A stretch of DNA of 64,000 nt from Bdellovibrionota bacterium. GTDB lineage: Bacteria > Bdellovibrionota > Bdellovibrionia > Bdellovibrionales > JAMPXM01. Where the stretch lies: positions 1 through 64,000 of the forward strand of contig CAUJGS010000033.1 in NCBI GenBank assembly GCA_963170185.1, written 5' to 3'. The translations under genes and the position numbers were made by a program. This document shows, in pieces, positions 1-64,000 of this stretch (its first letter is position 1; every line of letters starts with the position of its first letter). A model generated the notes under the pieces. It did not search any database and had not been told where the DNA came from. It was given only the letters and a program-made list of their open reading frames with translations.

Positions 1-126
1 GGCCCGCAGTTTCTCAAAGAGATCGGTTTTGAATCGCACCTAAGCCCAAGCCGCGCCAACGGACTAAACTCGATGGTTAAGCAAATCTACATGTACGCCA
101 CCGCCTTCAAGGCCATGGCCCGCTAA
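1..126 (+). CDS. C-terminal end of an unidentified protein (partial)
   Basis: The first 42 codons of the window are open in frame 1 and end in TAA at 124-126. The tail contains a motif FESHLSPSRA and ends in KAMAR. The start lies outside the window. No domain can be assigned from so short a piece. It converges on yebC, and a 10-bp hairpin lies in the gap between the two stops. Confidence 0.6.
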   Translation, partial: GPQFLKEIGFESHLSPSRANGLNSMVKQIYMYATAFKAMAR

Positions 127-184
127 GCCGCGCTACCGCATAGCGAGCAACCAGGGCCGGATGCTGCAACGACGCATCTAGAAT

Positions 185-208
185 CTTTCCGTGCAGGGGC
201 ACGGAAAG
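185..208. terminator. Terminator-like hairpin between convergent genes
   Basis: Perfect 10-bp inverted repeat (CTTTCCGTGC, loop AGGG, GCACGGAAAG) in the gap between the partial gene ending at 126 and yebC ending at 236. Neither strand has a clear run of T after the stem, so it could be a weak bidirectional terminator or an RNA 3'-end protector. Confidence 0.45.
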
Positions 209-235
209 CAGTGCAGGGCGGAGCCCGTAACGACG

Positions 236-943
236 CTATAGATCTAGGGTGCAGTGGATGCGGTGCGAGTCGTCGTTGTCGTCGAGAAGCTGCATGAATT
301 CGATGACTTCTTTTTTCTGCGCCTCGCTGACCTCGGTTATGTTTTTGGCTTTGTAGCTAAGTTCGGAGACCGACACGGTCCAGCCGCGACTTGTGAGAGC
401 ACCTTCGATCGCTTTTAGATCTTCTGGCGCTCCGTAGAAGAGACACTTCTCGCCTTCCAGGCGTTCGACTTCATTGGCCCCGGCTTCGATGGCGTCTTCT
501 TCTGGATCATTGACACCGGCTTTAGCAGCTTCGAGCATTGCCACGCGGTCAAACATCCACATCACGCTGCCCTCGGCGCCAAGGGCTCCGCCGTTTTTGT
601 TGAAGATGTTGCGAATCTCCGAAGCGGTGCGATTGCGATTGTCGGTTTGGCACTCGACGATGATGCCGACTTTGTGCGGCCCGTAGCCTTCGTAGGAAAG
701 CTCTTCGATTTGTGCACCGTCTTCTAAAAGGCCAGCGCCTTTTTTGATCGCACGTTCGATTGTGTCTTTGGGGCAAGATTCTTCTCTTGCGGCATCGATC
801 GCCATTCGTAAGCGGGAGTTGGCGTTGGGATCAGGGCCACCAAGTTTTGCTGCGACTTGAATCTCGCGAGCGAGTTTGGTGAATATTGCGCCTTTTTTTG
901 CCGAGTTGGCCGCGATACCGGCCTGTTTCCAACCTTTTCCCAT
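236..943 (-). CDS. yebC: YebC/PmpR/TACO1 family protein
   Basis: Member of the YebC family, long annotated as transcriptional regulators and more recently linked to relief of ribosome stalling. The protein has 235 residues, close to the usual 240-250. The N-terminus (MGKGWKQAG, then NSAKKGAIFTKLAREI and AKLGGPDPNANSRLR) matches the family signature, as do the middle blocks IERAIKKG and YEGYGP. A longer frame begins at 979, but the family pattern begins at the Met at 943, so that start is preferred. It is divergent from the DUF455 gene. Family assignment is secure; which of the two proposed roles applies here cannot be read from sequence. Confidence 0.93.
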   Translation of the reverse strand: MGKGWKQAGIAANSAKKGAIFTKLAREIQVAAKLGGPDPNANSRLRMAIDAAREESCPKDTIERAIKKGAGLLEDGAQIEELSYEGYGPHKVGIIVECQTDNRNRTASEIRNIFNKNGGALGAEGSVMWMFDRVAMLEAAKAGVNDPEEDAIEAGANEVERLEGEKCLFYGAPEDLKAIEGALTSRGWTVSVSELSYKAKNITEVSEAQKKEVIEFMQLLDDNDDSHRIHCTLDL

Positions 944-991
944 TTCGCTATATTGACGTATCGGGAATTGGCGAGGCAAGTGGAAGTAGTG

Positions 992-1843
992 ATGATGACA
1001 TCCTGGGATTGGTTGAAGATTGAAACGGCGCGACAGAAGGTGGCGACTCTCCCGAGCGTCGTTGAGAGTCTATTGAGGTATGGGACGACATCTCAAGAGC
1101 TGCCGAAAGAAGCGGCGACGATCCCGCTTCGTCCAGGCCGAGACGCAAGAGTCTTAGAGATCAAAGAACATCCTCCAAAGGTTGGTTTGCAAAAGCGTGA
1201 GGGGCAGATTCGGCTACTTCACGATCTCGGCAATATCGAGATGCAGGCCATGGAGCTTGCCGTTCGTACGCTCATCGAGTTTCCAGAAGTTCCGAAAGTG
1301 TTTCGAGAAGAACTGGCGGAGATCGCGCTTGATGAGGCGAGACACTTTGCGCTTTGCCTAGATGGTCTTGAAGAGCTTGGTTCGCAATGGGGAGCACTGC
1401 CGGTTCATTGCAGCCTCTGGGATGCCGTCGCCGATGAGCCTGAGGTTTCTCGTGGTGATTTCTTAGGCCGCATCATGCTGGTTCATCGCTACATGGAGGC
1501 GACAGGCCTTGATGCCGGCGAGAAGATTCTCATGCGTCTCGACAGCGTCGTGGGGGTGAAGCTCGCCCGGTCGATAGTGGATACCATCGTTCAAGAAGAA
1601 ATTGGACATGTGTCTTTTGGGAGTCGTTGGTACCGCACTGTGTGCGCGCAAAACGGGATCGACCCGCACGAGCATTTTGCCAAAGCGTATCCGGAAATTC
1701 TTCGCCGGGTTCCAAGAACAGAAAAGCCCGCGCTCCGTTTGAGGGAGCTTGCGGGCTTTGATGCGTTCGAAAACCAGGTGGTCTTAGAGACTTTGTCGAA
1801 GACCGACTTTAGCCGGCCACGGCCGGCCTTGCTGCCTGATTAG
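992..1843 (+). CDS. DUF455 family ferritin-like protein
   Basis: A 283-residue protein of the DUF455 family (ferritin-like, often predicted to bind two metal ions). Candidate metal ligands are the Glu in LGNIEMQAMEL, the EARH of DEARHFAL and the ExxGH of QEEIGHVSF, arranged as in a four-helix bundle. The frame is open from 857, but the upstream part overlaps yebC, and a GGAAG ribosome site at 982-986 precedes the paired ATGs at 992 and 995. The last four bases overlap the stop of the convergent gene at 1840. A strong hairpin lies inside the coding region at 1723-1759 and probably serves the opposite strand. The substrate is unknown. Confidence 0.85.
   Translation: MMTSWDWLKIETARQKVATLPSVVESLLRYGTTSQELPKEAATIPLRPGRDARVLEIKEHPPKVGLQKREGQIRLLHDLGNIEMQAMELAVRTLIEFPEVPKVFREELAEIALDEARHFALCLDGLEELGSQWGALPVHCSLWDAVADEPEVSRGDFLGRIMLVHRYMEATGLDAGEKILMRLDSVVGVKLARSIVDTIVQEEIGHVSFGSRWYRTVCAQNGIDPHEHFAKAYPEILRRVPRTEKPALRLRELAGFDAFENQVVLETLSKTDFSRPRPALLPD
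1723..1759 (-). terminator. Intrinsic terminator for the exported-protein gene, inside the DUF455 gene
   Basis: AAAGCCCGC at 1723-1731 pairs with GCGGGCTTT at 1751-1759, and the inner GCTCC pairs with GGAGC: a 14-bp stem with a 2-nt bulge and 7-nt loop. Read on the minus strand the stem is followed by a U-rich tail (CTTTTCTGTTCTT). It lies about 80 bp beyond the stop at 1840, so it is best read as the terminator of that minus-strand gene, embedded in its neighbour's codons. Confidence 0.6.
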
Positions 1844-2817
1844 AACTGGCGCGGGTTTGCCTGGGCTTTCACGTCGATGATGACATTTTTCTCGACGTCG
1901 TACTGAAGAAGCACAGGGTGCTTTTCGCTCGCCGTTTTGAGATCGAGAGCATAAGCATCCCAAGTCGAGCCATTAACCGAGATGTTGGCGAGTACAACAC
2001 CGAACTTCGACGAAACGGAAATCGCATACTTCGTATTGAAGAACAGTCGGTCGCGGTAATAGTTCTCGGATTGACGGCGATACTCCCAGCCTTGTGAGCC
2101 AGCAGTCTCTTCAATTTTAGAAAGAACCATTTGCGATCCGTCTGGACATTTCTCTTGGTTTGCCAAGTGCTCGATGGAATCTGAGATACGAGATGTGTAG
2201 GTGTGAATAGCGCCTTTTGTGGTCGTGCAAGTCGCGACAATCGGCAAAGTCTTTTGTGTCTCAGGGTTCGGTGTCAGTTCAAATGCCCCGATCTTGTTTG
2301 AAACATAAGTGATCTTTGCTTGAAGCGGGCTATGTTCTGACATCAGCGGCATGATTCGCATGTTGCGATCAAATTCCATTTCCGAAAGAGGGATCACCAT
2401 CTTAGATCCATCCGCATCCAGGATCTCGGCTCGGTATGTCAGGTACCAGCCCGAACTTCCGTCGTAGTCCGTCAGCGTGTAGCGTGCTGGTTTCTTTGCA
2501 AGAATGTCTTTGAGGTTTTCGCCTGATTTAAGACGAACCCATTGGCTTACGAGCACCAGACGGGGTTTTTGTTTTTCACAAGTCAGCTGCGGAGTCAGTT
2601 CGATATTTTCGACAAAGCCCGTGCGAACTTGGCCATCTGGCGCAGGTAGCCTGCAGGCGGCCTTCAGAGAAAGCATTTGATCGAAGGGAGCAGGGGCGCC
2701 TGGATAAGCACTTGCTTGTGAGACAAATGAGAGGGCGGCAAGTGCTCCTGCGGCCAAAGTGGCCATACTAAAAGCGGCCTTTTTGGCTTGCGTGTTGATC
2801 CACGTCGATTGGTTCAT
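1840..2817 (-). CDS. Exported protein of unknown function
   Basis: A 325-residue protein with a basic start, a hydrophobic stretch at about 14-34 and a likely cleavage after SQASA, so it is probably secreted to the periplasm. The mature part starts YPGAPAPFDQ and has four Cys, two early (in the AACRL and LTCEK contexts) and two in the second half (ATCTTTK and EKCPDG). No family is recognised. A clear GGAGGA ribosome site lies just upstream of the ATG at 2817. The stop overlaps the convergent DUF455 gene by 4 nt, and a terminator lies within that gene. Confidence 0.75.
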   Translation of the reverse strand: MNQSTWINTQAKKAAFSMATLAAGALAALSFVSQASAYPGAPAPFDQMLSLKAACRLPAPDGQVRTGFVENIELTPQLTCEKQKPRLVLVSQWVRLKSGENLKDILAKKPARYTLTDYDGSSGWYLTYRAEILDADGSKMVIPLSEMEFDRNMRIMPLMSEHSPLQAKITYVSNKIGAFELTPNPETQKTLPIVATCTTTKGAIHTYTSRISDSIEHLANQEKCPDGSQMVLSKIEETAGSQGWEYRRQSENYYRDRLFFNTKYAISVSSKFGVVLANISVNGSTWDAYALDLKTASEKHPVLLQYDVEKNVIIDVKAQANPRQF

Positions 2818-2960
2818 GATTCCTCCAAATTAATAAATCTCTTTAATTCGGGGCCATCAGGGGCAAGCGACGTGCCTGGAAAGATGGTTGGAAGAGATCG
2901 TATTAAATTGAGGGCTTGAAATTAAATGTGGCTAGGGAGAACTGGCGTGGGTCTGCAGGT

Positions 2961-2993
2961 AAAAAAGCCCGTCATGAGGTGCCGTAACGGGGC
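2961..2993 (-). terminator. Terminator of the E1/FabD-like operon
   Basis: On the minus strand GCCCCGT (from 2993) pairs with ACGGGC with one bulged C, and is followed directly by TTTTTT (2966-2961). It lies 64 bp beyond the stop at 3057, a normal position for an intrinsic terminator. The rest of the 2818-3056 gap shows no gene. Confidence 0.65.
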
Positions 2994-3056
2994 ATGGTTG
3001 CAAAACAAAGTGAAACAGGCTGTTGGCGTCAGCCCCATAGGAGCCTCTTGGAATGG

Positions 3057-4067
3057 CTAAGACTTTAATCCTAGCGACAAGAGAAACGGGTCAGCTTTTT
3101 GCCGGGCCGAAAAGTCGGCTTTGCTCGTGATTCCAAGCCACTTGTTTTCGACCAAGATTTGGCCAATCGAACCGCCCAGACTGTTCCCAGGGCCTAGAAG
3201 AACTAGGTGATCTGGAGCAAATTCTTTTAAGCCAACGGTGATCGCTTTTGTGAAATCGTAGGTGTCGACGACTTGCGTGTCGAGCGTGTAGCGATAAAGC
3301 GCTTCAAGGTCCGTGGCGTAAGGTTGCCAAATTTTACCGCGACCGTCGACCAGCGGTAGTGATGGCGTTTGAAAGAGCGAAGGCGGAAGCATTTCAAATG
3401 CGCGTTCGGAAGTTTGTTTCAACAGTGGAGTGTGAAAGGCTGCATGATTCACGAGTTGAAAGGGATAGTTTTCCACCTTCGGGAGGGCTGACATAAGGGT
3501 TTTAAGCCCCTTGGCGTCGCCGCCAATGACAGCGTACCCGCCTAGGCGAATAGAGTAATGGACGTCGCCGCCTTGGGCGCGAGCCTCATGGATCGCGCGA
3601 TCGACGATCGCGATCTGCTCTTGAGATTTAACCCAGTCTCCGTTGACGATGGGGTAGATCACCTGACCGCCGATGATCTTGTCCTTCATCATGGAGCCCA
3701 TGGTGTTGATGATTTCAAAAGCCCCGGCCCAGTTCAGTGCTCCGCCGAAGGCCAGTGCGAGATACCAACCCATCGAGTTTCCGGTAACGGCCACGATTTC
3801 GTACTTCTCGCGGTCAATACTTTGAAAGTCCGCGTACGAGCAGGCATAGATCAGAGTTGAAGCATTTTCGCCTTTGGTGTGAATGGCTGGCGAAAAGGTC
3901 TGTGCCTGATCGAGTTCTGAAATCGTGGGTTCACCGCGCGACTGTCTTCGCGCATCGATATCCGAAATGAAGTCCGCGATTTTTTCTCGATGCGGATTTA
4001 AGTACCCAAGAGTTTCTTTGGTGTATGAACCGCGCCCGGGGGCGATCACGACGATGCGTTTTTTCAT
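3057..4067 (-). CDS. FabD-like acyltransferase (malonyltransferase fold)
   Basis: A 336-residue protein resembling ACP S-malonyltransferase. The nucleophile motif reads GNSMG (Ser98) where FabD enzymes have GHSxG, and the partner His is in AAFHTPLL (His212), as in FabD. A GPGNSLGG motif lies near the C-terminus. The start at 4067 is chosen because its ATGA overlaps the stop of the upstream E1 gene, showing translational coupling; the frame upstream of it lies inside the E1 gene. The true fabD is at 39991-40962, so this is a divergent paralogue. Coupling to a 2-oxo acid dehydrogenase E1 suggests it handles an acyl group made there, but the substrate is inference. Confidence 0.8.
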   Translation of the reverse strand: MKKRIVVIAPGRGSYTKETLGYLNPHREKIADFISDIDARRQSRGEPTISELDQAQTFSPAIHTKGENASTLIYACSYADFQSIDREKYEIVAVTGNSMGWYLALAFGGALNWAGAFEIINTMGSMMKDKIIGGQVIYPIVNGDWVKSQEQIAIVDRAIHEARAQGGDVHYSIRLGGYAVIGGDAKGLKTLMSALPKVENYPFQLVNHAAFHTPLLKQTSERAFEMLPPSLFQTPSLPLVDGRGKIWQPYATDLEALYRYTLDTQVVDTYDFTKAITVGLKEFAPDHLVLLGPGNSLGGSIGQILVENKWLGITSKADFSARQKADPFLLSLGLKS

Positions 4068-6373
4068 GCGTTGGCCCCTTGAGATTTGTTTGCGCCATTG
4101 GCGTGGGCTTGAGGGGTTGGAGATTCGATTCCCAAAAGGTGAAGCGCGCCGCTCAGGATTTCTTCTTTCTTTGGAAGTCCCGCCGCTGAGGCTTTGCCAA
4201 GCGGAATAAAACAATCGTCTGCCGCGACGACTTTCATTTTGGGGAGTGCGCGTCCTTTTTGGCTAAATTCTTCGACCATTGCCGAAACAAGGAATTCGCT
4301 AAAAGAACCCGTCTTGCGGCACTCTTCGACGACCAGAACATTTTTTGATGCACCGATTTCGTCCGCGATTTTTGCCGTTTGAACTTCCGAGAGCCAGCGA
4401 AGGTCCAAAACCTTCACGCGCTGACCGTATTTTTCTACCAGATCGGTGGTGGCTTGGCGCGAGTAGTACGTGCCGTTTCCGTAGGTGAGGATCGTGAGGT
4501 CGGCAGGGCGCGAAGCTTCGGACGCTTCATCGTATGATCGATAAACGCCGAATTCGCCGAGCGCGATTTCTTCTTCGAGATCAGCCGGATAGTCGAAGCA
4601 CCAAAGCTTATCGCCTTCTTGATTGAGGTCTCGAGTCATGTAGAGGGCAATTGGTTCGATGAACACGACGACTCGGCCGTTTTCGTGAGCTTCGCGAACA
4701 CACCGGCGCATCATCTTGACGGCATCAAGACCATTGCTAGGAACCGCGATCACGATGCCTGGGATGTCTCGGAAAACAGCCAGTGAGTTGTCGTTGTGAA
4801 AGTGACCGCCGAAACCTTTTTGGTAGGCAAGGCCTGCGACGCGAAGAACCATCGGGTTTGTGTATTGTCCTTGCGAGAAAAAGGCGAGCGTCGCCGCCTC
4901 ACCGCGAAGCTGGTCTTCGGCATTGTGTACGTAGGCTAGGAATTGAATTTCAGGAATCGGAACAAAGCCGTTATGAGCCATGCCGATGCCTGTGCCGATG
5001 ATGGATTGTTCGTCCAAAAGTGAATTGAAAACGCGTTTCGGCCCAAACTTTTTAAAGAGACCATCGGTGACGTTATAGACGCCACCTTTTTGCGCGACGT
5101 CCTCGCCAAAGATGACCGTGTTTTTGTAGCGAAGAAGAATATCGTGCAGCCCAAGATTGATCAGTTTTGCCATGTGAAGTGGCGCTTTGGCTTTTTCCCA
5201 ATCGCTCTTTCCGATGGCGCTTTGCCGCTCTTCTAAGCTTGGCGCCGGGGGGGCGCTTCTTCGGTTTGTGCAGGCCGTGACGGTTTTGCGAACATCTTCC
5301 GCGGTGGAGAGCTGGGGACGTTTCATGGCGCTTTCTGAAACCGCTCGCACTTGTTCTCGCACCGATTCGTACATGTCGACGATCTGGTTTTGTGTTGCGA
5401 TTCCGTGCTCCACAGCAAGTCGTGCGGAATGTAAAAGCGGATCATTGAACTCGACCGCTTCGATTTGCGAAAACGAACGATAGGTGTTTTCCATGTCGCT
5501 TCCGGCGTGGCCCATTAGGCGAACCGTGTTCACGTGAAAGAAGACAGGGCGACGGCGCGTACGCGCGTAGTTCGAGGCTTCCTGCGCTTTTAGATAGGTG
5601 TCGAAGAGATTTAAACCGTCGGCGTGGATGTATTTGATGCCGGGGCGGTTTCCAAACGAGTTCTCGATCCAGTTGCCAGGCGTTTGAACAGAGATCCCAA
5701 TGCCGTTGTCTTCGCAAACGAAAATCAATGGTAGCGGAAGGTTTTGATACGAACACCAGCTCGCCATATTGATGGCGCCGACCGCGGTCGAGTGATTGGC
5801 CGAAGCATCGCCGAAGGAACAAGAGACCACGGCATCTGGCGGCATCACGGCTTCTATCCCAAGCGCGTGAGCGCGCTGCACGGAAAGCGCGGCGCCGACG
5901 GCCTTAGGCAGGTGTGAAGCTATGGTGCTTGTTTGTGGAGGTACCAAAAGCGGAAGGCTTCCAAAAACCTTGTGGCGTCCACCCGCAATGGGTTCTTCGG
6001 TTGAGGCGAAGAAAGAAAGCATCATGTCGAATAGCGGAGTTGAGCCTTCGAGTTGCTTGGATCTTTGAATCATAAAAGCGCCGCTGCGGTAGTGCAGGAA
6101 GGCCATGTCGCCTAAGCGAAAGACTTTGCCGTAGGCCGCGTTGCCCTCGTGCCCGGAACTTCCGATCGTGTAGTAGCAGAGGTTTTTGTTTTTCAAGATC
6201 CGTGCGATCAGATCGAGGTGTCGGCTCATCATCTGCGACTCGAAGAGATCCATGAATTCCGCAGGTTTTAGGCCAGACTCAAATAAACCAGTGGTGGAGC
6301 GTGCCGGAGGGAGGTGGCCCTCGCGAACGAAGCGAGAAAAGTTTTGATCAACGACTTCGGCTCGGTTAAACAT
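4064..6373 (-). CDS. Fused alpha/beta E1 component of a 2-oxo acid dehydrogenase
   Basis: A 769-residue thiamine-diphosphate enzyme that joins both E1 subunits in one chain. Residues about 1-345 are alpha-like: SGHEG near 75, His154 in IASHLPKAVGAA, and the ThDP/Mg motif beginning FGDASANHS at 187 and ending EDN at 223. Residues about 400-769 are beta-like, with IFGEDVAQKGGVYNVT, DEQSIIGTGIGMA and the C-terminal LVVEECRKTGSF. A linker rich in Ala, Pro and charged residues joins them. The best parallels are branched-chain 2-oxo acid dehydrogenases. No E2 or E3 is nearby, but leucine dehydrogenase and lipB are in the window. It is the first gene of a two-gene operon, divergent from glutaryl-CoA dehydrogenase. 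Confidence 0.88.
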   Translation of the reverse strand: MFNRAEVVDQNFSRFVREGHLPPARSTTGLFESGLKPAEFMDLFESQMMSRHLDLIARILKNKNLCYYTIGSSGHEGNAAYGKVFRLGDMAFLHYRSGAFMIQRSKQLEGSTPLFDMMLSFFASTEEPIAGGRHKVFGSLPLLVPPQTSTIASHLPKAVGAALSVQRAHALGIEAVMPPDAVVSCSFGDASANHSTAVGAINMASWCSYQNLPLPLIFVCEDNGIGISVQTPGNWIENSFGNRPGIKYIHADGLNLFDTYLKAQEASNYARTRRRPVFFHVNTVRLMGHAGSDMENTYRSFSQIEAVEFNDPLLHSARLAVEHGIATQNQIVDMYESVREQVRAVSESAMKRPQLSTAEDVRKTVTACTNRRSAPPAPSLEERQSAIGKSDWEKAKAPLHMAKLINLGLHDILLRYKNTVIFGEDVAQKGGVYNVTDGLFKKFGPKRVFNSLLDEQSIIGTGIGMAHNGFVPIPEIQFLAYVHNAEDQLRGEAATLAFFSQGQYTNPMVLRVAGLAYQKGFGGHFHNDNSLAVFRDIPGIVIAVPSNGLDAVKMMRRCVREAHENGRVVVFIEPIALYMTRDLNQEGDKLWCFDYPADLEEEIALGEFGVYRSYDEASEASRPADLTILTYGNGTYYSRQATTDLVEKYGQRVKVLDLRWLSEVQTAKIADEIGASKNVLVVEECRKTGSFSEFLVSAMVEEFSQKGRALPKMKVVAADDCFIPLGKASAAGLPKKEEILSGALHLLGIESPTPQAHANGANKSQGANA

Positions 6374-6465
6374 CGTTTCAACGTCCCTATAGGTTGGTAT
6401 CGGACGAGCCTACTTGAAGGGCTTTGTCGAAGCAAATGAACGTCACGTTCTGGGAGGGTCTTAAA

Positions 6466-7644
6466 ATGGCCGCTTATGAGTCTCTGAATTACATGAACAG
6501 CGATAGTCTTCTCACCGAAGACGAGTTGATGGTTCGGCAAAGCGTCCGTGACTTTGTTACCGAAAAAGTCGAACCGCTCTTGCTGGAATGTCATCGTGAA
6601 GAGCGCTTCCCGATGGAGCTGATCCCGCAGTTCGGCGAAATGGGCCTTTTGGGGTCGACCATCCAGGGCTACGGTTGCGCAGGCCTTGGGCATGTCGCTT
6701 ATGGGCTTATGACGCAGGAGCTTGAGCGCGGTGATTCTGGGATTCGTTCTTTCTGCTCGGTTCAGGGCTCGCTTGTCATGTACCCGATCTATGCTTATGG
6801 GTCGGAGGAGCAGCGTCAAAAGTACCTCCCAAAACTGGCGAAAGCGGAACTGATTGGCTGTTTCGGTTTGACCGAGCCTGACGCAGGCTCCAACCCGGGC
6901 GGTATGTTGACACGGGCTGTAAAAGTGCCTGGTGGCTACAAGATCAATGGCAACAAGATGTGGATCACCAACGGCAGCATCGCGGATATCGCAATCGTCT
7001 GGGCGCGTGTTGAAAATGAAAACGGCAAAATCCGTGGCTTCATCGTGGAAAAAGGAACCCCTGGATTCACGACAAGCAAGATGGAAGGTAAGTTCTCGCT
7101 TCGCGTGAGTGTCACGTCAGAACTTCACTTCCAAGACTGTGTTGTTCCGGAGTCGCAGATGTTGCCAAACGGAGAAGGTCTTAAGGCTCCACTTGGTTGT
7201 TTGACTCAAGCCCGTTACGGCATTGCATGGGGAGTGTTGGGGGCGGCGGATGCCTGCTACCACACGGCTTTGAACTACGCCAAAGAGCGCAAGATTTTCG
7301 ACGACAAGCCTCTTGCGGGATATCAGCTAGCCCAAGCGAAGCTGGTGAAGATGGTTCAAGAGATCACAAAAGGGCAGTTGCTTGCTATTCAGATGGGTCG
7401 CTTGAAAGAGCGCGGAGAGCTTCAGCCGCATCATGTTTCGCTAGCAAAAATGAACAACTGCAAACTCGCGCTTGAAACGGCTCGTGAAGCTCGCGACATG
7501 CTCGGCGGCAACGGGATCATCGACGAATATCCTGTGATTCGCCACATGCTGAACCTCGAATCGGTCAACACGTACGAGGGAACAGAAGACATCCATCGAC
7601 TGGTTGTTGGGCAGCAGATCACGGGCATCCCGACGTTCCGGTAA
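6466..7644 (+). CDS. gcdH: Glutaryl-CoA dehydrogenase-like acyl-CoA dehydrogenase
   Basis: A 392-residue flavoprotein of the acyl-CoA dehydrogenase family. GFGLTEPD-like (CFGLTEPDAGSNPG) and KMWITNG motifs mark the FAD region, and the C-terminus MLNLESVNTYEGTEDIHRLV carries the catalytic Glu of YEGT in the context typical of glutaryl-CoA dehydrogenase, which oxidises and decarboxylates glutaryl-CoA to crotonyl-CoA in lysine and tryptophan breakdown. The frame is open from a TTG at 6424, but a GGGAGGG ribosome site at 6452-6458 sits correctly before the ATG at 6466. Specificity among close relatives is inferred from the C-terminal motif. Confidence 0.88.
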   Translation: MAAYESLNYMNSDSLLTEDELMVRQSVRDFVTEKVEPLLLECHREERFPMELIPQFGEMGLLGSTIQGYGCAGLGHVAYGLMTQELERGDSGIRSFCSVQGSLVMYPIYAYGSEEQRQKYLPKLAKAELIGCFGLTEPDAGSNPGGMLTRAVKVPGGYKINGNKMWITNGSIADIAIVWARVENENGKIRGFIVEKGTPGFTTSKMEGKFSLRVSVTSELHFQDCVVPESQMLPNGEGLKAPLGCLTQARYGIAWGVLGAADACYHTALNYAKERKIFDDKPLAGYQLAQAKLVKMVQEITKGQLLAIQMGRLKERGELQPHHVSLAKMNNCKLALETAREARDMLGGNGIIDEYPVIRHMLNLESVNTYEGTEDIHRLVVGQQITGIPTFR

Positions 7645-7672
7645 TCCATTTCGTTAAAATAAGCGTCGCCGC

Positions 7673-8293
7673 TTAGGGAGCGCGGTGGTGGCGTGTGATC
7701 CATGGCCGATCGATAATATCGGCCAGGAGTATGATGCGATCTGTTTCGCCGCGATTGAAGACTTGGTGTTCACGCGCGACATCTAAGATGTAGGCCGAAC
7801 CATCGGCTGGCATGTGCGCAGCCCCTTCGTCGCACTCAAATGTGCAAAGCGGATTCGTGAGAATCGGAATATGCAGGCGGACGCAGTATGTGCCCTCGTT
7901 CGCGTCGCGGTGTTTGGTGGAATAACCTTGAGCCTTTAAAATCGAAAGGCGCACTCGCGCAGGCTCTAAGCCAATTGCCCGAATCTTATCGACGACCTCG
8001 GCAAGATAGCCGTGGCAAATCTGCGTCGGTACACGATAGTGGTGACGAGCTTTCACTCCAAGTGCGGTTGCTTTTTCTATCGTGGATGCGCCGGGCATGA
8101 AGTCTTCATCGTAGATGCGTTGCCCTCGCTGAAAACCATCTTGGTACTCTCCGGTCGAGGAAAGCACCGACCAGCCTCCAAAATACGAGCCGTTCATAAC
8201 CGGCGGAAGCGGGAACACATACCGCTTAAGGTGGTCTGTCAGTTTCGCAATCTCGACAGAAAATATGCCGCGATCGACGCGCTCAAAGATCAT
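7673..8293 (-). CDS. Aspartyl/asparaginyl beta-hydroxylase-like dioxygenase
   Basis: A 206-residue protein with the arrangement of the Asp/Asn beta-hydroxylase branch of 2-oxoglutarate/Fe(II) dioxygenases: an HxD-type pair in TKHRDANEG, the LHIPI strand next to it, a second His in REHQVFN and an Arg in ETDRIILLADI that would hold 2-oxoglutarate. The protein has no signal peptide, so it should act in the cytoplasm. It converges on the acyl-CoA dehydrogenase with a 28-bp gap and lies 12 bp beyond the pseudouridine synthase stop region. The substrate cannot be told. Confidence 0.75.
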   Translation of the reverse strand: MIFERVDRGIFSVEIAKLTDHLKRYVFPLPPVMNGSYFGGWSVLSSTGEYQDGFQRGQRIYDEDFMPGASTIEKATALGVKARHHYRVPTQICHGYLAEVVDKIRAIGLEPARVRLSILKAQGYSTKHRDANEGTYCVRLHIPILTNPLCTFECDEGAAHMPADGSAYILDVAREHQVFNRGETDRIILLADIIDRPWITRHHRAP

Positions 8294-8305
8294 GGTCTAA
8301 TTCTA

Positions 8306-9070
8306 CTAGAATTTTTCGTCGGGCTTCAAGAAGCGCCACTTACCTTCGGGTAGTTTTCCCAACATGATTCGGCCGATCCGAACGCGTTTGAGACCAATTA
8401 CCTCAAGACCCACCAGCTCGCACATACGACGTACTTGGCGTTTTTTTCCCTCGGTGAGAATGAACTTCAGCTGATCACTGTTGATCCAATCGACCTTTGC
8501 TGGAAGCAGGGCCTCGCCATCGAGTTCTAGACCGTGACGAAGCAGTTCGAGACCTTTGGGAATGATTTTTCCTTTTACGCGAACGAGGTACTCTTTTTCG
8601 ACGTTCGAGTTTTCTCCGATCAAGTCGCGCGCGACGCGGCCGTCTTGCGTGAAGACGAGAAGTCCCTTGGAGTCGATGTCGAGGCGTCCCGCAGGAGCGA
8701 GGCCATCGAAATGTGATCTCATTAGTTTGAGATCGCCAGGCTCCTTAAACTGATTCATTTCCGTGATGAGGCGAACGGCAGGCTCGTAGCCGGGCTCTGG
8801 TTGGCCAGAGACATAGCCCACGGGTTTGTTTAGCAAGATAGTGACCTTGGCCCCGCGTTCGAGACGCGCGGACTTGGCGAGGTCGATCTTGCAATCGGAT
8901 TTGGCTTTTGCGCCCAGGGTGGCGATTTCGCCGTTGACCATGACCCAGCCGCGCTCGATCCATGCGTCCGCTTCACGGCGTGAGCATATTCCGCGGTCGG
9001 CCATAATCTTTGAGACACGAACGAGCGAGTCGCCAGCCACGTTTTTATCGGCCACGTTTTTAGATGACAT
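8306..9070 (-). CDS. RsuA/RluB/RluF-family pseudouridine synthase
   Basis: A 254-residue rRNA pseudouridine synthase. An S4 RNA-binding domain covers about residues 15-75 ([20 protein letters not shown], then VMVNGE). The catalytic core has [10 protein letters not shown] and the signature [11 protein letters not shown] with the catalytic Asp, then KEYLV and the family ending [12 protein letters not shown] and [13 protein letters not shown]. The frame extends to 9349, but that part overlaps the divergent gene and the S4 pattern begins after the Met at 9070. The insertion between [10 protein letters not shown] and GRLD is longer than in E. coli RluF. The target base cannot be predicted. Confidence 0.9.
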
Positions 9071-9127
9071 ACGTTCAACGCGGTACCATGCTTTGTGCGT
9101 AAGGCCAAGGAATGTATGGAGGATAAA

Positions 9128-9865
9128 ATGCGTATCGCACTTATTATGATGATCGGTATTCTGACAGGTTCTTTCGCTTCGGGGGAGCAGGCGGCAACAG
9201 GCCTCCAGGTTCAAAGCACTGCAAAAATCTACGATTTGAAAGATCGGTCGAAACACCTCTACAACTTCAAAAACGAGATCGAAATCTCTGGCGACACAAA
9301 GAAGATGGTTGCCACTTACACGGATCTCGACGGCAAGCTTTTGGTACATGAGACGACGGTTTTAAAGCAGGTCGACGGCAAAGAAAGCTTGGTCTCTTAC
9401 GATCTGGATCACAAACAAATGGGAGCCACGGGAAAGATCGAAGTTCGTGATGGCAAAGCGCATTTTACCTACACCAAAGATGGCGAAACGAAGACGGCTA
9501 GCGAGAAAGTCGGCGATGATTTCGTCATTTCGACGATGATCGTGGGTTTTCTTGGTCGCAATTGGGAGAAAATCAAAAAGGGCGAAACTCTTAAAGTGCG
9601 ACTCGGTGTTGTTGATCGCCGAGAAACTGTGGGATTTAGCTACAAGAAAGAGTCCGAGTCCGCAGATGGTGTGAAAGTCAAAATGCGCCCTTCGAGCATG
9701 ATTATCGCCGCGATCGTGAATCCACTGATTTGGACTATGGAGCCAAACGGCGGCTTCTTAAAAGAGCTCGAGGGACGTTCGCCTGTGAAAACAGCCGAGG
9801 GTGACAAGTTCAAAGATTTCGACGGTTACACCGTTTACACTCAAGGCGCGCTAAAGGCGCAGTGA
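9128..9865 (+). CDS. Exported protein of unknown function
   Basis: A 245-residue protein with a signal peptide ([19 protein letters not shown], likely cleaved near SGEQA). The mature part alternates charged and hydrophobic residues, as in all-beta periplasmic proteins, and has no cysteine. A GGAGGA ribosome site at 9118-9123 selects the ATG at 9128 over the earlier one at 9095. Its 3' end overlaps the convergent pterin-synthase gene by 25 bp. No family is recognised. Confidence 0.75.
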
Positions 9866-10572
9866 TGCTCGAGATCGCAAAGCAAGACCGAAGTTCCTAG
9901 CTGCTTTGCGAGCTTCATGGCCAAACTAGGAAGTGTTTCCGCAAGTTTGGCACTTTCTTCGACGAGAGATCTGATTTGAGGATCGCTTTGCAGAGGCTCA
10001 CCGTGTGTAGCCTCTTTTTTTTCGCCAAGTTGAATCTTCAAAGAGAGCGGTCGGCCTTTTGTGCCCAGGCGTACGCCTTGTGCGATTTTATTCTGTTTAA
10101 CATAAGACTTCTTCTCCAAGCCGAGCTGAGCTGACGCCTGTGTCGGATTTATTCCAAAACTTGAGGCAAGATCCGGCATCTCCCACACTAAAACTCCGGA
10201 TGGCGAGGCTTGGGAGTTCGCTTTTGGCCACGCGTTTTGGAGTTCCGACCAGATTTGAAGCGCGAGATTTTCTGTCGTCGAGATTTTCTGTCCGATTTGA
10301 AAAACGGGATGAGTGTAGGAAAGGTGTTTGTGGTCGTAGAGGTCACATATGGCGTCCATTGTTTGCTCGGCCGTGGTCTTAAACTCTTGAAAAAGAGCCG
10401 GCGTCATTTCGGCAATTTGCCAAGAGAAATCGATTTCGTAATTGTGGCCATGGCCATATTCGGAATAACACTTTCCAAACTGCGCTTGGTTTTTCCCCGT
10501 CGTCCACTTTGGTTGGTTGTAGAGATGCGCGGTTGAAACAAGTCTTCGAAATGAGACCAAGCACTTGTTCAT
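9841..10572 (-). CDS. 6-pyruvoyl-tetrahydropterin synthase/QueD family protein with a C-terminal extension
   Basis: A 243-residue member of the PTPS/QueD superfamily. Zinc ligands are His16 (STAHLY), His41 and His43 (GHGHNY). The catalytic Cys35 lies in FGKCYSEYGHGHNY, DHKHL follows at 80-84 and TTENLA at 99-104. The GKC-x4-GHGHNY layout is closer to animal-type pyruvoyl-tetrahydropterin synthase than to the CxxxHGH of QueD. The core ends near 135; about 108 more residues follow with no known domain, while family members are usually 120-150 long. Its ATGA start overlaps the stop of the upstream SDR gene. A tetrahydropterin role is suggested, but queuosine-type synthesis is not excluded. Confidence 0.82.
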   Translation of the reverse strand: MNKCLVSFRRLVSTAHLYNQPKWTTGKNQAQFGKCYSEYGHGHNYEIDFSWQIAEMTPALFQEFKTTAEQTMDAICDLYDHKHLSYTHPVFQIGQKISTTENLALQIWSELQNAWPKANSQASPSGVLVWEMPDLASSFGINPTQASAQLGLEKKSYVKQNKIAQGVRLGTKGRPLSLKIQLGEKKEATHGEPLQSDPQIRSLVEESAKLAETLPSLAMKLAKQLGTSVLLCDLEHHCAFSAP

Positions 10573-11372
10573 ACCAGTGAGATTCCGCCATCGACTGGAA
10601 TCAGAGTGCCGGTGATCCATTCGGATCCTGGGCCGGCAAGGTGCCATACCATGCTGGCCACTTCGTGTGGCTGTCCGATACGACCCAGCGGCTGCATGGG
10701 AGCCAGTACTTTGAGGGTGTCTTCTTTATTGGAGGCTGTGTGAAATCCATGAATCGGCGTATCGATGATTCCGGGGCAAACCGCATTGGCTCGCACTCCG
10801 TCGATGGCGCTTTCCAGTGCAAATGTTTGAACCCAGTTATTGAGCGCGGCTTTGGAGGCCGCGTACGCGCCGGTCTCTTTGACCGGGCGTAAGCCCAGCG
10901 TGGAGCTTACTGCGATCATTGAACCGCGGTTTTGTTTGAGACATGGGTAAAGGACTTGAGTCAGTCGAATCACCGCGAAGAGATTGATCTCAAAGATGCG
11001 ATGCCATGAAGTGTCGGTGGACTGTAGGGACGAAGCGCGCTCGTAAATCCCGGCATTGTGAATCAGGCATTGGATTCGGTTGGAAACGTTTTCGTTCGCT
11101 TTCAACCAGCGACTAAGAGTCGAAACCGAGTCGGGGTCGGCGATATCGAGAGAAAGCGTCGTGAGAGCGTCACTGGGTTTACCGGTTTGCGCAGATAGGC
11201 GTTTGGCTGTTTCAGTCAGAGCCTCTTGTCGGCGACCTACCAGTACGAGATCCCAACCTTCTTTGGCAAAGCGCTCGGCGATCGCAGCGCCGATACCGGA
11301 GCCAGCTCCCGTGACAAATGCCACGGGAGTTGATTTGTCGTTTCCCGCAGGATTCGACTTAAAGACCGACAT
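10569..11372 (-). CDS. Short-chain dehydrogenase/reductase (possible pterin reductase)
   Basis: A 267-residue NAD(P)-binding Rossmann enzyme. TGAGSGIG binds the nucleotide, HNAG is the central strand motif, and Ser (AVSSTLG) with YAASK form the catalytic set. The end VDGGISLV is typical of classical SDRs. It lies between the histone gene (TAATG, 1-nt overlap) and the PTPS-like gene (ATGA, 4-nt overlap). In tetrahydrobiopterin synthesis a sepiapterin-reductase SDR acts directly after PTPS, so the coupling hints at that role; by sequence alone it could be any SDR. Confidence 0.85.
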   Translation of the reverse strand: MSVFKSNPAGNDKSTPVAFVTGAGSGIGAAIAERFAKEGWDLVLVGRRQEALTETAKRLSAQTGKPSDALTTLSLDIADPDSVSTLSRWLKANENVSNRIQCLIHNAGIYERASSLQSTDTSWHRIFEINLFAVIRLTQVLYPCLKQNRGSMIAVSSTLGLRPVKETGAYAASKAALNNWVQTFALESAIDGVRANAVCPGIIDTPIHGFHTASNKEDTLKVLAPMQPLGRIGQPHEVASMVWHLAGPGSEWITGTLIPVDGGISLV

Positions 11373-11581
11373 TAGAAGTCGTATCCACGAACAGTTTTGC
11401 GTCCGTTGTCTTTGCAGCGACCGACAGCTTCGCCAATCATCGCGTGAACTTTTGCGCTGAGTGCGTCGACAACATCGCTAGAGACGTTGCAGCCGTGCTT
11501 GCGGATAGCGTCTTTCATTTTGCTTGCGATGATGAGGACTTCGCCTTTTGACGCTTTTTTGCCTTTGCTCTTTTTTGCCAT
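11372..11581 (-). CDS. Small bacterial histone-fold DNA-binding protein
   Basis: A 69-residue basic protein with a single histone fold. After a lysine-rich tail (MAKKSKGKKASKG) come helix 1 (EVLIIASKMKDAIRKHG), the long helix 2 (SSDVVDALSAKVHAMIGEAVGRCK) and the loop RKTVRGYDF, which matches the RKT[VI]xxxD motif of archaeal histones. Helix 3 is almost absent because the chain ends at Phe69. Bd0055 of Bdellovibrio bacteriovorus is a known DNA-binding histone of this size. An AGGAGGGG ribosome site sits before the ATG. It is the first gene of an operon with the SDR and PTPS-like genes. Two cysteines (31 and 56) are unusual for a histone. Confidence 0.85.
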   Translation of the reverse strand: MAKKSKGKKASKGEVLIIASKMKDAIRKHGCNVSSDVVDALSAKVHAMIGEAVGRCKDNGRKTVRGYDF

Positions 11582-11634
11582 GTTCCCCTCCTAGGGTCGT
11601 TGTATGGGACATCGTTTTAAATAAACGAGATCCC

Positions 11635-11664
11635 ATTCTCAGAAGGGGGTCGTACCTAAGTCAA
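11635..11664 (-). promoter_or_regulatory. Possible sigma-70 promoter of the histone operon
   Basis: On the minus strand TTGACT (11664-11659) and GAGAAT (11640-11635) are separated by 18 bp, upstream of the histone gene. The -35 is near consensus, the -10 is weak. This 100-bp gap is the only non-coding space before the operon, and the upstream HD-GYP gene ends at 11682, so an independent promoter here is likely. Confidence 0.4.
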
Positions 11665-11681
11665 GAGGGGTAAGCGGGGTA

Positions 11682-13373
11682 TTAGGCGGCTTTTTGCGGA
11701 CGCATGCCGAGCGCCGAGCGCCAAACTTCTGCTTCGACGAAGATTTTAAGCAGATCGAGATCCAATTTTCCGCTGCGCCCTTCCATAAATAAGATGTCGA
11801 TGGCGCGTTCGGGTTGGACAGCCGGCTTATACGGACGATCCATCGAAGTCAGGGCGTCGTAGATATCAGCGATCGTCATGAGTTTTGATTGAAGCGGGAT
11901 ATGCTCGGTCACAAGACCGCGTGGGTACCCCGACCCATCCATCTTCTCATGGTGCGAGTAGGCGATGTCCGGAACGCTTCCCAAGTCCTCGGTCCATGCG
12001 ATCTGACGAAGGAAATGGTAGGTGTGTGTGACGTGGCTTTCGATTTCTTTTCGTTCCGCGTCGGTGAGAGTCCCTTTGGGAAGCGAAAGTTTGACGATTT
12101 CGTCGGGGGTCAAAATAGCCTGCTCGATTTCTTGCGATGTGCGATTGATCCAGGTCATGAGGCTGATGATATCAAAGTCACCGGCGATAACCTGCGGCTG
12201 ATTCGCTTTCACGATGGAGAGACGGACTTGTTGAAGCTGTTTAGCGAAATCATCGATCTTATTGGCGACTTTGAGCGCGTACTCTTTGGGGGATTCCACC
12301 TTGATGCCGCGATCGATCAATCCGAGGAGTTCCTCGGCGGAGTTTTTCCAAACGGTCATTTCTTGCTTGGCGCGCACGGTCTCAAGGCGGTTGAGAATGG
12401 TCTCCATCTCGTGTGGATAGAGTTTCAGCTGTTTTGAAAGAACCGATTCACGCACGCCGATTTTCCCGAAGTCGTGAAGCAGAGAGGCGTAGCGGAGTTC
12501 ACGAATCTGAGCGTCGGTGAAAAAGACATTTTTAAAAGAACCCGATTCCGTTTGGTGGACGGCACGAGCGAATTCAACAGTGAAGACGGCAACGCGGTCG
12601 CTATGACCACTTGTCGAAGGATCTCGCGATTCAATCGCCGTAACAGAGGCACGGATGAAGCTTTCGAAAAGATTTTCGATATCTTCGGTCAGTTTGGCGT
12701 TCTCAATCGCCACCGAGGCCTGAGAGGCGAAAGCCGCCATAAGTTCTTCGTCGTCCTCAGTGAACGCCATCACGTCGGACTTTTCGATCACTTTGTTTTT
12801 ATCAAGCTGGCCAGGGCTTCCCGGTTGCAGCTTGTTGATGATCTGTAGAACGCCGCGAACTTTTTCGTTGGAACTCGTCATTGGAACGGCAAGCATGGAA
12901 ACCGTGTTGTAGCCGGTTTCGATATCGACTTCCTGATTAAACTTCAGTTCGGAATCCGGTGACAGTGCATAACAATCGTCGATGCGAACAGCTTTCCCTT
13001 CGAGCGCGACCCAACCGGCGATGGAGGACTTTTCGAGTTCGAGAATTTTGTTCTGGTACGTTCGGCCTGATCGACGATTCGTTGAGCGATGAAAGCGAAG
13101 CACTGGAATGTACTTGGCTTGCGTGTTTGCCACGGAATCGATCTTGATATTCTCGGTCAGGAAGATGCTTGCCGCGTCGGCGCCAGTCGCATCGAGTGCA
13201 CGGTCGATAATGATGTCGAGAATGCGGCTGATATCTTTCTCGCGGGTGAGAGAAATCCCAGTGTCTATCAAAGAACGATAACGATTGAGGCGATCGCTTT
13301 CGGAAACCGAAAGTCGCTGCTCGTTATTGGCTTTAGATCCAATCTTTTGATTGGCCTGAGGTTTTCGACTCAT
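11682..13373 (-). CDS. GAF domain HD-GYP phosphodiesterase
   Basis: A 563-residue signalling protein, predicted to break down cyclic di-GMP. A GAF domain spans about 35-230 (ADAASIFL, SSIAGWVALEG, SMLAVPM, GVLQIINK). The HD-GYP domain follows: HSDR at 257-260, the metal pair His300-Asp301 in LLHDFGKIGV, HHE at 474-476 and DGSGYP at 479-484, then ADIYDALTS. All signature residues are present. About 115 extra residues, mostly helical, lie between the HD and GYP parts (about 315-430); normal spacing is much shorter. No membrane segment is seen. It is a single gene whose own promoter should lie in the 89-bp gap upstream. Confidence 0.88.
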   Translation of the reverse strand: MSRKPQANQKIGSKANNEQRLSVSESDRLNRYRSLIDTGISLTREKDISRILDIIIDRALDATGADAASIFLTENIKIDSVANTQAKYIPVLRFHRSTNRRSGRTYQNKILELEKSSIAGWVALEGKAVRIDDCYALSPDSELKFNQEVDIETGYNTVSMLAVPMTSSNEKVRGVLQIINKLQPGSPGQLDKNKVIEKSDVMAFTEDDEELMAAFASQASVAIENAKLTEDIENLFESFIRASVTAIESRDPSTSGHSDRVAVFTVEFARAVHQTESGSFKNVFFTDAQIRELRYASLLHDFGKIGVRESVLSKQLKLYPHEMETILNRLETVRAKQEMTVWKNSAEELLGLIDRGIKVESPKEYALKVANKIDDFAKQLQQVRLSIVKANQPQVIAGDFDIISLMTWINRTSQEIEQAILTPDEIVKLSLPKGTLTDAERKEIESHVTHTYHFLRQIAWTEDLGSVPDIAYSHHEKMDGSGYPRGLVTEHIPLQSKLMTIADIYDALTSMDRPYKPAVQPERAIDILFMEGRSGKLDLDLLKIFVEAEVWRSALGMRPQKAA

Positions 13374-13462
13374 CTCTTGGACATATCGAACTATCCTTGA
13401 AAAACGATGAGTCTAGCTGATGAATTTCGCTAGGAAACACACGGGAATTTGGTCATTTCAGA

Positions 13463-15067
13463 TCATTTTGATTCGATCTTTCGATATTTCAAGAGACCAA
13501 GGTCTAGCTGATTAAGAGGCGTGAGGACCCAGTTTTCGAACTCGGGTTTGGCCAGAATGGAAAAGTGAATCTGTCCAAGGGGAATGATAGCTGCCTCATC
13601 AATCAGAATTTTTACCCCCTCCATACAGAGCTTGCGGCCGGCTGTCGAAAGCGGTTGCGCCGTCTGACGCAGTCGTCGAACAGTGTCTTCGTACTTCGCG
13701 TTCTCAAAACGAATATAGTTTTCGCCATCACCCTTCGTGAAGATTTCTAGGGCAGCCAAACAGCTTGCGCGATCAAGCCCGACACCTTTTCGGAAGATTG
13801 CCGGTGGGTTGTTCTTCAGCTGATTGACGTACACGCCCTGTTCTGTGGGCTTTAGCTCGACCTGAAATTGCAAATGGGTTTTCCACTGCGCTTGCACCCA
13901 CTCCATGCCTTTTTGAATATCGTCCCCGCCGAGTTTTGAGAACCCGAGAGGGAGCCGGCGTCCACGCCATTCCGGCGAGACTTGCGCAAATTCCTTTTTT
14001 GCGGATTCGAGATCGAATTCGTGGCAGGGAACCGTCGTCATCCACTCGGGCAAAATGCCAGGACAGCCAGGTATACCGAGTGCCGAATACAACCGTTTGA
14101 GTTCCTCGTAGCGAAGTGCTTTGGCCAAGGCTTGTCGCAAACTTTTTTGTTCGTTGAGTTCGGGGCCAAAGCCAAGATAGTCGAAACGAATGACGGGGAT
14201 CTGATGCAGCTCGGGTGAGCTCTGCCAGGTTTTTAAATAATGTGTAGGAAGTCGTCTTAAGAAGGAGAGCGTTCCCTCGCGATACAGATTGAACGCGGTT
14301 TCGTCGTCATCAATAATCAGGATTTCGACGATGGGTCGACTAAGCGACGCCGACTCTTTTCGTACACCGTCGTAATGCGGATTCGGCGCGAGGCGGATTC
14401 GATCTGCCTTGGACCAGTCTGAAACCAGGTAGGGGCCGGAAACGGGAATGGTTTTTCCAGCTTGAGACACCGTTTTAAAGGCCTCGCGATGCAACTCAAA
14501 TCCTGTGCGAGTGACTGCTAATACCGGGTGCGCAAGCTTTGAAAGGAAGTCGGAGTCTTCTTCTGCCAAATCGATTTCAAGGCGGCGGCTGTCGAGTGCC
14601 CGAATGCCAAGAGCTGATGGCTCTTTTATGCCACGATGTGCCTGCACGGCGTTTTGCACATTCGCGAGGATTTGAATGCCAACACCTTTTACGTCCTTTG
14701 CGACAAGGCGGCGCCACGAGAGAACGAAATCCTCGGCCGTAAGAGGCGCGCCGTCGCTCCACTTCGCGGTTTTTTTGAGTGCGCAGCGATATTTCTTTTT
14801 TCCGACGAGACGGCAAGACTCGGCGATTTCCGGTGTCGGTTGTCCGGTGCTGGAGAGCGTGTAGAGGCCGCGATGGATATTCATCAAGAAGTAGTTGGAC
14901 TCTGATGAATTGATACGGGCTGGATCGGCATGAGAAGGTTCGGTTGAGAGATTGAAACGAAAGACAGCCGGTTGGTCTGGTCGAGTTTGTTGCTGTGAGA
15001 AGGCGGCCATGGCGGCCGTAGAAATGGCGAAGAATACGGCGAAATTCAAATAGGCGTGCGTTCTCAT
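13463..15067 (-). CDS. Oligopeptide-type substrate-binding protein (SBP family 5)
   Basis: A 534-residue exported protein with a signal peptide ending near MAAFSQQ. Family 5 binding-protein landmarks are present: FNLSTEPSHADPARI, the MNIHRGLYT strand, AKWSDGAPLTAEDFVLSWRR and VSGPYLVSDW. Such proteins deliver peptides to Opp/Dpp-type ABC importers. No permease or ATPase gene lies next to it, so it is an orphan in this window. It is divergent from a lipoprotein gene across a 103-bp gap that holds two palindromes. Confidence 0.85.
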   Translation of the reverse strand: MRTHAYLNFAVFFAISTAAMAAFSQQQTRPDQPAVFRFNLSTEPSHADPARINSSESNYFLMNIHRGLYTLSSTGQPTPEIAESCRLVGKKKYRCALKKTAKWSDGAPLTAEDFVLSWRRLVAKDVKGVGIQILANVQNAVQAHRGIKEPSALGIRALDSRRLEIDLAEEDSDFLSKLAHPVLAVTRTGFELHREAFKTVSQAGKTIPVSGPYLVSDWSKADRIRLAPNPHYDGVRKESASLSRPIVEILIIDDDETAFNLYREGTLSFLRRLPTHYLKTWQSSPELHQIPVIRFDYLGFGPELNEQKSLRQALAKALRYEELKRLYSALGIPGCPGILPEWMTTVPCHEFDLESAKKEFAQVSPEWRGRRLPLGFSKLGGDDIQKGMEWVQAQWKTHLQFQVELKPTEQGVYVNQLKNNPPAIFRKGVGLDRASCLAALEIFTKGDGENYIRFENAKYEDTVRRLRQTAQPLSTAGRKLCMEGVKILIDEAAIIPLGQIHFSILAKPEFENWVLTPLNQLDLGLLKYRKIESK

Positions 15068-15077
15068 GAGTCATCAA

Positions 15078-15113
15078 TCTCATAATGAGACATTTCGATC
15101 AAGATCTCGAAAT
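15078..15113. promoter_or_regulatory. Two palindromes in a divergent promoter gap
   Basis: TCTCAT-A-ATGAGA at 15078-15090 and ATTTCGA-8 nt-TCGAAAT at 15092-15113 are perfect inverted repeats, side by side in the short gap between the binding-protein gene and the divergent lipoprotein gene. They look like operator half-sites, but no cognate regulator can be named. Confidence 0.4.
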
Positions 15114-15170
15114 AAGTCATAATATGTCGGAGAATATCCGATAGGGAATGTAGAGGGGGCCAGATAGCCT

Positions 15171-15704
15171 ATGGGCGAGCCGGCGATGTTGAATAAAAAG
15201 AGTATCAACTACAAGCGCGGCGGATTTGCGGCCTTTATTCTGGTCTCCGTGCTTTCGCTCTTTCAAAACTGCGGAACTTACGAACCACTGCTGAATCCGC
15301 TTTATGATCGTGAACTTCTCTCTTCGTGTATCGGTCCCACGTGTCAACGCGATCTCAATTTTTTGAGTCTCTATGTTGGCAATCCGGATCCGATTTTAAT
15401 TACGCGTAACATCGAACGCGCTGTCGATCTCGGCGGGTATTGTGATTCGGCCGGTTTTCCTAGCACAAAAATCTACGTGGAGCTGCGAAGCGGAACGACT
15501 TCGGTTGTGGCGCCGTATGCTTCGATTGCTCAATGTGATTCAAATGGACGCTTTCGCGTTTTGATTGAGCTCCCTGGTACGTACAACTATGATCTCGCCT
15601 ACTCCATCGTCTTGACCTTTCGTGCAGTCGACGAGCAAGGCAATGAGTACGACCATCCCACTGGGATCAATCGACGGGAGATTGCTCTCCTGACGGCTCC
15701 GTAA
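15171..15704 (+). CDS. Small putative lipoprotein with FQNC lipobox
   Basis: A 177-residue exported protein. The hydrophobic segment FAAFILVSVLSLFQNCG ends at a single Cys, as in a lipoprotein signal, but the -1 residue is Asn and the -3 residue is Phe, not the usual [LV][AST][GA]C. The 58217-61024 lipoprotein has the same FQNC. The body has several Cys (SSCIGPTC, GYCDS, IAQCDS) and a beta-rich pattern. Starts at 15171 or 15186 are both possible; AGAGGGGG lies about 12 nt before the first. The end overlaps the convergent gene by 38 bp. Function unknown. Confidence 0.65.
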   Translation: MGEPAMLNKKSINYKRGGFAAFILVSVLSLFQNCGTYEPLLNPLYDRELLSSCIGPTCQRDLNFLSLYVGNPDPILITRNIERAVDLGGYCDSAGFPSTKIYVELRSGTTSVVAPYASIAQCDSNGRFRVLIELPGTYNYDLAYSIVLTFRAVDEQGNEYDHPTGINRREIALLTAP

Positions 15705-16959
15705 CAATAGGCTCTGTCGCAGCTTCTGGAGTCATCATCTCCGGCTTTGCCGCCGCGGGTTCGGTTTTGGGTGGGCTTGCGCCTGACTCGTCTTCTTCTG
15801 ACGGTTGTTCCGGCTCGGGTGTTGGTTTTGGTGTCGGTCGTGGTGTTGAGCGTCGCACCGGTGTCGCTGTCGGTTGCGGTTCGATCGCGGTGTCTTGTTT
15901 TTTAGGAACTGGTAGAGCTTTGGGGACGATCGCGGCGCCGAGAATCGCTTGCTCCACAAGGTCGTCGGCTTGTCTCACGCGCTCGTCTCGTTCGACAATG
16001 ATCGATTGCAGCGGAAACTTTCTGAAATAGGAGGATCGTAGCGTTTCCGGGATATCGCTTAAAGCCTCTTGATCGCGAAGAGTCGTCGCGCCGAATTTGG
16101 TGGCCTGGACAAGGGCGAGATTGCGTGCGGGGTCTAAAAGAAACCGCATGAGTTTTCTAACTCCCTCGAGGTCGCCGTCGGCCATCGCTGTCAGAGTCAA
16201 AATCCACAAAAAATATCCGCGTTCGTTGGGGCGGTCGGCAAGAGGAAGGCCGGAGAACTCCAGCGGAATGTCTTTGAATGGCGGAAACGAAAGAGACGCA
16301 TGTGAAACCAAAAAGGCGTCTAAGGGACTCGGTTCCTTCACGTTGCTAAAGAGGCTCTCGCCGTTGTTCATCGGCGAAATCGAGGGGAGGTATTTGGCAA
16401 CAAAATTGGGAGCGGGAAGATCGGAAGACTCCCCGCCGATAATAAGACCGGGCCAAACGGCGAAACGAAGCGTGCCCTTGCTGTCCGAGCCTTTGGGGTG
16501 CGCGCGTCCAAGAAGGCCCCATTGCAGTGGAGCGGTGTCCATGAGATTGCGGTCGTCGGGAAGCTTGCGAAAGTCGGGAGAGATGGAAGTCGGGAACTTA
16601 ACGCGTGCATCGAATAAGGAATGCATACGGCGTTCGTTTCTCAGGGCGCTTACCTGGTAGTGGAACAAAACCGCAGCATCGTATTGTCCAGGAGAAGACT
16701 TAAGCGCCTTTCGAATCAGAGATCCGGGAAAGGGATCTTCGTGTAAGACGACGCGAATGCGTTCTTGTTTCTGAAATTCGATGAGGAGCTTCTGCGGAAT
16801 AACACCTTGAGGAGCCAACAAGTTGAGGTCGGAGAGCGATTCAAGACGCCCTTCCTCTTCGGCACGATCTCGGATCATCTTCCAGCCCCAGAGCGCGCCG
16901 AGTGCAAAAGAACTGACGATCACGGTTACGAGCGGCCAACGCCATCGGGAAATCTTCAT
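15667..16959 (-). CDS. PotD-like periplasmic binding protein with N-terminal anchor and Pro-rich tail
   Basis: A 430-residue protein. One hydrophobic segment (about 9-26) without a clear cleavage site suggests a membrane anchor. Residues about 45-330 resemble the polyamine-type extracellular binding fold: LLAPQGVIPQKLLIEFQKQERIRVVL, then QYDAAVLFHYQVSAL and a C-lobe ending near FRKFPLQSII. The last 80 residues are a disordered tail rich in Pro, Thr, Glu and Ala. No permease or ATPase is adjacent. It overlaps the convergent lipoprotein gene. The ligand is unknown. Confidence 0.7.
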   Translation of the reverse strand: MKISRWRWPLVTVIVSSFALGALWGWKMIRDRAEEEGRLESLSDLNLLAPQGVIPQKLLIEFQKQERIRVVLHEDPFPGSLIRKALKSSPGQYDAAVLFHYQVSALRNERRMHSLFDARVKFPTSISPDFRKLPDDRNLMDTAPLQWGLLGRAHPKGSDSKGTLRFAVWPGLIIGGESSDLPAPNFVAKYLPSISPMNNGESLFSNVKEPSPLDAFLVSHASLSFPPFKDIPLEFSGLPLADRPNERGYFLWILTLTAMADGDLEGVRKLMRFLLDPARNLALVQATKFGATTLRDQEALSDIPETLRSSYFRKFPLQSIIVERDERVRQADDLVEQAILGAAIVPKALPVPKKQDTAIEPQPTATPVRRSTPRPTPKPTPEPEQPSEEDESGASPPKTEPAAAKPEMMTPEAATEPIVTEPSGEQSPVD

Positions 16960-16994
16960 GGACTCAATCTTAGGAGCCGAGGACGAGGCTGTCT

Positions 16995-17029
16995 AGTTTT
17001 ACCACCGCTTGTTGTGCGGTGGTAAAACT
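16995..17029. repeat. 14-bp inverted repeat at the end of the vWA gene
   Basis: AGTTTTACCACCGC (16995-17008) and GCGGTGGTAAAACT (17016-17029) are perfect complements with a 7-nt loop. The second arm touches the TAA stop of the minus-strand vWA gene (17031-17029). No T-run follows on either strand, so it is unlike a standard intrinsic terminator, though it may still end or stabilise that transcript. Confidence 0.6.
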
Positions 17030-18147
17030 TAGCGAAGCTCAGTAGGGTCGTACGAAACTGTGATCGACGCACCTGCCGCTGGCACAGCCGTTCCGAAGAA
17101 CGAGATGCTGTTTGTGGTCTGGTTGTAGACGAACCCGTTGACAGGATCTTGTGGCACCTCGGCGCCATTAACAAAGACCCGCAAGCTTCCAGCGTTTGGA
17201 ATGCGATCGAGATAAAACTGTGTACTGAGCTCGATGATCTTATTGGAGATCGTCGCCAGCGTTGTGCCGAAATCTTCGCAAACGCTTCCCAGAATACCTT
17301 GGCTCATTTCGGAGAGAGCTTTGTAGCGGATACCGATTTTACGAGCCCCGGCGCCAAGTGTGTCGCGACATTCGGCTCCTGTCATGGTCGGTGAGTCGAG
17401 AATCGCAATCGAATTCACATTGTATCTGCGGTTGCTGGACGTCGACTCCGTGATCGTCATCAGGAATTGGTCGTAGAGACTAGGCGTGTGCAGTCCGGCG
17501 TGATCGTATTGGTTGTCGATGGAGCCGGAGCCATCCCAAGAGAAGTCGTCTTCGTCGCTGACGAGAATGACAGATAAAAAAGCCTCTTTTCGCGGGAAGC
17601 CGAGATCGATATTGCTTTGATTGCTAAGCGCCACAAGCATGGACTGGAACACTCGCTCGTCACCTGAGCCATTTGTTCCACGCAGGATATTGGCGATAAA
17701 CGCCTTGTCCAGATCCGGCGTATCGGGGCGCAGGATCTTTGGTGCTTGCACCGTATCGCCATTGTCGTCGACATAGCTTCCGTTTTTATAGATCGATTGA
17801 GTGAGTCCGGCATTGAAGACGTCTTTGTAGGCGTCTGTCGTTGTGACGGCGATCTGGAAGTCAAAACCGTTTTCCTGAAACTTGTCGATGAAACGGCGGA
17901 AGTTGTCGGCCACGGCCTGCTGGCTGGTCGCCATCGACCCTGAGTTGTCGACCACCCACAAAATATCGATCTTGCCGTTCACTTCGGCTGAGTTCTGATT
18001 GAAGGTTGCGGACTCCGACAAGAGATCGAAGCTGATATCACGGGAACCACAGGCAGAAAGCGTCACGAACAGCGAAGCCGCGAGAAGGACTTTTGCACCG
18101 AGGATGGTCTTCTTGAACCAAACCTGAGTCAGAGATTGCTTTTTCAT
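17029..18147 (-). CDS. von Willebrand factor A domain lipoprotein
   Basis: A 372-residue lipoprotein: signal ending in the lipobox TLSAC, then a vWA domain. The metal-binding (MIDAS) motif is DNSGSM in ILWVVDNSGSMATS, and SDEDDFSWDGS supplies further acidic residues. A beta-rich tail (about 310-372) with RVFVNGAEVPQDP and ITVSYDPTELR resembles a small Ig-like module. AAGGAGG precedes the ATG at 18147, which is preferred over 18183. Such proteins usually bind protein partners at the cell surface or periplasm. The partner is unknown. Confidence 0.85.
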   Translation of the reverse strand: MKKQSLTQVWFKKTILGAKVLLAASLFVTLSACGSRDISFDLLSESATFNQNSAEVNGKIDILWVVDNSGSMATSQQAVADNFRRFIDKFQENGFDFQIAVTTTDAYKDVFNAGLTQSIYKNGSYVDDNGDTVQAPKILRPDTPDLDKAFIANILRGTNGSGDERVFQSMLVALSNQSNIDLGFPRKEAFLSVILVSDEDDFSWDGSGSIDNQYDHAGLHTPSLYDQFLMTITESTSSNRRYNVNSIAILDSPTMTGAECRDTLGAGARKIGIRYKALSEMSQGILGSVCEDFGTTLATISNKIIELSTQFYLDRIPNAGSLRVFVNGAEVPQDPVNGFVYNQTTNSISFFGTAVPAAGASITVSYDPTELR

Positions 18148-18487
18148 CAGAGTCCTCCTTCGCGAACCGGCAGCGGGAATCACGAGCTTGATTCCTTCAT
18201 CTGATTCTTCGGACTGGACCGGACCTTTGTGCAGAGGGAATCACCTTTGAGAGCCGGTATTTGCAAGATGGCTCATATTGAGAAAGCGTGTTCAACGCAT
18301 GAAAAGCGTTGATGTTTTCCTTAGTGCCCTCGAGGTGAGGCGTCGACTTTCTGCTAAGAAGTTTGACGAAAACCAGAAAACAAAGTTCGGCTCTGTCTTG
18401 AAAACGAAACACGTGCGAAGTGAGTTTCGGGCTCTCATGACGAACTCTTAGACAGCTCGATCTTTAGACGGTCGAGCTCCAGTTAAA
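18148..18487. other. Non-coding gap of about 340 bp
   Basis: No convincing gene on either strand. The part next to 18147 must hold the vWA gene promoter and ribosome site. Near 18450-18477 a short inverted repeat (AGCTCGA, TCGAGCT, 11-nt spacer) lies beyond the 3' end of the gene at 18488 and could act in its termination, but without a T-run. Confidence 0.5.
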
Positions 18488-19138
18488 TCACGTCCCGATG
18501 TCTTCCACGAGAAGACTGTCTCGTCGTCTCAAAGGAAGAATCGTTTGCTCAAACGCATGTCGCAGAAACTGAGAGTCTTGCCGCCAGATTATTTCGGACC
18601 AGCGATCGGTGAATGAACCGAGAGATTCTGAGGGTTCGATGCTGAACCAGTTCTCTTCTCCCAAGAGATAACGCTTGGTCGTTTCCATGAGCGCATAGTT
18701 GTATAGCCGTTTCTCGATGGGGGTTGGGCCAGCGAGGTCTGGATTGAGGTCTCGATCGTGAAACGAACCGACCATGGGGCTGGTTTCGCGGATCAGCGCC
18801 GTGGGAAGCGAGAGCACCGAGAAGCGGCCCATCGAGAGTCCGTTGATTTGGCGAAGAAGCGCGCAATGAATGTGAAGTGCTTTTTGCGAAGACCGAATGC
18901 CCCCTCCTGTTTTTCCCGGAGAAGGGCTCGCTCGCAATTCAAGACGCCAGGATCGCGGCATTTTTCGAATCACCCAGCTTGAGGCCTCTGACTCCCTGCG
19001 TTCCGTGCGCGAGGGGAGCCGTGAAGAGGGCTCCGAGGAAGTCGATGGAGATCGAAACGTGGTCTGGTCGAGAGTCAGTTGAAGACTCTCATGCGGACTA
19101 TCCGTGAAATTCTGGAATCGATCCGGACCTATGGCCAT
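18488..19138 (-). CDS. Hypothetical protein
   Basis: A 216-residue frame with no signal peptide or membrane segment. The first 75 residues are rich in Ser, Arg, Glu and Pro and may be disordered; the second half (from GRFSVLSLPTAL to the end) has regular helix-like spacing with many aromatic residues and ends RRRDSLLVEDIGT. The ribosome site is weak. No competing frame looks better, and the ALDH-like gene is divergent from it. No family recognised. Confidence 0.55.
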   Translation of the reverse strand: MAIGPDRFQNFTDSPHESLQLTLDQTTFRSPSTSSEPSSRLPSRTERRESEASSWVIRKMPRSWRLELRASPSPGKTGGGIRSSQKALHIHCALLRQINGLSMGRFSVLSLPTALIRETSPMVGSFHDRDLNPDLAGPTPIEKRLYNYALMETTKRYLLGEENWFSIEPSESLGSFTDRWSEIIWRQDSQFLRHAFEQTILPLRRRDSLLVEDIGT

Positions 19139-19166
19139 TTAAGAGAAAGCGTGGCACGAAGTTCAT

Positions 19167-20576
19167 ATGGCGTCATCTCATGTTTTTGAAAATTTGAAGT
19201 CTGAATCGGATGTGATGGATGTTGTTCGCGCTGTGCAAGCGATGAATGCCGCGAACAACACGATCGCGAAAATGGAATTCGAAGCGAGAAAAGCGATGGT
19301 CCTTGGAACGCTTGTTCGCTTTCAAGAGGCTTTGCGTGCGGCCCATCTGAGAGGTCACGAGGCATTGGCCGACGAACACTCTTTCTTAAGTCAGTTTGTC
19401 CAGGGCTCTGGCGCTCCCGCGAAGCGAGTACTGGAAGAGACGGTCCCGACCGCGATTCGTTTGATGGACAAGATTCATCACCATGTGAGCCAGGATCTCG
19501 AACAAAACGGTGCGTTTTTTCCGGCATCGGGTCCGGCCGCGATTTTTCTAGGTTGGTCAGATCCTTTGATTTCCTTTGTGCGAAAAGTGCCGCTCCTATT
19601 TGCGACGGGAAATGGCGTTTGCGTAAAACCAAGTCGTTCCTCGGCAAGAGCTCTCTGGGCGGTCTCCGAGCTTTGGTTAAAGGCTTTGGAAGATTCAGGC
19701 ACACCTGCTGGCGTGTTTTCCGTTTTGCTTGGTTCAGGGGCTGGGCAAGAAACAATTGGCGAGCTTTTGTTGAAGCACCCAAGTTTTAAAAATATCCATT
19801 GGATCGGGCGTTCGGAGTCCGCGCTCTTGGCGCGTCCGATTGCGCTAGAGGCTGGGAAGCGATTTTATTTTTTCGGCAGCGGTCGCAACCCCGCCATTTT
19901 ATTTGCGCCGGCTCAGGGCGCCGACCTGAGTTCGGACCAGGTTCTTGAATCCACTTTAAGGGAGATCGTGGGGCTTGCCAAAGATCCTCATGGTTGGGGG
20001 CCTTATCGGCCGTCTCGACTCTTTATCCAGGAATCCGTTTACAAGAAGTCACTTGAAATTCTTCAAGCAGAACTAGAGGTATCTCGGTTAGGCGACCCTC
20101 GCGACATGGAAACCGATTTGGGGCCAATTCCAAAGTCCTCCGTCGAGCGTTTTCAAAGTCAGCTCAAGCTTGCACTTTCGGAAACAGGAAAGCTTGTGAC
20201 GGGCGGGGATGTTCGAGGAGATGGTTTGGTGCGACCGACACTGGTGCGTGACCTTACGAACTGTTCGACTTTGCAGGGCGAGGAATTAGAAGGTGTGTTC
20301 TTAACGGCGGCGAGTTTTAAGTATCAACACGAGGCTGTGAAATACGCCAACACCTCTCCGTTGGGCTTGGCCGGATTTGTTTTTCACCCGGATCTTGAAA
20401 AAGCCAAAGCTCTTGCTTCGCGCCTGGAAGTGTCTCGCCTGATCGTGACTGGAAAGCCTGATCGTGCAGAACTCATGGCACTCGCGGCATCGGCGGTGAA
20501 AAACTCGGCGTCGGCTCCCGATGGATTGCTGGAAACTTACGAACAGGGCCGCTTTCGGCCTTCGATTCTCGCTTAA
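19167..20576 (+). CDS. Aldehyde dehydrogenase superfamily protein without catalytic residues
   Basis: A 469-residue protein with the overall ALDH fold: NAD-binding VCVKPS (151-156), a Rossmann region with HWIGRSES (about 211-218) and a C-terminal bridging part with SPLGLAGFVF. The active-site motifs are not kept. The oxyanion Asn of PWN is replaced in GWSDPL (129-134), the general-base Glu of ELGGK in FFGSGRN (235-241), and the nucleophile of GQxC in PHGWGPYRPSR (274-284), where no Cys occurs. It may be a pseudoenzyme or use other chemistry; acyl-CoA reductase (LuxC-like) is a more distant option. No frameshift is seen. Confidence 0.75.
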   Translation: MASSHVFENLKSESDVMDVVRAVQAMNAANNTIAKMEFEARKAMVLGTLVRFQEALRAAHLRGHEALADEHSFLSQFVQGSGAPAKRVLEETVPTAIRLMDKIHHHVSQDLEQNGAFFPASGPAAIFLGWSDPLISFVRKVPLLFATGNGVCVKPSRSSARALWAVSELWLKALEDSGTPAGVFSVLLGSGAGQETIGELLLKHPSFKNIHWIGRSESALLARPIALEAGKRFYFFGSGRNPAILFAPAQGADLSSDQVLESTLREIVGLAKDPHGWGPYRPSRLFIQESVYKKSLEILQAELEVSRLGDPRDMETDLGPIPKSSVERFQSQLKLALSETGKLVTGGDVRGDGLVRPTLVRDLTNCSTLQGEELEGVFLTAASFKYQHEAVKYANTSPLGLAGFVFHPDLEKAKALASRLEVSRLIVTGKPDRAELMALAASAVKNSASAPDGLLETYEQGRFRPSILA

Positions 20577-20775
20577 GAATCGCTGGTTCCCCTTTCCATT
20601 TTACGTTCCGCGGCAGATTGACGCTTTGCGTATATAGTCCGAAATCTGTGATTTTTTCGGATCGCGCTTGGCGTCTAATGCTCCGCTGCAAACGTCTCGA
20701 GTTCGGCGTACAACGCTCTCAAATCCGTGGCCTCAAAAGATGAGGCGCTACACACGGGGAAAGCGATCAAAGGCG

Positions 20776-22011
20776 ATGAGAGTAACAAAAACGAAAGCGT
20801 TGTTTCTGGTATTGGCGAGCACTTTTGTTCTGACGAGCGGAACACTGGCTAAGGCCGCGGTTTGGGAAACGACTCAAGCTTGGGATGCGAATTGGGAAGC
20901 TCGCTATCAAGATTGGGTTTCACGTGAGTGGGACAAGAGTTTCTTTCTTCGCTCCGGAAGTCTTATGGAGGGGGCGCCAGTTGACTGCGCGGACGCCGTC
21001 TACACGATGCGCGCCTACTTTGCTGCGCGAAACGGACTTCCGTTTGTTATCAAAGATCCGACCACACGACGGGCCGATGCCACGATTTCCAATAGCATGA
21101 CTCGCTGGGACTCCCAGCCGAAAGAGGAGCGTATTCGTCGCTTTATTCGTTACCTCTACAGCGTCGGATCAACTGCGACTCTTCCCAATGACAGCTACCC
21201 GACTGCGATTTCGCCAACGACACTTCATGCAGGCAGCTTCATTCTGACCGATCGAGCGAATCACCATTCGTGGACGATTCGACTCTTTAGTCAGACCGGT
21301 GTCCCTCATCTGATCTATGCGTCGAGACCCGCGAAGCCGGTCTTGTTTGAGCGCAAAGACTACCCAAGCACGTCGTTTGTTTTTCCAAACGGAATTCGTG
21401 CGGAGACCAACGCGGGGTTTCGAAACTTCCGTCTTCCGCAGGATATCGGTCGACCTGTTCATGAAGTCGCGGGATTTTCTCTCGAGCAATACGACATTCC
21501 AGCGCGTAACTTCATGCGCACGGTTCAAAAGCGCATGCAAAAGGTCGCAGAAACTCATGAAGCTCGGGTTTCTCGACTTTTGGTTGATGCCTGCTCGGGC
21601 GTTTCGGAGCGCGTAGAGGCGGTGCGACTGGGCGTGAAGCGCAATCTTGAACTTGGATCAACCTGTATGAATGCAACAGAGTACGACGATCACTCGACAC
21701 CGAGCCGGGATTCGCGTCTAAAGTCGGCACTTGAAGACTTGGCGGCCTCTTACCAAGAGGGCCTCAATGCGGGCGCTTTAAACGGCGGTACAGCAGCCAA
21801 ACTCAAAGCGGTAGTCGGTGGGGCTGGGCCAGACAATGCGGCGACACCTTGCTCATTTGAGGTCACTCCTGGGCGTGTGCTTTCATTGGGCCAGGTTTAC
21901 AAGTCGGCGATCGCGGACAAGCTTTCGAATAATCCACACGACACGCTCGAGATGCGTTGGGGGCTTGCGAGATTCCCTTCGGCTAAAGCGAAGTCTTGCC
22001 CTGTCTACTAA
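20776..22011 (+). CDS. Exported protein with a possible papain-like Cys/His pair
   Basis: A 411-residue exported protein; the start at 20776 gives a normal signal peptide (MRVTKTKALFLVLASTF, cleavage near LAKAA) while the longer frame from 20668 would not. After a Trp-rich stretch (VWETTQAWDANWEARYQDWVSREW) comes PVDCADAVYTMRAYFAARNGLPF, where a Cys starts a helix, and later LTDRANHHSWTI with a His. This order is seen in transglutaminase-like and NlpC/P60 hydrolases. A C-terminal region has three further Cys. A hydrolase role is inference. Confidence 0.65.
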   Translation: MRVTKTKALFLVLASTFVLTSGTLAKAAVWETTQAWDANWEARYQDWVSREWDKSFFLRSGSLMEGAPVDCADAVYTMRAYFAARNGLPFVIKDPTTRRADATISNSMTRWDSQPKEERIRRFIRYLYSVGSTATLPNDSYPTAISPTTLHAGSFILTDRANHHSWTIRLFSQTGVPHLIYASRPAKPVLFERKDYPSTSFVFPNGIRAETNAGFRNFRLPQDIGRPVHEVAGFSLEQYDIPARNFMRTVQKRMQKVAETHEARVSRLLVDACSGVSERVEAVRLGVKRNLELGSTCMNATEYDDHSTPSRDSRLKSALEDLAASYQEGLNAGALNGGTAAKLKAVVGGAGPDNAATPCSFEVTPGRVLSLGQVYKSAIADKLSNNPHDTLEMRWGLARFPSAKAKSCPVY

Positions 22012-22047
22012 GAACCGCTTTACTGTTGGAGGCGGGGGGCTCACGTT

Positions 22048-22986
22048 TTGTCCGACAAGAATGACGATGAAGTGGACGGCACGACGGAAGAGGTGGTTTT
22101 CGAGCGACGCTTAGAGCGTCGCTTGCGTCGTATTCATGAGGGCGACCGGCCGTGGTTGAGGCGGTTTATTGGCGTCACGATTATTCTCATCTCGATATTT
22201 TTGAGTTGGCGAATTGTGGTTTCAAGAAACCAACAGATCGTTGAGATGTATCACCAGTCCGAGCGTGAATTTCAAGAGCAGGAACGACGGAAAAAAGAGC
22301 AGGCTGGAGCGCAATTGGACCCCGCTCTTGGGCCTAATCCGACTGGACCTAGCCAGGATCATGCGACAGTCCCTGAAGACGTCGTGGCGGTTGAGGCATT
22401 CCTTGATGTTCCGACAGCAAATACTATTTCGGAGTGCACAAAAGGTGTCGATGCCTTTCGCCTGTTGAATTTGTCCAGCGATGTTCTTTCCAAGGGAGAG
22501 GCGACGCTGGATTCCGTCTTTGCGCCTGCTTTGGAAGCCAAGGCACTTGGCGTAAAACGCCAAGTGAATCTGCTTAATATCCGGATACGAGATGCTGCTG
22601 GGGTGGAGGTGCGAATGCACGCTGTTCCAGACGGTGAGTCGGGAAAACTTCGAACCAAACTTTTTGGTACCGACGCCGAGGGGCTTCCCGATGACGAGGC
22701 TAAGTTCTCGACAGAGATCGAAAAGTTCCGTGATATCCCATACACAGCGGCTATAGAAAAAGAGTTTCTTAAGCTGGGCAAACATCCTGGAAGCTTGCTT
22801 GAGACGGAGACTCATGAGGTTTTCACATATCGCGACCGTTCGGGCATTCAAGTGATCCGTTCCAACGGCAAGATCGCCGAGCTTCAAGTCTTCGCGCAAA
22901 AGAAGTTTCTAGCCTGTAGCAAACGAACCGGAAAAAGTCGTCATGCGGCGACTGTGGAATGCAAGTGTCTCGATCGAAGCTTGTAG
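22048..22986 (+). CDS. Membrane-anchored protein of unknown function
   Basis: A 312-residue protein with an acidic and then Arg-rich N-terminus, one transmembrane helix (about 41-58, FIGVTIILISIFLSW), a charged coiled segment and a large C-terminal domain, probably periplasmic. The only start near the reading frame is TTG at 22048, preceded by GGAGG at 22028 and a G-rich run; GTG at 22072 is the alternative. The last 28 nt overlap the EamA transporter gene, so the two are probably co-transcribed. No family recognised. Confidence 0.65.
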   Translation: MSDKNDDEVDGTTEEVVFERRLERRLRRIHEGDRPWLRRFIGVTIILISIFLSWRIVVSRNQQIVEMYHQSEREFQEQERRKKEQAGAQLDPALGPNPTGPSQDHATVPEDVVAVEAFLDVPTANTISECTKGVDAFRLLNLSSDVLSKGEATLDSVFAPALEAKALGVKRQVNLLNIRIRDAAGVEVRMHAVPDGESGKLRTKLFGTDAEGLPDDEAKFSTEIEKFRDIPYTAAIEKEFLKLGKHPGSLLETETHEVFTYRDRSGIQVIRSNGKIAELQVFAQKKFLACSKRTGKSRHAATVECKCLDRSL

Positions 22987-23945
22987 TGTTGCCGGTTCTT
23001 GCGTTGTTCATAGCTGGGCTTAGTTGGGGAACGACGGCGATTTTTGTTCGCCTCTTGGGACTAAAAGGATTCACCTCGTTTGAACTGCTGGAGCTTCGTT
23101 TGGTGGTTGTCGGCGCGGTCTTGCTTCCCGGTTATGGGACCTGGCTATTTCTGCGAAAGAAAAAATCCGGCGAAACATTGCGAGCTCATGGTTTCACCAA
23201 TCGCACGACGTATCTGATCGGTGCCTCCATGGTTTTATATTATCTCGGAGCGATCGTCGCCGTTCAGAATCTCCCTTTGGTTTTGGCGGTTCTCCTGATC
23301 GGATCGTCGCCGCTCTTGGCTTGGCTCTGGCCATTGATCAAGGAAAGGCGGGGAGCGAAACCTCAAGAACGACTTCAGGGACTGGGTGTTTTGCTAGGGA
23401 TTTTAGGGCTTATTGGTTTTGCGATCGCAAAATCCGATGGAATGAAATCCGTCTTGCAGGCCAATCCCAATGCGTCTCCGGTATTGGGCTACTTATGTGG
23501 TCTGCTTTCTGCGATCGTGACTGTGCTGAACTCAAGAGTCTTAAAAAGCCACGGTGAACACGCTCCATCGCCGGTTGCGATTTCGATCGTCACGTCCGCG
23601 ATGGGGCTCATTTTGTTTCCGTTCTTTTTGATGGATGCGGGTCACCACGACCTTTTGCTGATGGCCAAAGAGAGTCTCGGGCTCTTGATCGGTTTTGGTG
23701 TGATTGCGACTTTGATCCCAGGATTGGCGCAAGCGTTTGCTTCCACCAAGCTTTCTCCGGTCTTGAGTTCGACTGTGACCATTCAGCTTCAGCTTTGGAC
23801 AGCCGTGTTTGGCTGGCTCATCTTGGATGAGCGACTTACCGGGATTCAATTTTTAGCGGCCGCCTTGGTGTTAGCTGGAACCTTGACGTGCTTGCTTGGC
23901 GCTACGCGAAGAACGGGTGACGGCAGATCGATTCGTTTAAAGTAG
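22959..23945 (+). CDS. EamA/DMT-family transporter
   Basis: A 328-residue inner-membrane protein with about ten hydrophobic helices in two halves, as in EamA permeases of the drug/metabolite transporter superfamily. The first half starts GLSWGTTAIFVRLLG, and the second ends with the family's typical LQLWTAVFGWLILDERLTGIQFLAAALVLAGTL. The substrate is unknown. It starts inside the preceding gene and overlaps the convergent exported-protein gene by 100 bp at its end. Confidence 0.88.
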   Translation: MQVSRSKLVVLPVLALFIAGLSWGTTAIFVRLLGLKGFTSFELLELRLVVVGAVLLPGYGTWLFLRKKKSGETLRAHGFTNRTTYLIGASMVLYYLGAIVAVQNLPLVLAVLLIGSSPLLAWLWPLIKERRGAKPQERLQGLGVLLGILGLIGFAIAKSDGMKSVLQANPNASPVLGYLCGLLSAIVTVLNSRVLKSHGEHAPSPVAISIVTSAMGLILFPFFLMDAGHHDLLLMAKESLGLLIGFGVIATLIPGLAQAFASTKLSPVLSSTVTIQLQLWTAVFGWLILDERLTGIQFLAAALVLAGTLTCLLGATRRTGDGRSIRLK

Positions 23946-24631
23946 CGACACTGCGCAATCGGTTGGCCTTCAAAGGCGAGCACGGTCTGTCTTCCAAGAG
24001 TGGAGTTTGCGCTTAAGCAGACTTGGTCTTCCGCGCATTCCAGACGCAGATGAAGTTCGGAGCCGTGACCGTCTACGTTCACTCGGCGAAAGCGATAGAG
24101 TCTGGAGTCTTCGTCCGGGGTTCGTAACCCCACGACGTAGGTCTCGCGACGAGATTCGACGGGAAGTGCGAGTTCTTCGCTAAAATCCGATGCTAGGTCT
24201 TTGATTTGCGAGAGATCTTTAGCTTGGAGTTTGTCATAGCGATTCGCCGAAGACTCGCGATCGACTAGCGGCACCAGGCGCGAATAACGATTTGTCCCGG
24301 GACCATGCAAGGTTTGATCGTCTTGAGAGATCACGACCAAAGATGCCACGGGTTTCATCGGGCTATCGGCGTAATAACAACGACCAATGTAAATGCCGGA
24401 AACTTTGCCGGGATCGAAGCTTGCGCCGCGACGATAGGCTTCTAAAGCCAGATCGAAATATGTTTGGCCGGCACCGGTTCGTGGATCCACGGAGATTCTG
24501 TGAATGGGCCGAGGTCGCAGGAGATCAAGGCCGGCGGATGCCGAGTCGGATAAAAATCCGATCGCGGAACCGAGCAAAACCATGGCGAAGACATGAAGCA
24601 AAGAACGAGGCGATTGAGGGCTGTTTTTCAT
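23846..24631 (-). CDS. Exported protein of unknown function
   Basis: A 261-residue protein with a signal peptide (about 1-33, ending SDSASA). The mature part has four Cys, IGRCYY early and ECAEDQVC and QCRYF late, which could form disulfides. A basic, Ala- and Lys-rich end follows. The final 100 bp run opposite the last helix of the EamA transporter, a long convergent overlap. The gene is otherwise well separated and its upstream gap is AT-rich. No family recognised. Confidence 0.6.
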   Translation of the reverse strand: MKNSPQSPRSLLHVFAMVLLGSAIGFLSDSASAGLDLLRPRPIHRISVDPRTGAGQTYFDLALEAYRRGASFDPGKVSGIYIGRCYYADSPMKPVASLVVISQDDQTLHGPGTNRYSRLVPLVDRESSANRYDKLQAKDLSQIKDLASDFSEELALPVESRRETYVVGLRTPDEDSRLYRFRRVNVDGHGSELHLRLECAEDQVCLSANSTLGRQTVLAFEGQPIAQCRYFKRIDLPSPVLRVAPSKHVKVPANTKAAAKN

Positions 24632-24860
24632 GAAAACGAGTCTGTCATGGTGGGGAGTTTAAGGTCGAATTCATTGATTTGATTGCGTTCCAAAGCTGGG
24701 ACTATGGCTCACGTATTGAACATAATAATACTTATCAGGAACACTTATTTGGCGGAGATAGGCACTGAAATACTCCTTTTAAAACATATAGTTACCGCCA
24801 ATTCCGGAGCTTTGGTTTTAAGCCTTAATCAAACGCCAAGGTTTCTTGCCCTCTAGTCTC

Positions 24861-26780
24861 ATGTCGAGCCACCGACCGTCCGATAAGAGTACGATGGCAG
24901 TTTTTCTGGCTTTGGCCACGGTGCTTTTCCAGCTGATTGCAGTCCCATCTTCCGCCGATTCCGGCCAGTTGCTTTCTTACGCCGAATTGATGCGTCTTCC
25001 GCGCGATCAGCGCACGGCCTATATCCAAGGTGTTCGAAACATTCTGATCGAACTTTCCAAAAATCCTGACGCGAAGTTCTCAGATGTCGATCCGGGAAAA
25101 CGCTCGCGCTTAAAAGCCTGGTTGGAATTCATAGACTCTCAAGTGATCGCGGCCGATGCCAGAGAGTCACAAGAAACTGGGTCTCCCAAAACGTGTTCCG
25201 AAAATCGCCAGTGCGAAGTCGCGCTTCGTGATTGTTTCTTGAAAAAAAGCAGCCTCGTAAAATGGAACGCGTCTTCCGGAGTTTATGAGTGCGACACGAG
25301 TCGACCGATCGGATCGCTGCGTGCGATGTCCGCCATGGGAGACATGGATGATGTCTTGCGACGAATCGCCCGAGGCCCAGACCCTCAGTTTTCCAAAGAG
25401 GTCGCACCCGTCATACGTCTTGGACGACCTCGACCTCAGGTGGATTCCGAGCCGCCGCGATCAAGTACAGCGGCGGCCGCCGTTCCTCTTCCCGGTGAGG
25501 CAGAAGTAATTCGTGTTCGTCCCCGTGCAGATACCAATCGTGCCCTGTTTGGTAATTCCAGAAAATCCCTCGAATCGATTTCGGGTTATGCAGAAGAGGT
25601 TGCAAGGGGTCGCGTGAGCGGCTTGCGATGTCGCTCGAAGTTTCTTCCGCAAGCGAGTACCGCGGAGTCACGAGATTGGTCGGCTCTTTCGGAGTGCACC
25701 GAGGCGCAAGAGTCTAAGCTTCAAGAGAAATTCGAATCTCAGAGATCACCAGTTTTAAAAGCTCTGGCGGAACCTCCGCCGAGCGACGCGCCACCAGCAG
25801 CAGCACCAATAGCAGCAGCGCCGGCGGTGGCGGAAGCGCGGCCCGTGTCGCCGGGAGGCGCGCTTGATTCGCGTCCCCTCACCTTGGCGGAAACTCGACC
25901 ACGTCCCGAACATGGTCGGAAAATCATGCGCTCGGAGATCCAGCCCTTCATCGATCGCCGTGAAAACCCAGACAAGGTTTGTGAGGCGGAGCGATCGACT
26001 TTGGGTGATGGGAAATTGGTTTTTGTGCCGACGGCTCAAGGCGAAGCTCATGGCTACTGTATGACGGAGTCGAATTACGAGCGCTATAAAAATGGCGATT
26101 TCGATCCGGATCGAACGGAGCAAGAGGCGGCATCCCCACCAGCCGGTTCGCGTGGCTTGGCCGCAAGCGAAAGAGCTGGCGATGCCACAGGCGCGGTTGG
26201 TCGAGCTTGGGATTTAAATTCCAAATTCGCGGCTTGTGCGCCAAAACCGCAGACCTGTGAAAGCCGTGAGACCATTCGTAAGCTTTATTATCAGGGCAAT
26301 CTCCCCTGCGTGTTTGCCGGAATGGTCAGCAGTCTTGCTAATGGCAATCGCCGCTGTCAGGCGGTGACGGAGTACAAAATTGGCGACAAGACCTTGAAGT
26401 GCGAAACGGGTCAGACGATGTGTAACCCCATGCTTTTTGGGACAGTCCTTGGAAGCAACCCGGAGACGCCGATCTGCGTGGGACGTGGGCAAGCTGTGAC
26501 AGAGCAATGCGGGAAGATTTCAAACGCACGCGATGCCGAGCTCTTTCTCAATCGCAATGTTTCTGGTCTTCAAGATAAGTGGGACGAGTTCAAGCGCGGT
26601 TTAGAAAATACCTGCAAAGAGGGTTCTGTTTCCGCGAAGTTTCACTGTCATGAATGCAATCTGATGAATCAGCGTCTTTTTGAGCTTCATGCCCGCCTGG
26701 TGAAAAACCCTTGCGAGACAGGCGTCGATGACGGTGTTCGCAGTCGAATCAAAGACCGGTCGGCGCCGACAGCTCGATGA
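24861..26780 (+). CDS. Large exported Cys-rich protein with Pro/Ala linker
   Basis: A 639-residue exported protein; signal peptide about 12-38 (AVFLALATVLFQLIAVPSSADS). The first part is helical and has CSENRQCEVALRDCF. Residues about 300-345 are a Pro/Ala linker, and the C-terminal 200 residues carry many Cys (ACAPKPQTCESR, LPCVF, RCQAV, KCETGQTMCNP, CHECN), suggesting a disulfide-rich domain. The start at 24861 is the first ATG; a TTG at 24846 and an ATG at 24894 are possible. It converges with the gene ending at 26749 with 32 bp overlap. No family recognised. Confidence 0.65.
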   Translation: MSSHRPSDKSTMAVFLALATVLFQLIAVPSSADSGQLLSYAELMRLPRDQRTAYIQGVRNILIELSKNPDAKFSDVDPGKRSRLKAWLEFIDSQVIAADARESQETGSPKTCSENRQCEVALRDCFLKKSSLVKWNASSGVYECDTSRPIGSLRAMSAMGDMDDVLRRIARGPDPQFSKEVAPVIRLGRPRPQVDSEPPRSSTAAAAVPLPGEAEVIRVRPRADTNRALFGNSRKSLESISGYAEEVARGRVSGLRCRSKFLPQASTAESRDWSALSECTEAQESKLQEKFESQRSPVLKALAEPPPSDAPPAAAPIAAAPAVAEARPVSPGGALDSRPLTLAETRPRPEHGRKIMRSEIQPFIDRRENPDKVCEAERSTLGDGKLVFVPTAQGEAHGYCMTESNYERYKNGDFDPDRTEQEAASPPAGSRGLAASERAGDATGAVGRAWDLNSKFAACAPKPQTCESRETIRKLYYQGNLPCVFAGMVSSLANGNRRCQAVTEYKIGDKTLKCETGQTMCNPMLFGTVLGSNPETPICVGRGQAVTEQCGKISNARDAELFLNRNVSGLQDKWDEFKRGLENTCKEGSVSAKFHCHECNLMNQRLFELHARLVKNPCETGVDDGVRSRIKDRSAPTAR

Positions 26781-27453
26781 TGTAATGCAGCCCCGTTTCT
26801 GGGTCTGCGACAATCCGAAATTCACGTCCCTGATAGCGGACGAAGCCCGAGATGGAGCCATCGGCCGTGGTCAGTTGAACCTTGCTGTTGGGATCATCCG
26901 GAATCTGCCCTGTGTGAATCCCGGTGTTGACGTCGTGGCCCGACATGACCTTAAGGACAACCACGGGCTTCGTGTCTTCGAAGAGTTCCAGCGGCAGGGC
27001 CATTTCTCGACCAGGCGTGCGATAAACGAGTTTTGTCGTAACCAGGATCACCGCGCGAGCGCGCTTTCCAGAAATCCCCGTGCGTTTTTCGATTTCGTTT
27101 TTTGAGGGCCCGTTTGAAATAGCGACGGCGAAATCCGCCTCGCCTTTGGCGGATGTGGAGTGCCCGCTTGCGCGCGTCGCGCGACTTTGAGAGCGGGCCT
27201 GGCGTTTTCCACTTGAGCCAACGTCGTCGATTGAAACTTCTGAATAGATAGACTTGGCTGGCACATCGGAGTCCGAGACTTCGACGAAGCCGGCCGGGTT
27301 GCGAGGTCGATCAGATGAACCTGAGAATATCCGTACAAAAAACACCACAGCCAGAGCCAGGGTCGTGCCGACTGCAATTGCCCAGGGGAGCCACTCTTCC
27401 GCGGTCTCCCCTTTCTTTTTGATCCATTCCTTTAGGCCAGGTGAAATCTGCAT
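26749..27453 (-). CDS. Single-pass membrane protein of unknown function
   Basis: A 234-residue protein with a short N-terminal helix, one transmembrane segment (about 23-43, LPWAIAVGTTLALAVVFFVRIF), a Ser/Arg-rich linker and a C-terminal domain (from about 130) that is probably beta-rich (VLVTTKLVYRTPGREMALPLELF, GFVRYQGREFRI). It lies 29 bp after the M48 peptidase gene on the same strand and is probably the last gene of that operon. No family recognised. Confidence 0.65.
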   Translation of the reverse strand: MQISPGLKEWIKKKGETAEEWLPWAIAVGTTLALAVVFFVRIFSGSSDRPRNPAGFVEVSDSDVPAKSIYSEVSIDDVGSSGKRQARSQSRATRASGHSTSAKGEADFAVAISNGPSKNEIEKRTGISGKRARAVILVTTKLVYRTPGREMALPLELFEDTKPVVVLKVMSGHDVNTGIHTGQIPDDPNSKVQLTTADGSISGFVRYQGREFRIVADPETGLHYIIELSAPTGL

Positions 27454-27482
27454 TTCACTTAAAAGAATAGCAGAAATCGCAC

Positions 27483-28541
27483 TTAGGCAGTCGGCTTTTT
27501 AAGCTGATTGGCTCGTTTACGAATACGATCAAAGCCAGCCGATGAAATGACCGTCTTTGGTCCTGCCTGTGAGCTCGACGCTAGCTCATTCATCTGAACA
27601 ACGCGTTCGCGAGATGGTGGATGAGTCGACATCGCATCGGCAAGGCTAGCCAAGAGAGGTTGTCCTCCCTTGTTTCGCTCGTCTTCCATACGCTGAAGTT
27701 TTGCGTAAAAGTCGCCTACACGCTGTGGGTGAAAGCCCGCTTTGACAGACGTACGGAAACCGATGCGATCGGCCTCCATTTCATCTTCTCGCGAGTTGGC
27801 CATAAATTTGTATTTCTGAACGAGCAAGCCACCAGCTCCGCCAGCTGCCGCTCCAAGGGTTGCGGCCTTTTGTAAGCATTCGTTGTCGCTAGGAGGACAA
27901 ACCAGTTTTCCGATTCCATATCCCGCAGCGCCACCAAGAAGTCCCCCGCCGAGTGCGTAGACCCAGCTAGATGTTCCCTTCTTCTGGGCTTCCATACGCT
28001 CGGCCGTGTGGCGAGCGGTCACGTGTCCGATTTCATGGCCAACGACCCCTGCGAGTTCGGCCTCGCTCTCCGCCATCGCGATGAGCGGAGTTGTGACGTA
28101 GATCGTTCCGGCCGGCAGCGCGAACGCGTTGACGTATGGGACATCGACGACGGTGAAGCTATAGTTGTAGGGAGCGCCTTCCAAAGCGCTCGCCGCCGTC
28201 AACCGATTGCCAAGAGCCGTGATGTAGTTTTGCATCTCGGCGTCTTTGAGTGCCGGGTAGTCTTTCTTCATTTCCTGTAGAGCTTCGCGAGTCATGCGTT
28301 TTTCATCGTCGACCGTGATGGAAGTCTCTTGGCCGCGGTTATCGCCTTCGCGGTAGCGACTGCCACCACCCCCACTGGCGCACGCAGAAAGCAGGAGTGG
28401 AAATGCCGCCATGAAATGACGACGGCCAAGGCTGGTTTTGGTGAGCTCGGAAAGCAGGTGATCGAGTTCGGTCAGTGCCTTCTTGGCGTCGACGTCTAGT
28501 TCTCGGCTGTCGATAATCTTATTCTGCTTCATCGTCCCCAT
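27483..28541 (-). CDS. M48 family zinc metallopeptidase with a Tat-like lipoprotein signal
   Basis: A 352-residue peptidase. The active site is HEIGH, in VVGHEIGHVTARHTAE, with the third ligand Glu in REDEMEADRIG: the BepA/Oma1-like M48 layout used in outer-membrane quality control. A signal lies unusually far in, about 40 residues after the start: LGRRHFMAAFPLLLSAC has twin arginines, a hydrophobic core and a good lipobox, so it may be a Tat-exported lipoprotein. A glycine-rich loop follows the active site. The ATG at 28541 overlaps the previous stop (TAATG) and has AAGGA upstream; 28532 is the alternative. Confidence 0.88.
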   Translation of the reverse strand: MGTMKQNKIIDSRELDVDAKKALTELDHLLSELTKTSLGRRHFMAAFPLLLSACASGGGGSRYREGDNRGQETSITVDDEKRMTREALQEMKKDYPALKDAEMQNYITALGNRLTAASALEGAPYNYSFTVVDVPYVNAFALPAGTIYVTTPLIAMAESEAELAGVVGHEIGHVTARHTAERMEAQKKGTSSWVYALGGGLLGGAAGYGIGKLVCPPSDNECLQKAATLGAAAGGAGGLLVQKYKFMANSREDEMEADRIGFRTSVKAGFHPQRVGDFYAKLQRMEDERNKGGQPLLASLADAMSTHPPSRERVVQMNELASSSQAGPKTVISSAGFDRIRKRANQLKKPTA

Positions 28542-28993
28542 TACCGTCCTTCTTCCCACTTCTTAAATCCGCGCTCTTCGGCTTTTTTGAGATTGCTTGA
28601 GTCAATTTCGTAGATGTTGATCATGCCAGTGGGGCTTCCGCATACCTGGATATGCATAAGTCCATCGCTGCGCTTTTCCCGATGATGAACGGGAATGCCG
28701 GCGAGTTCTCGCTCCATGCTCTCCACCGAACGCCCGGTGCGTTTTTCGCACTGGCGACTGCCGTCGGATTTGTACACGCGTACTTTTAGAGGGCCTGTTT
28801 CGTCGGGGGAGCCAGATTGAGTCGCGGTGCCGATGTTTGCGCCAGCACTGGTTTTCGCCTCGCTTGTGCGAGCCTGGGTTTGGTCGAGCTCCGGCATGCG
28901 AGGCTCCCGGCAAGGTCGGCTCGAACAAGCGCTAAGGCTAGCCGAACCGATCAGAACGAAGCAGACGGCGACGAGGATTCGATGCGCTTCCAT
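28541..28993 (-). CDS. Small lipoprotein
   Basis: A 150-residue lipoprotein with a classical signal (VCFVLIGSASLSACSSRPC). A Thr/Ser-rich linker is followed by a small domain with two Cys (SRQCEKRTG and IQVCGSPTG) and a charged end. It starts 43 nt inside the 3' end of bamB with GAGAGG upstream and ends by a 1-nt overlap with the M48 gene, so expression is tightly linked to both. A helper of BamB or the peptidase is a reasonable guess. Confidence 0.75.
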   Translation of the reverse strand: MEAHRILVAVCFVLIGSASLSACSSRPCREPRMPELDQTQARTSEAKTSAGANIGTATQSGSPDETGPLKVRVYKSDGSRQCEKRTGRSVESMERELAGIPVHHREKRSDGLMHIQVCGSPTGMINIYEIDSSNLKKAEERGFKKWEEGR

Positions 28994-30171
28994 GGGAACC
29001 TCTCAGCAACGCGACGATATGATAGTTTGAGCGAATACAGATTGGCGCTCGAAGAAATAAACCAAAGCTCATGCCCTTTGTTGTCGAGGGTCGGAGTGGA
29101 GAGAAGTCCCTCCCCGCTCTGATATTGGGCCACAGTTTTAAATGAGCCGAGATCAACAACACGAACGGCACCTTCGGATTCACCGAAGATCAATAGACCA
29201 CGGGCAAGTACGGGTTGAGTCGCGATTCCTGCTTTTAGGCGAATCGCCCGCAGCTCTTTTCCAGTGCTCTCTTCGATCTCAAGAACCCGACCGTCAACGG
29301 TCGAGAAATAAAGTCTGTCGGAGTAGGCTTGTGTTCCAAGTGTCACGGGCAGGTATCCGCCGAAGTCTGCTTGCCAAAGAATCTCACCTGATTCTGTATT
29401 CAGGGCGGCCAGTGAGCCGTCGTAACTTGCGACGTAGGCCCGGTTGCCACGGACCGTGGGCGTTGAGTCCACATCGCGGAAACGGTTGCCGCGGCCGACT
29501 TTTCTTTCCCACTGCAAAACACCATCTCGCTTGCGAAGAGAAACAAGAACTCCGTCGCTAAAACCCGCCAGAACATTTTCACCGACGACGACGGGTTGAG
29601 TCGTCGCACGAACCGAAAGATTGCCGGTCACTTGTCTGTTGTAGGTCCAAAGCAGCTTGCCGGAAATCGCTTCAAGTCCGTAAACCACATCGGCGCCTGT
29701 TTGTGCGATCAGAACTCCGCGATCGACTGTGGGTTTTGCCAAAAGCTCCGCCCGCAGCGTTGTCGACCAAAGCACTTTGCCTGTCGCCAGCTCAACGGCG
29801 CGAACCATTCCGTCGCCGCCACCAAAAAACAGCGTGGCTTGGTCCCCGGCTCCGGCGATCTCGACTCCGCCCTCGATGCCATTTTCAACCGCGAGGCGCC
29901 AGACGACATTCCCAGACGGTCGGCCGTACACCACGAGGCCGTCGACCGCATTGCCTTGAATCACATATCTGTCCGTGAGAATTGGCGACATGCGATTCTG
30001 ACGACGATAAGTCAGATTCTCTTTCTCTGTCGTGACTCGGGCGAACGTCGGTTCTAGGACAAGTTCGCGAGTGCTTGGCTTAAGCGAAAGCACTTGGTTG
30101 ATCGACTGACAGCCTGTCAGTGCGGACGAGAGTCCAACGAGCCCGAGAAGAAGGACCTTTGCGATACGCAT
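28951..30171 (-). CDS. bamB: Outer-membrane assembly lipoprotein BamB-like
   Basis: A 406-residue lipoprotein (lipobox ALTGC) with a PQQ-repeat beta-propeller. Repeated blades read like TGKVLWSTTL, SGKLLWTYNR, DGVLQWERKV, SGEILWQADF, each following a variable V/I-x-x-G segment. BamB serves the Bam complex that inserts beta-barrels into the outer membrane. Position just after a YfgM-like gene is the arrangement known from other proteobacteria, which supports the name. Its start overlaps the upstream stop (TAATG). Confidence 0.87.
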   Translation of the reverse strand: MRIAKVLLLGLVGLSSALTGCQSINQVLSLKPSTRELVLEPTFARVTTEKENLTYRRQNRMSPILTDRYVIQGNAVDGLVVYGRPSGNVVWRLAVENGIEGGVEIAGAGDQATLFFGGGDGMVRAVELATGKVLWSTTLRAELLAKPTVDRGVLIAQTGADVVYGLEAISGKLLWTYNRQVTGNLSVRATTQPVVVGENVLAGFSDGVLVSLRKRDGVLQWERKVGRGNRFRDVDSTPTVRGNRAYVASYDGSLAALNTESGEILWQADFGGYLPVTLGTQAYSDRLYFSTVDGRVLEIEESTGKELRAIRLKAGIATQPVLARGLLIFGESEGAVRVVDLGSFKTVAQYQSGEGLLSTPTLDNKGHELWFISSSANLYSLKLSYRRVAERFPWKRIESSSPSASF

Positions 30172-31022
30172 TAGCTTCCCATTTCAATGGCGCGAAGAAG
30201 AGCTTTTGCCGTTTGTGCCGTCGAAGAGCGCTCTGACTCCCCACTTGCTTTGCGATACATCTCAGTAGCTTTGGCTTTGTCGCCAGACTTCTCAAGGCAG
30301 AGCCCTGCACGAAGGGCCGCTTCGCCATGAAGGAATGTCGCGGCTTTCGTCGCTAAGATCTCTTCCCAGGCTTTTACAGCTTGGTCACATTTTCCAGCAG
30401 CAGCGAAGGTGTTACCCGCAGCCATGCGCGCCAACGCACCGACCAAGGTGGACGTCTTGGAGCCTTTTGCGACAGCTTCAAGTGTTTCGGTCGCACGATC
30501 TGCTTGATTGTAAGCGATGCGAGTTTCCGCCGCCATCATAGCTGCCTGAGCACCAGCCGCCGTGCCGGTATGAGCTTTTGCGAAGGTTTCAAGCTCGTCG
30601 ATCAGCGTGCCGTAGTCTTTGGTCAGATCGCCACTTGGCTTGGTGAGGCCTTCTTGTTTTTGTCCAGCCAGCTCCGCAAATCGCGCTTGGTCGAATTGTT
30701 CCTTCTTTTCCGAGTATTGTTTCTCAAGCGTGAAAAACGCATTCTGTGCTTTGAGCTCGCCGCGAGAACGGACGGCATCCATAGCTGTCCAGCCGACAAA
30801 ACCGAGAAGGCCAAGAAGCAAGATGCCACCGACGATGACCTTGTTTTTTGAGAGAAGCTCGATAAGGCCCAAAGCGGATTCTTGCAAGAAGTCGCGTTGC
30901 GAGATCGATTGCAGTTCCGCCGCTAAGCCTTCGGCCGGAGCCGAATTCTTGCGGGGGTCTGAACCACCCGGAGAAGATTTTTGTGAGTTGGGCTGCTGCG
31001 AGTTCGACGAAGTTTTTTCCAT
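30171..31022 (-). CDS. YfgM-like membrane-anchored TPR protein
   Basis: A 283-residue protein with a charged, Ser/Pro-rich N-terminus, one transmembrane segment (about 61-80, VIVGGILLLGLLGFVGWTAM) and a periplasmic region of TPR-like helix pairs with small-residue spacing (AGAQAAMMAAETRIAYNQAD, HGEAALRAGLCLEKSGDKAKATEMYRKA). This matches the YfgM/AncA family, which works with the PpiD chaperone and is usually next to bamB. It is the first gene of the envelope operon that runs to 26749. Confidence 0.78.
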   Translation of the reverse strand: MEKTSSNSQQPNSQKSSPGGSDPRKNSAPAEGLAAELQSISQRDFLQESALGLIELLSKNKVIVGGILLLGLLGFVGWTAMDAVRSRGELKAQNAFFTLEKQYSEKKEQFDQARFAELAGQKQEGLTKPSGDLTKDYGTLIDELETFAKAHTGTAAGAQAAMMAAETRIAYNQADRATETLEAVAKGSKTSTLVGALARMAAGNTFAAAGKCDQAVKAWEEILATKAATFLHGEAALRAGLCLEKSGDKAKATEMYRKASGESERSSTAQTAKALLRAIEMGS

Positions 31023-31106
31023 ATGAAAAACTTCGAACGGGACCGGGTTTCTGTCAATCTCGAGAGGGGCGTTCCGTTTGAAATTTGGAACGCCCGGTCA
31101 TGAGCC

Positions 31107-32234
31107 TTATCGGTTCTTCATCTCTTTCAGAGTTGAGAATGGACGAAGCGAAACACCTTGGTGTGTCTGCTTGAGTTTACCGATCGTCGCAATGCGCTCT
31201 TCCGCCATGCGGTCCGCTGCCGTGTGCGTGCCGATACCGTCGCGTTTCGCAATTGCGAAGACTTTCATCAGATTGTCATAGACTTGAACCGTCTTATCGA
31301 GAGCGCGGTCTGGACTATAGCCTTCGAGTTCGACGAACACGTTCATCAAACCGCCGGCATTTGTGACGTAGTCTGGCGCATACAAGATTCCAAGTTCGCG
31401 AAGCATGTCGCCGTGGCGAGCTTCCGCAAGCTGGTTATTCGCCCCGCCGCAAACGATTTTCGTGTTCAGTTTTTGAATCGATTGGTCGTTGATCACAGCT
31501 CCCAATGCACATGGCGCAAGCACGTCGCAATCAGCGAAGATGACTTGGTCAGGAGCGACCGTGCGGCAGTTGAAACGATCTGCGACGCGCTTCACTTTAT
31601 CCATGTCGATGTCGGCAACCGTGATCTCCGCCCCTTCCGTTGCCAGATATTCCACCAAATGGAAGCCGACGTTGCCTAGACCTTGAACAGCAACGCGTAC
31701 GCCTTTGAGAGAATCTGCTCCGAGCTTCTCTTTTGCAGAAGCCTTGATACCCATCAAAACGCCGTGCGCGGTGTAAGGGCTTGGATCGCCAGAGCCGCCG
31801 AAGGCTTTTGGGATTCCCGTCACCCAAGAGGTTTCCATGAAGACGTATTCCATTTCGCGAACCGTGGTGCCGACGTCTTCTGCTGTGATGTAACGACCGT
31901 TGAGTGAGTTCACGAAGCGTCCAAACGCTCGGAACAGGCCTTCGGTTTTCATGGTTTTAGGGTCGCCGATGATGACGGCTTTTCCGCCACCTAAGTTCAG
32001 GCCAGCAGCGGCTGCTTTATAAGTCATGCCTTTGGAGAGACGAAGAACGTCGACCAGGGCCTCTTCTTCGTTTCTGTAGTTCCACATGCGCGTGCCGCCG
32101 AGTGCGGGACCTAGTGTGGTGTTGTGGATCGCGATGATGGCCTTTAAGCCCACATCTTTGTTGTGACAGAACACGACCTGTTCGTGCTCGCCATGTTGTC
32201 CTAGAAGTTCAAAAGTTCCGTGCGATCCGCTCAT
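31107..32234 (-). CDS. Leucine dehydrogenase (Glu/Leu/Phe/Val dehydrogenase family)
   Basis: A 375-residue amino-acid dehydrogenase that turns branched-chain amino acids into their 2-oxo acids with NAD. The substrate region has GPALGGTRMW and GMTYKAAAAGLNLGGGKAVIIGD with its lysines, and the NAD fold has QGLGNVG. The family ending APDYVTNAGGLMNVF is present. Length is normal (about 360-375). A GAGGACGG ribosome site precedes the start. Its product could feed the fused E1 at 4064-6373, although the genes are far apart. An inverted repeat at 31067-31095 (9-bp arms) lies beyond the stop but lacks a T-run. Confidence 0.9.
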   Translation of the reverse strand: MSGSHGTFELLGQHGEHEQVVFCHNKDVGLKAIIAIHNTTLGPALGGTRMWNYRNEEEALVDVLRLSKGMTYKAAAAGLNLGGGKAVIIGDPKTMKTEGLFRAFGRFVNSLNGRYITAEDVGTTVREMEYVFMETSWVTGIPKAFGGSGDPSPYTAHGVLMGIKASAKEKLGADSLKGVRVAVQGLGNVGFHLVEYLATEGAEITVADIDMDKVKRVADRFNCRTVAPDQVIFADCDVLAPCALGAVINDQSIQKLNTKIVCGGANNQLAEARHGDMLRELGILYAPDYVTNAGGLMNVFVELEGYSPDRALDKTVQVYDNLMKVFAIAKRDGIGTHTAADRMAEERIATIGKLKQTHQGVSLRPFSTLKEMKNR

Positions 32235-32410
32235 AACCGTCCTCGACTCGAAAAAGTTTCAGATTGTGGTCGGAAGAGTAGCGATTGCGCGTGACGCCAT
32301 CAACTGAAGATCGAGTAAAGACTCTCTTTTGCCTCAATTGACAGCGATTGCGACCGAGGTCGCTGAAAAAGAATGCACGGGGTCAAGCCTCAGCATGGGC
32401 GCTAAGTCCT

Positions 32411-34969
32411 CTAGGGCTGAACATCCGTGGTCAGTGTTTCAAACGGAAGTGTCCCGCCTGTGCCGAGGATCGACAGCGGTCCAGTGGCGTTCCATCGGAA
32501 ATACAGCGACGTATTGCTGATCGCTTGACCCGAATTAAGTGAGACCGTGCTGACGTCATTCCCTGGCGTACAAGCTGGGTCACTAAACAGCCCTTCTCCG
32601 GCCATTGGAACATTGGAAAAGCTAACACTGACGTTCTGTGGCGAGCCTGTCGGAGAAACCTGGTGAAGCTGGTTAAAGGCGACCAGGCGAACCGGTACGC
32701 ACGAGCTATTGTAGGTCGGGTCAATGCCCTCTAGGCGAAGACGTGTGGGAGCTGCTGGGTCGGTTGCTTGCAGAGTTGGGCCTGAGCGAATTAGGCCCTC
32801 GGAGTCACCCGATGGGGTCAGCGACATGGAATTAGAAGCCGCAGAGTAGCGGAAGTACCGCTTTGTCATCGAGCCATTCATATCGATGTATGCGGTCGGC
32901 GACGAATAACTCGAGCAATTCGAGTCATTATACCAATCTAGACCCGTCGTGTATGGCAGACTGATGCTCACCGTACTAAGTGGTGAATTCGCGACCAGCA
33001 CCGCGCCGTCTAAGACCCCTGAGGAAACCGTATAGGGGTAACACTGCCATCGCACCACATTTGTCGCCGCCATGGCCACAAGGTGGGTTGCCGTCGCCGG
33101 CGTGACTGGCCGAATGTGGTGCGTGAGTGATGGAAGTGGAGTTCCGCCGGGAGTCACATCCGAAATGGTGAGCTGGTAGTCCGTGGTTTGACTGAGATCT
33201 CCGCGAATATAGATCACAGTTTCAAATTCGTGGTGGAGGCTATAATTCCAATCGAAAGCCCCGCCCATTGGCATCGTGCAGTTTGGATCCTCAAAGAGCG
33301 AAGCCATAGCTCCACCAACGTCCACGTTGACGGTCATTGTACCCGAGGACTCTGCCCGAGGCGCAGGTTTTCCAGAGAAGTCCGCCATACGAACTCGGAT
33401 CGCCGTGCAAGTCTCCCGCGCGACGCGGTGGGGGGTTGCCGCACTGTAAGTCGCGCTTGGCTCGGTGAGACTTGTCGCCAAAATCTGCGTGGCGCTTGGC
33501 GTGTAGCCGCTCGAATTATAGTGCGTGACCGCAAAGTCGTAATATCCCGATCTCGCGTTGGTGTAAGGGCATACCAATGTTTTTAAACGTCCGGCATTTC
33601 GGCTCGAGATGACGCTTGCGGATGTGTTCCAGGTGTAGGCGGACACCGGACCGCTGCCAGCTGCCACACGTGTGATCTCACTATATCCATATTCAGAAAG
33701 CTTGTTGCACGGAGCCGAATCATGCCACTCATCATCAAGATTCTCGTTTGCGCCGAATACGCGATAAAAGATCCCAACGCCGTCGACGCTGTTGCCGACA
33801 ACACCCGGCAAGTATTCCCAGTCGACCAAGAGCTGCGTCGCTCCCGTTTGGGTCACGTTTAAGAAGGACGAATAGCTTCCTTGAGTGAACTCTTGGAAAG
33901 GGCCCCGCATCGGAAGTGGTGAATCGCCATAGATCAAACGGTTTGTGTTCAAGCTTAAGATCTGTGTGCCGAAAGTTCCGCCGCCGGCACACAATCCGCC
34001 AGAGCTCGCAGTTCCACCGTTGATAACTCGGGCATCTGCTTGATTGGCCGAACTGTAATTCCAATAGATCGGATCTCCCGAAACGGCCGCATCATAGAAT
34101 CCACTGATTGCGACAACGGACGTGGGAAAACACATTTCACGGGTGGTAAGTGTGGCTCCCGGACCGAAAAATCCGAGGATTTTGCTACGAGGCGACACTA
34201 ACGAACGGCTACCTCCCCCGCCATGCTCACGATACCCTTGTGGCACGGAAACATTCATCGCCCGGCCTCCGAGGCCCGTTGCGAAGCTCGCAGTCGTGAT
34301 GGAGCTAAAGAGCACGGTGCCATTTTCCAGGCGGTAGGTAAAAGGCACGTCTGGCAAAAGGAAGAAATTGAAGTAACCGCTAAAGATCGAGGTGCGTTCG
34401 ACGATCATCGGGTTTTTGCCCGGCGGGGCGAAATACATGTTCACCACCCCGGTTGGAGTCGAGCCGTCTGCATTGAAGTAGCGGCCAGAGATGGAGCCTT
34501 CGCCTGTGCTATTGCTGGCAACCGCCAGAGCGATATTCACGGGCTCCACGGCGTTCACCAGATTTTTGGTGACGTCGCCATAGTAAAACACCATCTCGCC
34601 TTCTTTGTCCTGAGTGGCCGTGTTGTAGTCTTGAATCAGGGTAAGAACTTGGATCAGTCGACTGCTTCCGCGCGGTACAGTCAGTTCAAATTCCGCCGGC
34701 GGGGTTGGGATCACCTGGGAGCTCAGATTGTCGCGGTCAAGTTGCCAGATATAGACAATCGGAGTTGGGATATCGGGACCCGAGATATTGATCATCACAC
34801 GATCGACGACCTTCACGATCGACAAGGCGCCGGTTTTTCCGTTCTTCTGCGTGAGCTTGCTCCAGTCCGGCATCTGCATGTTCACAGATGTGACTTCAGC
34901 CTTTTTTGTGCAGCCAAACGATACTGACAATGCGATCGCAAGTGAGCTCAATTTGATGAATCGCAACAC
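32411..34969 (-). CDS. Large surface lipoprotein with three C-terminal Cys repeats
   Basis: An 852-residue lipoprotein. The GTG start at 34969 has a GGAGG site at the right distance; the lipobox SFGC gives Cys20. The N-terminal 250 residues include a carboxypeptidase-regulatory-like beta segment (GSISGRYFNADGSTPTGVV). The C-terminal 350 residues are three repeats of about 95-115 residues, each with two Cys: 521/564, 643/685 and 757/800, and a motif like LF(E/S)DPxC or WYNDSNC at the second Cys followed by a strand with a YFR/YIR motif. All are predicted beta-sandwiches. Probably a secreted adhesin or surface protein; no family named. Confidence 0.8.
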   Translation of the reverse strand: MLRFIKLSSLAIALSVSFGCTKKAEVTSVNMQMPDWSKLTQKNGKTGALSIVKVVDRVMINISGPDIPTPIVYIWQLDRDNLSSQVIPTPPAEFELTVPRGSSRLIQVLTLIQDYNTATQDKEGEMVFYYGDVTKNLVNAVEPVNIALAVASNSTGEGSISGRYFNADGSTPTGVVNMYFAPPGKNPMIVERTSIFSGYFNFFLLPDVPFTYRLENGTVLFSSITTASFATGLGGRAMNVSVPQGYREHGGGGSRSLVSPRSKILGFFGPGATLTTREMCFPTSVVAISGFYDAAVSGDPIYWNYSSANQADARVINGGTASSGGLCAGGGTFGTQILSLNTNRLIYGDSPLPMRGPFQEFTQGSYSSFLNVTQTGATQLLVDWEYLPGVVGNSVDGVGIFYRVFGANENLDDEWHDSAPCNKLSEYGYSEITRVAAGSGPVSAYTWNTSASVISSRNAGRLKTLVCPYTNARSGYYDFAVTHYNSSGYTPSATQILATSLTEPSATYSAATPHRVARETCTAIRVRMADFSGKPAPRAESSGTMTVNVDVGGAMASLFEDPNCTMPMGGAFDWNYSLHHEFETVIYIRGDLSQTTDYQLTISDVTPGGTPLPSLTHHIRPVTPATATHLVAMAATNVVRWQCYPYTVSSGVLDGAVLVANSPLSTVSISLPYTTGLDWYNDSNCSSYSSPTAYIDMNGSMTKRYFRYSAASNSMSLTPSGDSEGLIRSGPTLQATDPAAPTRLRLEGIDPTYNSSCVPVRLVAFNQLHQVSPTGSPQNVSVSFSNVPMAGEGLFSDPACTPGNDVSTVSLNSGQAISNTSLYFRWNATGPLSILGTGGTLPFETLTTDVQP

Positions 34970-35055
34970 CGATTTTCCTCCGGAAATAAACGAATGGTTC
35001 CCAGGGTCTTATCGGTCATTTCTCATCAAAACTTGTCGAACTTACGGCCTCTGAA

Positions 35056-35757
35056 TCAATTTGAGAAAAAGCTCGCGATCGCAAATCCAAGCGCGGCAAA
35101 AGTGAGCGCCAGAAAGAAATTCGCCAGCGCCCGCGTCTCCGCTTGAGTTCGCAAGGAATCGTCTTGTGGACTGGGGCGTTCGTGGGAGCGGGAATCTCGC
35201 TCCTCGTGCGGGATGGCGGGCGATTGGCTTCTCAGAATTTCGATCTCGTTTTTTAACTCTTGAATGCGGGTCTCCAGGCTCTTGGTGTGAAGCTTTTGAG
35301 CGCGAAGTTCATCCGTATTCTGTGCGATGCGGTCGGAATCTGCGGTGCGAGCAACGCCTTGAAGCCAAAACGCTGCATCCAAGGCCGGATATTTGTCTTG
35401 AAGTGCGAGATACCAGGCCAGCGCCCGCCAGATATGCGGCGGGGCGCTCTCCCCTTGTGTCCAGCGGGTCCAGGCCGAGGGATCGACTAAAAGCAGTTGC
35501 GCCATTTTTCGTTGGCTGAGGCCGAGTGTGTTTCGGACCTCCTCGAGCCCTCCCAGGCGGCGTTCGATCACCTTGGCTTCCGCCTCGTATCGCTGGCGAA
35601 GGCTGCTGCGGGCGCGTGGTTTTGTGCTTGAGGCCTCTCGAATCTCATCCAAAAAAGGGGGTATTTCGATAGCTGGAGCCTGTTGGAGGCTCATGTTTTC
35701 CGCCCCACTGATTGGTTCTATGGCTGGCTCCACCGCTGGTTCGTTGATCTGTTCCAT
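35056..35757 (-). CDS. Tail-anchored helix-turn-helix protein
   Basis: A 233-residue protein. Residues about 70-120 form an XRE-like helix-turn-helix (LEEVRNTLGLSQRKMAQLL, then VDPSAWTRWTQGESAPP). A coiled coil (about 145-178), a charged linker and one C-terminal transmembrane helix (211-231, FFLALTFAALGFAIASFF) follow. It should thus hold a DNA-binding head at the inner membrane. AAGGAGG precedes the start. It is divergent from a tyrosine recombinase gene across an AT-rich gap holding a 28-bp palindrome that it may bind. Confidence 0.8.
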   Translation of the reverse strand: MEQINEPAVEPAIEPISGAENMSLQQAPAIEIPPFLDEIREASSTKPRARSSLRQRYEAEAKVIERRLGGLEEVRNTLGLSQRKMAQLLLVDPSAWTRWTQGESAPPHIWRALAWYLALQDKYPALDAAFWLQGVARTADSDRIAQNTDELRAQKLHTKSLETRIQELKNEIEILRSQSPAIPHEERDSRSHERPSPQDDSLRTQAETRALANFFLALTFAALGFAIASFFSN

Positions 35758-36106
35758 GCCCCCTCCTTGGACCTTCTTGGGGGCCTCTGGCCCGCCAGTC
35801 CTGTTGCCTTAAGCAGCATTTCTGATGCGAAATACAATTTAAAACGTTGTGATATACAATATATGAACTTTCCCGGGCTGTTTTGGCAACCGTAAATCCA
35901 TGAAATCTGGCCGTTTTTTATCTCGCAAACGAAAAAGCCTCGAATTTTCCTCGTTCGGAGGGGTATCACTCACACTTATAGTTATAAGTGTGAGTATTAA
36001 ATTAATGTTTTTATTGAATAATTTTAAAATGTATGTTTAGCTGCCTTCAGGGCTGATCCATTTTGGTGCCCTTGATCGAACCACTCGCCGGAGGTTTTAA
36101 AAGGTC
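35758..36106. other. AT-rich intergenic region of 349 bp
   Basis: Gap between the divergent HTH and recombinase genes. The part at about 35960-36040 is far richer in A and T than its surroundings and holds the palindrome at 35968-35995. It must contain the promoters of both genes, but no clear -35/-10 pair could be fixed. No gene is seen. The base composition is unlike the rest of the window. Confidence 0.6.
35968..35995. repeat. 28-bp palindrome (13-bp arms, 2-bp centre)
   Basis: ACTCACACTTATA, then GT, then TATAAGTGTGAGT: perfect 13-bp arms. It sits 112 bp before the recombinase gene and 211 bp before the HTH gene. It could be an operator for the HTH protein, or a site for the recombinase, although typical recombinase core sites have 6-8 bp between arms. 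Confidence 0.75.
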
Positions 36107-36673
36107 ATGGCCACCTCGACTCGCTATGCACTGAATAAAAACAAGTACTTACTTGATCCCGAGGTCGATCGCCTCGAACGGCTGCTGGAAAACCAGCCTC
36201 CGGCCGAAGACCGGGACGTCCTTCTTCTCTGGTTGGCGCTGAAGACTGGCGCCCGCGCCACCGAGCTTTTAAATCTTCGGAAGGTCGATTTGAACCCGTA
36301 CGATCGCACCTTGTTTATCCGTGGAATTAAGGGGTCCAACGACCGCGAACTCCCCTTGGCCCCCTGGCTTTTTGAACGTCTTCGAGAATACTCGGAAAGA
36401 CCTATAAGCGAGGACAACCGGGGGCCGCTCGGGCCGAAGGGGCAAGACCTCTTTCCGATCGGCTATCACCGCCTCCGGCAGGTGTGGGATCTCTATCGGC
36501 CGTGCGGCAAGAAGTTCCACGCGCTTCGGCACACATTTGCGATTCGACTTTATCGCAAGACAAAGGACCTGCGCCTGGTGCAGGTGGCGCTCGGACATCG
36601 TAACATTACCAACACGATGATTTACGCGGACTACGTCTACTCTCAGCAGGAACTTAGAAAGCTCATTCTATGA
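36107..36673 (+). CDS. Minimal tyrosine recombinase
   Basis: A 188-residue site-specific recombinase with only the catalytic domain: Arg50 (GARATELL), Lys75 (IKGSNDRELPL), His138/Arg141 (HALRHTF), His164 (LGHRN) and nucleophile Tyr173 (MIYADYV) are all there. XerC/D and phage integrases are near 300 residues because of an N-terminal core-binding domain that is missing here; the size is like FimB/FimE-type inverting recombinases. GGAGG lies upstream. Its stop overlaps the next start (ATGA), so an exported protein is co-translated. Confidence 0.88.
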   Translation: MATSTRYALNKNKYLLDPEVDRLERLLENQPPAEDRDVLLLWLALKTGARATELLNLRKVDLNPYDRTLFIRGIKGSNDRELPLAPWLFERLREYSERPISEDNRGPLGPKGQDLFPIGYHRLRQVWDLYRPCGKKFHALRHTFAIRLYRKTKDLRLVQVALGHRNITNTMIYADYVYSQQELRKLIL

Positions 36674-37632
36674 AGTGGGCAACCTACGCGGCGGCGCTTG
36701 TCGCCTGTGCAGAGCTATGGATCTTCTCGCCGCCCGCCTTGGCCGCGGCGGCGCCCAGTCGTGGTAAAGTGGATGAAATTCGGCTCTGGAAGTCGGACAC
36801 GGCTCTTCAGAAGATCGCCAAGGGTCTAAACCCACTAAAGCAGCCTATCGGTGACGGCGCCTTGGGTCTTAATCGTCGATTCCCAGAGCGTGTGCAGGTC
36901 ACGCATCAAGCCGAGGGCTGGAATTGGATTCGATCAGGTGTCGCACTTGGGAATGGGTTCATCATCGATCGTGGCATCATGGCGTTTGAGTGGGCGTTTG
37001 CGCGCATGACGGATGAAGGGGCATTTGGAGAGTCTAAAACAGTCGAGATCTCACACTTCTTGGGGCTCTATGCGCGTTCGGTTTTGCTCCTGCGCTCGGC
37101 CAAGCAAACAGCGCGAGCCGAACGGCTGGCGCGTCTGATTCCCCGCCTGGAGATCTCTCTTAGAAGTCCTCGTTCTCTCCTAGGGGAAAAGCGCTGGAAT
37201 GGCGAAGAACTTAAAACCTGGGCGACTCACCAGCGGGTGCAGGCCGCCGCGGCGGCTTATTGGATCGGTCGTCTTTTGGTGAATCCTGGTCTGCGAAAAA
37301 CCTCGGACATATGGCTGGATGAGGCGCTAAAGCGCCAAGAAGCCATCGGGATTTTTCCCTGCGGGTTTCCTGCCGACTCCAAGGCCGCCTGGTCGGCACA
37401 GATTGAAATCTTGGAGGCTTTGCAGGGGCTCGCACTGCAAGACGCTTACTACGGAACCAAGTTGAGGCTACCTATACAGAATGGCTTTCGCTGGATAGAA
37501 AAGTCGGCTTCGGCAAAGAAAAACCCCGTTCATCTAACGGGGCTTGTGACTTTTGCCAGCTATGCGGCGTGGACCGGTGATCGATACGCTTCGGGGCTTG
37601 TTTCCACTCGCCTCAAAGCTCTGAAACTATAA
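36670..37632 (+). CDS. Exported helical protein coupled to the recombinase
   Basis: A 320-residue protein with a signal peptide (MKWATYAAALVACAELWIF, cleavage near LAAAA). The mature part is almost all helical, with repeated Trp and Gly-Phe turns and EAIGIFPCGFPADSKAAWSAQIEIL, a style seen in alpha/alpha-toroid glycan-active enzymes, but without a recognised active site. It starts by a 4-nt overlap with the recombinase gene. A minus-strand terminator lies inside its last codons. No family recognised. Confidence 0.65.
   Translation: MKWATYAAALVACAELWIFSPPALAAAAPSRGKVDEIRLWKSDTALQKIAKGLNPLKQPIGDGALGLNRRFPERVQVTHQAEGWNWIRSGVALGNGFIIDRGIMAFEWAFARMTDEGAFGESKTVEISHFLGLYARSVLLLRSAKQTARAERLARLIPRLEISLRSPRSLLGEKRWNGEELKTWATHQRVQAAAAAYWIGRLLVNPGLRKTSDIWLDEALKRQEAIGIFPCGFPADSKAAWSAQIEILEALQGLALQDAYYGTKLRLPIQNGFRWIEKSASAKKNPVHLTGLVTFASYAAWTGDRYASGLVSTRLKALKL
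37515..37543 (-). terminator. Intrinsic terminator inside the convergent gene
   Basis: CCCCGTT (37524-37530) and AACGGGG (37536-37542) form a 7-bp stem with a 5-nt loop. On the minus strand it is followed by TTTTTCTTT, a strong U-tract. It lies about 100 bp beyond the stop of the minus-strand gene at 37641, whose terminator it probably is, although these bases are codons of the plus-strand gene. Confidence 0.75.
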
Positions 37633-37640
37633 GGCGCAAA

Positions 37641-38174
37641 CTAATTGTCGATCCAGTGCGCGCGGCGCGGGGCCATTTCTCGCGTGTGTCGATCTCGTCG
37701 AGCTTCGGCCTTTTCGCGACGCACCTCTTCGCGTGCCTCGCGAGATTCCATATCTAGACGCGATTCGATGGCCGGGATCGTTTCACCAAACTCAAGCCCA
37801 CGTGCGCGCACTTGACGTGAGCCGCGATCGATCGGAAATGCGCCGCCACCAAGCTCGTCCCCGAGGTCGATGCGGAGCTGTTTTTTATCGTGGCTTTCTT
37901 TTGGGCGCCCCAGTGCTTCGTGACGTTCAAAGTCGCGTTGGCTACGCGCACGTTCGTCCAGGGATTGATAGAGAGCTCGTGTGACCGGGTCGACCTTCGC
38001 TTCTTCTTTTTGAGGAGCGGCTTCCGAGGCTGGACCGCGATCCGCCGACGAAGCGTCATCCTCGATAGCGGCTTGAGCTGAAGCGCTAATAGCCACTCCA
38101 AAAACGAAGGCACCTACTTTTAAAGTAGGCTTCATAGTCTTCATCAGGAACTTCGCCCACGATGCGTTTTTCAT
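37641..38174 (-). CDS. Exported highly charged protein
   Basis: A 177-residue protein with a signal peptide (PTLKVGAFVFGVAISASAQA, cleaved before AIED). The mature part is mostly charged (Arg, Glu, Asp) with a helical end rich in Arg/Glu pairs (ESREAREEVRREKAEARRDR). A GGAGGG site supports the start at 38174. It is convergent with the recombinase-linked gene and terminated inside it. Function unknown. Confidence 0.65.
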   Translation of the reverse strand: MKNASWAKFLMKTMKPTLKVGAFVFGVAISASAQAAIEDDASSADRGPASEAAPQKEEAKVDPVTRALYQSLDERARSQRDFERHEALGRPKESHDKKQLRIDLGDELGGGAFPIDRGSRQVRARGLEFGETIPAIESRLDMESREAREEVRREKAEARRDRHTREMAPRRAHWIDN

Positions 38175-38367
38175 ATCACCCTCCACTGACTCCAAATAAA
38201 CACCCGACACCGGTTATCAATGAAAGATTTGGGCCGTCTCAAATCGAAATGGTGATGTTTTGGAGACGGTTTACGTGCCAAAGAGCTAACAGGTGCCAAA
38301 CAGGCCGTTCACCTGCCTTATATTTAGACAGCCAAGCCTCAGTTCCAAGGAATTCACTTCTAAGTAC

Positions 38368-38395
38368 TTGATTTTATCCGTAGGTCGGGTATTTT
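38368..38395 (+). promoter_or_regulatory. Possible promoter of rpmF and the fab cluster
   Basis: TTGATT (38368-38373) and TATTTT (38390-38395) with 16 bp between them, 31 bp before the rpmF start. Both boxes match the sigma-70 consensus only in part. Just upstream, 38275-38315 has two GTGCCAAA copies and a CAGGTG/CACCTG inverted repeat that could be operator sequence. Confidence 0.4.
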
Positions 38396-38426
38396 GGTCC
38401 GCTCATCTTTCTAAAGTGGAGCGAGT

Positions 38427-38606
38427 ATGCCAACACCCAAGAAACGGACGACACGTTCTAAGCGTGATATGCGCCGTGCACATGACTTTTTGACGCCAAA
38501 CACATCTGTGAAATGCGCTAACTGCGGTTCGCTCAAGCTTCCACACGTTGTTTGCAGCTCATGCGGTTACTACAAGGGCGAAGAAGTCGTCGTTGTAAAA
38601 AACTAA
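38427..38606 (+). CDS. rpmF: 50S ribosomal protein L32
   Basis: A 59-residue protein starting [20 protein letters not shown], with the four zinc-binding cysteines in CANCG and CSSCG, as in the zinc-binding form of L32, and the end [18 protein letters not shown] site lies 6 nt before the ATG. In many bacteria it heads a cluster rpmF-plsX-fabH; here fabH follows after 290 bp and plsX is missing. Confidence 0.96.
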
Positions 38607-38607
38607 G

Positions 38608-38875
38608 CGACTGAAGAACTAACGAATAGTCAGTCGATCGCAAAACTCACCCGGGCTTAAGTCAAACTTGAATCTCCGTGCAGGAGATACGAGGTTGTCT
38701 TGGACCGGGTGTCTGTTTTTGGAGCTCTCTCTCTTAGAGCTTTGGCTCTGGAGATTCGGGTATTTAGCTAGACAAATCTGCCCATAATTTGTCGCCACGG
38801 GGCGAAGTGCGTTCCCTTGCAATCCCAGCTAAATTTCTTCCCTCGAAACGGTTTGAAGCGAGAAATGCGTTTCGA
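38608..38875 (+). promoter_or_regulatory. Structured leader upstream of fabH
   Basis: The rpmF-fabH gap holds at least five possible stems on the + strand. CGACTGA/TCAGTCG lies at 38608-38636, GACAAAT/ATTTGTC at 38771-38793, and TCGAAACG/CGTTTCGA at 38843-38875. ATCTCC (38672) can pair with GGAGAT (38683) or, as GAATCTCC, with GGAGATTC (38750-38757). AGAGC (38736) can pair with GCTCT (38745), or as AGAGCT with AGCTCT (38723). Two sets of pairings exclude each other, as in attenuators and riboswitches. No known riboswitch class is recognised. The last inverted repeat, 22 nt before the fabH start, might be a protein operator instead. Confidence 0.5.
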
Positions 38876-38896
38876 AAACGTAGAAAGGGACGACAC

Positions 38897-39949
38897 ATGT
38901 CGGACACAGCAAATACGGAAATTTCAAACGTCCAGCACGCGTCAGGGAAACCTTCTCCCACGCCATACCAAACAAAGATCAGCGGCACGGGGTCCTATCT
39001 TCCCGAAAAGCTCCTGACCAACGCGGATCTTGAAAAGATGGTTGAGACCAACGACGCATGGATCGTCGAACGCACAGGTATTCGCCATCGCCACATCGCC
39101 GCCGAAGGTCAGTTCACTAGCGACATCGGCTTGATCGCCGCCCAGCGAGCGCTTGAGGCGGCGGGGCTCACGGCACAAGACATCGACATGATTATTTTCT
39201 CAACCGTCAGTGGCGATCAACCAACGCCTTCGACGGCTTGTGTGCTTCAGCATAAGCTTGGCGCTAGAAACGTTATGGCTTTTGATCTCAATGCGGCATG
39301 CTCTGGGTTTGTTTACGGACTTAGTGTTGCCGACCAGTTTATTCGAACGGGTCTCTATCGCCACGTGCTTGTGGTTGGCGCGGAAGTTTTGCACCCATTT
39401 GTGAATTACAAAGATCGCGAGACATGTATTTTGTTTGGCGACGGCGCCGGTGCTGTTATCGCGAGTCGCGCGGAGTCTAACGATCCTTCTAAGATCTATT
39501 CGATGCACATGCGTGCGGATGGCTCGCTTGGCGAACTCTTTATGCTTAAGGCCGGTGGCAGTGCGATTCCGATGAGCGTTGAAGCCGTTGAAAAAGGGCT
39601 CAATTATCTTTCGATGCGTGGTCGTGAGATCTTTAAACACGCTGTACGTACGATGTCGGATGTTTGCCAACAGGCCCTCGACGTCAACGGCATGACGATG
39701 GATCAGATTCAGTGGCTGATTCCCCACCAAGCGAATCTTCGCATTATCGATGCGGTCGGAAAACACTTCGGTATTCCAGCGGAGAAGGTCATTGTGAACG
39801 TCCACGACACAGGAAACACGAGTGCGGCGACAGTTCCGGTCGCGTTTGACGAAGCGGTTCGTGATGGACGCATCAAGCGTGGCGATAACGTTCTTTTGAC
39901 GGCGTTTGGCTCGGGGCTGACATCGGGAAGCTTGCTTCTAAAGTTCTAG
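38897..39949 (+). CDS. fabH: 3-oxoacyl-ACP synthase III
   Basis: A 350-residue ketoacyl-ACP synthase that starts fatty-acid synthesis by joining acyl-CoA to malonyl-ACP. The catalytic triad is visible: Cys in NAACSGFVY, His in IPHQANLRI and Asn in GNTSAATVPVA. A GAAAGGGA site precedes the ATG at 38897; the longer frame lacks family similarity. The first 25 residues are an extra polar stretch not typical of FabH. Because the organism also has leucine dehydrogenase and a branched-type E1, this enzyme may accept branched primers, but this cannot be read from the sequence. Confidence 0.93.
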   Translation: MSDTANTEISNVQHASGKPSPTPYQTKISGTGSYLPEKLLTNADLEKMVETNDAWIVERTGIRHRHIAAEGQFTSDIGLIAAQRALEAAGLTAQDIDMIIFSTVSGDQPTPSTACVLQHKLGARNVMAFDLNAACSGFVYGLSVADQFIRTGLYRHVLVVGAEVLHPFVNYKDRETCILFGDGAGAVIASRAESNDPSKIYSMHMRADGSLGELFMLKAGGSAIPMSVEAVEKGLNYLSMRGREIFKHAVRTMSDVCQQALDVNGMTMDQIQWLIPHQANLRIIDAVGKHFGIPAEKVIVNVHDTGNTSAATVPVAFDEAVRDGRIKRGDNVLLTAFGSGLTSGSLLLKF

Positions 39950-39990
39950 TTCGATCTCGTTGCTAACTCACCTTTCTTAAGGAGATTTAC

Positions 39991-40962
39991 GTGAAATGGG
40001 GCGCATTGTTTCCTGGTCAAGGCAGTCAGTCTGTCGGCATGGGGAAGTTTCTTTTCGATGAATTTCAAACAGCCCGTCACCTCTTTGAAGAGGCCGGCGA
40101 TGCATTGAAGCAAGATATGAAAAAGCTCTGCTTTGAGGGTCCAGAAAGCGACCTGCAACTGACAGAGAACACGCAGCCGGCCTTGGTGCTTGTCTCCACT
40201 GTCACAGCGCGTGTGGCGCACGAGACGACGGGCATTCAAATCGAAGCTAGCAGCGGTCATTCGGTCGGCGAGTACGCGGCCTTGGTACATGCCGGGGTCC
40301 TTCAGTTCACGGATGCGCTTCAGGCGGTCCGTGCACGTGGACGTGCCATGCAAAAAGCCGTGCCTGTTGGTCAGGGTGCGATGTGCGCGGTTCTTGGTCT
40401 TCAAGACGATGTCGTAAAAAAACTCTGTGTCGAGGTCGAAAAGGCCTCGGGCTTCCCGCTTGAGCCAGCAAACTTCAATTCGCCTGGGCAAGTCGTGGTC
40501 AGCGGCTCGGCCAAGGCGGTCGAGTGGATGCGTGAAAATGTGAAAGCGGAATGGATGACGGAAAAACTTGGGCCCGATTCTGGAAAGCCGAAGTTTATCC
40601 CGCTTGCCGTCTCTGCACCATTTCATTGCCGACTGATGAAGCCAGCGGAAGAGGAAATGGCCGTCGTTTTAAAGGGGCTGACATTCTCTGCCCCTAAGAC
40701 ATCGGTCGTGCAAAACCTCACAGCCTCGAGCAGCACTTCGCCAGAAGAAATCCGCGAGAAGCTCATCGGGCAGATTTCTGGCGCGGTCTTGTGGACGCAG
40801 TGTCAGCAAGAGCTCTTGGGACGTGGAATTACAAAATACGCTGAGTTTGGAGCAGGCCGCGTTCTTCAGGGACTGGCAAAGAAAATTGCGGGTGATCAAG
40901 CGCAGGTTTTTGGCTTAAACTCGATCGCCGATCTTAAAGCTCTCGAGACTGCGACAAAGTAG
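39991..40962 (+). CDS. fabD: ACP S-malonyltransferase
   Basis: A 323-residue enzyme that moves malonyl from CoA to acyl carrier protein. FPGQGSQ opens the protein, the nucleophile is in GHSVGEYAAL, and the His partner in APFHCRLM. GTG start with an AAGGAG site 9 nt before it. It lies 41 bp after fabH and is the canonical fabD; compare the paralogue at 3057-4067, which has Asn instead of the His before the serine. Confidence 0.95.
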   Translation: MKWGALFPGQGSQSVGMGKFLFDEFQTARHLFEEAGDALKQDMKKLCFEGPESDLQLTENTQPALVLVSTVTARVAHETTGIQIEASSGHSVGEYAALVHAGVLQFTDALQAVRARGRAMQKAVPVGQGAMCAVLGLQDDVVKKLCVEVEKASGFPLEPANFNSPGQVVVSGSAKAVEWMRENVKAEWMTEKLGPDSGKPKFIPLAVSAPFHCRLMKPAEEEMAVVLKGLTFSAPKTSVVQNLTASSSTSPEEIREKLIGQISGAVLWTQCQQELLGRGITKYAEFGAGRVLQGLAKKIAGDQAQVFGLNSIADLKALETATK

Positions 40963-41018
40963 CGGCAACAAAATAACAGCGACAAAGTAATGACGACGAA
41001 AGAATCCGGAGGACGACG

Positions 41019-41786
41019 ATGTCAGAAGGTGCGTTGAAACCAACAGGAACGAAGCTGGCTGGACGCCGAATTGCCGTGACGGGTTCGTCGCGGGGAATTG
41101 GCGCTGGAATCGCAAAGTGGCTGGCCGATGAAGGCGCGCAAGTCGTTGTGACCTATTCGTCAAATGAAGCGTCCGCTCAGGAAGTGGTAAAGTCGCTGAA
41201 AGGCTCGGGGCATCTCTGCCTCCCCTTGAATGTGTCGGACGAGGCGTCTGTCGACGCATTTTTTGCCAAGGTTTTAGAGGCCGGTGGGCTTCACGGACTT
41301 GTGAACAACGCCGGCATCGAAAAGGACCAGCTTATTCTTCGCATGAAAACTGAAGAGTTTGACGCCGTTATAGGCACGAATCTTCGCGGCACATTTCTCT
41401 GTGCCCGTGCGGCGATCAAAATGATGTTCAAAGCAAAAGTGGCTGGCTCGATCGTCAATATCACCTCGGTCATCGGCGAAATGGGCAACCCTGGTCAGAG
41501 CAATTATGCGGCGTCCAAAGCCGGCGTAGAGGGCATGACCAAGTCGCTCGCAAAAGAGGTCGCATCCCGTGGAATCCGCATCAATTGCGTCGCTCCTGGC
41601 TTTATCGACACCGATATGACGCGCAAGATGAATGATGACCAGAAGGCCAAGATCTTATCCGGAGTTCCGCTTGGGCAGATGGGGTCTACAGAGGATATAG
41701 CGGCCGCCACGGCATTTTTGCTTAGCGATGAGGCGCGTTATATTACAGGTCAGACCTTGAGTGTTAACGGCGGACTCTATATCTAA
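41019..41786 (+). CDS. fabG: 3-oxoacyl-ACP reductase
   Basis: A 255-residue NADPH-dependent reductase of the SDR family. TGSSRGIGAGIA binds the cofactor, NNAGIEKD is the central motif, and Ser (ITSVIG) with YAASKAGVEGMTKSLA are catalytic. It ends GQTLSVNGGLYI. GGAGGAC lies upstream of the ATG. Position between fabD and acpP and the sequence both mark it as the fatty-acid-synthesis reductase. Confidence 0.94.
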   Translation: MSEGALKPTGTKLAGRRIAVTGSSRGIGAGIAKWLADEGAQVVVTYSSNEASAQEVVKSLKGSGHLCLPLNVSDEASVDAFFAKVLEAGGLHGLVNNAGIEKDQLILRMKTEEFDAVIGTNLRGTFLCARAAIKMMFKAKVAGSIVNITSVIGEMGNPGQSNYAASKAGVEGMTKSLAKEVASRGIRINCVAPGFIDTDMTRKMNDDQKAKILSGVPLGQMGSTEDIAAATAFLLSDEARYITGQTLSVNGGLYI

Positions 41787-41858
41787 TTTCCTTCTGACTT
41801 TGAAATTTGAATTTAAATAAAACGAAAACCAAAAGTTCGACTCCCAGGAGGTGTCTAA

Positions 41859-42101
41859 ATGGTAGCAGCAGTTCAACCTAAAGTTCGCGAAGTTATTGCA
41901 GATCAGCTCGGCGTTGACCCAGAGCGCGTAAAAGTAGAAGCGTCGTTCATCGACGATCTCGGCGCAGACAGCCTCGACATCGTGGAACTTGTCATGGCAG
42001 TTGAAGAAGAGTTCGGAATCGAAATTCCAGACGAAGACGCAGAAAAGCTGAAAACAGTTGGCGACTTCTGCAGCTACCTTCAAGCTAAGGGCAAAGCTTA
42101 A
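41859..42101 (+). CDS. acpP: Acyl carrier protein
   Basis: An 80-residue acidic protein with the phosphopantetheine site Ser in [13 protein letters not shown], as in all AcpP. A near-perfect CAGGAGGTG ribosome site 9 nt before the ATG fits its usual high expression. The 72-bp gap before it is AT-rich and may contain an extra promoter. An intrinsic terminator follows at once. Confidence 0.97.
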
Positions 42102-42123
42102 GCTTTTAAGCGAGCTTTGAATG

Positions 42124-42163
42124 AAAAGCGCAAGCCTTGCGTTGCAGGGTCTTGCGCTTTTTT
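42124..42163 (+). terminator. Intrinsic terminator after acpP
   Basis: AAAAGCGCAAG (42124-42134) pairs with CTTGCGCTTTT (42151-42161) and ends in a run of six T. It would end or reduce transcription before fabF, so fabF onward may have its own promoter in 42165-42235. Confidence 0.85.
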
Positions 42164-42235
42164 ATTTGCGGCGCCGCGAAGCCAAATCACTATACGAAAA
42201 TCGCAAAATCTGTAGAATTTGTGCGAGCTCTTTTC

Positions 42236-42250
42236 GGAAAGGATCTTTCC
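42236..42250 (+). promoter_or_regulatory. Hairpin over the fabF ribosome site
   Basis: GGAAAG-GAT-CTTTCC, ending one base before the fabF ATG at 42252. The ribosome-binding purines (GAAAGGA) lie in the stem, so folding would hide them. A 6-bp stem with a 3-nt loop is short but perfect. Confidence 0.45.
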
Positions 42251-42251
42251 T

Positions 42252-43541
42252 ATGAAACTCGTTTCTTCGTCGAATCGTTTTGAGCGTGTGACTCTTCCTG
42301 AACGCCGAGTGGTCGTCACTGGAATCGGCGTGATCTCCCCTCTTGGTCTTGATCTCCCAACAACGTGGGCCAACGCCGTGGCGGGGAAGTCTGGAATCGG
42401 TCCGGTGACCTCGTTTGATGTCTCCGCGTATGACGTGCGATTTGCCGGTGAAGTAAAAGGTTTTGATCCATCGCTATTTATCGAGAAAAAAGAGCAGAAA
42501 AAAATGGCCCGCTTCATCCACCTGGCGATGGCGGCGTCGGCGGAAGCCTGGAAGTCGTCTGGTCTCAACCCTTCGGAGTTTAGCGACGAGCTTCGCGCAC
42601 GCACGGGGGCGCTGGTCGGTGTTGGAATCGGCGGCATCAACGAGCTGGAGCAAGCCGGTGTTGTCGTAAAAGAGCGTGGTCCGGGCCGCATCTCCCCTTT
42701 CATGATCCCTTCAGTGATCGCGAACATGGCTAGCGGCCAGATCACGATCAAATATGGTCTCAGAGGCGTGAATTACTCGGTTACAAGCGCTTGTTCCTCG
42801 GGTGCTCACTCAATTGGTGAGGCTGCCGGTTACATTCGCCGCGGAATTGCGGACGTGATGATCGCCGGCGGTGCGGAAGCGGCTATCGGGCCTTTGGGCC
42901 TTGGCGGTTTTGGCGCGATGAAAGCGCTTTCGACACGCAACGATCAGCCGACGATGGCAAGTCGTCCGTTCGATCGCGACCGCGACGGATTTGTCTTGAG
43001 CGAAGCGGCTGCGATCTTGATTCTTGAAGACTACGAACGTGCAAGCCGTCGTGGTGCGACGATCTACGGCGAAGTGGCTGGATACGGTTCTTCGTCGGAC
43101 GCTCACCATATGACAAATCCGGCACCTGGTGGTGCGGGTGCGGCTCTTGCCATGACGTATGCTCTTCAAGACGCGCACATCAATGCGTCCGATATTCAAT
43201 ACGTCAACGCTCACGGCACAAGTACGCCGGCTGGTGATGGTCAAGAGACAGGGGCTATCAAGTCGGTCTTTGGTTCACACGCGAAGTCAGTTTGGGTCAG
43301 CAGCACGAAGTCCGTTATGGGTCACTCTCTAGGTGCGGCTGGTGCCATCGAAAGTGCTTTCTCGCTGATGGCTCTGAAAACCAACACGGCGCCGCCGACG
43401 ATCAACCTCGACAATCCAAGCGAAGACTGCGATCTGGACTACGTTCCTCACGTCGCACGCGAAGGCAAATTCACGGCCGTTATGAACAACAGTTTTGGAT
43501 TCGGCGGCACGAACTCCTGCTTGGTTTTCACAAAGGTGTGA
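42252..43541 (+). CDS. fabF: 3-oxoacyl-ACP synthase II
   Basis: A 429-residue chain-elongating ketoacyl synthase. The Cys-His-His triad is in TSACSSGAHS, NAHGTSTPAGD and MGHSLGAAGAIE, and the C-terminus NNSFGFGGTNSCLVF is typical. The start at 42252 follows GGAAAGGA; the longer frame from 42219 crosses the ribosome site. The region before VVVTGIGVISPLG is 20 residues longer than in most FabF. The next gene, rpiB, begins 4 nt after its stop. Confidence 0.95.
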   Translation: MKLVSSSNRFERVTLPERRVVVTGIGVISPLGLDLPTTWANAVAGKSGIGPVTSFDVSAYDVRFAGEVKGFDPSLFIEKKEQKKMARFIHLAMAASAEAWKSSGLNPSEFSDELRARTGALVGVGIGGINELEQAGVVVKERGPGRISPFMIPSVIANMASGQITIKYGLRGVNYSVTSACSSGAHSIGEAAGYIRRGIADVMIAGGAEAAIGPLGLGGFGAMKALSTRNDQPTMASRPFDRDRDGFVLSEAAAILILEDYERASRRGATIYGEVAGYGSSSDAHHMTNPAPGGAGAALAMTYALQDAHINASDIQYVNAHGTSTPAGDGQETGAIKSVFGSHAKSVWVSSTKSVMGHSLGAAGAIESAFSLMALKTNTAPPTINLDNPSEDCDLDYVPHVAREGKFTAVMNNSFGFGGTNSCLVFTKV

Positions 43542-43545
43542 TGAT

Positions 43546-44016
43546 TTGAATCAAACTCTTAAGGCAAACGGGAAAATCAAAATCTTCGTGGCAAGTGATC
43601 ACGCGGGATTTGAACTGAAATCGGAACTTGTCGCGCGCCTGAAGAGTTTTGGCGAATTGGACATCAAAACCCACGATCTTGGTCCTATGAACGCGGACCG
43701 AGTGGATTATCCGGACTATGCGAAAAAAACAGTCGAAGCCGTGCTTCATCCTGAAGTCGGCTCACGCACCTTCGGCCTTCTGATCTGCGGCTCCGGTCAG
43801 GGCATGGCAATGTCGGCCAATCGCCACAAAGGTATTCGTGCGGCTCTGGCGTGGAATGAGGAATCGGCCAAACTGTCACGTGCGCACAATGACGCCAATG
43901 TGCTTTGTCTGGGCGCGAGGCTGATACCAGCCGAGCTAGCGTGGCGTATTTTGCTATCGTTTTTAAAAGAAGATTTTGAGGGCGGTCGCCATGTCGGGCG
44001 ACTTGAGAAGTTCTGA
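43546..44016 (+). CDS. rpiB: Ribose-5-phosphate isomerase B
   Basis: A 156-residue RpiB/LacA/LacB-family isomerase linking ribose 5-phosphate and ribulose 5-phosphate. FVASDHAGFELK at the start, the catalytic Cys in ICGSGQGMAMSAN and the His in AHNDANVLCLGAR are all present. The only good start is TTG at 43546, 4 nt after fabF, with AAAGGTG overlapping the fabF stop; an in-frame ATG at 43495 would lie within fabF. Confidence 0.92.
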   Translation: MNQTLKANGKIKIFVASDHAGFELKSELVARLKSFGELDIKTHDLGPMNADRVDYPDYAKKTVEAVLHPEVGSRTFGLLICGSGQGMAMSANRHKGIRAALAWNEESAKLSRAHNDANVLCLGARLIPAELAWRILLSFLKEDFEGGRHVGRLEKF

Positions 44017-44045
44017 GCCAAGAAATTTGAACAGGGAGTTAGGTC

Positions 44046-45365
44046 ATGCAGTATTCCGTAGAAAATTCCACCTCGAACACATCTTCGCCCTCGCCGACCG
44101 ATCTTCGCCACCTAGCGAAAGTCGATCCGGATGTGTACGGTCACCTTCTCAAAGAAACCGAGCGCCAATTCACTGGTCTTGAGATGATCGCGAGCGAAAA
44201 CTACGCCTCACAAGCCGTGATGGAGGCGCAGGGCTCTATTCTTACTAATAAGTACGCCGAAGGTTACCCGGGAAAGCGCTACTATGGTGGTTGCGAGTTC
44301 GTAGATAAAATCGAACAGCTTGCAATTGATCGACTGAAAAAACTCTTCGGTGTGCCGCATGCCAATGTCCAGCCGCATTCCGGCTCGCAAGCCAATCAGG
44401 CGGTGTTTTTAGCAGTCGCAAAGGCTGGCGATACGATCTTGGGAATGGATCTTTCTCACGGTGGTCACTTGACCCACGGAAGCCCGGTAAACTTTAGCGG
44501 GATCTTGTTCAAAGCGGCGAGTTATGGAATCGACCCAAACACAGGTCGTATCAACTACGACACGATTCGCAGTGTCGCCAAAGAAACCAAACCAAAGATT
44601 CTGATCGCCGGATACTCGGCTTATCCACGCACCTTGGATTTCGCAAAGTTCCGCGAGATCGCTGACGAAGTCGGCGCTGTGCTGATGGTTGATATGGCGC
44701 ACTTCGCTGGCCTTGTTGCCGGTGGTGTTCATCCAAGCCCGGCCCCATATGCACATTACATCACGTCGACGACACATAAAACGCTTCGTGGTCCTCGTGG
44801 CGGTATCATTCTTTCGGGCCTTGCCCAAGAAAGTGCCGACGATGCGGCCAAAAAAGTGAATTCAAAGATTTTCCCAGGACTCCAAGGTGGCCCACTGGAG
44901 CATGTGATTGCAGCGAAAGCGGTCGCGTTCCACGAGGCTCTCCAACCGGAGTTTAAGCAGTATGCTCAACAAGTCGTAAAAAACGCGGCGGCCCTTGCGG
45001 ACTCACTTCTGACGGCTGGTCTGGAATTGGTGACCGGCGGTACGGACAATCATTTGATGCTGCTGGATCTCTCCAAGCGTGACGTTACAGGCAAAGATGC
45101 CGAGATCGCTTTGGATCATGCTGGCATCACGGTTAACAAAAACACGGTTCCAAACGAAAAACGATCGCCGTTTGTGACCAGTGGAATCCGCATCGGGACT
45201 CCGGCTCTCACCACGCGTGGGATGCGCGAAACCGAAATGAAGCTTATCGGCGGTTGGATCGCCGAGGTCTTGGCGAATCCGCAGGATCAAGCCATGCTCG
45301 CTCGGGTTCGCGCCCAAGTCGCGGAGCTTTGCCAATCTTACCCGGTTTACGGTCAGAAAGTTTAA
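44046..45365 (+). CDS. glyA: Serine hydroxymethyltransferase
   Basis: A 439-residue PLP enzyme that converts serine and tetrahydrofolate to glycine and methylene-tetrahydrofolate. The PLP lysine is in [37 protein letters not shown] and [12 protein letters not shown] are family signatures. Length is normal. It follows rpiB by 29 bp and precedes an M23 peptidase gene by 5 bp, so it is likely part of the same transcript. No glycine riboswitch is seen in the short upstream gap. Confidence 0.97.
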
Positions 45366-45370
45366 GACGG

Positions 45371-45946
45371 ATGCGTACGTTTTGGATGTTGTCGACGGCT
45401 GTGCTGCTGACGGCCGTATTGACGGCTGGCTGCACAAGTTTTCGTGGTCCTGGTGAGATGGTGACCCCTGGCGGAGTTCTCGAGGAAAGCGCTCCTGGCG
45501 CGGTTCCCGTGGGACCTACACTCTCTTGGAGTGGTGAGCGTTACAATCAATCGGCGCCCTCGGCGGGAATGAGTTTCGACTGGCCTGTCGAGAAAGCGCG
45601 AATGAGTCGCGGTTTTTTGCTCGGAAAGCGTTGGCACTACGGCCTGGATCTCGCGGCCCCTAAGGGAACGCCAATTCTTTCCAGCGCTCCGGGTGTCGTG
45701 ATCTACGTGGGAAAAGGGTTTTCCGGATATGGAAAGCTGATCGTCGTGGAGCACGACGAAAATTGGGCGACGCTTTACTCGCACTTAAATAAGTTCAGCG
45801 TCAAAGAGGGAGACCGCGTAACTCGCGGTCAGAAAATCGGCGAGATGGGCCGCACTGGACGAGCAAGTGGCGTTCACCTGCACTTCGAGATTCGTTACAA
45901 CCGGCAGCCTGTAAATCCCCTGATGTATTTGCCGCAAGGTTTTTAG
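45371..45946 (+). CDS. M23 (LytM-type) peptidase lipoprotein
   Basis: A 191-residue lipoprotein (lipobox LTAGC, Cys21) with a LytM peptidase domain. Zinc ligands His89 and Asp93 (HYGLD) and His171 (HLHFE), with His138 (SHLNKF) and His169, complete the active set, so it should cut peptidoglycan cross-links. It starts 6 nt after glyA. A hairpin at 45812-45830 (GACCGCG/CGCGGTC) inside the gene may serve the convergent gene ending at 45943. Confidence 0.9.
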   Translation: MRTFWMLSTAVLLTAVLTAGCTSFRGPGEMVTPGGVLEESAPGAVPVGPTLSWSGERYNQSAPSAGMSFDWPVEKARMSRGFLLGKRWHYGLDLAAPKGTPILSSAPGVVIYVGKGFSGYGKLIVVEHDENWATLYSHLNKFSVKEGDRVTRGQKIGEMGRTGRASGVHLHFEIRYNRQPVNPLMYLPQGF

Positions 45947-46305
45947 CGGCGCCCTGCCCAGAGTTTGCGAAGCGAGGTGATCAGACCTGCGCACGCTCCC
46001 GCAAAAACAGCGGCGATCAAAGCCACGGTGAGAATCAAAAGAGGCCGTAACACCGCGGGCTCTGGCCCAGCACCTTGAAAGAACCTTAAAAGGATCCGAC
46101 TAGGTCCCTGCTCATTCATGCCGTCGCGAACAAAGATCGCGATAAGCCAGCCGGAAAGCGCCGACAGCGTGACAAGGCGTGCGGAGCTCGTTTTCATACA
46201 TGCAAAGGCCACGGCCACGATTCCCGTTCCCCACCAAGGCGTAAAAAAGGCCGTGAGGAAAAATGCCGCCGAAGCGATGAGGAAGTTAAGAACCCGAGGA
46301 TTCAC
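45943..46305 (-). CDS. Small integral membrane protein
   Basis: A 120-residue hydrophobic protein with three or four membrane segments (near 7-21, 25-40, 44-60 and 86-110). A GTG start overlaps the stop of the penicillin acylase gene (GTGA), so the two are translationally coupled. It may place or regulate the hydrolase at the membrane, or be unrelated; no family is recognised. Confidence 0.65.
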   Translation of the reverse strand: MNPRVLNFLIASAAFFLTAFFTPWWGTGIVAVAFACMKTSSARLVTLSALSGWLIAIFVRDGMNEQGPSRILLRFFQGAGPEPAVLRPLLILTVALIAAVFAGACAGLITSLRKLWAGRR

Positions 46306-48725
46306 TTCTTCCCCTTTCTTGGCTTAAAGTGCACACGTTTCATTTTTCCCTCGCCCCACTCATTTAAGACGCCGTCGTAATCAGGGCTCGAAGGATCGCC
46401 GCTTTTTCCTCCTGGAATCATCGCCCAAGCCTTTGGCGGAGTTTCCATGGAGACCACCATTTTCCATGTCGGTCCGTGGTGTCCTTTGTTAGCGAAGATC
46501 GAATCGTTTGATCCGCCGGCCCGAACTTGCTTTCGTCCTAGTCCCGGGACTCGCCCTGTGTGGCGAATACTTGTGGTTTGGTACTCCGACCATTCTGGAA
46601 GGCGATGGTAGGTACCGTAAAGATCGTCGCAAGCCAGGCGAAGTGAACTGGATAGAATTTCACTAAGAGGTTTCTTGAGAGCTAGTTTTTTGGTGGCCTC
46701 TTCGCTCGTGACTGTTTCCATCAGGCGCCAGCGAGAAGGCCAAAAGTGTTCTTTGGCATTGCCGATCACCGACTCCCAGACCGTGCTCTCAAACTTCTCA
46801 AACCACGCGTATGCCAGTGTTGCGGCCTTTGAATCTGGGCTGTGTCGTCCATTCCATTTCGCGAGATCCGCTTCTTTCCAGCAGAGACTTGATTGTGCAT
46901 CGGCTGCCTGTACATCGCCGGGAACTTGTTTGGCGGCCCATTCATGAAACATCATCGTGAGCTTGTTGATATCATCCGCCTGCATCGCCACGACATCTTC
47001 GGGGCGAATTTTTCCGCGCTTCTTTTGAGTTTCGATCAAATCGCGAATTGCATCTGCTCGATAAGGATTGGCGAAAAACCATCCGAAGTCGGCCTGACGA
47101 TCGCCATTAAACGGCGCTTGATTGGCCGTGACAATATAGTCCGCGACACGATCTTTTTGCGGGTTTTCTTCGGCCGTGAGGTACCCCTGCCAGACATCGG
47201 CATCGCCGACAGCTTCTCGTACATCGCGGCCGTCGATGTGTTTTCGCGAAGGAAAGATACCCGAAAGACGATAAGAAATACGTCCTTCTTTGTCCGCGCA
47301 GAGAAAGTTCTGTGGAGGTGCGACGTAACCTTTAAGCGAATCCAGGCATTCGGCCGTGTTGTGAGCACGGTTAAGAAGAAGAAACGTTCTAAGCTCGTTG
47401 GAGGGAATAAGACCCGTCCACTGGATCGCCAAGCCCGACGGCGTCTCGGTGATGTTTTTGGTGTCGCCTTCTTCAAACAAAATAGGGCCGATGTGTGTTT
47501 CACGTGTGTGAAGGAGTTCGTATCGGCCGTCTGGAAGCCAGATCTTCTCTTCGGAAACCACGACAGGTCGCCAGGTTCCGTTAAAGAGATACTCGCGGTG
47601 ATGCTCGTCGCGAAACCGAAGGCTGTGCCAATCAAGCACGTCGTTTGTTCCATTGGTGACAGCCCACGAGAGATCGTCGTTGAAGCCGACGATGACTCCG
47701 GGTGAACCAGGTAAACTTGCGCCGAACACATTCTGAGCTGGCGATGTGAGGTGGATCGGAAACCACAACGCCGGAAGCGTGTAACTTAGATGAAGATCAT
47801 TTGAGATCAACGCCTTACCGGAGGCCGTCAGGCGCCCATTGATTGCCCAGTTATTACTACCGTTGTGCGGCTCCGGTTCAACTTCCGGAGGCAGGCTGAT
47901 ATCCGAATTTGCAAAAAACCGTTCGCGAGCGACACCGGTGAGGTCGGCTTGGCCCTGCCCTTTTTTGCCAAACGTATCGTCCCCGAGGATGGTTGCGGGA
48001 AATCGCGAAGTTCTTGGGAACAAGAGCTCCAGAATTTCTCCGGATATTTTGTTTTTTGTTTTCGTGTAGCGGTAATCGTACATGTACCCGGTGAGTTCCC
48101 AGGTCATGTATTTCGAAAGATACGCGATTCGTTCCGGCGTCCAGGGCTCCGGGTGCGTTCCAAATAGTCGATATTCAAATGGCAGTGACTCGATCTCAAT
48201 TTGTTCGATACGAGCATTCACGCCATTCACGTAAGACAGCACAGCCTCTCGCGTGACAAGATCACTTAATAGAAGATCGGCGGATGCCTCGGCCGCACCC
48301 GGTAGCTTCATGCGACGAAAGAAGCGATCGACAGGGAGAGCCTTCTCACCAAGAAGTTCTGCCGCTCGTCCAGCTGTTAGGCGTGAGAGGAAGTCCATTT
48401 GCCAAAGACGGAAATACGCGGTGACAAAGCCTTGCGCGAAATAAAGCGAAGATTCTTTCTCGGCGGAAAGATGAGGAACGCCGTCTTCGTCAAAAGTTAA
48501 AACGACATCATCGATACCCTTTTGCTTAAGAGCCGCTTGCAGTTGCTCTTGCGCTTCGGGATCTGCGCTCGGGTGATGTCGCCATATTCCTGTGTTGGGT
48601 GAAATGAGATTGCCAAGCGGCTGGAGGTCTTCAAAAGAACGCCCTAAAGCCACAGCCATTACGGCTACGGCCAGAAGACAAACCAATCCCTGAGCGGCAT
48701 TTAGGACTCGGCGACTCTTATTCAC
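46302..48725 (-). CDS. Penicillin acylase family (Ntn-hydrolase) protein
   Basis: An 807-residue exported or anchored enzyme with a hydrophobic N-terminus (10-28). The family's self-processing site is GSNNW, with Ser290 as the expected new N-terminus; WAINGRLTASGKALISNDLHL follows, and further blocks are PGSPGVIVGFNDDLSWAVTNG and RAGGSNDSIFA. Members cut amides such as acyl-homoserine lactones, beta-lactam side chains or lipids, so substrate cannot be given. The start is GTG with a weak ribosome site. Confidence 0.88.
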   Translation of the reverse strand: MNKSRRVLNAAQGLVCLLAVAVMAVALGRSFEDLQPLGNLISPNTGIWRHHPSADPEAQEQLQAALKQKGIDDVVLTFDEDGVPHLSAEKESSLYFAQGFVTAYFRLWQMDFLSRLTAGRAAELLGEKALPVDRFFRRMKLPGAAEASADLLLSDLVTREAVLSYVNGVNARIEQIEIESLPFEYRLFGTHPEPWTPERIAYLSKYMTWELTGYMYDYRYTKTKNKISGEILELLFPRTSRFPATILGDDTFGKKGQGQADLTGVARERFFANSDISLPPEVEPEPHNGSNNWAINGRLTASGKALISNDLHLSYTLPALWFPIHLTSPAQNVFGASLPGSPGVIVGFNDDLSWAVTNGTNDVLDWHSLRFRDEHHREYLFNGTWRPVVVSEEKIWLPDGRYELLHTRETHIGPILFEEGDTKNITETPSGLAIQWTGLIPSNELRTFLLLNRAHNTAECLDSLKGYVAPPQNFLCADKEGRISYRLSGIFPSRKHIDGRDVREAVGDADVWQGYLTAEENPQKDRVADYIVTANQAPFNGDRQADFGWFFANPYRADAIRDLIETQKKRGKIRPEDVVAMQADDINKLTMMFHEWAAKQVPGDVQAADAQSSLCWKEADLAKWNGRHSPDSKAATLAYAWFEKFESTVWESVIGNAKEHFWPSRWRLMETVTSEEATKKLALKKPLSEILSSSLRLACDDLYGTYHRLPEWSEYQTTSIRHTGRVPGLGRKQVRAGGSNDSIFANKGHHGPTWKMVVSMETPPKAWAMIPGGKSGDPSSPDYDGVLNEWGEGKMKRVHFKPRKGKK

Positions 48726-48781
48726 GAAGGTTTCGTTAACTCACCACCTCGCCGTCGGCAATTTTAAAAATGCCGGAAAAC

Positions 48782-48813
48782 AAAAAAGCCCCGAGGAGAC
48801 CTCGAGGCTTTTT
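48782..48813 (-). terminator. Terminator of outer-membrane protein gene 1
   Basis: On the minus strand AAAAAGCCTCGAG pairs with CTCGGGGCTTTTT (one G-U pair), 4-5 nt loop, then T. It lies 50 bp beyond the stop at 48864. The A/T arms make it look bidirectional, so it may also end transcripts coming from the other side. Confidence 0.8.
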
Positions 48814-48863
48814 GAATTCCACTTAATCAAACTCTCGATACGAGAGGCCGAATTAAAGCCGAA

Positions 48864-49826
48864 TTAAAGATTGATGTTCGCCGAAAGACCGACGTTTGTG
48901 CGATCCGAACGAATATCTTCTGGGATGAACTGAACGTTTGGATAGAGGTAGATATCGCGTGTAACCGAGATACCGAGACCTGCCGACTGGTAAACCTTGT
49001 TGGGAATCCAAGTGAACATATCCGACTCTGTACGTGCGTGGTCAGCCATGAAGCCAACAAGCGTACGGAAGTTCAGGTTGTCATTGATCACGTATTCGAA
49101 GAATGGGAACGCGCCGACCGAGAAGTCACCTTGATCGAGGTCTGGACCGTCTTTATCGAATGCCGAAGCTGATGCCGACAAGCTAAGGCCGACAGAAACG
49201 TTCGATCCGCCGAAGTCGTAGATCGCAGTTTGCGAGAGATCAAGACCGCCAACGTATCCGTTTGTGCGGAGGTAATCTGTCGTGAAAGCCGTGAGACCTA
49301 CCGACGAAACGTTCTGAATGCCAGCAGCTTTGTACATAACAGAGTAGCTAACGCCTGGGTTAGAAACCGAGGTGCGCTCGCCGAAGCTCTTGTTCTTGTC
49401 GCTGTGGAAAGGTTTATCGACACCGACGCCAACCGAAGCCGAAAGGCTTTGGAGCGACGAGATACGATAGTTCATACCAAGCGAAGCGCTCAAGCGAGGA
49501 GCGATTTGAGTTCCCGCGCCTGCTGTGATGTTCGGACGAACGTCAGCAAGAGGATCATCGATCGTTCCGCCGTTGTAAGAAAGTGCCGAAGAGAAGCTGT
49601 ACTTCTTCTTCGCGCCTGTTTCTGCGCGGAGTTTGCGGTTTGTGATGACGTCGTCTGTGTCGACTTCGCCTTCCTTCATTTCAACTTCGTTGCCTTTCAT
49701 GTCTTCGATTTTTGCTGAAGATTCAGCTGTCTGCGAAGACTCTTCGGCTTGAGCCGCGTTAGCAGCCAAGACTGTGCAGGCGACGAGAAGCGCTCGTGTG
49801 ATCGTAGTGTTTTTAGTGATACTCAT
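48864..49826 (-). CDS. Outer-membrane beta-barrel protein, paralogue 1
   Basis: A 320-residue exported protein with a signal peptide (RALLVACTVLAANAAQA) and a short acidic linker (about 27-60), followed by alternating strands typical of a barrel (SASLGMNYRISSLQSLSASVGVGV, VSVGLSLSASASAF) and the ending VGLSANINL. It is closely related to the next gene at 49894-50895 over nearly all of the barrel; only the first 50 residues differ. Each has its own terminator. The function may be porin or adhesin. Confidence 0.82.
   Translation of the reverse strand: MSITKNTTITRALLVACTVLAANAAQAEESSQTAESSAKIEDMKGNEVEMKEGEVDTDDVITNRKLRAETGAKKKYSFSSALSYNGGTIDDPLADVRPNITAGAGTQIAPRLSASLGMNYRISSLQSLSASVGVGVDKPFHSDKNKSFGERTSVSNPGVSYSVMYKAAGIQNVSSVGLTAFTTDYLRTNGYVGGLDLSQTAIYDFGGSNVSVGLSLSASASAFDKDGPDLDQGDFSVGAFPFFEYVINDNLNFRTLVGFMADHARTESDMFTWIPNKVYQSAGLGISVTRDIYLYPNVQFIPEDIRSDRTNVGLSANINL
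48940..49001. repeat. 62-bp identical segment, copy 1
   Basis: Identical to 49970-50031, in the C-terminal part of the two barrel genes. Codon-level identity over 62 bp, including third positions, implies a recent duplication or gene conversion, as flanking sequence differs more. Confidence 0.8.
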
Positions 49827-49849
49827 TTTTTCTTTCCCCTTGTTTCCTT

Positions 49850-49881
49850 AAAAATAAAAATCCCAGCTTGTTAGCTGGGAT
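49850..49881 (-). terminator. Terminator of outer-membrane protein gene 2
   Basis: ATCCCAGCT (49860-49868) and AGCTGGGAT (49873-49881) form a 9-bp stem with a TGTT loop; on the minus strand TTTTTATTTTT follows. It is placed between the stop at 49894 and the next start at 49826, so the two paralogues are separate transcription units or partly separated. Confidence 0.88.
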
Positions 49882-49893
49882 TTCATCTTCCTT

Positions 49894-50895
49894 TTAGAGG
49901 TTGATGTTCGCTGTGATACCGACGTTTGTGCGATCTGCTCGCACGTCTTCAGGAATAAACTGAACGTTCGGATAGAGGTAGATATCGCGTGTAACCGAGA
50001 TACCGAGACCTGCCGACTGGTAAACCTTGTTAGCTGTCCATGTCCAGAAATCGCCCGTGTAGCGGCTGTGATCAGCCATGAAACCAACAAGTGTACGGAA
50101 GTTCAACTTGTCGTTGATCACGTATTCGAAGAATGGAAACGCGCCTACGCCGAAGTCACCTTGATCGAGACCTGGCTGATCTTTGTCGAAGATCGAAGCG
50201 CTAGCTTGAACGCTGACGCCAACTGAAGTTTTCGATCCGCCGAAGTCGTAGATCGCAGTTTGCGATACACCGAAACCAGCGAGGTAGCCGTTTGTACGGA
50301 GGTAGTCTGTTGTATAAGCCGATGTCGAAATCGATGTGACGTTTTGGATCCCAGCAGCTTTGTACATTGTCGAATAGCTCACGCCAGGGTTTGACGCCGA
50401 CGAACGCTCACGGAAGCTCTTTTTGCTGTCGCCGTGGAAAGGCTTATCGACGCCAAGACCAACCGAAGCCGAAAGAGTTTGAAGCGGAGACAGGCGGTAC
50501 TTCATACCAACCGAGGCGCTCAAGCGTGGGTTGATCTGCGTGCCGGCACCCGCAGTGATGTTTGGACGAACGTCAGCGAGAGGGTTGTTAACAGTTCCGC
50601 CGCTGTAGGTGATCGCAGAAGAGAAGCTGTATTTCTTCTTCGCGCCTGTTTCTGCACGAAGTTTGCGGTTTGTGATGACTTCGTCTGTGTCGACTTCGCC
50701 TTCTTTTTTAACATCTTGGTTTTGGGGAGTCACATCGCTCAATTTTGTAGCAGACTCACCAGCCGGTGCTGCCGCAGTCGAAGATGTAGTAGATGTCGAT
50801 GCCGCTTCTTCAGCGTTTGCGACATAAGCCGTAGACATAACCGATGCAATCGCAACGATCTGAGCGACACGAGATGCAAGAACTCTTGCAGACAT
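49894..50895 (-). CDS. Outer-membrane beta-barrel protein, paralogue 2
   Basis: A 333-residue exported barrel protein, tandem copy of the gene at 48864-49826. The signal peptide (VAQIVAIASVMSTAYVANA) and Thr/Ser/Ala-rich linker are its own, but from GEVDTD onward (about residue 67) the two proteins agree at most positions (for example RTLVGFMADHSR and YQSAGLGISVTRDIYLYPN). It ends ITANINL. The ATG is preceded by GGGGGAT. Expression of two variants could give surface diversity. Confidence 0.82.
   Translation of the reverse strand: MSARVLASRVAQIVAIASVMSTAYVANAEEAASTSTTSSTAAAPAGESATKLSDVTPQNQDVKKEGEVDTDEVITNRKLRAETGAKKKYSFSSAITYSGGTVNNPLADVRPNITAGAGTQINPRLSASVGMKYRLSPLQTLSASVGLGVDKPFHGDSKKSFRERSSASNPGVSYSTMYKAAGIQNVTSISTSAYTTDYLRTNGYLAGFGVSQTAIYDFGGSKTSVGVSVQASASIFDKDQPGLDQGDFGVGAFPFFEYVINDKLNFRTLVGFMADHSRYTGDFWTWTANKVYQSAGLGISVTRDIYLYPNVQFIPEDVRADRTNVGITANINL
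49970..50031. repeat. 62-bp identical segment, copy 2
   Basis: Matches 48940-49001 base for base. A second shared run of about 36 bp lies near 49200-49236 and 50230-50266. Both are inside the coding sequence of the barrel paralogues. Confidence 0.8.
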
Positions 50896-51246
50896 GGATG
50901 ATCCCCCTAAATGGTGTGAGCAAACCGTTTGATTCGCTTCAATTTAAAAACTGTTTTCTTTCCGTTCGTAATTTCAAGACTGTCTGACTTCTGAGTCGTA
51001 TTCAGCAAGGCGTGTGCCGCAAATTGTCTCTGGTCGACAGTCCCCTCTTGGCTCCACCCTTACAGATGTCAGGAAGTCTTAAATCGCTGACAAAATCTTG
51101 TAAAATTGAATCCCGGCGCAGTATGCAGCGCGGCATATTTCGGGTCAAATCCTGCTTGTATCGAGACTTAGACGGTGTCACTTCTTCACTGAATGCTGGG
51201 CAGCTTCTACATATCGCACCACTAGGTTCCACTCCCGAGGATCTCA
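50896..51246. other. Intergenic region of 351 bp between divergent genes
   Basis: Holds the start signals of barrel gene 2 (left) and the ABC transporter gene (right, GAGGAT at about 51237). AT-rich stretches lie at about 50940-50970 and 51090-51110. A frame at 51012-51287 exists but its composition and overlap with the transporter start argue against a gene. Confidence 0.5.
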
Positions 51247-53124
51247 ATGACACCACCCAAACCGCGACCCAAGAGTACGGCGTTTGAAGCCACAAAAGAG
51301 AAGGCAGCTGACTCCTCCTGGCAAACTCTCAAAACCATGCTCCCCTATCTGTGGCCAGAAGGTCGGCTGGATCTTCGTGGGCGTGTCGTCATTGCAATGG
51401 TCTCCTTGCTTCTGGCTAAAGCGGTGAATGTCTCGGTCCCCTTCTTCTTAAAAGGCGCCATCGACAAGCTCACCCTCGTTTCCAGTGGCGAGAGCCTCTA
51501 CATTAGTGCTGCAATTGGCCTCACCGTCGCTTATGCCGTTGCCCGCATCGGCCAGCAGGCGTTTGGAGAGTTTCGTGACTTCGTCTTCGCTAGAGTGACC
51601 CAATTCACTCAGCGACAGATTGGTCTAAAGACGTTCGAACATCTCCATTCGCTGTCTTTGGCGTTTCATCTCGATCGCCAAACTGGCGGACTCTCACGAG
51701 TGATCGAACGCGGAACACGAGGCATTCAAACCGTGCTTCAGTTCATGCTCTTTAATATCCTACCTACAATCGCCGAGGTGGCGATCGTTGCCGTTGTCCT
51801 ATACTTCACGTTCGGACCACTGTTTGCGCTCATCACGATGGGCACGATCATTCTCTATGTTTGGTTCACCATCGTGATCACAAACTGGCGGGTGAAATTC
51901 AGAAAAGACATGATGCAAAAGGACGCCGAGGCGAACACCAAGGCAATCGACAGTCTCTTGAACTTCGAAACCGTAAAATACTTCGGCAATGAACAGCACG
52001 AGCACAAGCGCTTCGATAAAGCCTTAGAGGGCTACGAAGCGGCCGCCATTCAAAGCCAAACATCGCTTTCGATCCTCAATATGGGACAAGGCTTGATCAT
52101 CGCTGGAGGTCTTGTCGCCGTGATGGTTTTGGCTGCCAAAGGTGTTGTCGATAAATCGATGACGATCGGCGACTTTGTTGCCGTGAACACTTTCCTCATT
52201 CAGCTCTATATGCCACTCAATTTCCTGGGATTCGCTTACCGCGAGAGCACACAAAGTTTGGCCGAGATGGAAAAAATGTTCGAACTCTTGGAAGTCGATC
52301 GCGACGTGAAGGACCGTCCCGAAGCTCCCGACCTTAGCTTTGGCGATGGCACAATTCGTTTTCAGAATGTTTCGTTCCACTACTCATCGGATCGTCCGAT
52401 CCTAAAGAACGTGAGTTTCGAAGTGCCGAGCGGGAAATCTGTAGCTATCGTCGGGCCTTCTGGCTCAGGAAAGTCTACGATCTCGAGGCTTCTGTTTCGT
52501 TTCTACGACCCGACCGAAGGTTCAGTTGAAATCGACGGGCAGGATATCCGCGAGGTTTCGCAGGCCTCGGTTCGTCGAGCAATCGGAATAGTCCCACAAG
52601 ACACCGTGCTATTTAACGACACCATTGGCTACAACATCAGCTATGGCCGCCCGGAAGCGAGTGACGAGGAGATGCGAAACGCCGCTCGCCTAGCAAAGAT
52701 CGACGAGTTTGTGGCTCGCCTGCCTCAAGGCTATCAATCTATGGTTGGTGAACGCGGGCTTAAACTCTCTGGCGGAGAAAAGCAGCGTGTGGCGATCGCA
52801 AGAACCATCTTAAAGAACCCTAAGATTTTGGTTTTCGACGAAGCAACATCCGCTCTTGATACACAAACCGAGCAAGGTATTCAGCAGAGCTTGCGCGAGG
52901 TCGCAAAGGATCGAACGGCTGTGGTGATCGCTCACCGCCTTTCCACTGTGGTGGAATGCCATAAGATCTTGGTCCTCAAAGAGGGCGCCATCGTAGAACA
53001 GGGTCGTCACCACGAGCTTCTCGCTCACAACGGCGAATACGCCAGAATGTGGCGCCTTCAAGCCGAAGCGCAAGACGCGCAAAAGAAGCTTGAAGACGTG
53101 AAAAAAGAAGAGGCTCTGACCTAG
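51247..53124 (+). CDS. Atm1-type ABC exporter (fused permease-ATPase)
   Basis: A 625-residue half-transporter. The N-terminal six-helix domain (about 35-330) has the Atm1/ABCB7 sequence DSLLNFETVKYFGNE and HLHSLSLAFHLDRQTGGLSRVIERG. The ATPase has Walker A GPSGSGKST, signature LSGGEKQRVAIART and Walker B ILVFDEATSALD, and the switch His in IAHRLSTV. Bacterial Atm1 relatives export glutathione-metal or sulfur species and protect against metals. It is a single gene; the metal-type importer follows downstream. Confidence 0.92.
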   Translation: MTPPKPRPKSTAFEATKEKAADSSWQTLKTMLPYLWPEGRLDLRGRVVIAMVSLLLAKAVNVSVPFFLKGAIDKLTLVSSGESLYISAAIGLTVAYAVARIGQQAFGEFRDFVFARVTQFTQRQIGLKTFEHLHSLSLAFHLDRQTGGLSRVIERGTRGIQTVLQFMLFNILPTIAEVAIVAVVLYFTFGPLFALITMGTIILYVWFTIVITNWRVKFRKDMMQKDAEANTKAIDSLLNFETVKYFGNEQHEHKRFDKALEGYEAAAIQSQTSLSILNMGQGLIIAGGLVAVMVLAAKGVVDKSMTIGDFVAVNTFLIQLYMPLNFLGFAYRESTQSLAEMEKMFELLEVDRDVKDRPEAPDLSFGDGTIRFQNVSFHYSSDRPILKNVSFEVPSGKSVAIVGPSGSGKSTISRLLFRFYDPTEGSVEIDGQDIREVSQASVRRAIGIVPQDTVLFNDTIGYNISYGRPEASDEEMRNAARLAKIDEFVARLPQGYQSMVGERGLKLSGGEKQRVAIARTILKNPKILVFDEATSALDTQTEQGIQQSLREVAKDRTAVVIAHRLSTVVECHKILVLKEGAIVEQGRHHELLAHNGEYARMWRLQAEAQDAQKKLEDVKKEEALT

Positions 53125-53207
53125 CCCGATCTTGAAGAGTTGGCCCTAATTGCGAATGCCTCGCAACAGAGATAGACAAGCCAGGCTGGAGCCTAGATAC
53201 TCTCTGC

Positions 53208-54323
53208 ATGATGCGACTAAGGTTTTTTACCGCGACTCTCACTCTCATTGCGGCAGCGGGATGCTCTCGCGCCGTCGCCCAAAGCACCTCATTAGGTTCA
53301 CTTGACGGACTAAAGATCTTTTCCGCTGTCGATCTGGTTGGTGATGCCGGCCTTGAAAACCCGTCTGCGGACTCTGGCCGCCTCCGTGTGCGAAGTTTTG
53401 AACTTGCCACGTTTGGCCCCGTCGATCCGCTTTTCGACGCACTGGTGAGTATCGCTGGTCATGATGAAGGCGGAACCACCGAGATCGAACTCCACGAGGC
53501 CTACGTCACCTCCAATCAGCTGCTTTCACCCTTGTCGCAGGGGCTTCGCCTTAAACTCGGCCAGTTCTTTCTAGGCGTCGGGCGACTAAATCGGTTTCAT
53601 TCGCATGAATGGCCTTTCACCACGCCTCCCAAATCACACGCTCAATTCTTCGCAGAAGAAGCGGTTGTGGATACAGGGGGCGAGCTGGAGCAAACCGTCG
53701 ATCTCGGCTCAGAAGCTTGGAGCATGGACATTACCCTGGGACTCACGAATGGCTGGAACTACGGCCACTCACACACTGCTGGTCGCCGTCCGCTTGCGGG
53801 CACACACTATGTACGAACAGCCTTCTTTCGTGACTATCAAGACGGCCGCGGCCTTATGTTGGGTCTCAATTACTTGGGACGTACAGACGCCGACAGTATT
53901 CAAACTCGGCTCAGCGGAATTGACCTCGTGTTCAAATCACGAGTCGGCAAAGTCTTGAAGTCGAGCTTTCAGTTAGAGGCTTATCATCGCATTCAAAGCT
54001 CAAAATATTTTGCACATACAGAAGAAGCCGGCGGCTATCTCAACTATGAGAGGGCGCTAAACGACACTGGCGAGTGGAGTCTCGGAACGCGTCTAGATGC
54101 TTTCACTAATCTGAGTCTCACGTTTGGCACAGGAGAGTCGCGTCCCAACTTCGATTACGCGATCGTGCCATACCTCACATATCGCACGACCGAATTCTCG
54201 ACGCTTCGAGGGTCATACTTTTACGGAGTAGAAACTCGTCAGGGTGATGAAGCTCGTATTGAGCAACGTATCGAGCTGCAGTTGGTTGTACTTTTTGGCG
54301 CGCACCCGTCTCACGACTTCTAG
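53208..54323 (+). CDS. Exported outer-membrane-type protein of the metal importer cluster
   Basis: A 371-residue exported protein, predicted beta-barrel: alternating strands end in LQLVVLFGAHPSHDF, and His-rich stretches are seen (FHSHEW, NYGHSHTAG). The signal is MRLRFFTATLTLIAAAGCSRAVAQ, with either a lipoprotein-like Cys19 or cleavage after AVAQ. It precedes an ATPase and a zinc/manganese-type permease gene by 30 bp, so it may be the outer-membrane step of metal uptake. That role is inference from position and the histidines. Confidence 0.75.
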   Translation: MMRLRFFTATLTLIAAAGCSRAVAQSTSLGSLDGLKIFSAVDLVGDAGLENPSADSGRLRVRSFELATFGPVDPLFDALVSIAGHDEGGTTEIELHEAYVTSNQLLSPLSQGLRLKLGQFFLGVGRLNRFHSHEWPFTTPPKSHAQFFAEEAVVDTGGELEQTVDLGSEAWSMDITLGLTNGWNYGHSHTAGRRPLAGTHYVRTAFFRDYQDGRGLMLGLNYLGRTDADSIQTRLSGIDLVFKSRVGKVLKSSFQLEAYHRIQSSKYFAHTEEAGGYLNYERALNDTGEWSLGTRLDAFTNLSLTFGTGESRPNFDYAIVPYLTYRTTEFSTLRGSYFYGVETRQGDEARIEQRIELQLVVLFGAHPSHDF

Positions 54324-54353
54324 TCAGGACTTTCAAACTCTGAGGCATTTTTG

Positions 54354-54974
54354 ATGGATTCTGCTCTATTGGAGCTAAGAGATTTTCAGGTACTAGATCA
54401 AGGGACAAAGAGGCCTCTGACAAAACCGTTTAGTCTCAGCGTGCAGACCGGTACAATTCATTTAGTGAGAGGCCCCAATGGTGTTGGCAAATCGTCATTG
54501 ATTCGAGCACTGACAAGCGAGTCTTTCTACCAAGGCGGACTGCTTAAGGCTCCCAATCTAAATATCGCAACACATCCACAAATTTCGGCTCCGATGTTCG
54601 CTCTCCCGCTTCGCCTTTCAGACATCTTGTCGTGGGCCGATGAACTATCGGATTCTGCAAGGAGCCTCTTAGGCGACCTTATTCCTGATAGACCATGGGA
54701 CTCTTGCTCAGGCGGCGAGCGTCAGCGTGTTCTTCTGGCGATGTTGTTTTCGAAATCCTTCTTCTTATCAAAGTCTCCAACCTTGTTACTGCTCGACGAG
54801 CCAATGAATCATCTGGATGAGATCAGTCAGGCCGAAGTCATCTCAGCCATTCGAGAATGGATCAAAGGTGGCTCAAACCGTGGGGCAATTATTGTAAGCC
54901 ACGAAGACATCTCAACATTGAAGTGCGAGATCCTGACATTACAAGCGGCCACACCATCGCTGGGGCGACGATGA
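54354..54974 (+). CDS. ABC transporter ATPase, metal-type
   Basis: A 206-residue ATPase: Walker A GPNGVGKSS, signature CSGGERQRV, Walker B LLLLDEPMNHLD, and His in VSHED. It is shorter than most ABC ATPases, with a compressed helical domain. ATG at 54354 is preferred to the TTG at 54351. Its stop overlaps the permease start (ATGA), so both form one importer. A ZnuC-like role is inferred from the permease. Confidence 0.87.
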   Translation: MDSALLELRDFQVLDQGTKRPLTKPFSLSVQTGTIHLVRGPNGVGKSSLIRALTSESFYQGGLLKAPNLNIATHPQISAPMFALPLRLSDILSWADELSDSARSLLGDLIPDRPWDSCSGGERQRVLLAMLFSKSFFLSKSPTLLLLDEPMNHLDEISQAEVISAIREWIKGGSNRGAIIVSHEDISTLKCEILTLQAATPSLGRR

Positions 54975-55852
54975 TTTGGGAATCCATTCAGCTCTACAAA
55001 TGGACGATCTTAAGCGCTTTAGCGATTGCGCCTGCTTTGGCTCTTGTCGGTGCTCAGTCGCTTGCGCGAGGTTGGAGTCTTCGTGCTCTGGTTGTCGGAC
55101 AAGGCACCTCGTTTGGAACATACTTTGGCCTTTTGCTTGTCGGATGGCTTGGATGGGTTCACGACTCTGGTCAACCGGCCGAAGACTTCAAGCAGTTCAT
55201 TTTTATTCTCACTATTTCGGTTCTTGTCGCTGCACTGATCGGGCTCATCACCATCTGGATAGAAAATCGCCTCCTTCGTCCTGGAGATCCCTCGCGCCCG
55301 CAAGCTGTGATGGCTTTTTTTACTTTGCTCTTAGCGGCCTCAGCGCTGATCGTCGCGGTGTCTCCGCATTTGGAGTCTCATCTCGCCAGCGCCTTTACGG
55401 GCGATCTATCTACAGCGTCGGATCTTGAATCACGACTCACGCTAGGTCTCGGCTTGGGTGTGCTTGGGTGGGTCTGGCTTCGCTGGCAACGGCTTTCACA
55501 AGCCGCTTTTGCTCGCGTGGTTTTACTTAAGGACGGCCCGGGTTCGGAACCTCTTGAGATCACGTTCTCGCTTCTAGCATTGGTCGCAATGGCTCTCACC
55601 GTTCACGCACTAGGTGTACTTTTTGTGTTTGGTTCGCTCTTTGTCCCGTCTTCTGTTCTGACTCTTGTCGGCGGGAAGTCTCAGTCCCTTGCCGCTTTCC
55701 GCTGGCAGCTTGTTACGACGGCGGTTCTTGGTGCGGCAATTGGGTTTGGTGTATCGCTGATTTCAACGACGCTTCCAACAGCTCCAATGATCGTGTTCTT
55801 CCAAGCCCTTGTCGGTGCAACAGTCGGATATGCCAGCTCGCGCCGATCATAG
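54971..55852 (+). CDS. ABC-3 family permease (Zn/Mn type)
   Basis: A 293-residue membrane protein with about eight helices. The ending HALGVLFVFGSLFVPSSVLTLVGG followed by helices (TAVLGAAIGFGVSLI, PMIVFFQALVGATVGYA) is the conserved core of ZnuB/MntB-type permeases. It is coupled to the ATPase by 4 nt. No ZnuA-type binding protein lies next to it and no clear Zur or Mur box was found upstream of the cluster. Confidence 0.85.
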   Translation: MIWESIQLYKWTILSALAIAPALALVGAQSLARGWSLRALVVGQGTSFGTYFGLLLVGWLGWVHDSGQPAEDFKQFIFILTISVLVAALIGLITIWIENRLLRPGDPSRPQAVMAFFTLLLAASALIVAVSPHLESHLASAFTGDLSTASDLESRLTLGLGLGVLGWVWLRWQRLSQAAFARVVLLKDGPGSEPLEITFSLLALVAMALTVHALGVLFVFGSLFVPSSVLTLVGGKSQSLAAFRWQLVTTAVLGAAIGFGVSLISTTLPTAPMIVFFQALVGATVGYASSRRS

Positions 55853-55988
55853 ACCATCGGCGCTCCACTGGTTTTCCCATCAGGCTTATCGGTCAATATG
55901 ATTGTTCATAAACGATGAACTCGATCCATTTGAAACATTCGGCGTACCGTTCACAAATGTTCTGATGTACCCGATAGCCAAATCGAAT

Positions 55989-56294
55989 TCACTTTGGCTT
56001 GCCTTGAGCTTGCCATTTTGCCAATTGATCTCGATCTGCTCTCGAATTGACTCCGCAGTCGAACGCAGAATAGAGAAGCGTAAAATACACCTGCAGGGAC
56101 TCGTTAGTAGCTACTGCATTGTTTCTTTCGTTACGGAAAGCCATGTGCCAGGACGGATATTTCTGACGCAGAATATAGTATCCCGGCTCGCTGTATAAGC
56201 GCTGATACTCTTTAAGACATGGCAGTTCCTGGATGGTCTTCTGAACTCGCAAGTAATCTTCCGTTGTGATCCCAATTGCGCGTTCTTTGCTCAA
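55989..56294 (-). CDS. Hypothetical protein, last gene of a three-gene operon
   Basis: A 101-residue protein starting with TTG, 3 nt after the stop of the previous gene. No signal peptide; two Cys (ELPCLKEY and FDCGVN), aromatic-rich middle (EPGYYILRQKYPSWHM) and polar end. The opposite strand has a 98-residue frame but lacks operon context. Its link to the putative peptidase upstream suggests a partner such as an inhibitor or substrate; this is speculation. Confidence 0.5.
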   Translation of the reverse strand: MSKERAIGITTEDYLRVQKTIQELPCLKEYQRLYSEPGYYILRQKYPSWHMAFRNERNNAVATNESLQVYFTLLYSAFDCGVNSRADRDQLAKWQAQGKPK

Positions 56295-56297
56295 GAA

Positions 56298-57377
56298 TTA
56301 CTTTGCAACGCCACTTGGCGCATAGGGCTTAGTCGATCGCCCGTTAAGCTGTTGCCGACGGCATGACAGGTACGGCTGAATCTCTTCAAGCAGAGCAAGA
56401 GCTGAGTTGCTAATCCCGGTAAAGCCGCCAACTTTTCCTTGATACCACCAACCACCTGTTATGCGAGAAATTGGCTCAAAAGACATACTTTCTCTATCTA
56501 GCTTTTGTAGATCCGCTTTGCGTTCACGCATAGTAAGAGCCGTTTGGCGTATTGGTGCGTTATCTGGGATCACACATGTGTTCGTAGACTTTGACCAACG
56601 CTCATGTTCCTTCATCAGCTCAAGCGTTTGATCGATTTCCGAAATACAGCTATCGCTTGCTTGAGTCTGATAGCGCCGAACGGGCGTATCTAAAAGCCAC
56701 TGCTCTTCTGGTCTCTTTGTTCGATCAATTCTTAAAACCCGTCGCGTACCATCGAGGCTGACGTGTTTGATATAAGGAAGGATCACCGTCGCGTAAAATG
56801 TCGTTCCAATGACCTCTCCACTTTTCGGCAAGAGAGACTCAGCCACTTTGTACATAAATAGCTGCCCGAGACACCCTCTTCCCGTATTGCATCCCAAGAG
56901 GTCAATCGTCGCATCTTCGGCCATCACACAATTGAGATGTTTAAGCCGATGCAAACGGCTTGTTTCCAGCCCGCCAGCCGCGGTCACACCTGGCGCGCCG
57001 TGACCATTCAATCGCAAAATTTTAATCCGTTCGCAGCTACGCAGTGAGTTCCGAAATTCATCTTCAAGTTTTGAAATATCGTTGATCGTCACTCGGCGAG
57101 CATCTGCACCACAGTTGTTATATTCGTTGAGTCTCGTAAAGAGGTTCCACCGCGTGGTTTTTACATCAGGATCTATTACGCAGAGATTGATCTCTTTGAG
57201 TCCTCCTGGACATGCGGGGAGCTTCTCGCACCCCACATAGTCATCTGGAAGCGGCCGCGGTGTTGGTGGCGTCGAAGCGCGAGGCCTTGGCAATTGCGCC
57301 AATGCTATACTAGACATGCCAAGAGCCGTCGCTATCGAGATTAGAGCGATTGCAAATGATAACTTCCGAGGTCTCAT
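56298..57377 (-). CDS. Exported protein with caspase-clan-like His/Cys pair
   Basis: A 359-residue protein with a signal peptide (FAIALISIATALGMSSIALA) and a Pro-rich linker. A Rossmann-like block has RLNGHGAPG with His126 and DLLGCNTGRG with Cys163, each after a hydrophobic strand. That order and spacing resemble clan CD peptidases (caspase, clostripain, CHAT) and the DUF4347 domain. A trailing domain (about 240-359) has two more Cys. It overlaps the upstream gene by 4 nt (ATGA). The protease role is unproven and a non-catalytic DUF4347-like function is possible. Confidence 0.6.
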   Translation of the reverse strand: MRPRKLSFAIALISIATALGMSSIALAQLPRPRASTPPTPRPLPDDYVGCEKLPACPGGLKEINLCVIDPDVKTTRWNLFTRLNEYNNCGADARRVTINDISKLEDEFRNSLRSCERIKILRLNGHGAPGVTAAGGLETSRLHRLKHLNCVMAEDATIDLLGCNTGRGCLGQLFMYKVAESLLPKSGEVIGTTFYATVILPYIKHVSLDGTRRVLRIDRTKRPEEQWLLDTPVRRYQTQASDSCISEIDQTLELMKEHERWSKSTNTCVIPDNAPIRQTALTMRERKADLQKLDRESMSFEPISRITGGWWYQGKVGGFTGISNSALALLEEIQPYLSCRRQQLNGRSTKPYAPSGVAK

Positions 57378-58006
57378 CTGTTCTCCGATACAAGAGATCG
57401 GAGCGAAGTCTCTACAGTCTTCGTCGGCTTACCTAAAGCTTTGTTAACTGCGTATAACTCAATCACCTGTAGCTTCTCGGCAAATCGAGTGAACTTGTCG
57501 CCGTCTTCGCGACAACCTTTGGAGTCGATACTGGCTTTCGATCCGCAGGTTGTTTTCCATTTTAAGAACTTCGGAAGGATAACGCCTGCGGCTTGATCAT
57601 TGTACGTCATCACAGCCAGAGTTATCGCATCGGCCGAAGGGCTCACAGCGTTTGCCTCGACTTTGTTCCGCAGTTCTTCGACGAACTTCAGACGTGCCCC
57701 GAGATCAGCCTCACCTTTCTCGCAAACACGCTTGTTAACTCCGCCGGCCTCGCATTCTTGCAAGGTTTCGGAATAGTGCGCTCGAAGCGCATCGTAGTAA
57801 TTTGATGTCCCTACTTTTTTTAGATATGCGAGGAGCTTTTCACGATCTTGCGATGGCTTATCGGCATTCAATACCGCACGGCTGACGAGACCAAGTGTCA
57901 TTCCTAACTTCGCCTCGACTTCTTCTTGCGGCATGGTTCCAGATGCCAACGCCAGATCGGTTATCAGCAAGAGAGATACTGTGAGCAAACGGTAACATTT
58001 AGGCAT
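57374..58006 (-). CDS. Exported protein, first gene of the caspase-like operon
   Basis: A 210-residue protein with a signal peptide (YRLLTVSLLLITDLALA). The mature part is helical and has four Cys (ECEAGGVNKRVCEKG and TTCGSKASIDSKGC), likely disulfide-bonded. The stop overlaps the next start by 4 nt. No family recognised. Translation coupling suggests it acts with the His/Cys protein in the periplasm or outside. Confidence 0.65.
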   Translation of the reverse strand: MPKCYRLLTVSLLLITDLALASGTMPQEEVEAKLGMTLGLVSRAVLNADKPSQDREKLLAYLKKVGTSNYYDALRAHYSETLQECEAGGVNKRVCEKGEADLGARLKFVEELRNKVEANAVSPSADAITLAVMTYNDQAAGVILPKFLKWKTTCGSKASIDSKGCREDGDKFTRFAEKLQVIELYAVNKALGKPTKTVETSLRSLVSENR

Positions 58007-58216
58007 CTCTAAATTTTAGCAACCGCGGCGTTCGGTCTTCTACAGGACAATGGTCGCGTTTTGAGAAAGCCAAGATCCTGATCATGCACTGGTCATGGAC
58101 TAAAGCTTCGACAGCCTATCGAAAGCAGTTCATTTGGAGGGAAAAAAATTTCGCTCAAATATTGCTCTATTAGTAAGGCGATCACTGTCCGATTTGAAAT
58201 ACACTGAGGTGTAGCC

Positions 58217-61024
58217 ATGAACGCTCGTATCGTAAAACAACTAGTCGTTTACTTGTCTCTCCTTGGAACACTTCTCTTCAGCTTCCAAAACTGCTCGGAA
58301 TTCAAAATGTCAGAGGAGTTCAGCACGAGTTTAGATAGCACAGCTCTCAGTTCTCCCGAAATTACCTTCGCGGAATCACCGGAATACATCAACACCCCGA
58401 TCGTCGAAATTCAGTTCTCTGTTTCGGTATCCAATCGAGACTCATTGCAATCCGTGAGCTGTCAGTTGGAAGAAGCTACACCACGAGATTGTACATCAGG
58501 CTCTGTCAGCTATGAGGACTTAGAGGACGGCAACTATTCACTTCGGGTCGTGGCACTAACAACGCGAGGTGCACAAAGCGAAGAAACGTATGTCTTCCGA
58601 AAAGATACAACGGCTCCAGTCATCACGGTTTCTTCGACGCCAGCCGTAGTAACAAGCAGCGTGACAGGCAACTTCGTATTTGTAACCGCAGATAACCTCA
58701 GCGGCGTGACATCGCTAGAGTGTTCGCTAAATGACGTAGATTTCACGAATTGCACGAGCCCAGCATCGGCACCAAATCTTACTTCCGGGACACATAACTT
58801 CCGGATTAGGGCCACCGACCTAGCCGGAAATATTTCGGCGATCTACACATACTCTTGGACCGTGGATTTGTCTGTACCGACTGTAACCATCAGTTCGTCA
58901 CCAAGCTCCTTCACTAATGCGACAACTGCGGCCTTTACCTTCTCGGGACCAAATGTTGTGTCCTATCAGTGTCAAATCAATGATGGGGCCTTTGCGAACT
59001 GTACATCACCTCACAGCGTGAACGGCTTAGCACCCAACTTACCCTACGTGTTCCGAGTCCGCGGAACAAACCGCGCCGGTACTGTTTCCGCAAACAGCGA
59101 GATCCGCTGGACGATTGATACTGTAGCTCCAGCCGTTCCCCAGCTGACAGCCAACGTATCGGCGATTTCGCAATCTAGAAACGCATCTATTAGTTTCTCT
59201 TCAAACGACACCCTCTCTGGTCTCGCAAGGCTCGAATGCTCCGTAAATGCTGGCGCTTTTGCGACATGTTCAAGCCCACGTGCATTCACAAATCTACTTG
59301 ATGGGCGACAAACTCTTTCAGTGCGAGCCGTGGACAATGCCGGTAACGTTTCACAAAACGGAAACTTCTCCTGGACGGTGGATGGTACAAATCCCACACT
59401 CACCTTCGCTCAAACGCCTCAGCCTTCGACGACAGCGACCTCAGCAACATTTGCGTTCAATGCGTCGGATGCCGGCTCTGGAATTGCGTCTACTCAGTGC
59501 TCGCTAGATATGGCCGCATATGCCACGTGTGTAAGTCCCGTGACACTTTCGAATCTCGCGGTGTCTTCTCATGAGTTTCGTGTTCGAGTCACAGACCAGG
59601 CGGGAAATCAAAATACGATCTCCTACTCCTGGACAGTGACTCCGGAAGTCGTTGTTCCGCCGTCAGCAGGTATTCAATCTCGAATTCTTGCAAATCGGAC
59701 ATCCGGTGTCGCTCCTTTAGCGGTGCACCTTGATGCCTCGGCCAGTACCGCTGATGGCAACTCGATCCCGTTTCACTCTTTGCGCTACGAATTCAACTTT
59801 GGCGATGACCGTGGCCTAACATGGGCCGTTTCAGGTTTACCCAAAAACACTCAAACAGGTGGTCCGATTGCGGCATATGTGTTTGATAATCCAGGAACCT
59901 ATACCGTTCGAGTCAGGGTTCGAAATCCCAACAACGGAGAAAGCTCGGAGTCCTCGGTCACTGTTTCCGTTCAAGACCCCAACACAGTTTTTGCCGGAAC
60001 TAATACGATCTGTGTTTCTACGTCATCCAATTTTGCGGATTGTCCAACAGGGGCACTCCGGCAAACTTCTGTCCCAAGCATCCAAAGTCAAAAGCGAATT
60101 TTGCTCCGACGCGGAGAAAGTTTTGGAGGGATTTCGATCAATCATGGCGTGTCGAATGTGTTGATCACGGCCTATGGCAGTGGAAACAAGCCCAGAGTCG
60201 GCAGTGTCAGCATAGGGTCTTTGAGTCCGTCTAGTAGCAGCTTCCCTTCGGACATATCGACCGTGGATCTGAATATACAAAATGGTTACACCCAATACGT
60301 CACAGGCTCGCGACTGCTGCTTTATCGCTGCGACTTTGATGTGCCCCAGGGGGATCTCGTCATTGGGCAAATCGAAATCGGAGCAGCCATAGGCTATATC
60401 GTGCAGAACCACACATTGCCAGCGAACCAGTATCATCAGCCGCGCGAAATTTTCGTTGTCGAAAACACGCTGTTTGGCAGAACAGCCAATCCACACGTGA
60501 ATATGGCCGGCGAGGGCTCTCGTTTTGTGATCTTGGGAAACCGCATGGGAATTGCCCAGCAGCACACGGTGCGAGTATTTGCTATGCACAAAGGTTATAT
60601 CGCTCACAATCATTTGCGAGGAATATCATCCGACGGAATTCGCGTGGCTCTGAAACTTCATTCGGGCGGACTTGGAGAATACAACGACAACTACGCCCTC
60701 TCGGGATCGACATGGGCTTCAAGACAAGTCGTCATTGCGAACAACACGCTGGGTGACCCAGCAAGCAATAACTCGTTTACCGGAGGCGCGAGTCCCGAAA
60801 ACAATGCTTCGGAAAGTCGACAAGGTCTTGAAGATGTCATTCTGGAAAACAATCGATTCCATCGAGGTCCGAACACCAATACGGAGTTCATTCTCATGGG
60901 CCGCAGAATGAGCAATCGAGGGAATGTGCGAATTGACGGTGGACCTGTGAACATCAACCAGTTCGGCAACTCATTCCAGCTGCTTCCGGCCGAATGGAAT
61001 GGTCCTTATTACAACAGCCCGTAG
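58217..61024 (+). CDS. Large lipoprotein: five Ig-like Cys repeats, PKD domain, beta-helix
   Basis: A 935-residue surface lipoprotein. The signal ends FSFQNCSEF (Cys26), the non-standard lipobox also seen at 15171-15704. Five Ig-like repeats of about 85 residues (about 46-475) each have a Cys pair exactly 10 apart: 82/92, 169/179, 252/262, 341/351 and 428/438; the end motif is like AGNxS...WTVD. A PKD-like domain (about 484-585, YEFNFGDDRG and GTYTVRVRVRN) follows, then a right-handed beta-helix-like C-terminus of 340 residues with repeating Asn-rich turns (VVENTLFG, ILGNRMG, IAHNHLRG). Likely binds a glycan or host surface. A GAGGTG ribosome site precedes the ATG. Confidence 0.85.
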   Translation: MNARIVKQLVVYLSLLGTLLFSFQNCSEFKMSEEFSTSLDSTALSSPEITFAESPEYINTPIVEIQFSVSVSNRDSLQSVSCQLEEATPRDCTSGSVSYEDLEDGNYSLRVVALTTRGAQSEETYVFRKDTTAPVITVSSTPAVVTSSVTGNFVFVTADNLSGVTSLECSLNDVDFTNCTSPASAPNLTSGTHNFRIRATDLAGNISAIYTYSWTVDLSVPTVTISSSPSSFTNATTAAFTFSGPNVVSYQCQINDGAFANCTSPHSVNGLAPNLPYVFRVRGTNRAGTVSANSEIRWTIDTVAPAVPQLTANVSAISQSRNASISFSSNDTLSGLARLECSVNAGAFATCSSPRAFTNLLDGRQTLSVRAVDNAGNVSQNGNFSWTVDGTNPTLTFAQTPQPSTTATSATFAFNASDAGSGIASTQCSLDMAAYATCVSPVTLSNLAVSSHEFRVRVTDQAGNQNTISYSWTVTPEVVVPPSAGIQSRILANRTSGVAPLAVHLDASASTADGNSIPFHSLRYEFNFGDDRGLTWAVSGLPKNTQTGGPIAAYVFDNPGTYTVRVRVRNPNNGESSESSVTVSVQDPNTVFAGTNTICVSTSSNFADCPTGALRQTSVPSIQSQKRILLRRGESFGGISINHGVSNVLITAYGSGNKPRVGSVSIGSLSPSSSSFPSDISTVDLNIQNGYTQYVTGSRLLLYRCDFDVPQGDLVIGQIEIGAAIGYIVQNHTLPANQYHQPREIFVVENTLFGRTANPHVNMAGEGSRFVILGNRMGIAQQHTVRVFAMHKGYIAHNHLRGISSDGIRVALKLHSGGLGEYNDNYALSGSTWASRQVVIANNTLGDPASNNSFTGGASPENNASESRQGLEDVILENNRFHRGPNTNTEFILMGRRMSNRGNVRIDGGPVNINQFGNSFQLLPAEWNGPYYNSP

Positions 61025-61072
61025 GACATGAGTTGCCAGCAAAATGCGTAAACGGTGTGAGATCAAAAAAAT

Positions 61073-61148
61073 TGGTGGTCGCTGCAGGACTCGAACCTGC
61101 GACCTCTTCCATGTCAAGGAAACGCGCTACCAACTGCGCCAAGCGACC
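61073..61148 (-). tRNA. tRNA-Val (anticodon GAC)
   Basis: Reads 5'-GGTCGCT on the minus strand, with full cloverleaf: acceptor GGTCGCT/AGCGACC, D-arm GCGC/GCGC, anticodon loop TTGACAT (anticodon GAC, valine GTC codon), T-arm GCAGG-TTCGAGT-CCTGC, discriminator A and an encoded CCA end. Length 76 nt. A run of seven T follows at once (61071-61065 region) and would act as a terminator. Confidence 0.95.
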
Positions 61149-61205
61149 AATTCGAAGAGAGGCAAAGATTAAGGCCCTAAGGCCCAAAACGTCAAGAGTC
61201 GCCCT

Positions 61206-61892
61206 TTAGGGAGTGACGATTTGACAGCCTTTTAGAGCCTCAGAATCGGCCAAATGTGCGTTAAAATGCGTCATCCAGCCTTCAAATAGCCCACTTAAGC
61301 CCCCAAGTTCCTGAGTTTTAAACCCTAAATCAGACAGGCTGGTTACGGGTTGGTCTGCGATTCCGCAAGTTCGAATCAGGCCAAAGTCCTCGAGGTTGTT
61401 TTCGATATTGATCGCAATTCCGTGACTGGTTTTGCCGTGCGCAATTCGAAACCCGAGTGCCACGAGTTTTTTCTCGCCGACAAAGATCCCAGGCTCTCGC
61501 TCTTGCCGCGACCACGAAATGTTTAAAGATGTCAGCCAAGCCCCTGAGGTCTTTTCGATCAGGCACACGTAATCGCGAACACCTAAGCCAAGAGCTTTGA
61601 TATTGCAGATCGGATAAACCACGAGCTGGCCTGGGTTATGAAGTGTCGCCTGCCCGCCGCGGTCTGTTTTTACCACTTCAAAGCCACGCTTTGTGACTTC
61701 CGCTTTGGATAACTGAAGATCAACATCCGCCTTGCCGCGAACGCCAAGGGTAATCACAGGGCTATGCTCAAGGCCTAGAACAATGGCCGAAAGGCCTCGG
61801 TCGTCGAGCTCCCCCAAGGCGGCAGTCTGAGCCTGAAGCCCATCCGTATAGCTGATTCGACCTAAAAACCGAGACTCTGCTTTTGACGCCAT
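61206..61892 (-). CDS. lipB: Lipoyl(octanoyl) transferase
   Basis: A 228-residue LipB that moves octanoyl from ACP to lipoyl domains. RGGQATLHNPGQLVVYP, the catalytic Lys region KKLVALGFRIAHGKTSHG and the nucleophile Cys in IRTCGI are present. This fits a cell with 2-oxo acid dehydrogenases such as the fused E1 in this window. It lies 60 bp after the FlgT-like gene and 57 bp before the tRNA, all on the minus strand. Confidence 0.93.
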   Translation of the reverse strand: MASKAESRFLGRISYTDGLQAQTAALGELDDRGLSAIVLGLEHSPVITLGVRGKADVDLQLSKAEVTKRGFEVVKTDRGGQATLHNPGQLVVYPICNIKALGLGVRDYVCLIEKTSGAWLTSLNISWSRQEREPGIFVGEKKLVALGFRIAHGKTSHGIAINIENNLEDFGLIRTCGIADQPVTSLSDLGFKTQELGGLSGLFEGWMTHFNAHLADSEALKGCQIVTP

Positions 61893-61952
61893 TGCTGCCG
61901 AGTCTAGAAATGAATTCCCGGAACGGCAAGCAGGCGATCGATCTCGTCGAAA

Positions 61953-62969
61953 TCAGTAGAGTTCGACGAGATCGTTTTCGCGGAAACCGGAGCCGGAGTG
62001 CAAGATCGCGATTGCGCCGTCTTTTCCAAAATACGAGATCACTTCGACAGTTCCCTTTAAACGCCCAGGAACGCGGCCGATATAGGAGCCCGTCTCGGGG
62101 TCGTGAACGTCTTCCCCTTCCTCTGAGATCCGAAGAATATCGCCGACTTGAATTCCAGAAAGACGGCCGGCGTTTAAATACACCCGTTCGCCTTTCACCA
62201 TCGCCACTCGGCCCTCCCAAGAGAGCTTCTCAACGGCGTTTGTGATACGCGGGATGGTTGCGACAAACGCACGATTGATGACGGATTGGATGAGAATCGG
62301 ATCGTCTGCTAAATCGCGATCATTTTCCGATCGTTCCGCCACGCGTGTCGTCGACTCTTCGGTTTCCGCTTCACGGTTTTCGCTTAAGATAACGCTGCCG
62401 TTTCGAGTGTTGACCATGCGCACTTGCACACGGGCGTTCATGCGAGCGCGCACCTTGCGAACGAGACCAACTTCGTCGCCGACTCGACGAGCGCGTACGT
62501 CGATGATTCGCCCTTCAACGATGGCCGAGATCCCCATCCCGCTTGCGATCTTGGCCATGGCTTCGAGATCGTATTCGGGGCCCTTTAGAAACGCGCTCAC
62601 TTCTTTAGGGAAATCCGTGTTTGCCACGACGACGAACTCGTCTGTTCGACGTAGAAGTCTTAAAAAAGCTTCGCGAGCAACGAGGCCGGCATTTTCCGAC
62701 TGAGTTGGTCCGCTTATAAAGGGCAAAACCATGATGCGTTTTCTAAGTGGCGCTTCTTTGGATTCGCGCGCCGCAAACGGCACATCACGTATTTCCGGCG
62801 CGGCCGATTTTTGAATTCCAACCTGTCGATTGGCGCCGATCAAAGAGCAGCCCGTAAGCCCCCACGAGCCGAAAGCAAGCAGACCGACGACCAAAACCAC
62901 CCGCACGATGTCCATGGCGTACGCTAAATTCTTACGTGAATTCATGCTTCTATTCATGTCTCTTGTCAT
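61953..62969 (-). CDS. CsgG/FlgT-like lipoprotein
   Basis: A 338-residue lipoprotein (lipobox GLTGC after a 20-residue hydrophobic core). The middle (RKRIMVLPFISGPTQS, LLRRTDEFVVVANTDF, IASGMGISAIVEGRIIDV) follows the CsgG/FlgO/FlgT pattern in which an N-terminal strand and an alpha/beta core bind at the outer membrane. The end (VYLNAGRLSGIQVGDILRI, KGTVEVISYFGKDGAIAIL) is like the FlgT C-terminal domain. A flagellar or secretion role is likely but not proven here. Two possible starts, 62969 and 62957. Confidence 0.72.
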   Translation of the reverse strand: MTRDMNRSMNSRKNLAYAMDIVRVVLVVGLLAFGSWGLTGCSLIGANRQVGIQKSAAPEIRDVPFAARESKEAPLRKRIMVLPFISGPTQSENAGLVAREAFLRLLRRTDEFVVVANTDFPKEVSAFLKGPEYDLEAMAKIASGMGISAIVEGRIIDVRARRVGDEVGLVRKVRARMNARVQVRMVNTRNGSVILSENREAETEESTTRVAERSENDRDLADDPILIQSVINRAFVATIPRITNAVEKLSWEGRVAMVKGERVYLNAGRLSGIQVGDILRISEEGEDVHDPETGSYIGRVPGRLKGTVEVISYFGKDGAIAILHSGSGFRENDLVELY

Positions 62970-63058
62970 GTCTCATAGTTTACATGAAAGCCTGCGCGAT
63001 AAGATGAATCCGTGGTCTAGGTCTCGACCAACGGCGCGCCCACTAAAAACAGAATCGA

Positions 63059-64000
63059 TTAAACGCCCTTAGGTTTAACTTCCAGGGTAAACGGCGTGCT
63101 GAGTCCGTCCGCTCCGGCTTCTTGCACGAATTTTTCGTGGAAGGTCGAAAGCTCGAGACTTTTTAGTTTCTCACGGAAGTCTTCTGGCGAAGCGGCATAG
63201 TCGATTTCATACGTCACCTGCCCTGGCTCGAACAGACGCTCGCGAATCGCTTTAATGTCTCGCATCGCCTTAGATTTCAAGAGCTGCGTTCGAAATTCTC
63301 CTAATTGCTTAGGAGTGAGATTGCCTTTTACCGCGAGCTTCAACGTCGTCGCTGCCAATGTGCCACGTGTCCAGGCTTCAAAGACCTGGGTTGAAAGATC
63401 GCGGGCGAGATCACCAGATTCTTTTTCAAGTTTCTTTTTCACGACGATCGCGGCAGGTCCCGAATCTGTTTCCAACGTGCGGCTGATCTCCGCAACCGTG
63501 CGGCCGCCTTGTACGGGAATGACCTCGAGCTTGACTTGAATCTGCCAGGCGCCCGGCAGCTCTCGCGAGTCTTTGACGCGAACATCGCCACGGACGACCA
63601 TCGAAATTCCCAAGTAGTCCCCGATCATTTTCAAATCTTGGCTGGAAGCTCGGTCGACTCGAAATGGTTGCGGCAGTTGGTTAGAAACCGTGCCTTCCAG
63701 AGGTAGAAGAAGATGAAAGCCCTGTTTCATCAATTCCCGGTGAAGCTGATTTTCCAATGCTCGAGACCACTCGACCAAGGGTTTTCTGACTTCGTCCTGC
63801 GAGTCGCCCATCCACCAGCGGTAACTGACAGCTTTCATGCGATCCGTGAACGTGATCATCGGCATCACTGTCACCGGCGTATCGGCATCCGAAAGAAGTC
63901 CGGTGTCGATGACCATTTTTCTCAAACTGCCAACGGAGAGCTTGAGGTCGACTTTCATTTTCCAGGTGCCGTCTGGCTGTTTTTGGATGTCTCCAGGCTG
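63059..64000 (-). CDS. Hypothetical envelope protein (partial, start outside window)
   Basis: The frame runs to the window edge: 14 codons upstream of the Met at 63958 remain open, so the true start is beyond 64000. At least 313 residues. The part PVTVMPMITFTDRM, HRELMKQGFHLLLP and SMVVRGDVRVKDSREL resembles the neighbouring CsgG/FlgO-like protein, and the end has GDLARDLSTQVFEAW and a second alpha/beta block. It is 89 bp upstream of the FlgT-like gene on the same strand, so the two probably act in the same complex. Confidence 0.6.
   Translation of the reverse strand, partial: QPGDIQKQPDGTWKMKVDLKLSVGSLRKMVIDTGLLSDADTPVTVMPMITFTDRMKAVSYRWWMGDSQDEVRKPLVEWSRALENQLHRELMKQGFHLLLPLEGTVSNQLPQPFRVDRASSQDLKMIGDYLGISMVVRGDVRVKDSRELPGAWQIQVKLEVIPVQGGRTVAEISRTLETDSGPAAIVVKKKLEKESGDLARDLSTQVFEAWTRGTLAATTLKLAVKGNLTPKQLGEFRTQLLKSKAMRDIKAIRERLFEPGQVTYEIDYAASPEDFREKLKSLELSTFHEKFVQEAGADGLSTPFTLEVKPKGV

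Follow-up and report, generated by a model that had tools for sequence, protein, structure and literature searches.

The open reading frame at positions 11372–11581 of the window, as we call the whole stretch of 64,000 nucleotides analysed here, raises the question of whether a bacterium of the order Bdellovibrionales encodes a genuine histone at this site, to which histone class the protein belongs and how closely its gene is tied to its neighbours. An earlier note on this DNA had described it as a single-fold bacterial histone that heads an operon, with Bd0055 as the known example.

Identification of a bacterial histone gene

The earlier note gave coordinates for the reading frame without a strand. 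A plus-strand reading of 11372–11581 is interrupted by a stop, and the frame was accordingly placed on the minus strand, with the following features.

11372..11581, minus strand: FtF-type α3 bacterial histone, 69 amino acids (translation, PDB matches, model, fold search, profiles, orthologues)
Parts of the histone: N-terminal tail, residues 1–13; helix 1, about 19–27; helix 2, 37–58; short helix 3, 66–68
11587..11592, minus strand: strong AGGAGG ribosome-binding site, 5 bases 5′ of the histone ATG (sequence)

The translated protein of 69 residues (MAKKSKGKKASKGEVLIIASKMKDAIRKHGCNVSSDVVDALSAKVHAMIGEAVGRCKDNGRKTVRGYDF) begins with a basic, lysine-rich tail of 13 residues carrying a net charge of +6, past which the histone fold part reads EVLIIASKMKDAIRKHGCNVSSDVVDALSAKVHAMIGEAVGRCKDNGRKTVRGYDF. 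Both the lysine-rich tail and the RKTVxxxD motif reported earlier are present, the latter as RKTVRGYD.

Searches of the PDB with phmmer gave significant E-values for histones only. With the single sequence, the best match was HLp of Leptospira perolatii (9qt0; 3.3e-9), followed by HBb/Bd0055 (8cmp and 8fvx; 1.3e-5 and 1.6e-5) and archaeal HTkC (9f2c; 8e-4). When a 66-member profile was used, HLp and HBb were matched at 4e-21 and 4e-13, with archaeal histones and NF-YB ranking after. An AlphaFold2 monomer prediction, run on an alignment of the 66 relatives, produced a three-helix histone fold with helices at residues 19–27, 37–58 and 66–68 (pLDDT 83 overall, about 90–95 across the fold). Foldseek placed this model closest to HLp 9qt0 (0.7 Å rmsd over 56 columns, TM 0.96 by target length), with HBb at 0.9–1.0 Å and HTkC at 1.0 Å next. 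A structure prediction and a histone-HMM search had been proposed as checks in the earlier note; the former gave the expected three-helix fold, about 1 Å from HBb/Bd0055, and the latter found similarity to histone profiles, as detailed below. Together with orthologues in related genomes, the PDB matches and the predicted fold bear out a bacterial histone with a single fold, and it is confirmed that 11372–11581 on the minus strand encodes a genuine one.

Searching Pfam, NCBIfam and PADLOC with the histone returned no family call above cut-off, the best Pfam score being 16.2 bits for PF00808 against a curated cut-off of 21.4. Surveys based on curated Pfam/NCBIfam cut-offs would thus undercount bacterial histones, because such cut-offs miss this protein. 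As a separate observation, Pfam histone models at an E-value of 0.01 matched few of its 66 relatives.

Assignment to a histone class

The α3 histones comprise FtF, bacterial dimer, ZZ, phage and Rab GTPase classes (PMC11390915, PMC12701072). In FtF histones two dimers are joined face to face through an Arg and an Asn located where helix 2 ends and in loop 2 (PMC11390915, PMC12701072), whereas bacterial dimer histones lack this pair (PMC11390915). The tetramer-interface residues are R48 and N52 in HMM, and R49 and N53 plus R55 in HLp; R49 and N53 of HLp act together with S52, R55, T61 and F63 (PMC12701072).

In the alignment, HLp residues R49, N53, R55, D62 and F63 (PMC12701072) correspond to R55, N59, R61, D68 and F69 of the histone, D68 being the RD clamp residue. 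The DNA contacts S14, K15, K17, K21 and T57 of HLp correspond to S20, K21, K23, R27 and T63, all of which are highly conserved among the 66 relatives. Contacts that differ from HLp are D58 (S52 in HLp), Y67 (T61), V33 (T27) and K62 (T56). R55 is conserved in 65 and N59 in all 66 of the relatives. The relatives' loci were found by the pattern RKTVRx[YH]DF, which biases how conserved the final residues look in the wider alignment; R55 and N59 both lie outside the pattern, and their conservation was therefore not imposed by the search. The protein further shows the RxTxxxxD motif, as R61-K-T63-V-R-G-Y-D68, the α1 lysines K21 and K23, and the interface Arg/Asn with a third Arg (R55, N59 and R61); the model has a single histone fold with a short helix 2 and a truncated helix 3 of 3–4 residues.

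For comparison of the two nearest classes, an FtF profile was built from FtF histones outside the histone's own family. The histone scored 93 bits with this profile versus 43 bits with the HBb profile, and controls separated correctly (HLp, 75 versus 30 bits; the HBb-type protein of the same genome, 52 versus 142 bits). In a tree, the histone belonged to a family clade of 8 members (99/95) that lay far from two HBb-type rows. We therefore assign the gene, with high confidence, to the FtF α3 histone family as encoding a chromatin-type DNA-binding protein. The new sequence adds to a family that is already known, the class itself having been described previously.

These results bear on the comparison with Bd0055, which named the wrong class. 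A Bd0055/HBb-type bacterial dimer that bends DNA as a dimer would share the α3 superfamily and the RKTV motif region with this protein, and the HBb matches in the PDB (1.3e-5) and in the fold search (0.9–1.0 Å) are consistent with such an identity. That identity is nevertheless very unlikely: the HBb profile scores 50 bits below the FtF profile, R55 and N59 are both present when bacterial dimers have neither (PMC11390915), and the protein does not cluster with HBb sequences, whose rows are separate in the tree. The genome encodes its Bd0055/HBb-type histone in a different gene, L002.

Other kinds of histone were also considered and set aside. A ZZ histone was rejected, as nothing but a basic tail of 13 residues precedes the fold in the 69-residue protein, which has no N-terminal ZZ zinc finger. 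The DUF1931 pseudodimer consists of two fused folds without DNA-binding residues; here there is a single fold and the DNA-contact residues are retained. A phage-borne histone is unlikely, since phage records were searched with zero matches.

Gene neighbourhood, C-terminus and cysteines

The features that surround the histone gene are as follows.

9841..10572, minus strand: 6-pyruvoyl-tetrahydropterin-synthase-like (PTPS-like) gene (PF01242, 3.7e-12; PDB 1b66, 2.3e-12)
10569..11372, minus strand: classical SDR oxidoreductase, 267 amino acids (PF13561, 1.3e-53; PF00106, 2.3e-48; solved relatives)
11606..11634, minus strand: inverted repeat GGGATCTCGTTT...AAAACGATGTCCC, directly after the −10 (z −2.79; low confidence)
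11635..11664, minus strand: promoter-like pair TTGACT-N18-GAGAAT, located between the HD-GYP and histone genes
11682..13373, minus strand: GAF and HD-GYP-like protein (HD_5, 1.7e-31; GAF, 1.8e-14)

The reported TAATG overlap, in which the SDR start overlaps the histone stop, is present in the sequence, and the start of the PTPS-like gene overlaps the SDR stop in turn (ATGA). Among seven family genomes compared, the SDR gene lies downstream of the histone in five and the PTPS-like gene in six; the GAF/HD-GYP gene, co-directional with the histone and 100 bp away, lies upstream in six. The order SBP5, GAF/HD-GYP, histone, SDR, PTPS-like, convergent gene and RluB-like is kept in most of the family, and the same neighbours were sought beside FtF histones of other lineages and not found. 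The promoter-like pair in the window, as one site, is not significant by itself; in each of the seven family genomes compared, a pair of the type TTGAC[A/T]-N17/18-[T/C][G/C]AAAT precedes the histone, the pair in the window being a variant. The inverted repeat, possibly an operator-like site or a 5′/leader hairpin, has a comparable counterpart in the sister L033 and is absent or weak in other family members. With respect to the neighbours themselves, the PTPS-like protein carries a C-terminal extension of roughly 100 residues, and the SDR and PTPS-like pair (9841–11372, minus strand) could be a pterin reductase/synthase unit.

Among family genomes in which the junction was read, TAATG occurs in the window and in L032 only; L033, of the same genus, has a gap. 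Hairpins of varying quality lie 3′ of the histone in L034 to L038, and the one in L035, which has a U run, is clearly a terminator. TAATG coupling was consequently rejected as a conserved feature, as it is not shared throughout the genus and hairpins follow the histone in other genera. Given the promoter-like motif, TAATG and ATGA, the proposal that the histone heads an operon is plausible in this species and in its sister species. A histone–SDR–PTPS operon is likely in the window's species; the tight coupling looks recent and does not speak for a shared function.

The conserved neighbourhood and promoter-like motif, together with an inverted repeat close to the start site, would also suit a histone fold that has been retired from chromatin and serves as a local regulator, either of the SDR–PTPS genes or, through the leader inverted repeat, of its own promoter. 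The genome has other DNA organisers, and presence across the order is patchy (about 21 of 141 genomes), which fit the same idea. We consider it unlikely, because the main non-specific DNA-contact positions are retained, HLp DNA binding is non-specific (PMC12701072) and the inverted repeat is not shared throughout the family. A chromatin-type role for the FtF histone is preferred.

That the chain stops directly after the RKTV loop, as had been pointed out, is true, yet this is expected of α3 histones, which are defined by a third helix of 3–4 residues, and HLp also ends in DF. The chain ends in YDF or HDF within the histone's family and in TDF in HLp, and most relatives outside the family carry 2–5 extra C-terminal residues. 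In FtF histones the interface Arg touches the residue that follows the Asp in the dimer facing it; by this analogy the C-terminal end probably contributes to the tetramer contact.

The two cysteines mentioned in the earlier note are indeed present (C31 and C56) and differ in how widely they are shared: position 31 is Cys in 41 of the 66 relatives, while at position 56 there are 9 with Cys and 55 with Ala. Two conserved cysteines also occur in HBb-type proteins. Since C31 is common in the family and C56 rarer, a redox switch through this pair is speculation. In its fullest form, a C31–C56 disulfide driven together with the downstream oxidoreductase would alter DNA binding; both cysteines are retained in the five nearest sequences and an SDR gene does lie downstream. 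An intrachain disulfide is unlikely, however, as C31 belongs to loop 1 and C56 falls late in helix 2, which has 22 residues, so that the two lie towards opposite ends of that helix. C31 also occurs where residue 56 is Ala, SDRs are NAD(P)H enzymes and not thiol systems, and some family genomes have no SDR, which together make a redox-switched histone very improbable.

Distribution, proposed mode of action and comparison with named histones

Orthologues were found in seven other genomes of the family, with core identities of 57–95%. In the nearest genomes (G003, G004, G012 and G007) core identity is 82–95% and dN/dS is 0.02–0.17, values that are approximate given silent sites near saturation. 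On these sequence comparisons, the histone is under strong purifying selection in its nearest relatives. In more distant family members, the FtF gene shows 57–64% identity versus 84–86% for the HBb-type gene, and so diverges faster. Of the 141 genomes that represent the order, about 21 gave FtF-strength profile matches (E-value below 1e-17), among them 8 of the 13 from the window's family; the same profile search of the order's genomes gave none in family f9. The nearest named relative is L046, Bdellovibrionales bacterium Ga0074137, of the class Bdellovibrionia. Phyla are not monophyletic in the FtF tree, Bdellovibrionota requiring 9 label changes, and with few columns and metagenome bins claims of transfer from it are unsafe. 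Separately, single open reading frames in a Euryarchaeota bin (L102:2998-3369) and a Myxococcales bin (L107:3010-3393) each contain two tandem FtF-like folds and are FtF-type histone doublets.

The window's assembly (3.54 Mb, 136 contigs, 95.7% complete) contains a second histone, the HBb-type gene L002 (G000:C69) downstream of tatC-like genes, as well as four HU/IHF-family genes; a ZZ histone was looked for in this genome and none was found. FtF and HBb-type histones occur together in the family genomes G003, G004, G011 and G012. All three of FtF, HBb-type and ZZ were found in one genome in four cases, three within the family and one in another.

Three-class genomes G005, G006, G007 (family) and G029 (another family): loci L167, L168, L169 and L177 with L170, L171, L172 and L178

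By analogy with HLp, two copies of the histone would form a histone-fold dimer, and two dimers would join at both ends to make a torus, by way of R55 and N59 where helix 2 ends, R61 in loop 2 and F69 at the C terminus. DNA would be wound round the outside and held by K21, K23 and R27 (helix 1), loop 1, and K62/T63 (loop 2), with non-specific affinity increased by the basic N-terminal tail. From HLp we infer the tetramer, wrapping of about 60 bp and a nucleoid role. The histone would act alongside HU/IHF and the genome's other histone, the dimeric, DNA-bending one of HBb type, and the link to the downstream SDR and PTPS-like genes is probably one of transcriptional read-through and not of shared function. 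Codon usage of the histone is only mildly ribosomal-like, ranking in roughly the top 11% when compared with background windows of equal length.

Bdellovibrionota FtF histones were previously reported from the class Bacteriovoracia (PMC11390915); the present one belongs to the class Bdellovibrionia, in an order including Bdellovibrionales-named relatives, and has an HBb-type histone alongside. Several histone classes within a single bacterial genome are of more interest than the class itself. It is conceivable, though we hold the idea tentatively and think it rather doubtful, that some Bdellovibrionales lineages run a tailed, tetrameric, wrapping FtF histone and a dimeric, bending HBb-type histone, with or without a ZZ histone, beside HU/IHF, dividing the work or forming mixed complexes across life phases. 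If the HLp analogy holds, DNA-wrapping and DNA-bending histones would occur in one bacterium, and a division of labour would be directly testable.

Among named histones, the closest counterpart is HLp, the FtF histone of L. perolatii, which wraps about 60 bp of DNA as a tetramer (9QT0/9QT1/9QT2; Hu et al. 2025, PMC12701072) and is the only bacterial FtF histone with a structure. The modelled fold lies 0.7 Å from HLp, and the two proteins share truncated helices 2 and 3, the DF chain end, a basic N-terminal tail, the R/N/R tetramer residues, the RD clamp residues and the α1 DNA-contact Lys/Arg. Identity is 45%, and C31 and C56 take the place of Phe and Thr in HLp. The gene neighbours differ (HD-GYP, SDR and PTPS versus SMC and MAP for HLp), and whereas this genome adds an HBb-type histone and HU/IHF, L. 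perolatii is reported to be without another histone or canonical NAP (PMC12701072). HBb/Bd0055 of B. bacteriovorus (8CMP, 8FVX, 9EZZ) has in common the α3 superfamily, the RKTV loop and a fold match of about 1 Å, but lacks the FtF Arg and Asn and bends DNA as a dimer (PMC10627809, PMC11317129); the HBb-type proteins found here have no basic tail and extend beyond the loop (...ARDIVIDHL). HTkC of Thermococcus kodakarensis (9F2C; PMC11390915) is likewise of the FtF class, with a fold match of 1.0 Å, but is archaeal and 30% identical to the histone; a basic tail is generally absent from archaeal FtF histones (PMC11390915). ZZ histones of the Bd3044 type (PMC11390915) share the α3 histone domain and differ in their N-terminal zinc-finger domain, which the histone does not have.
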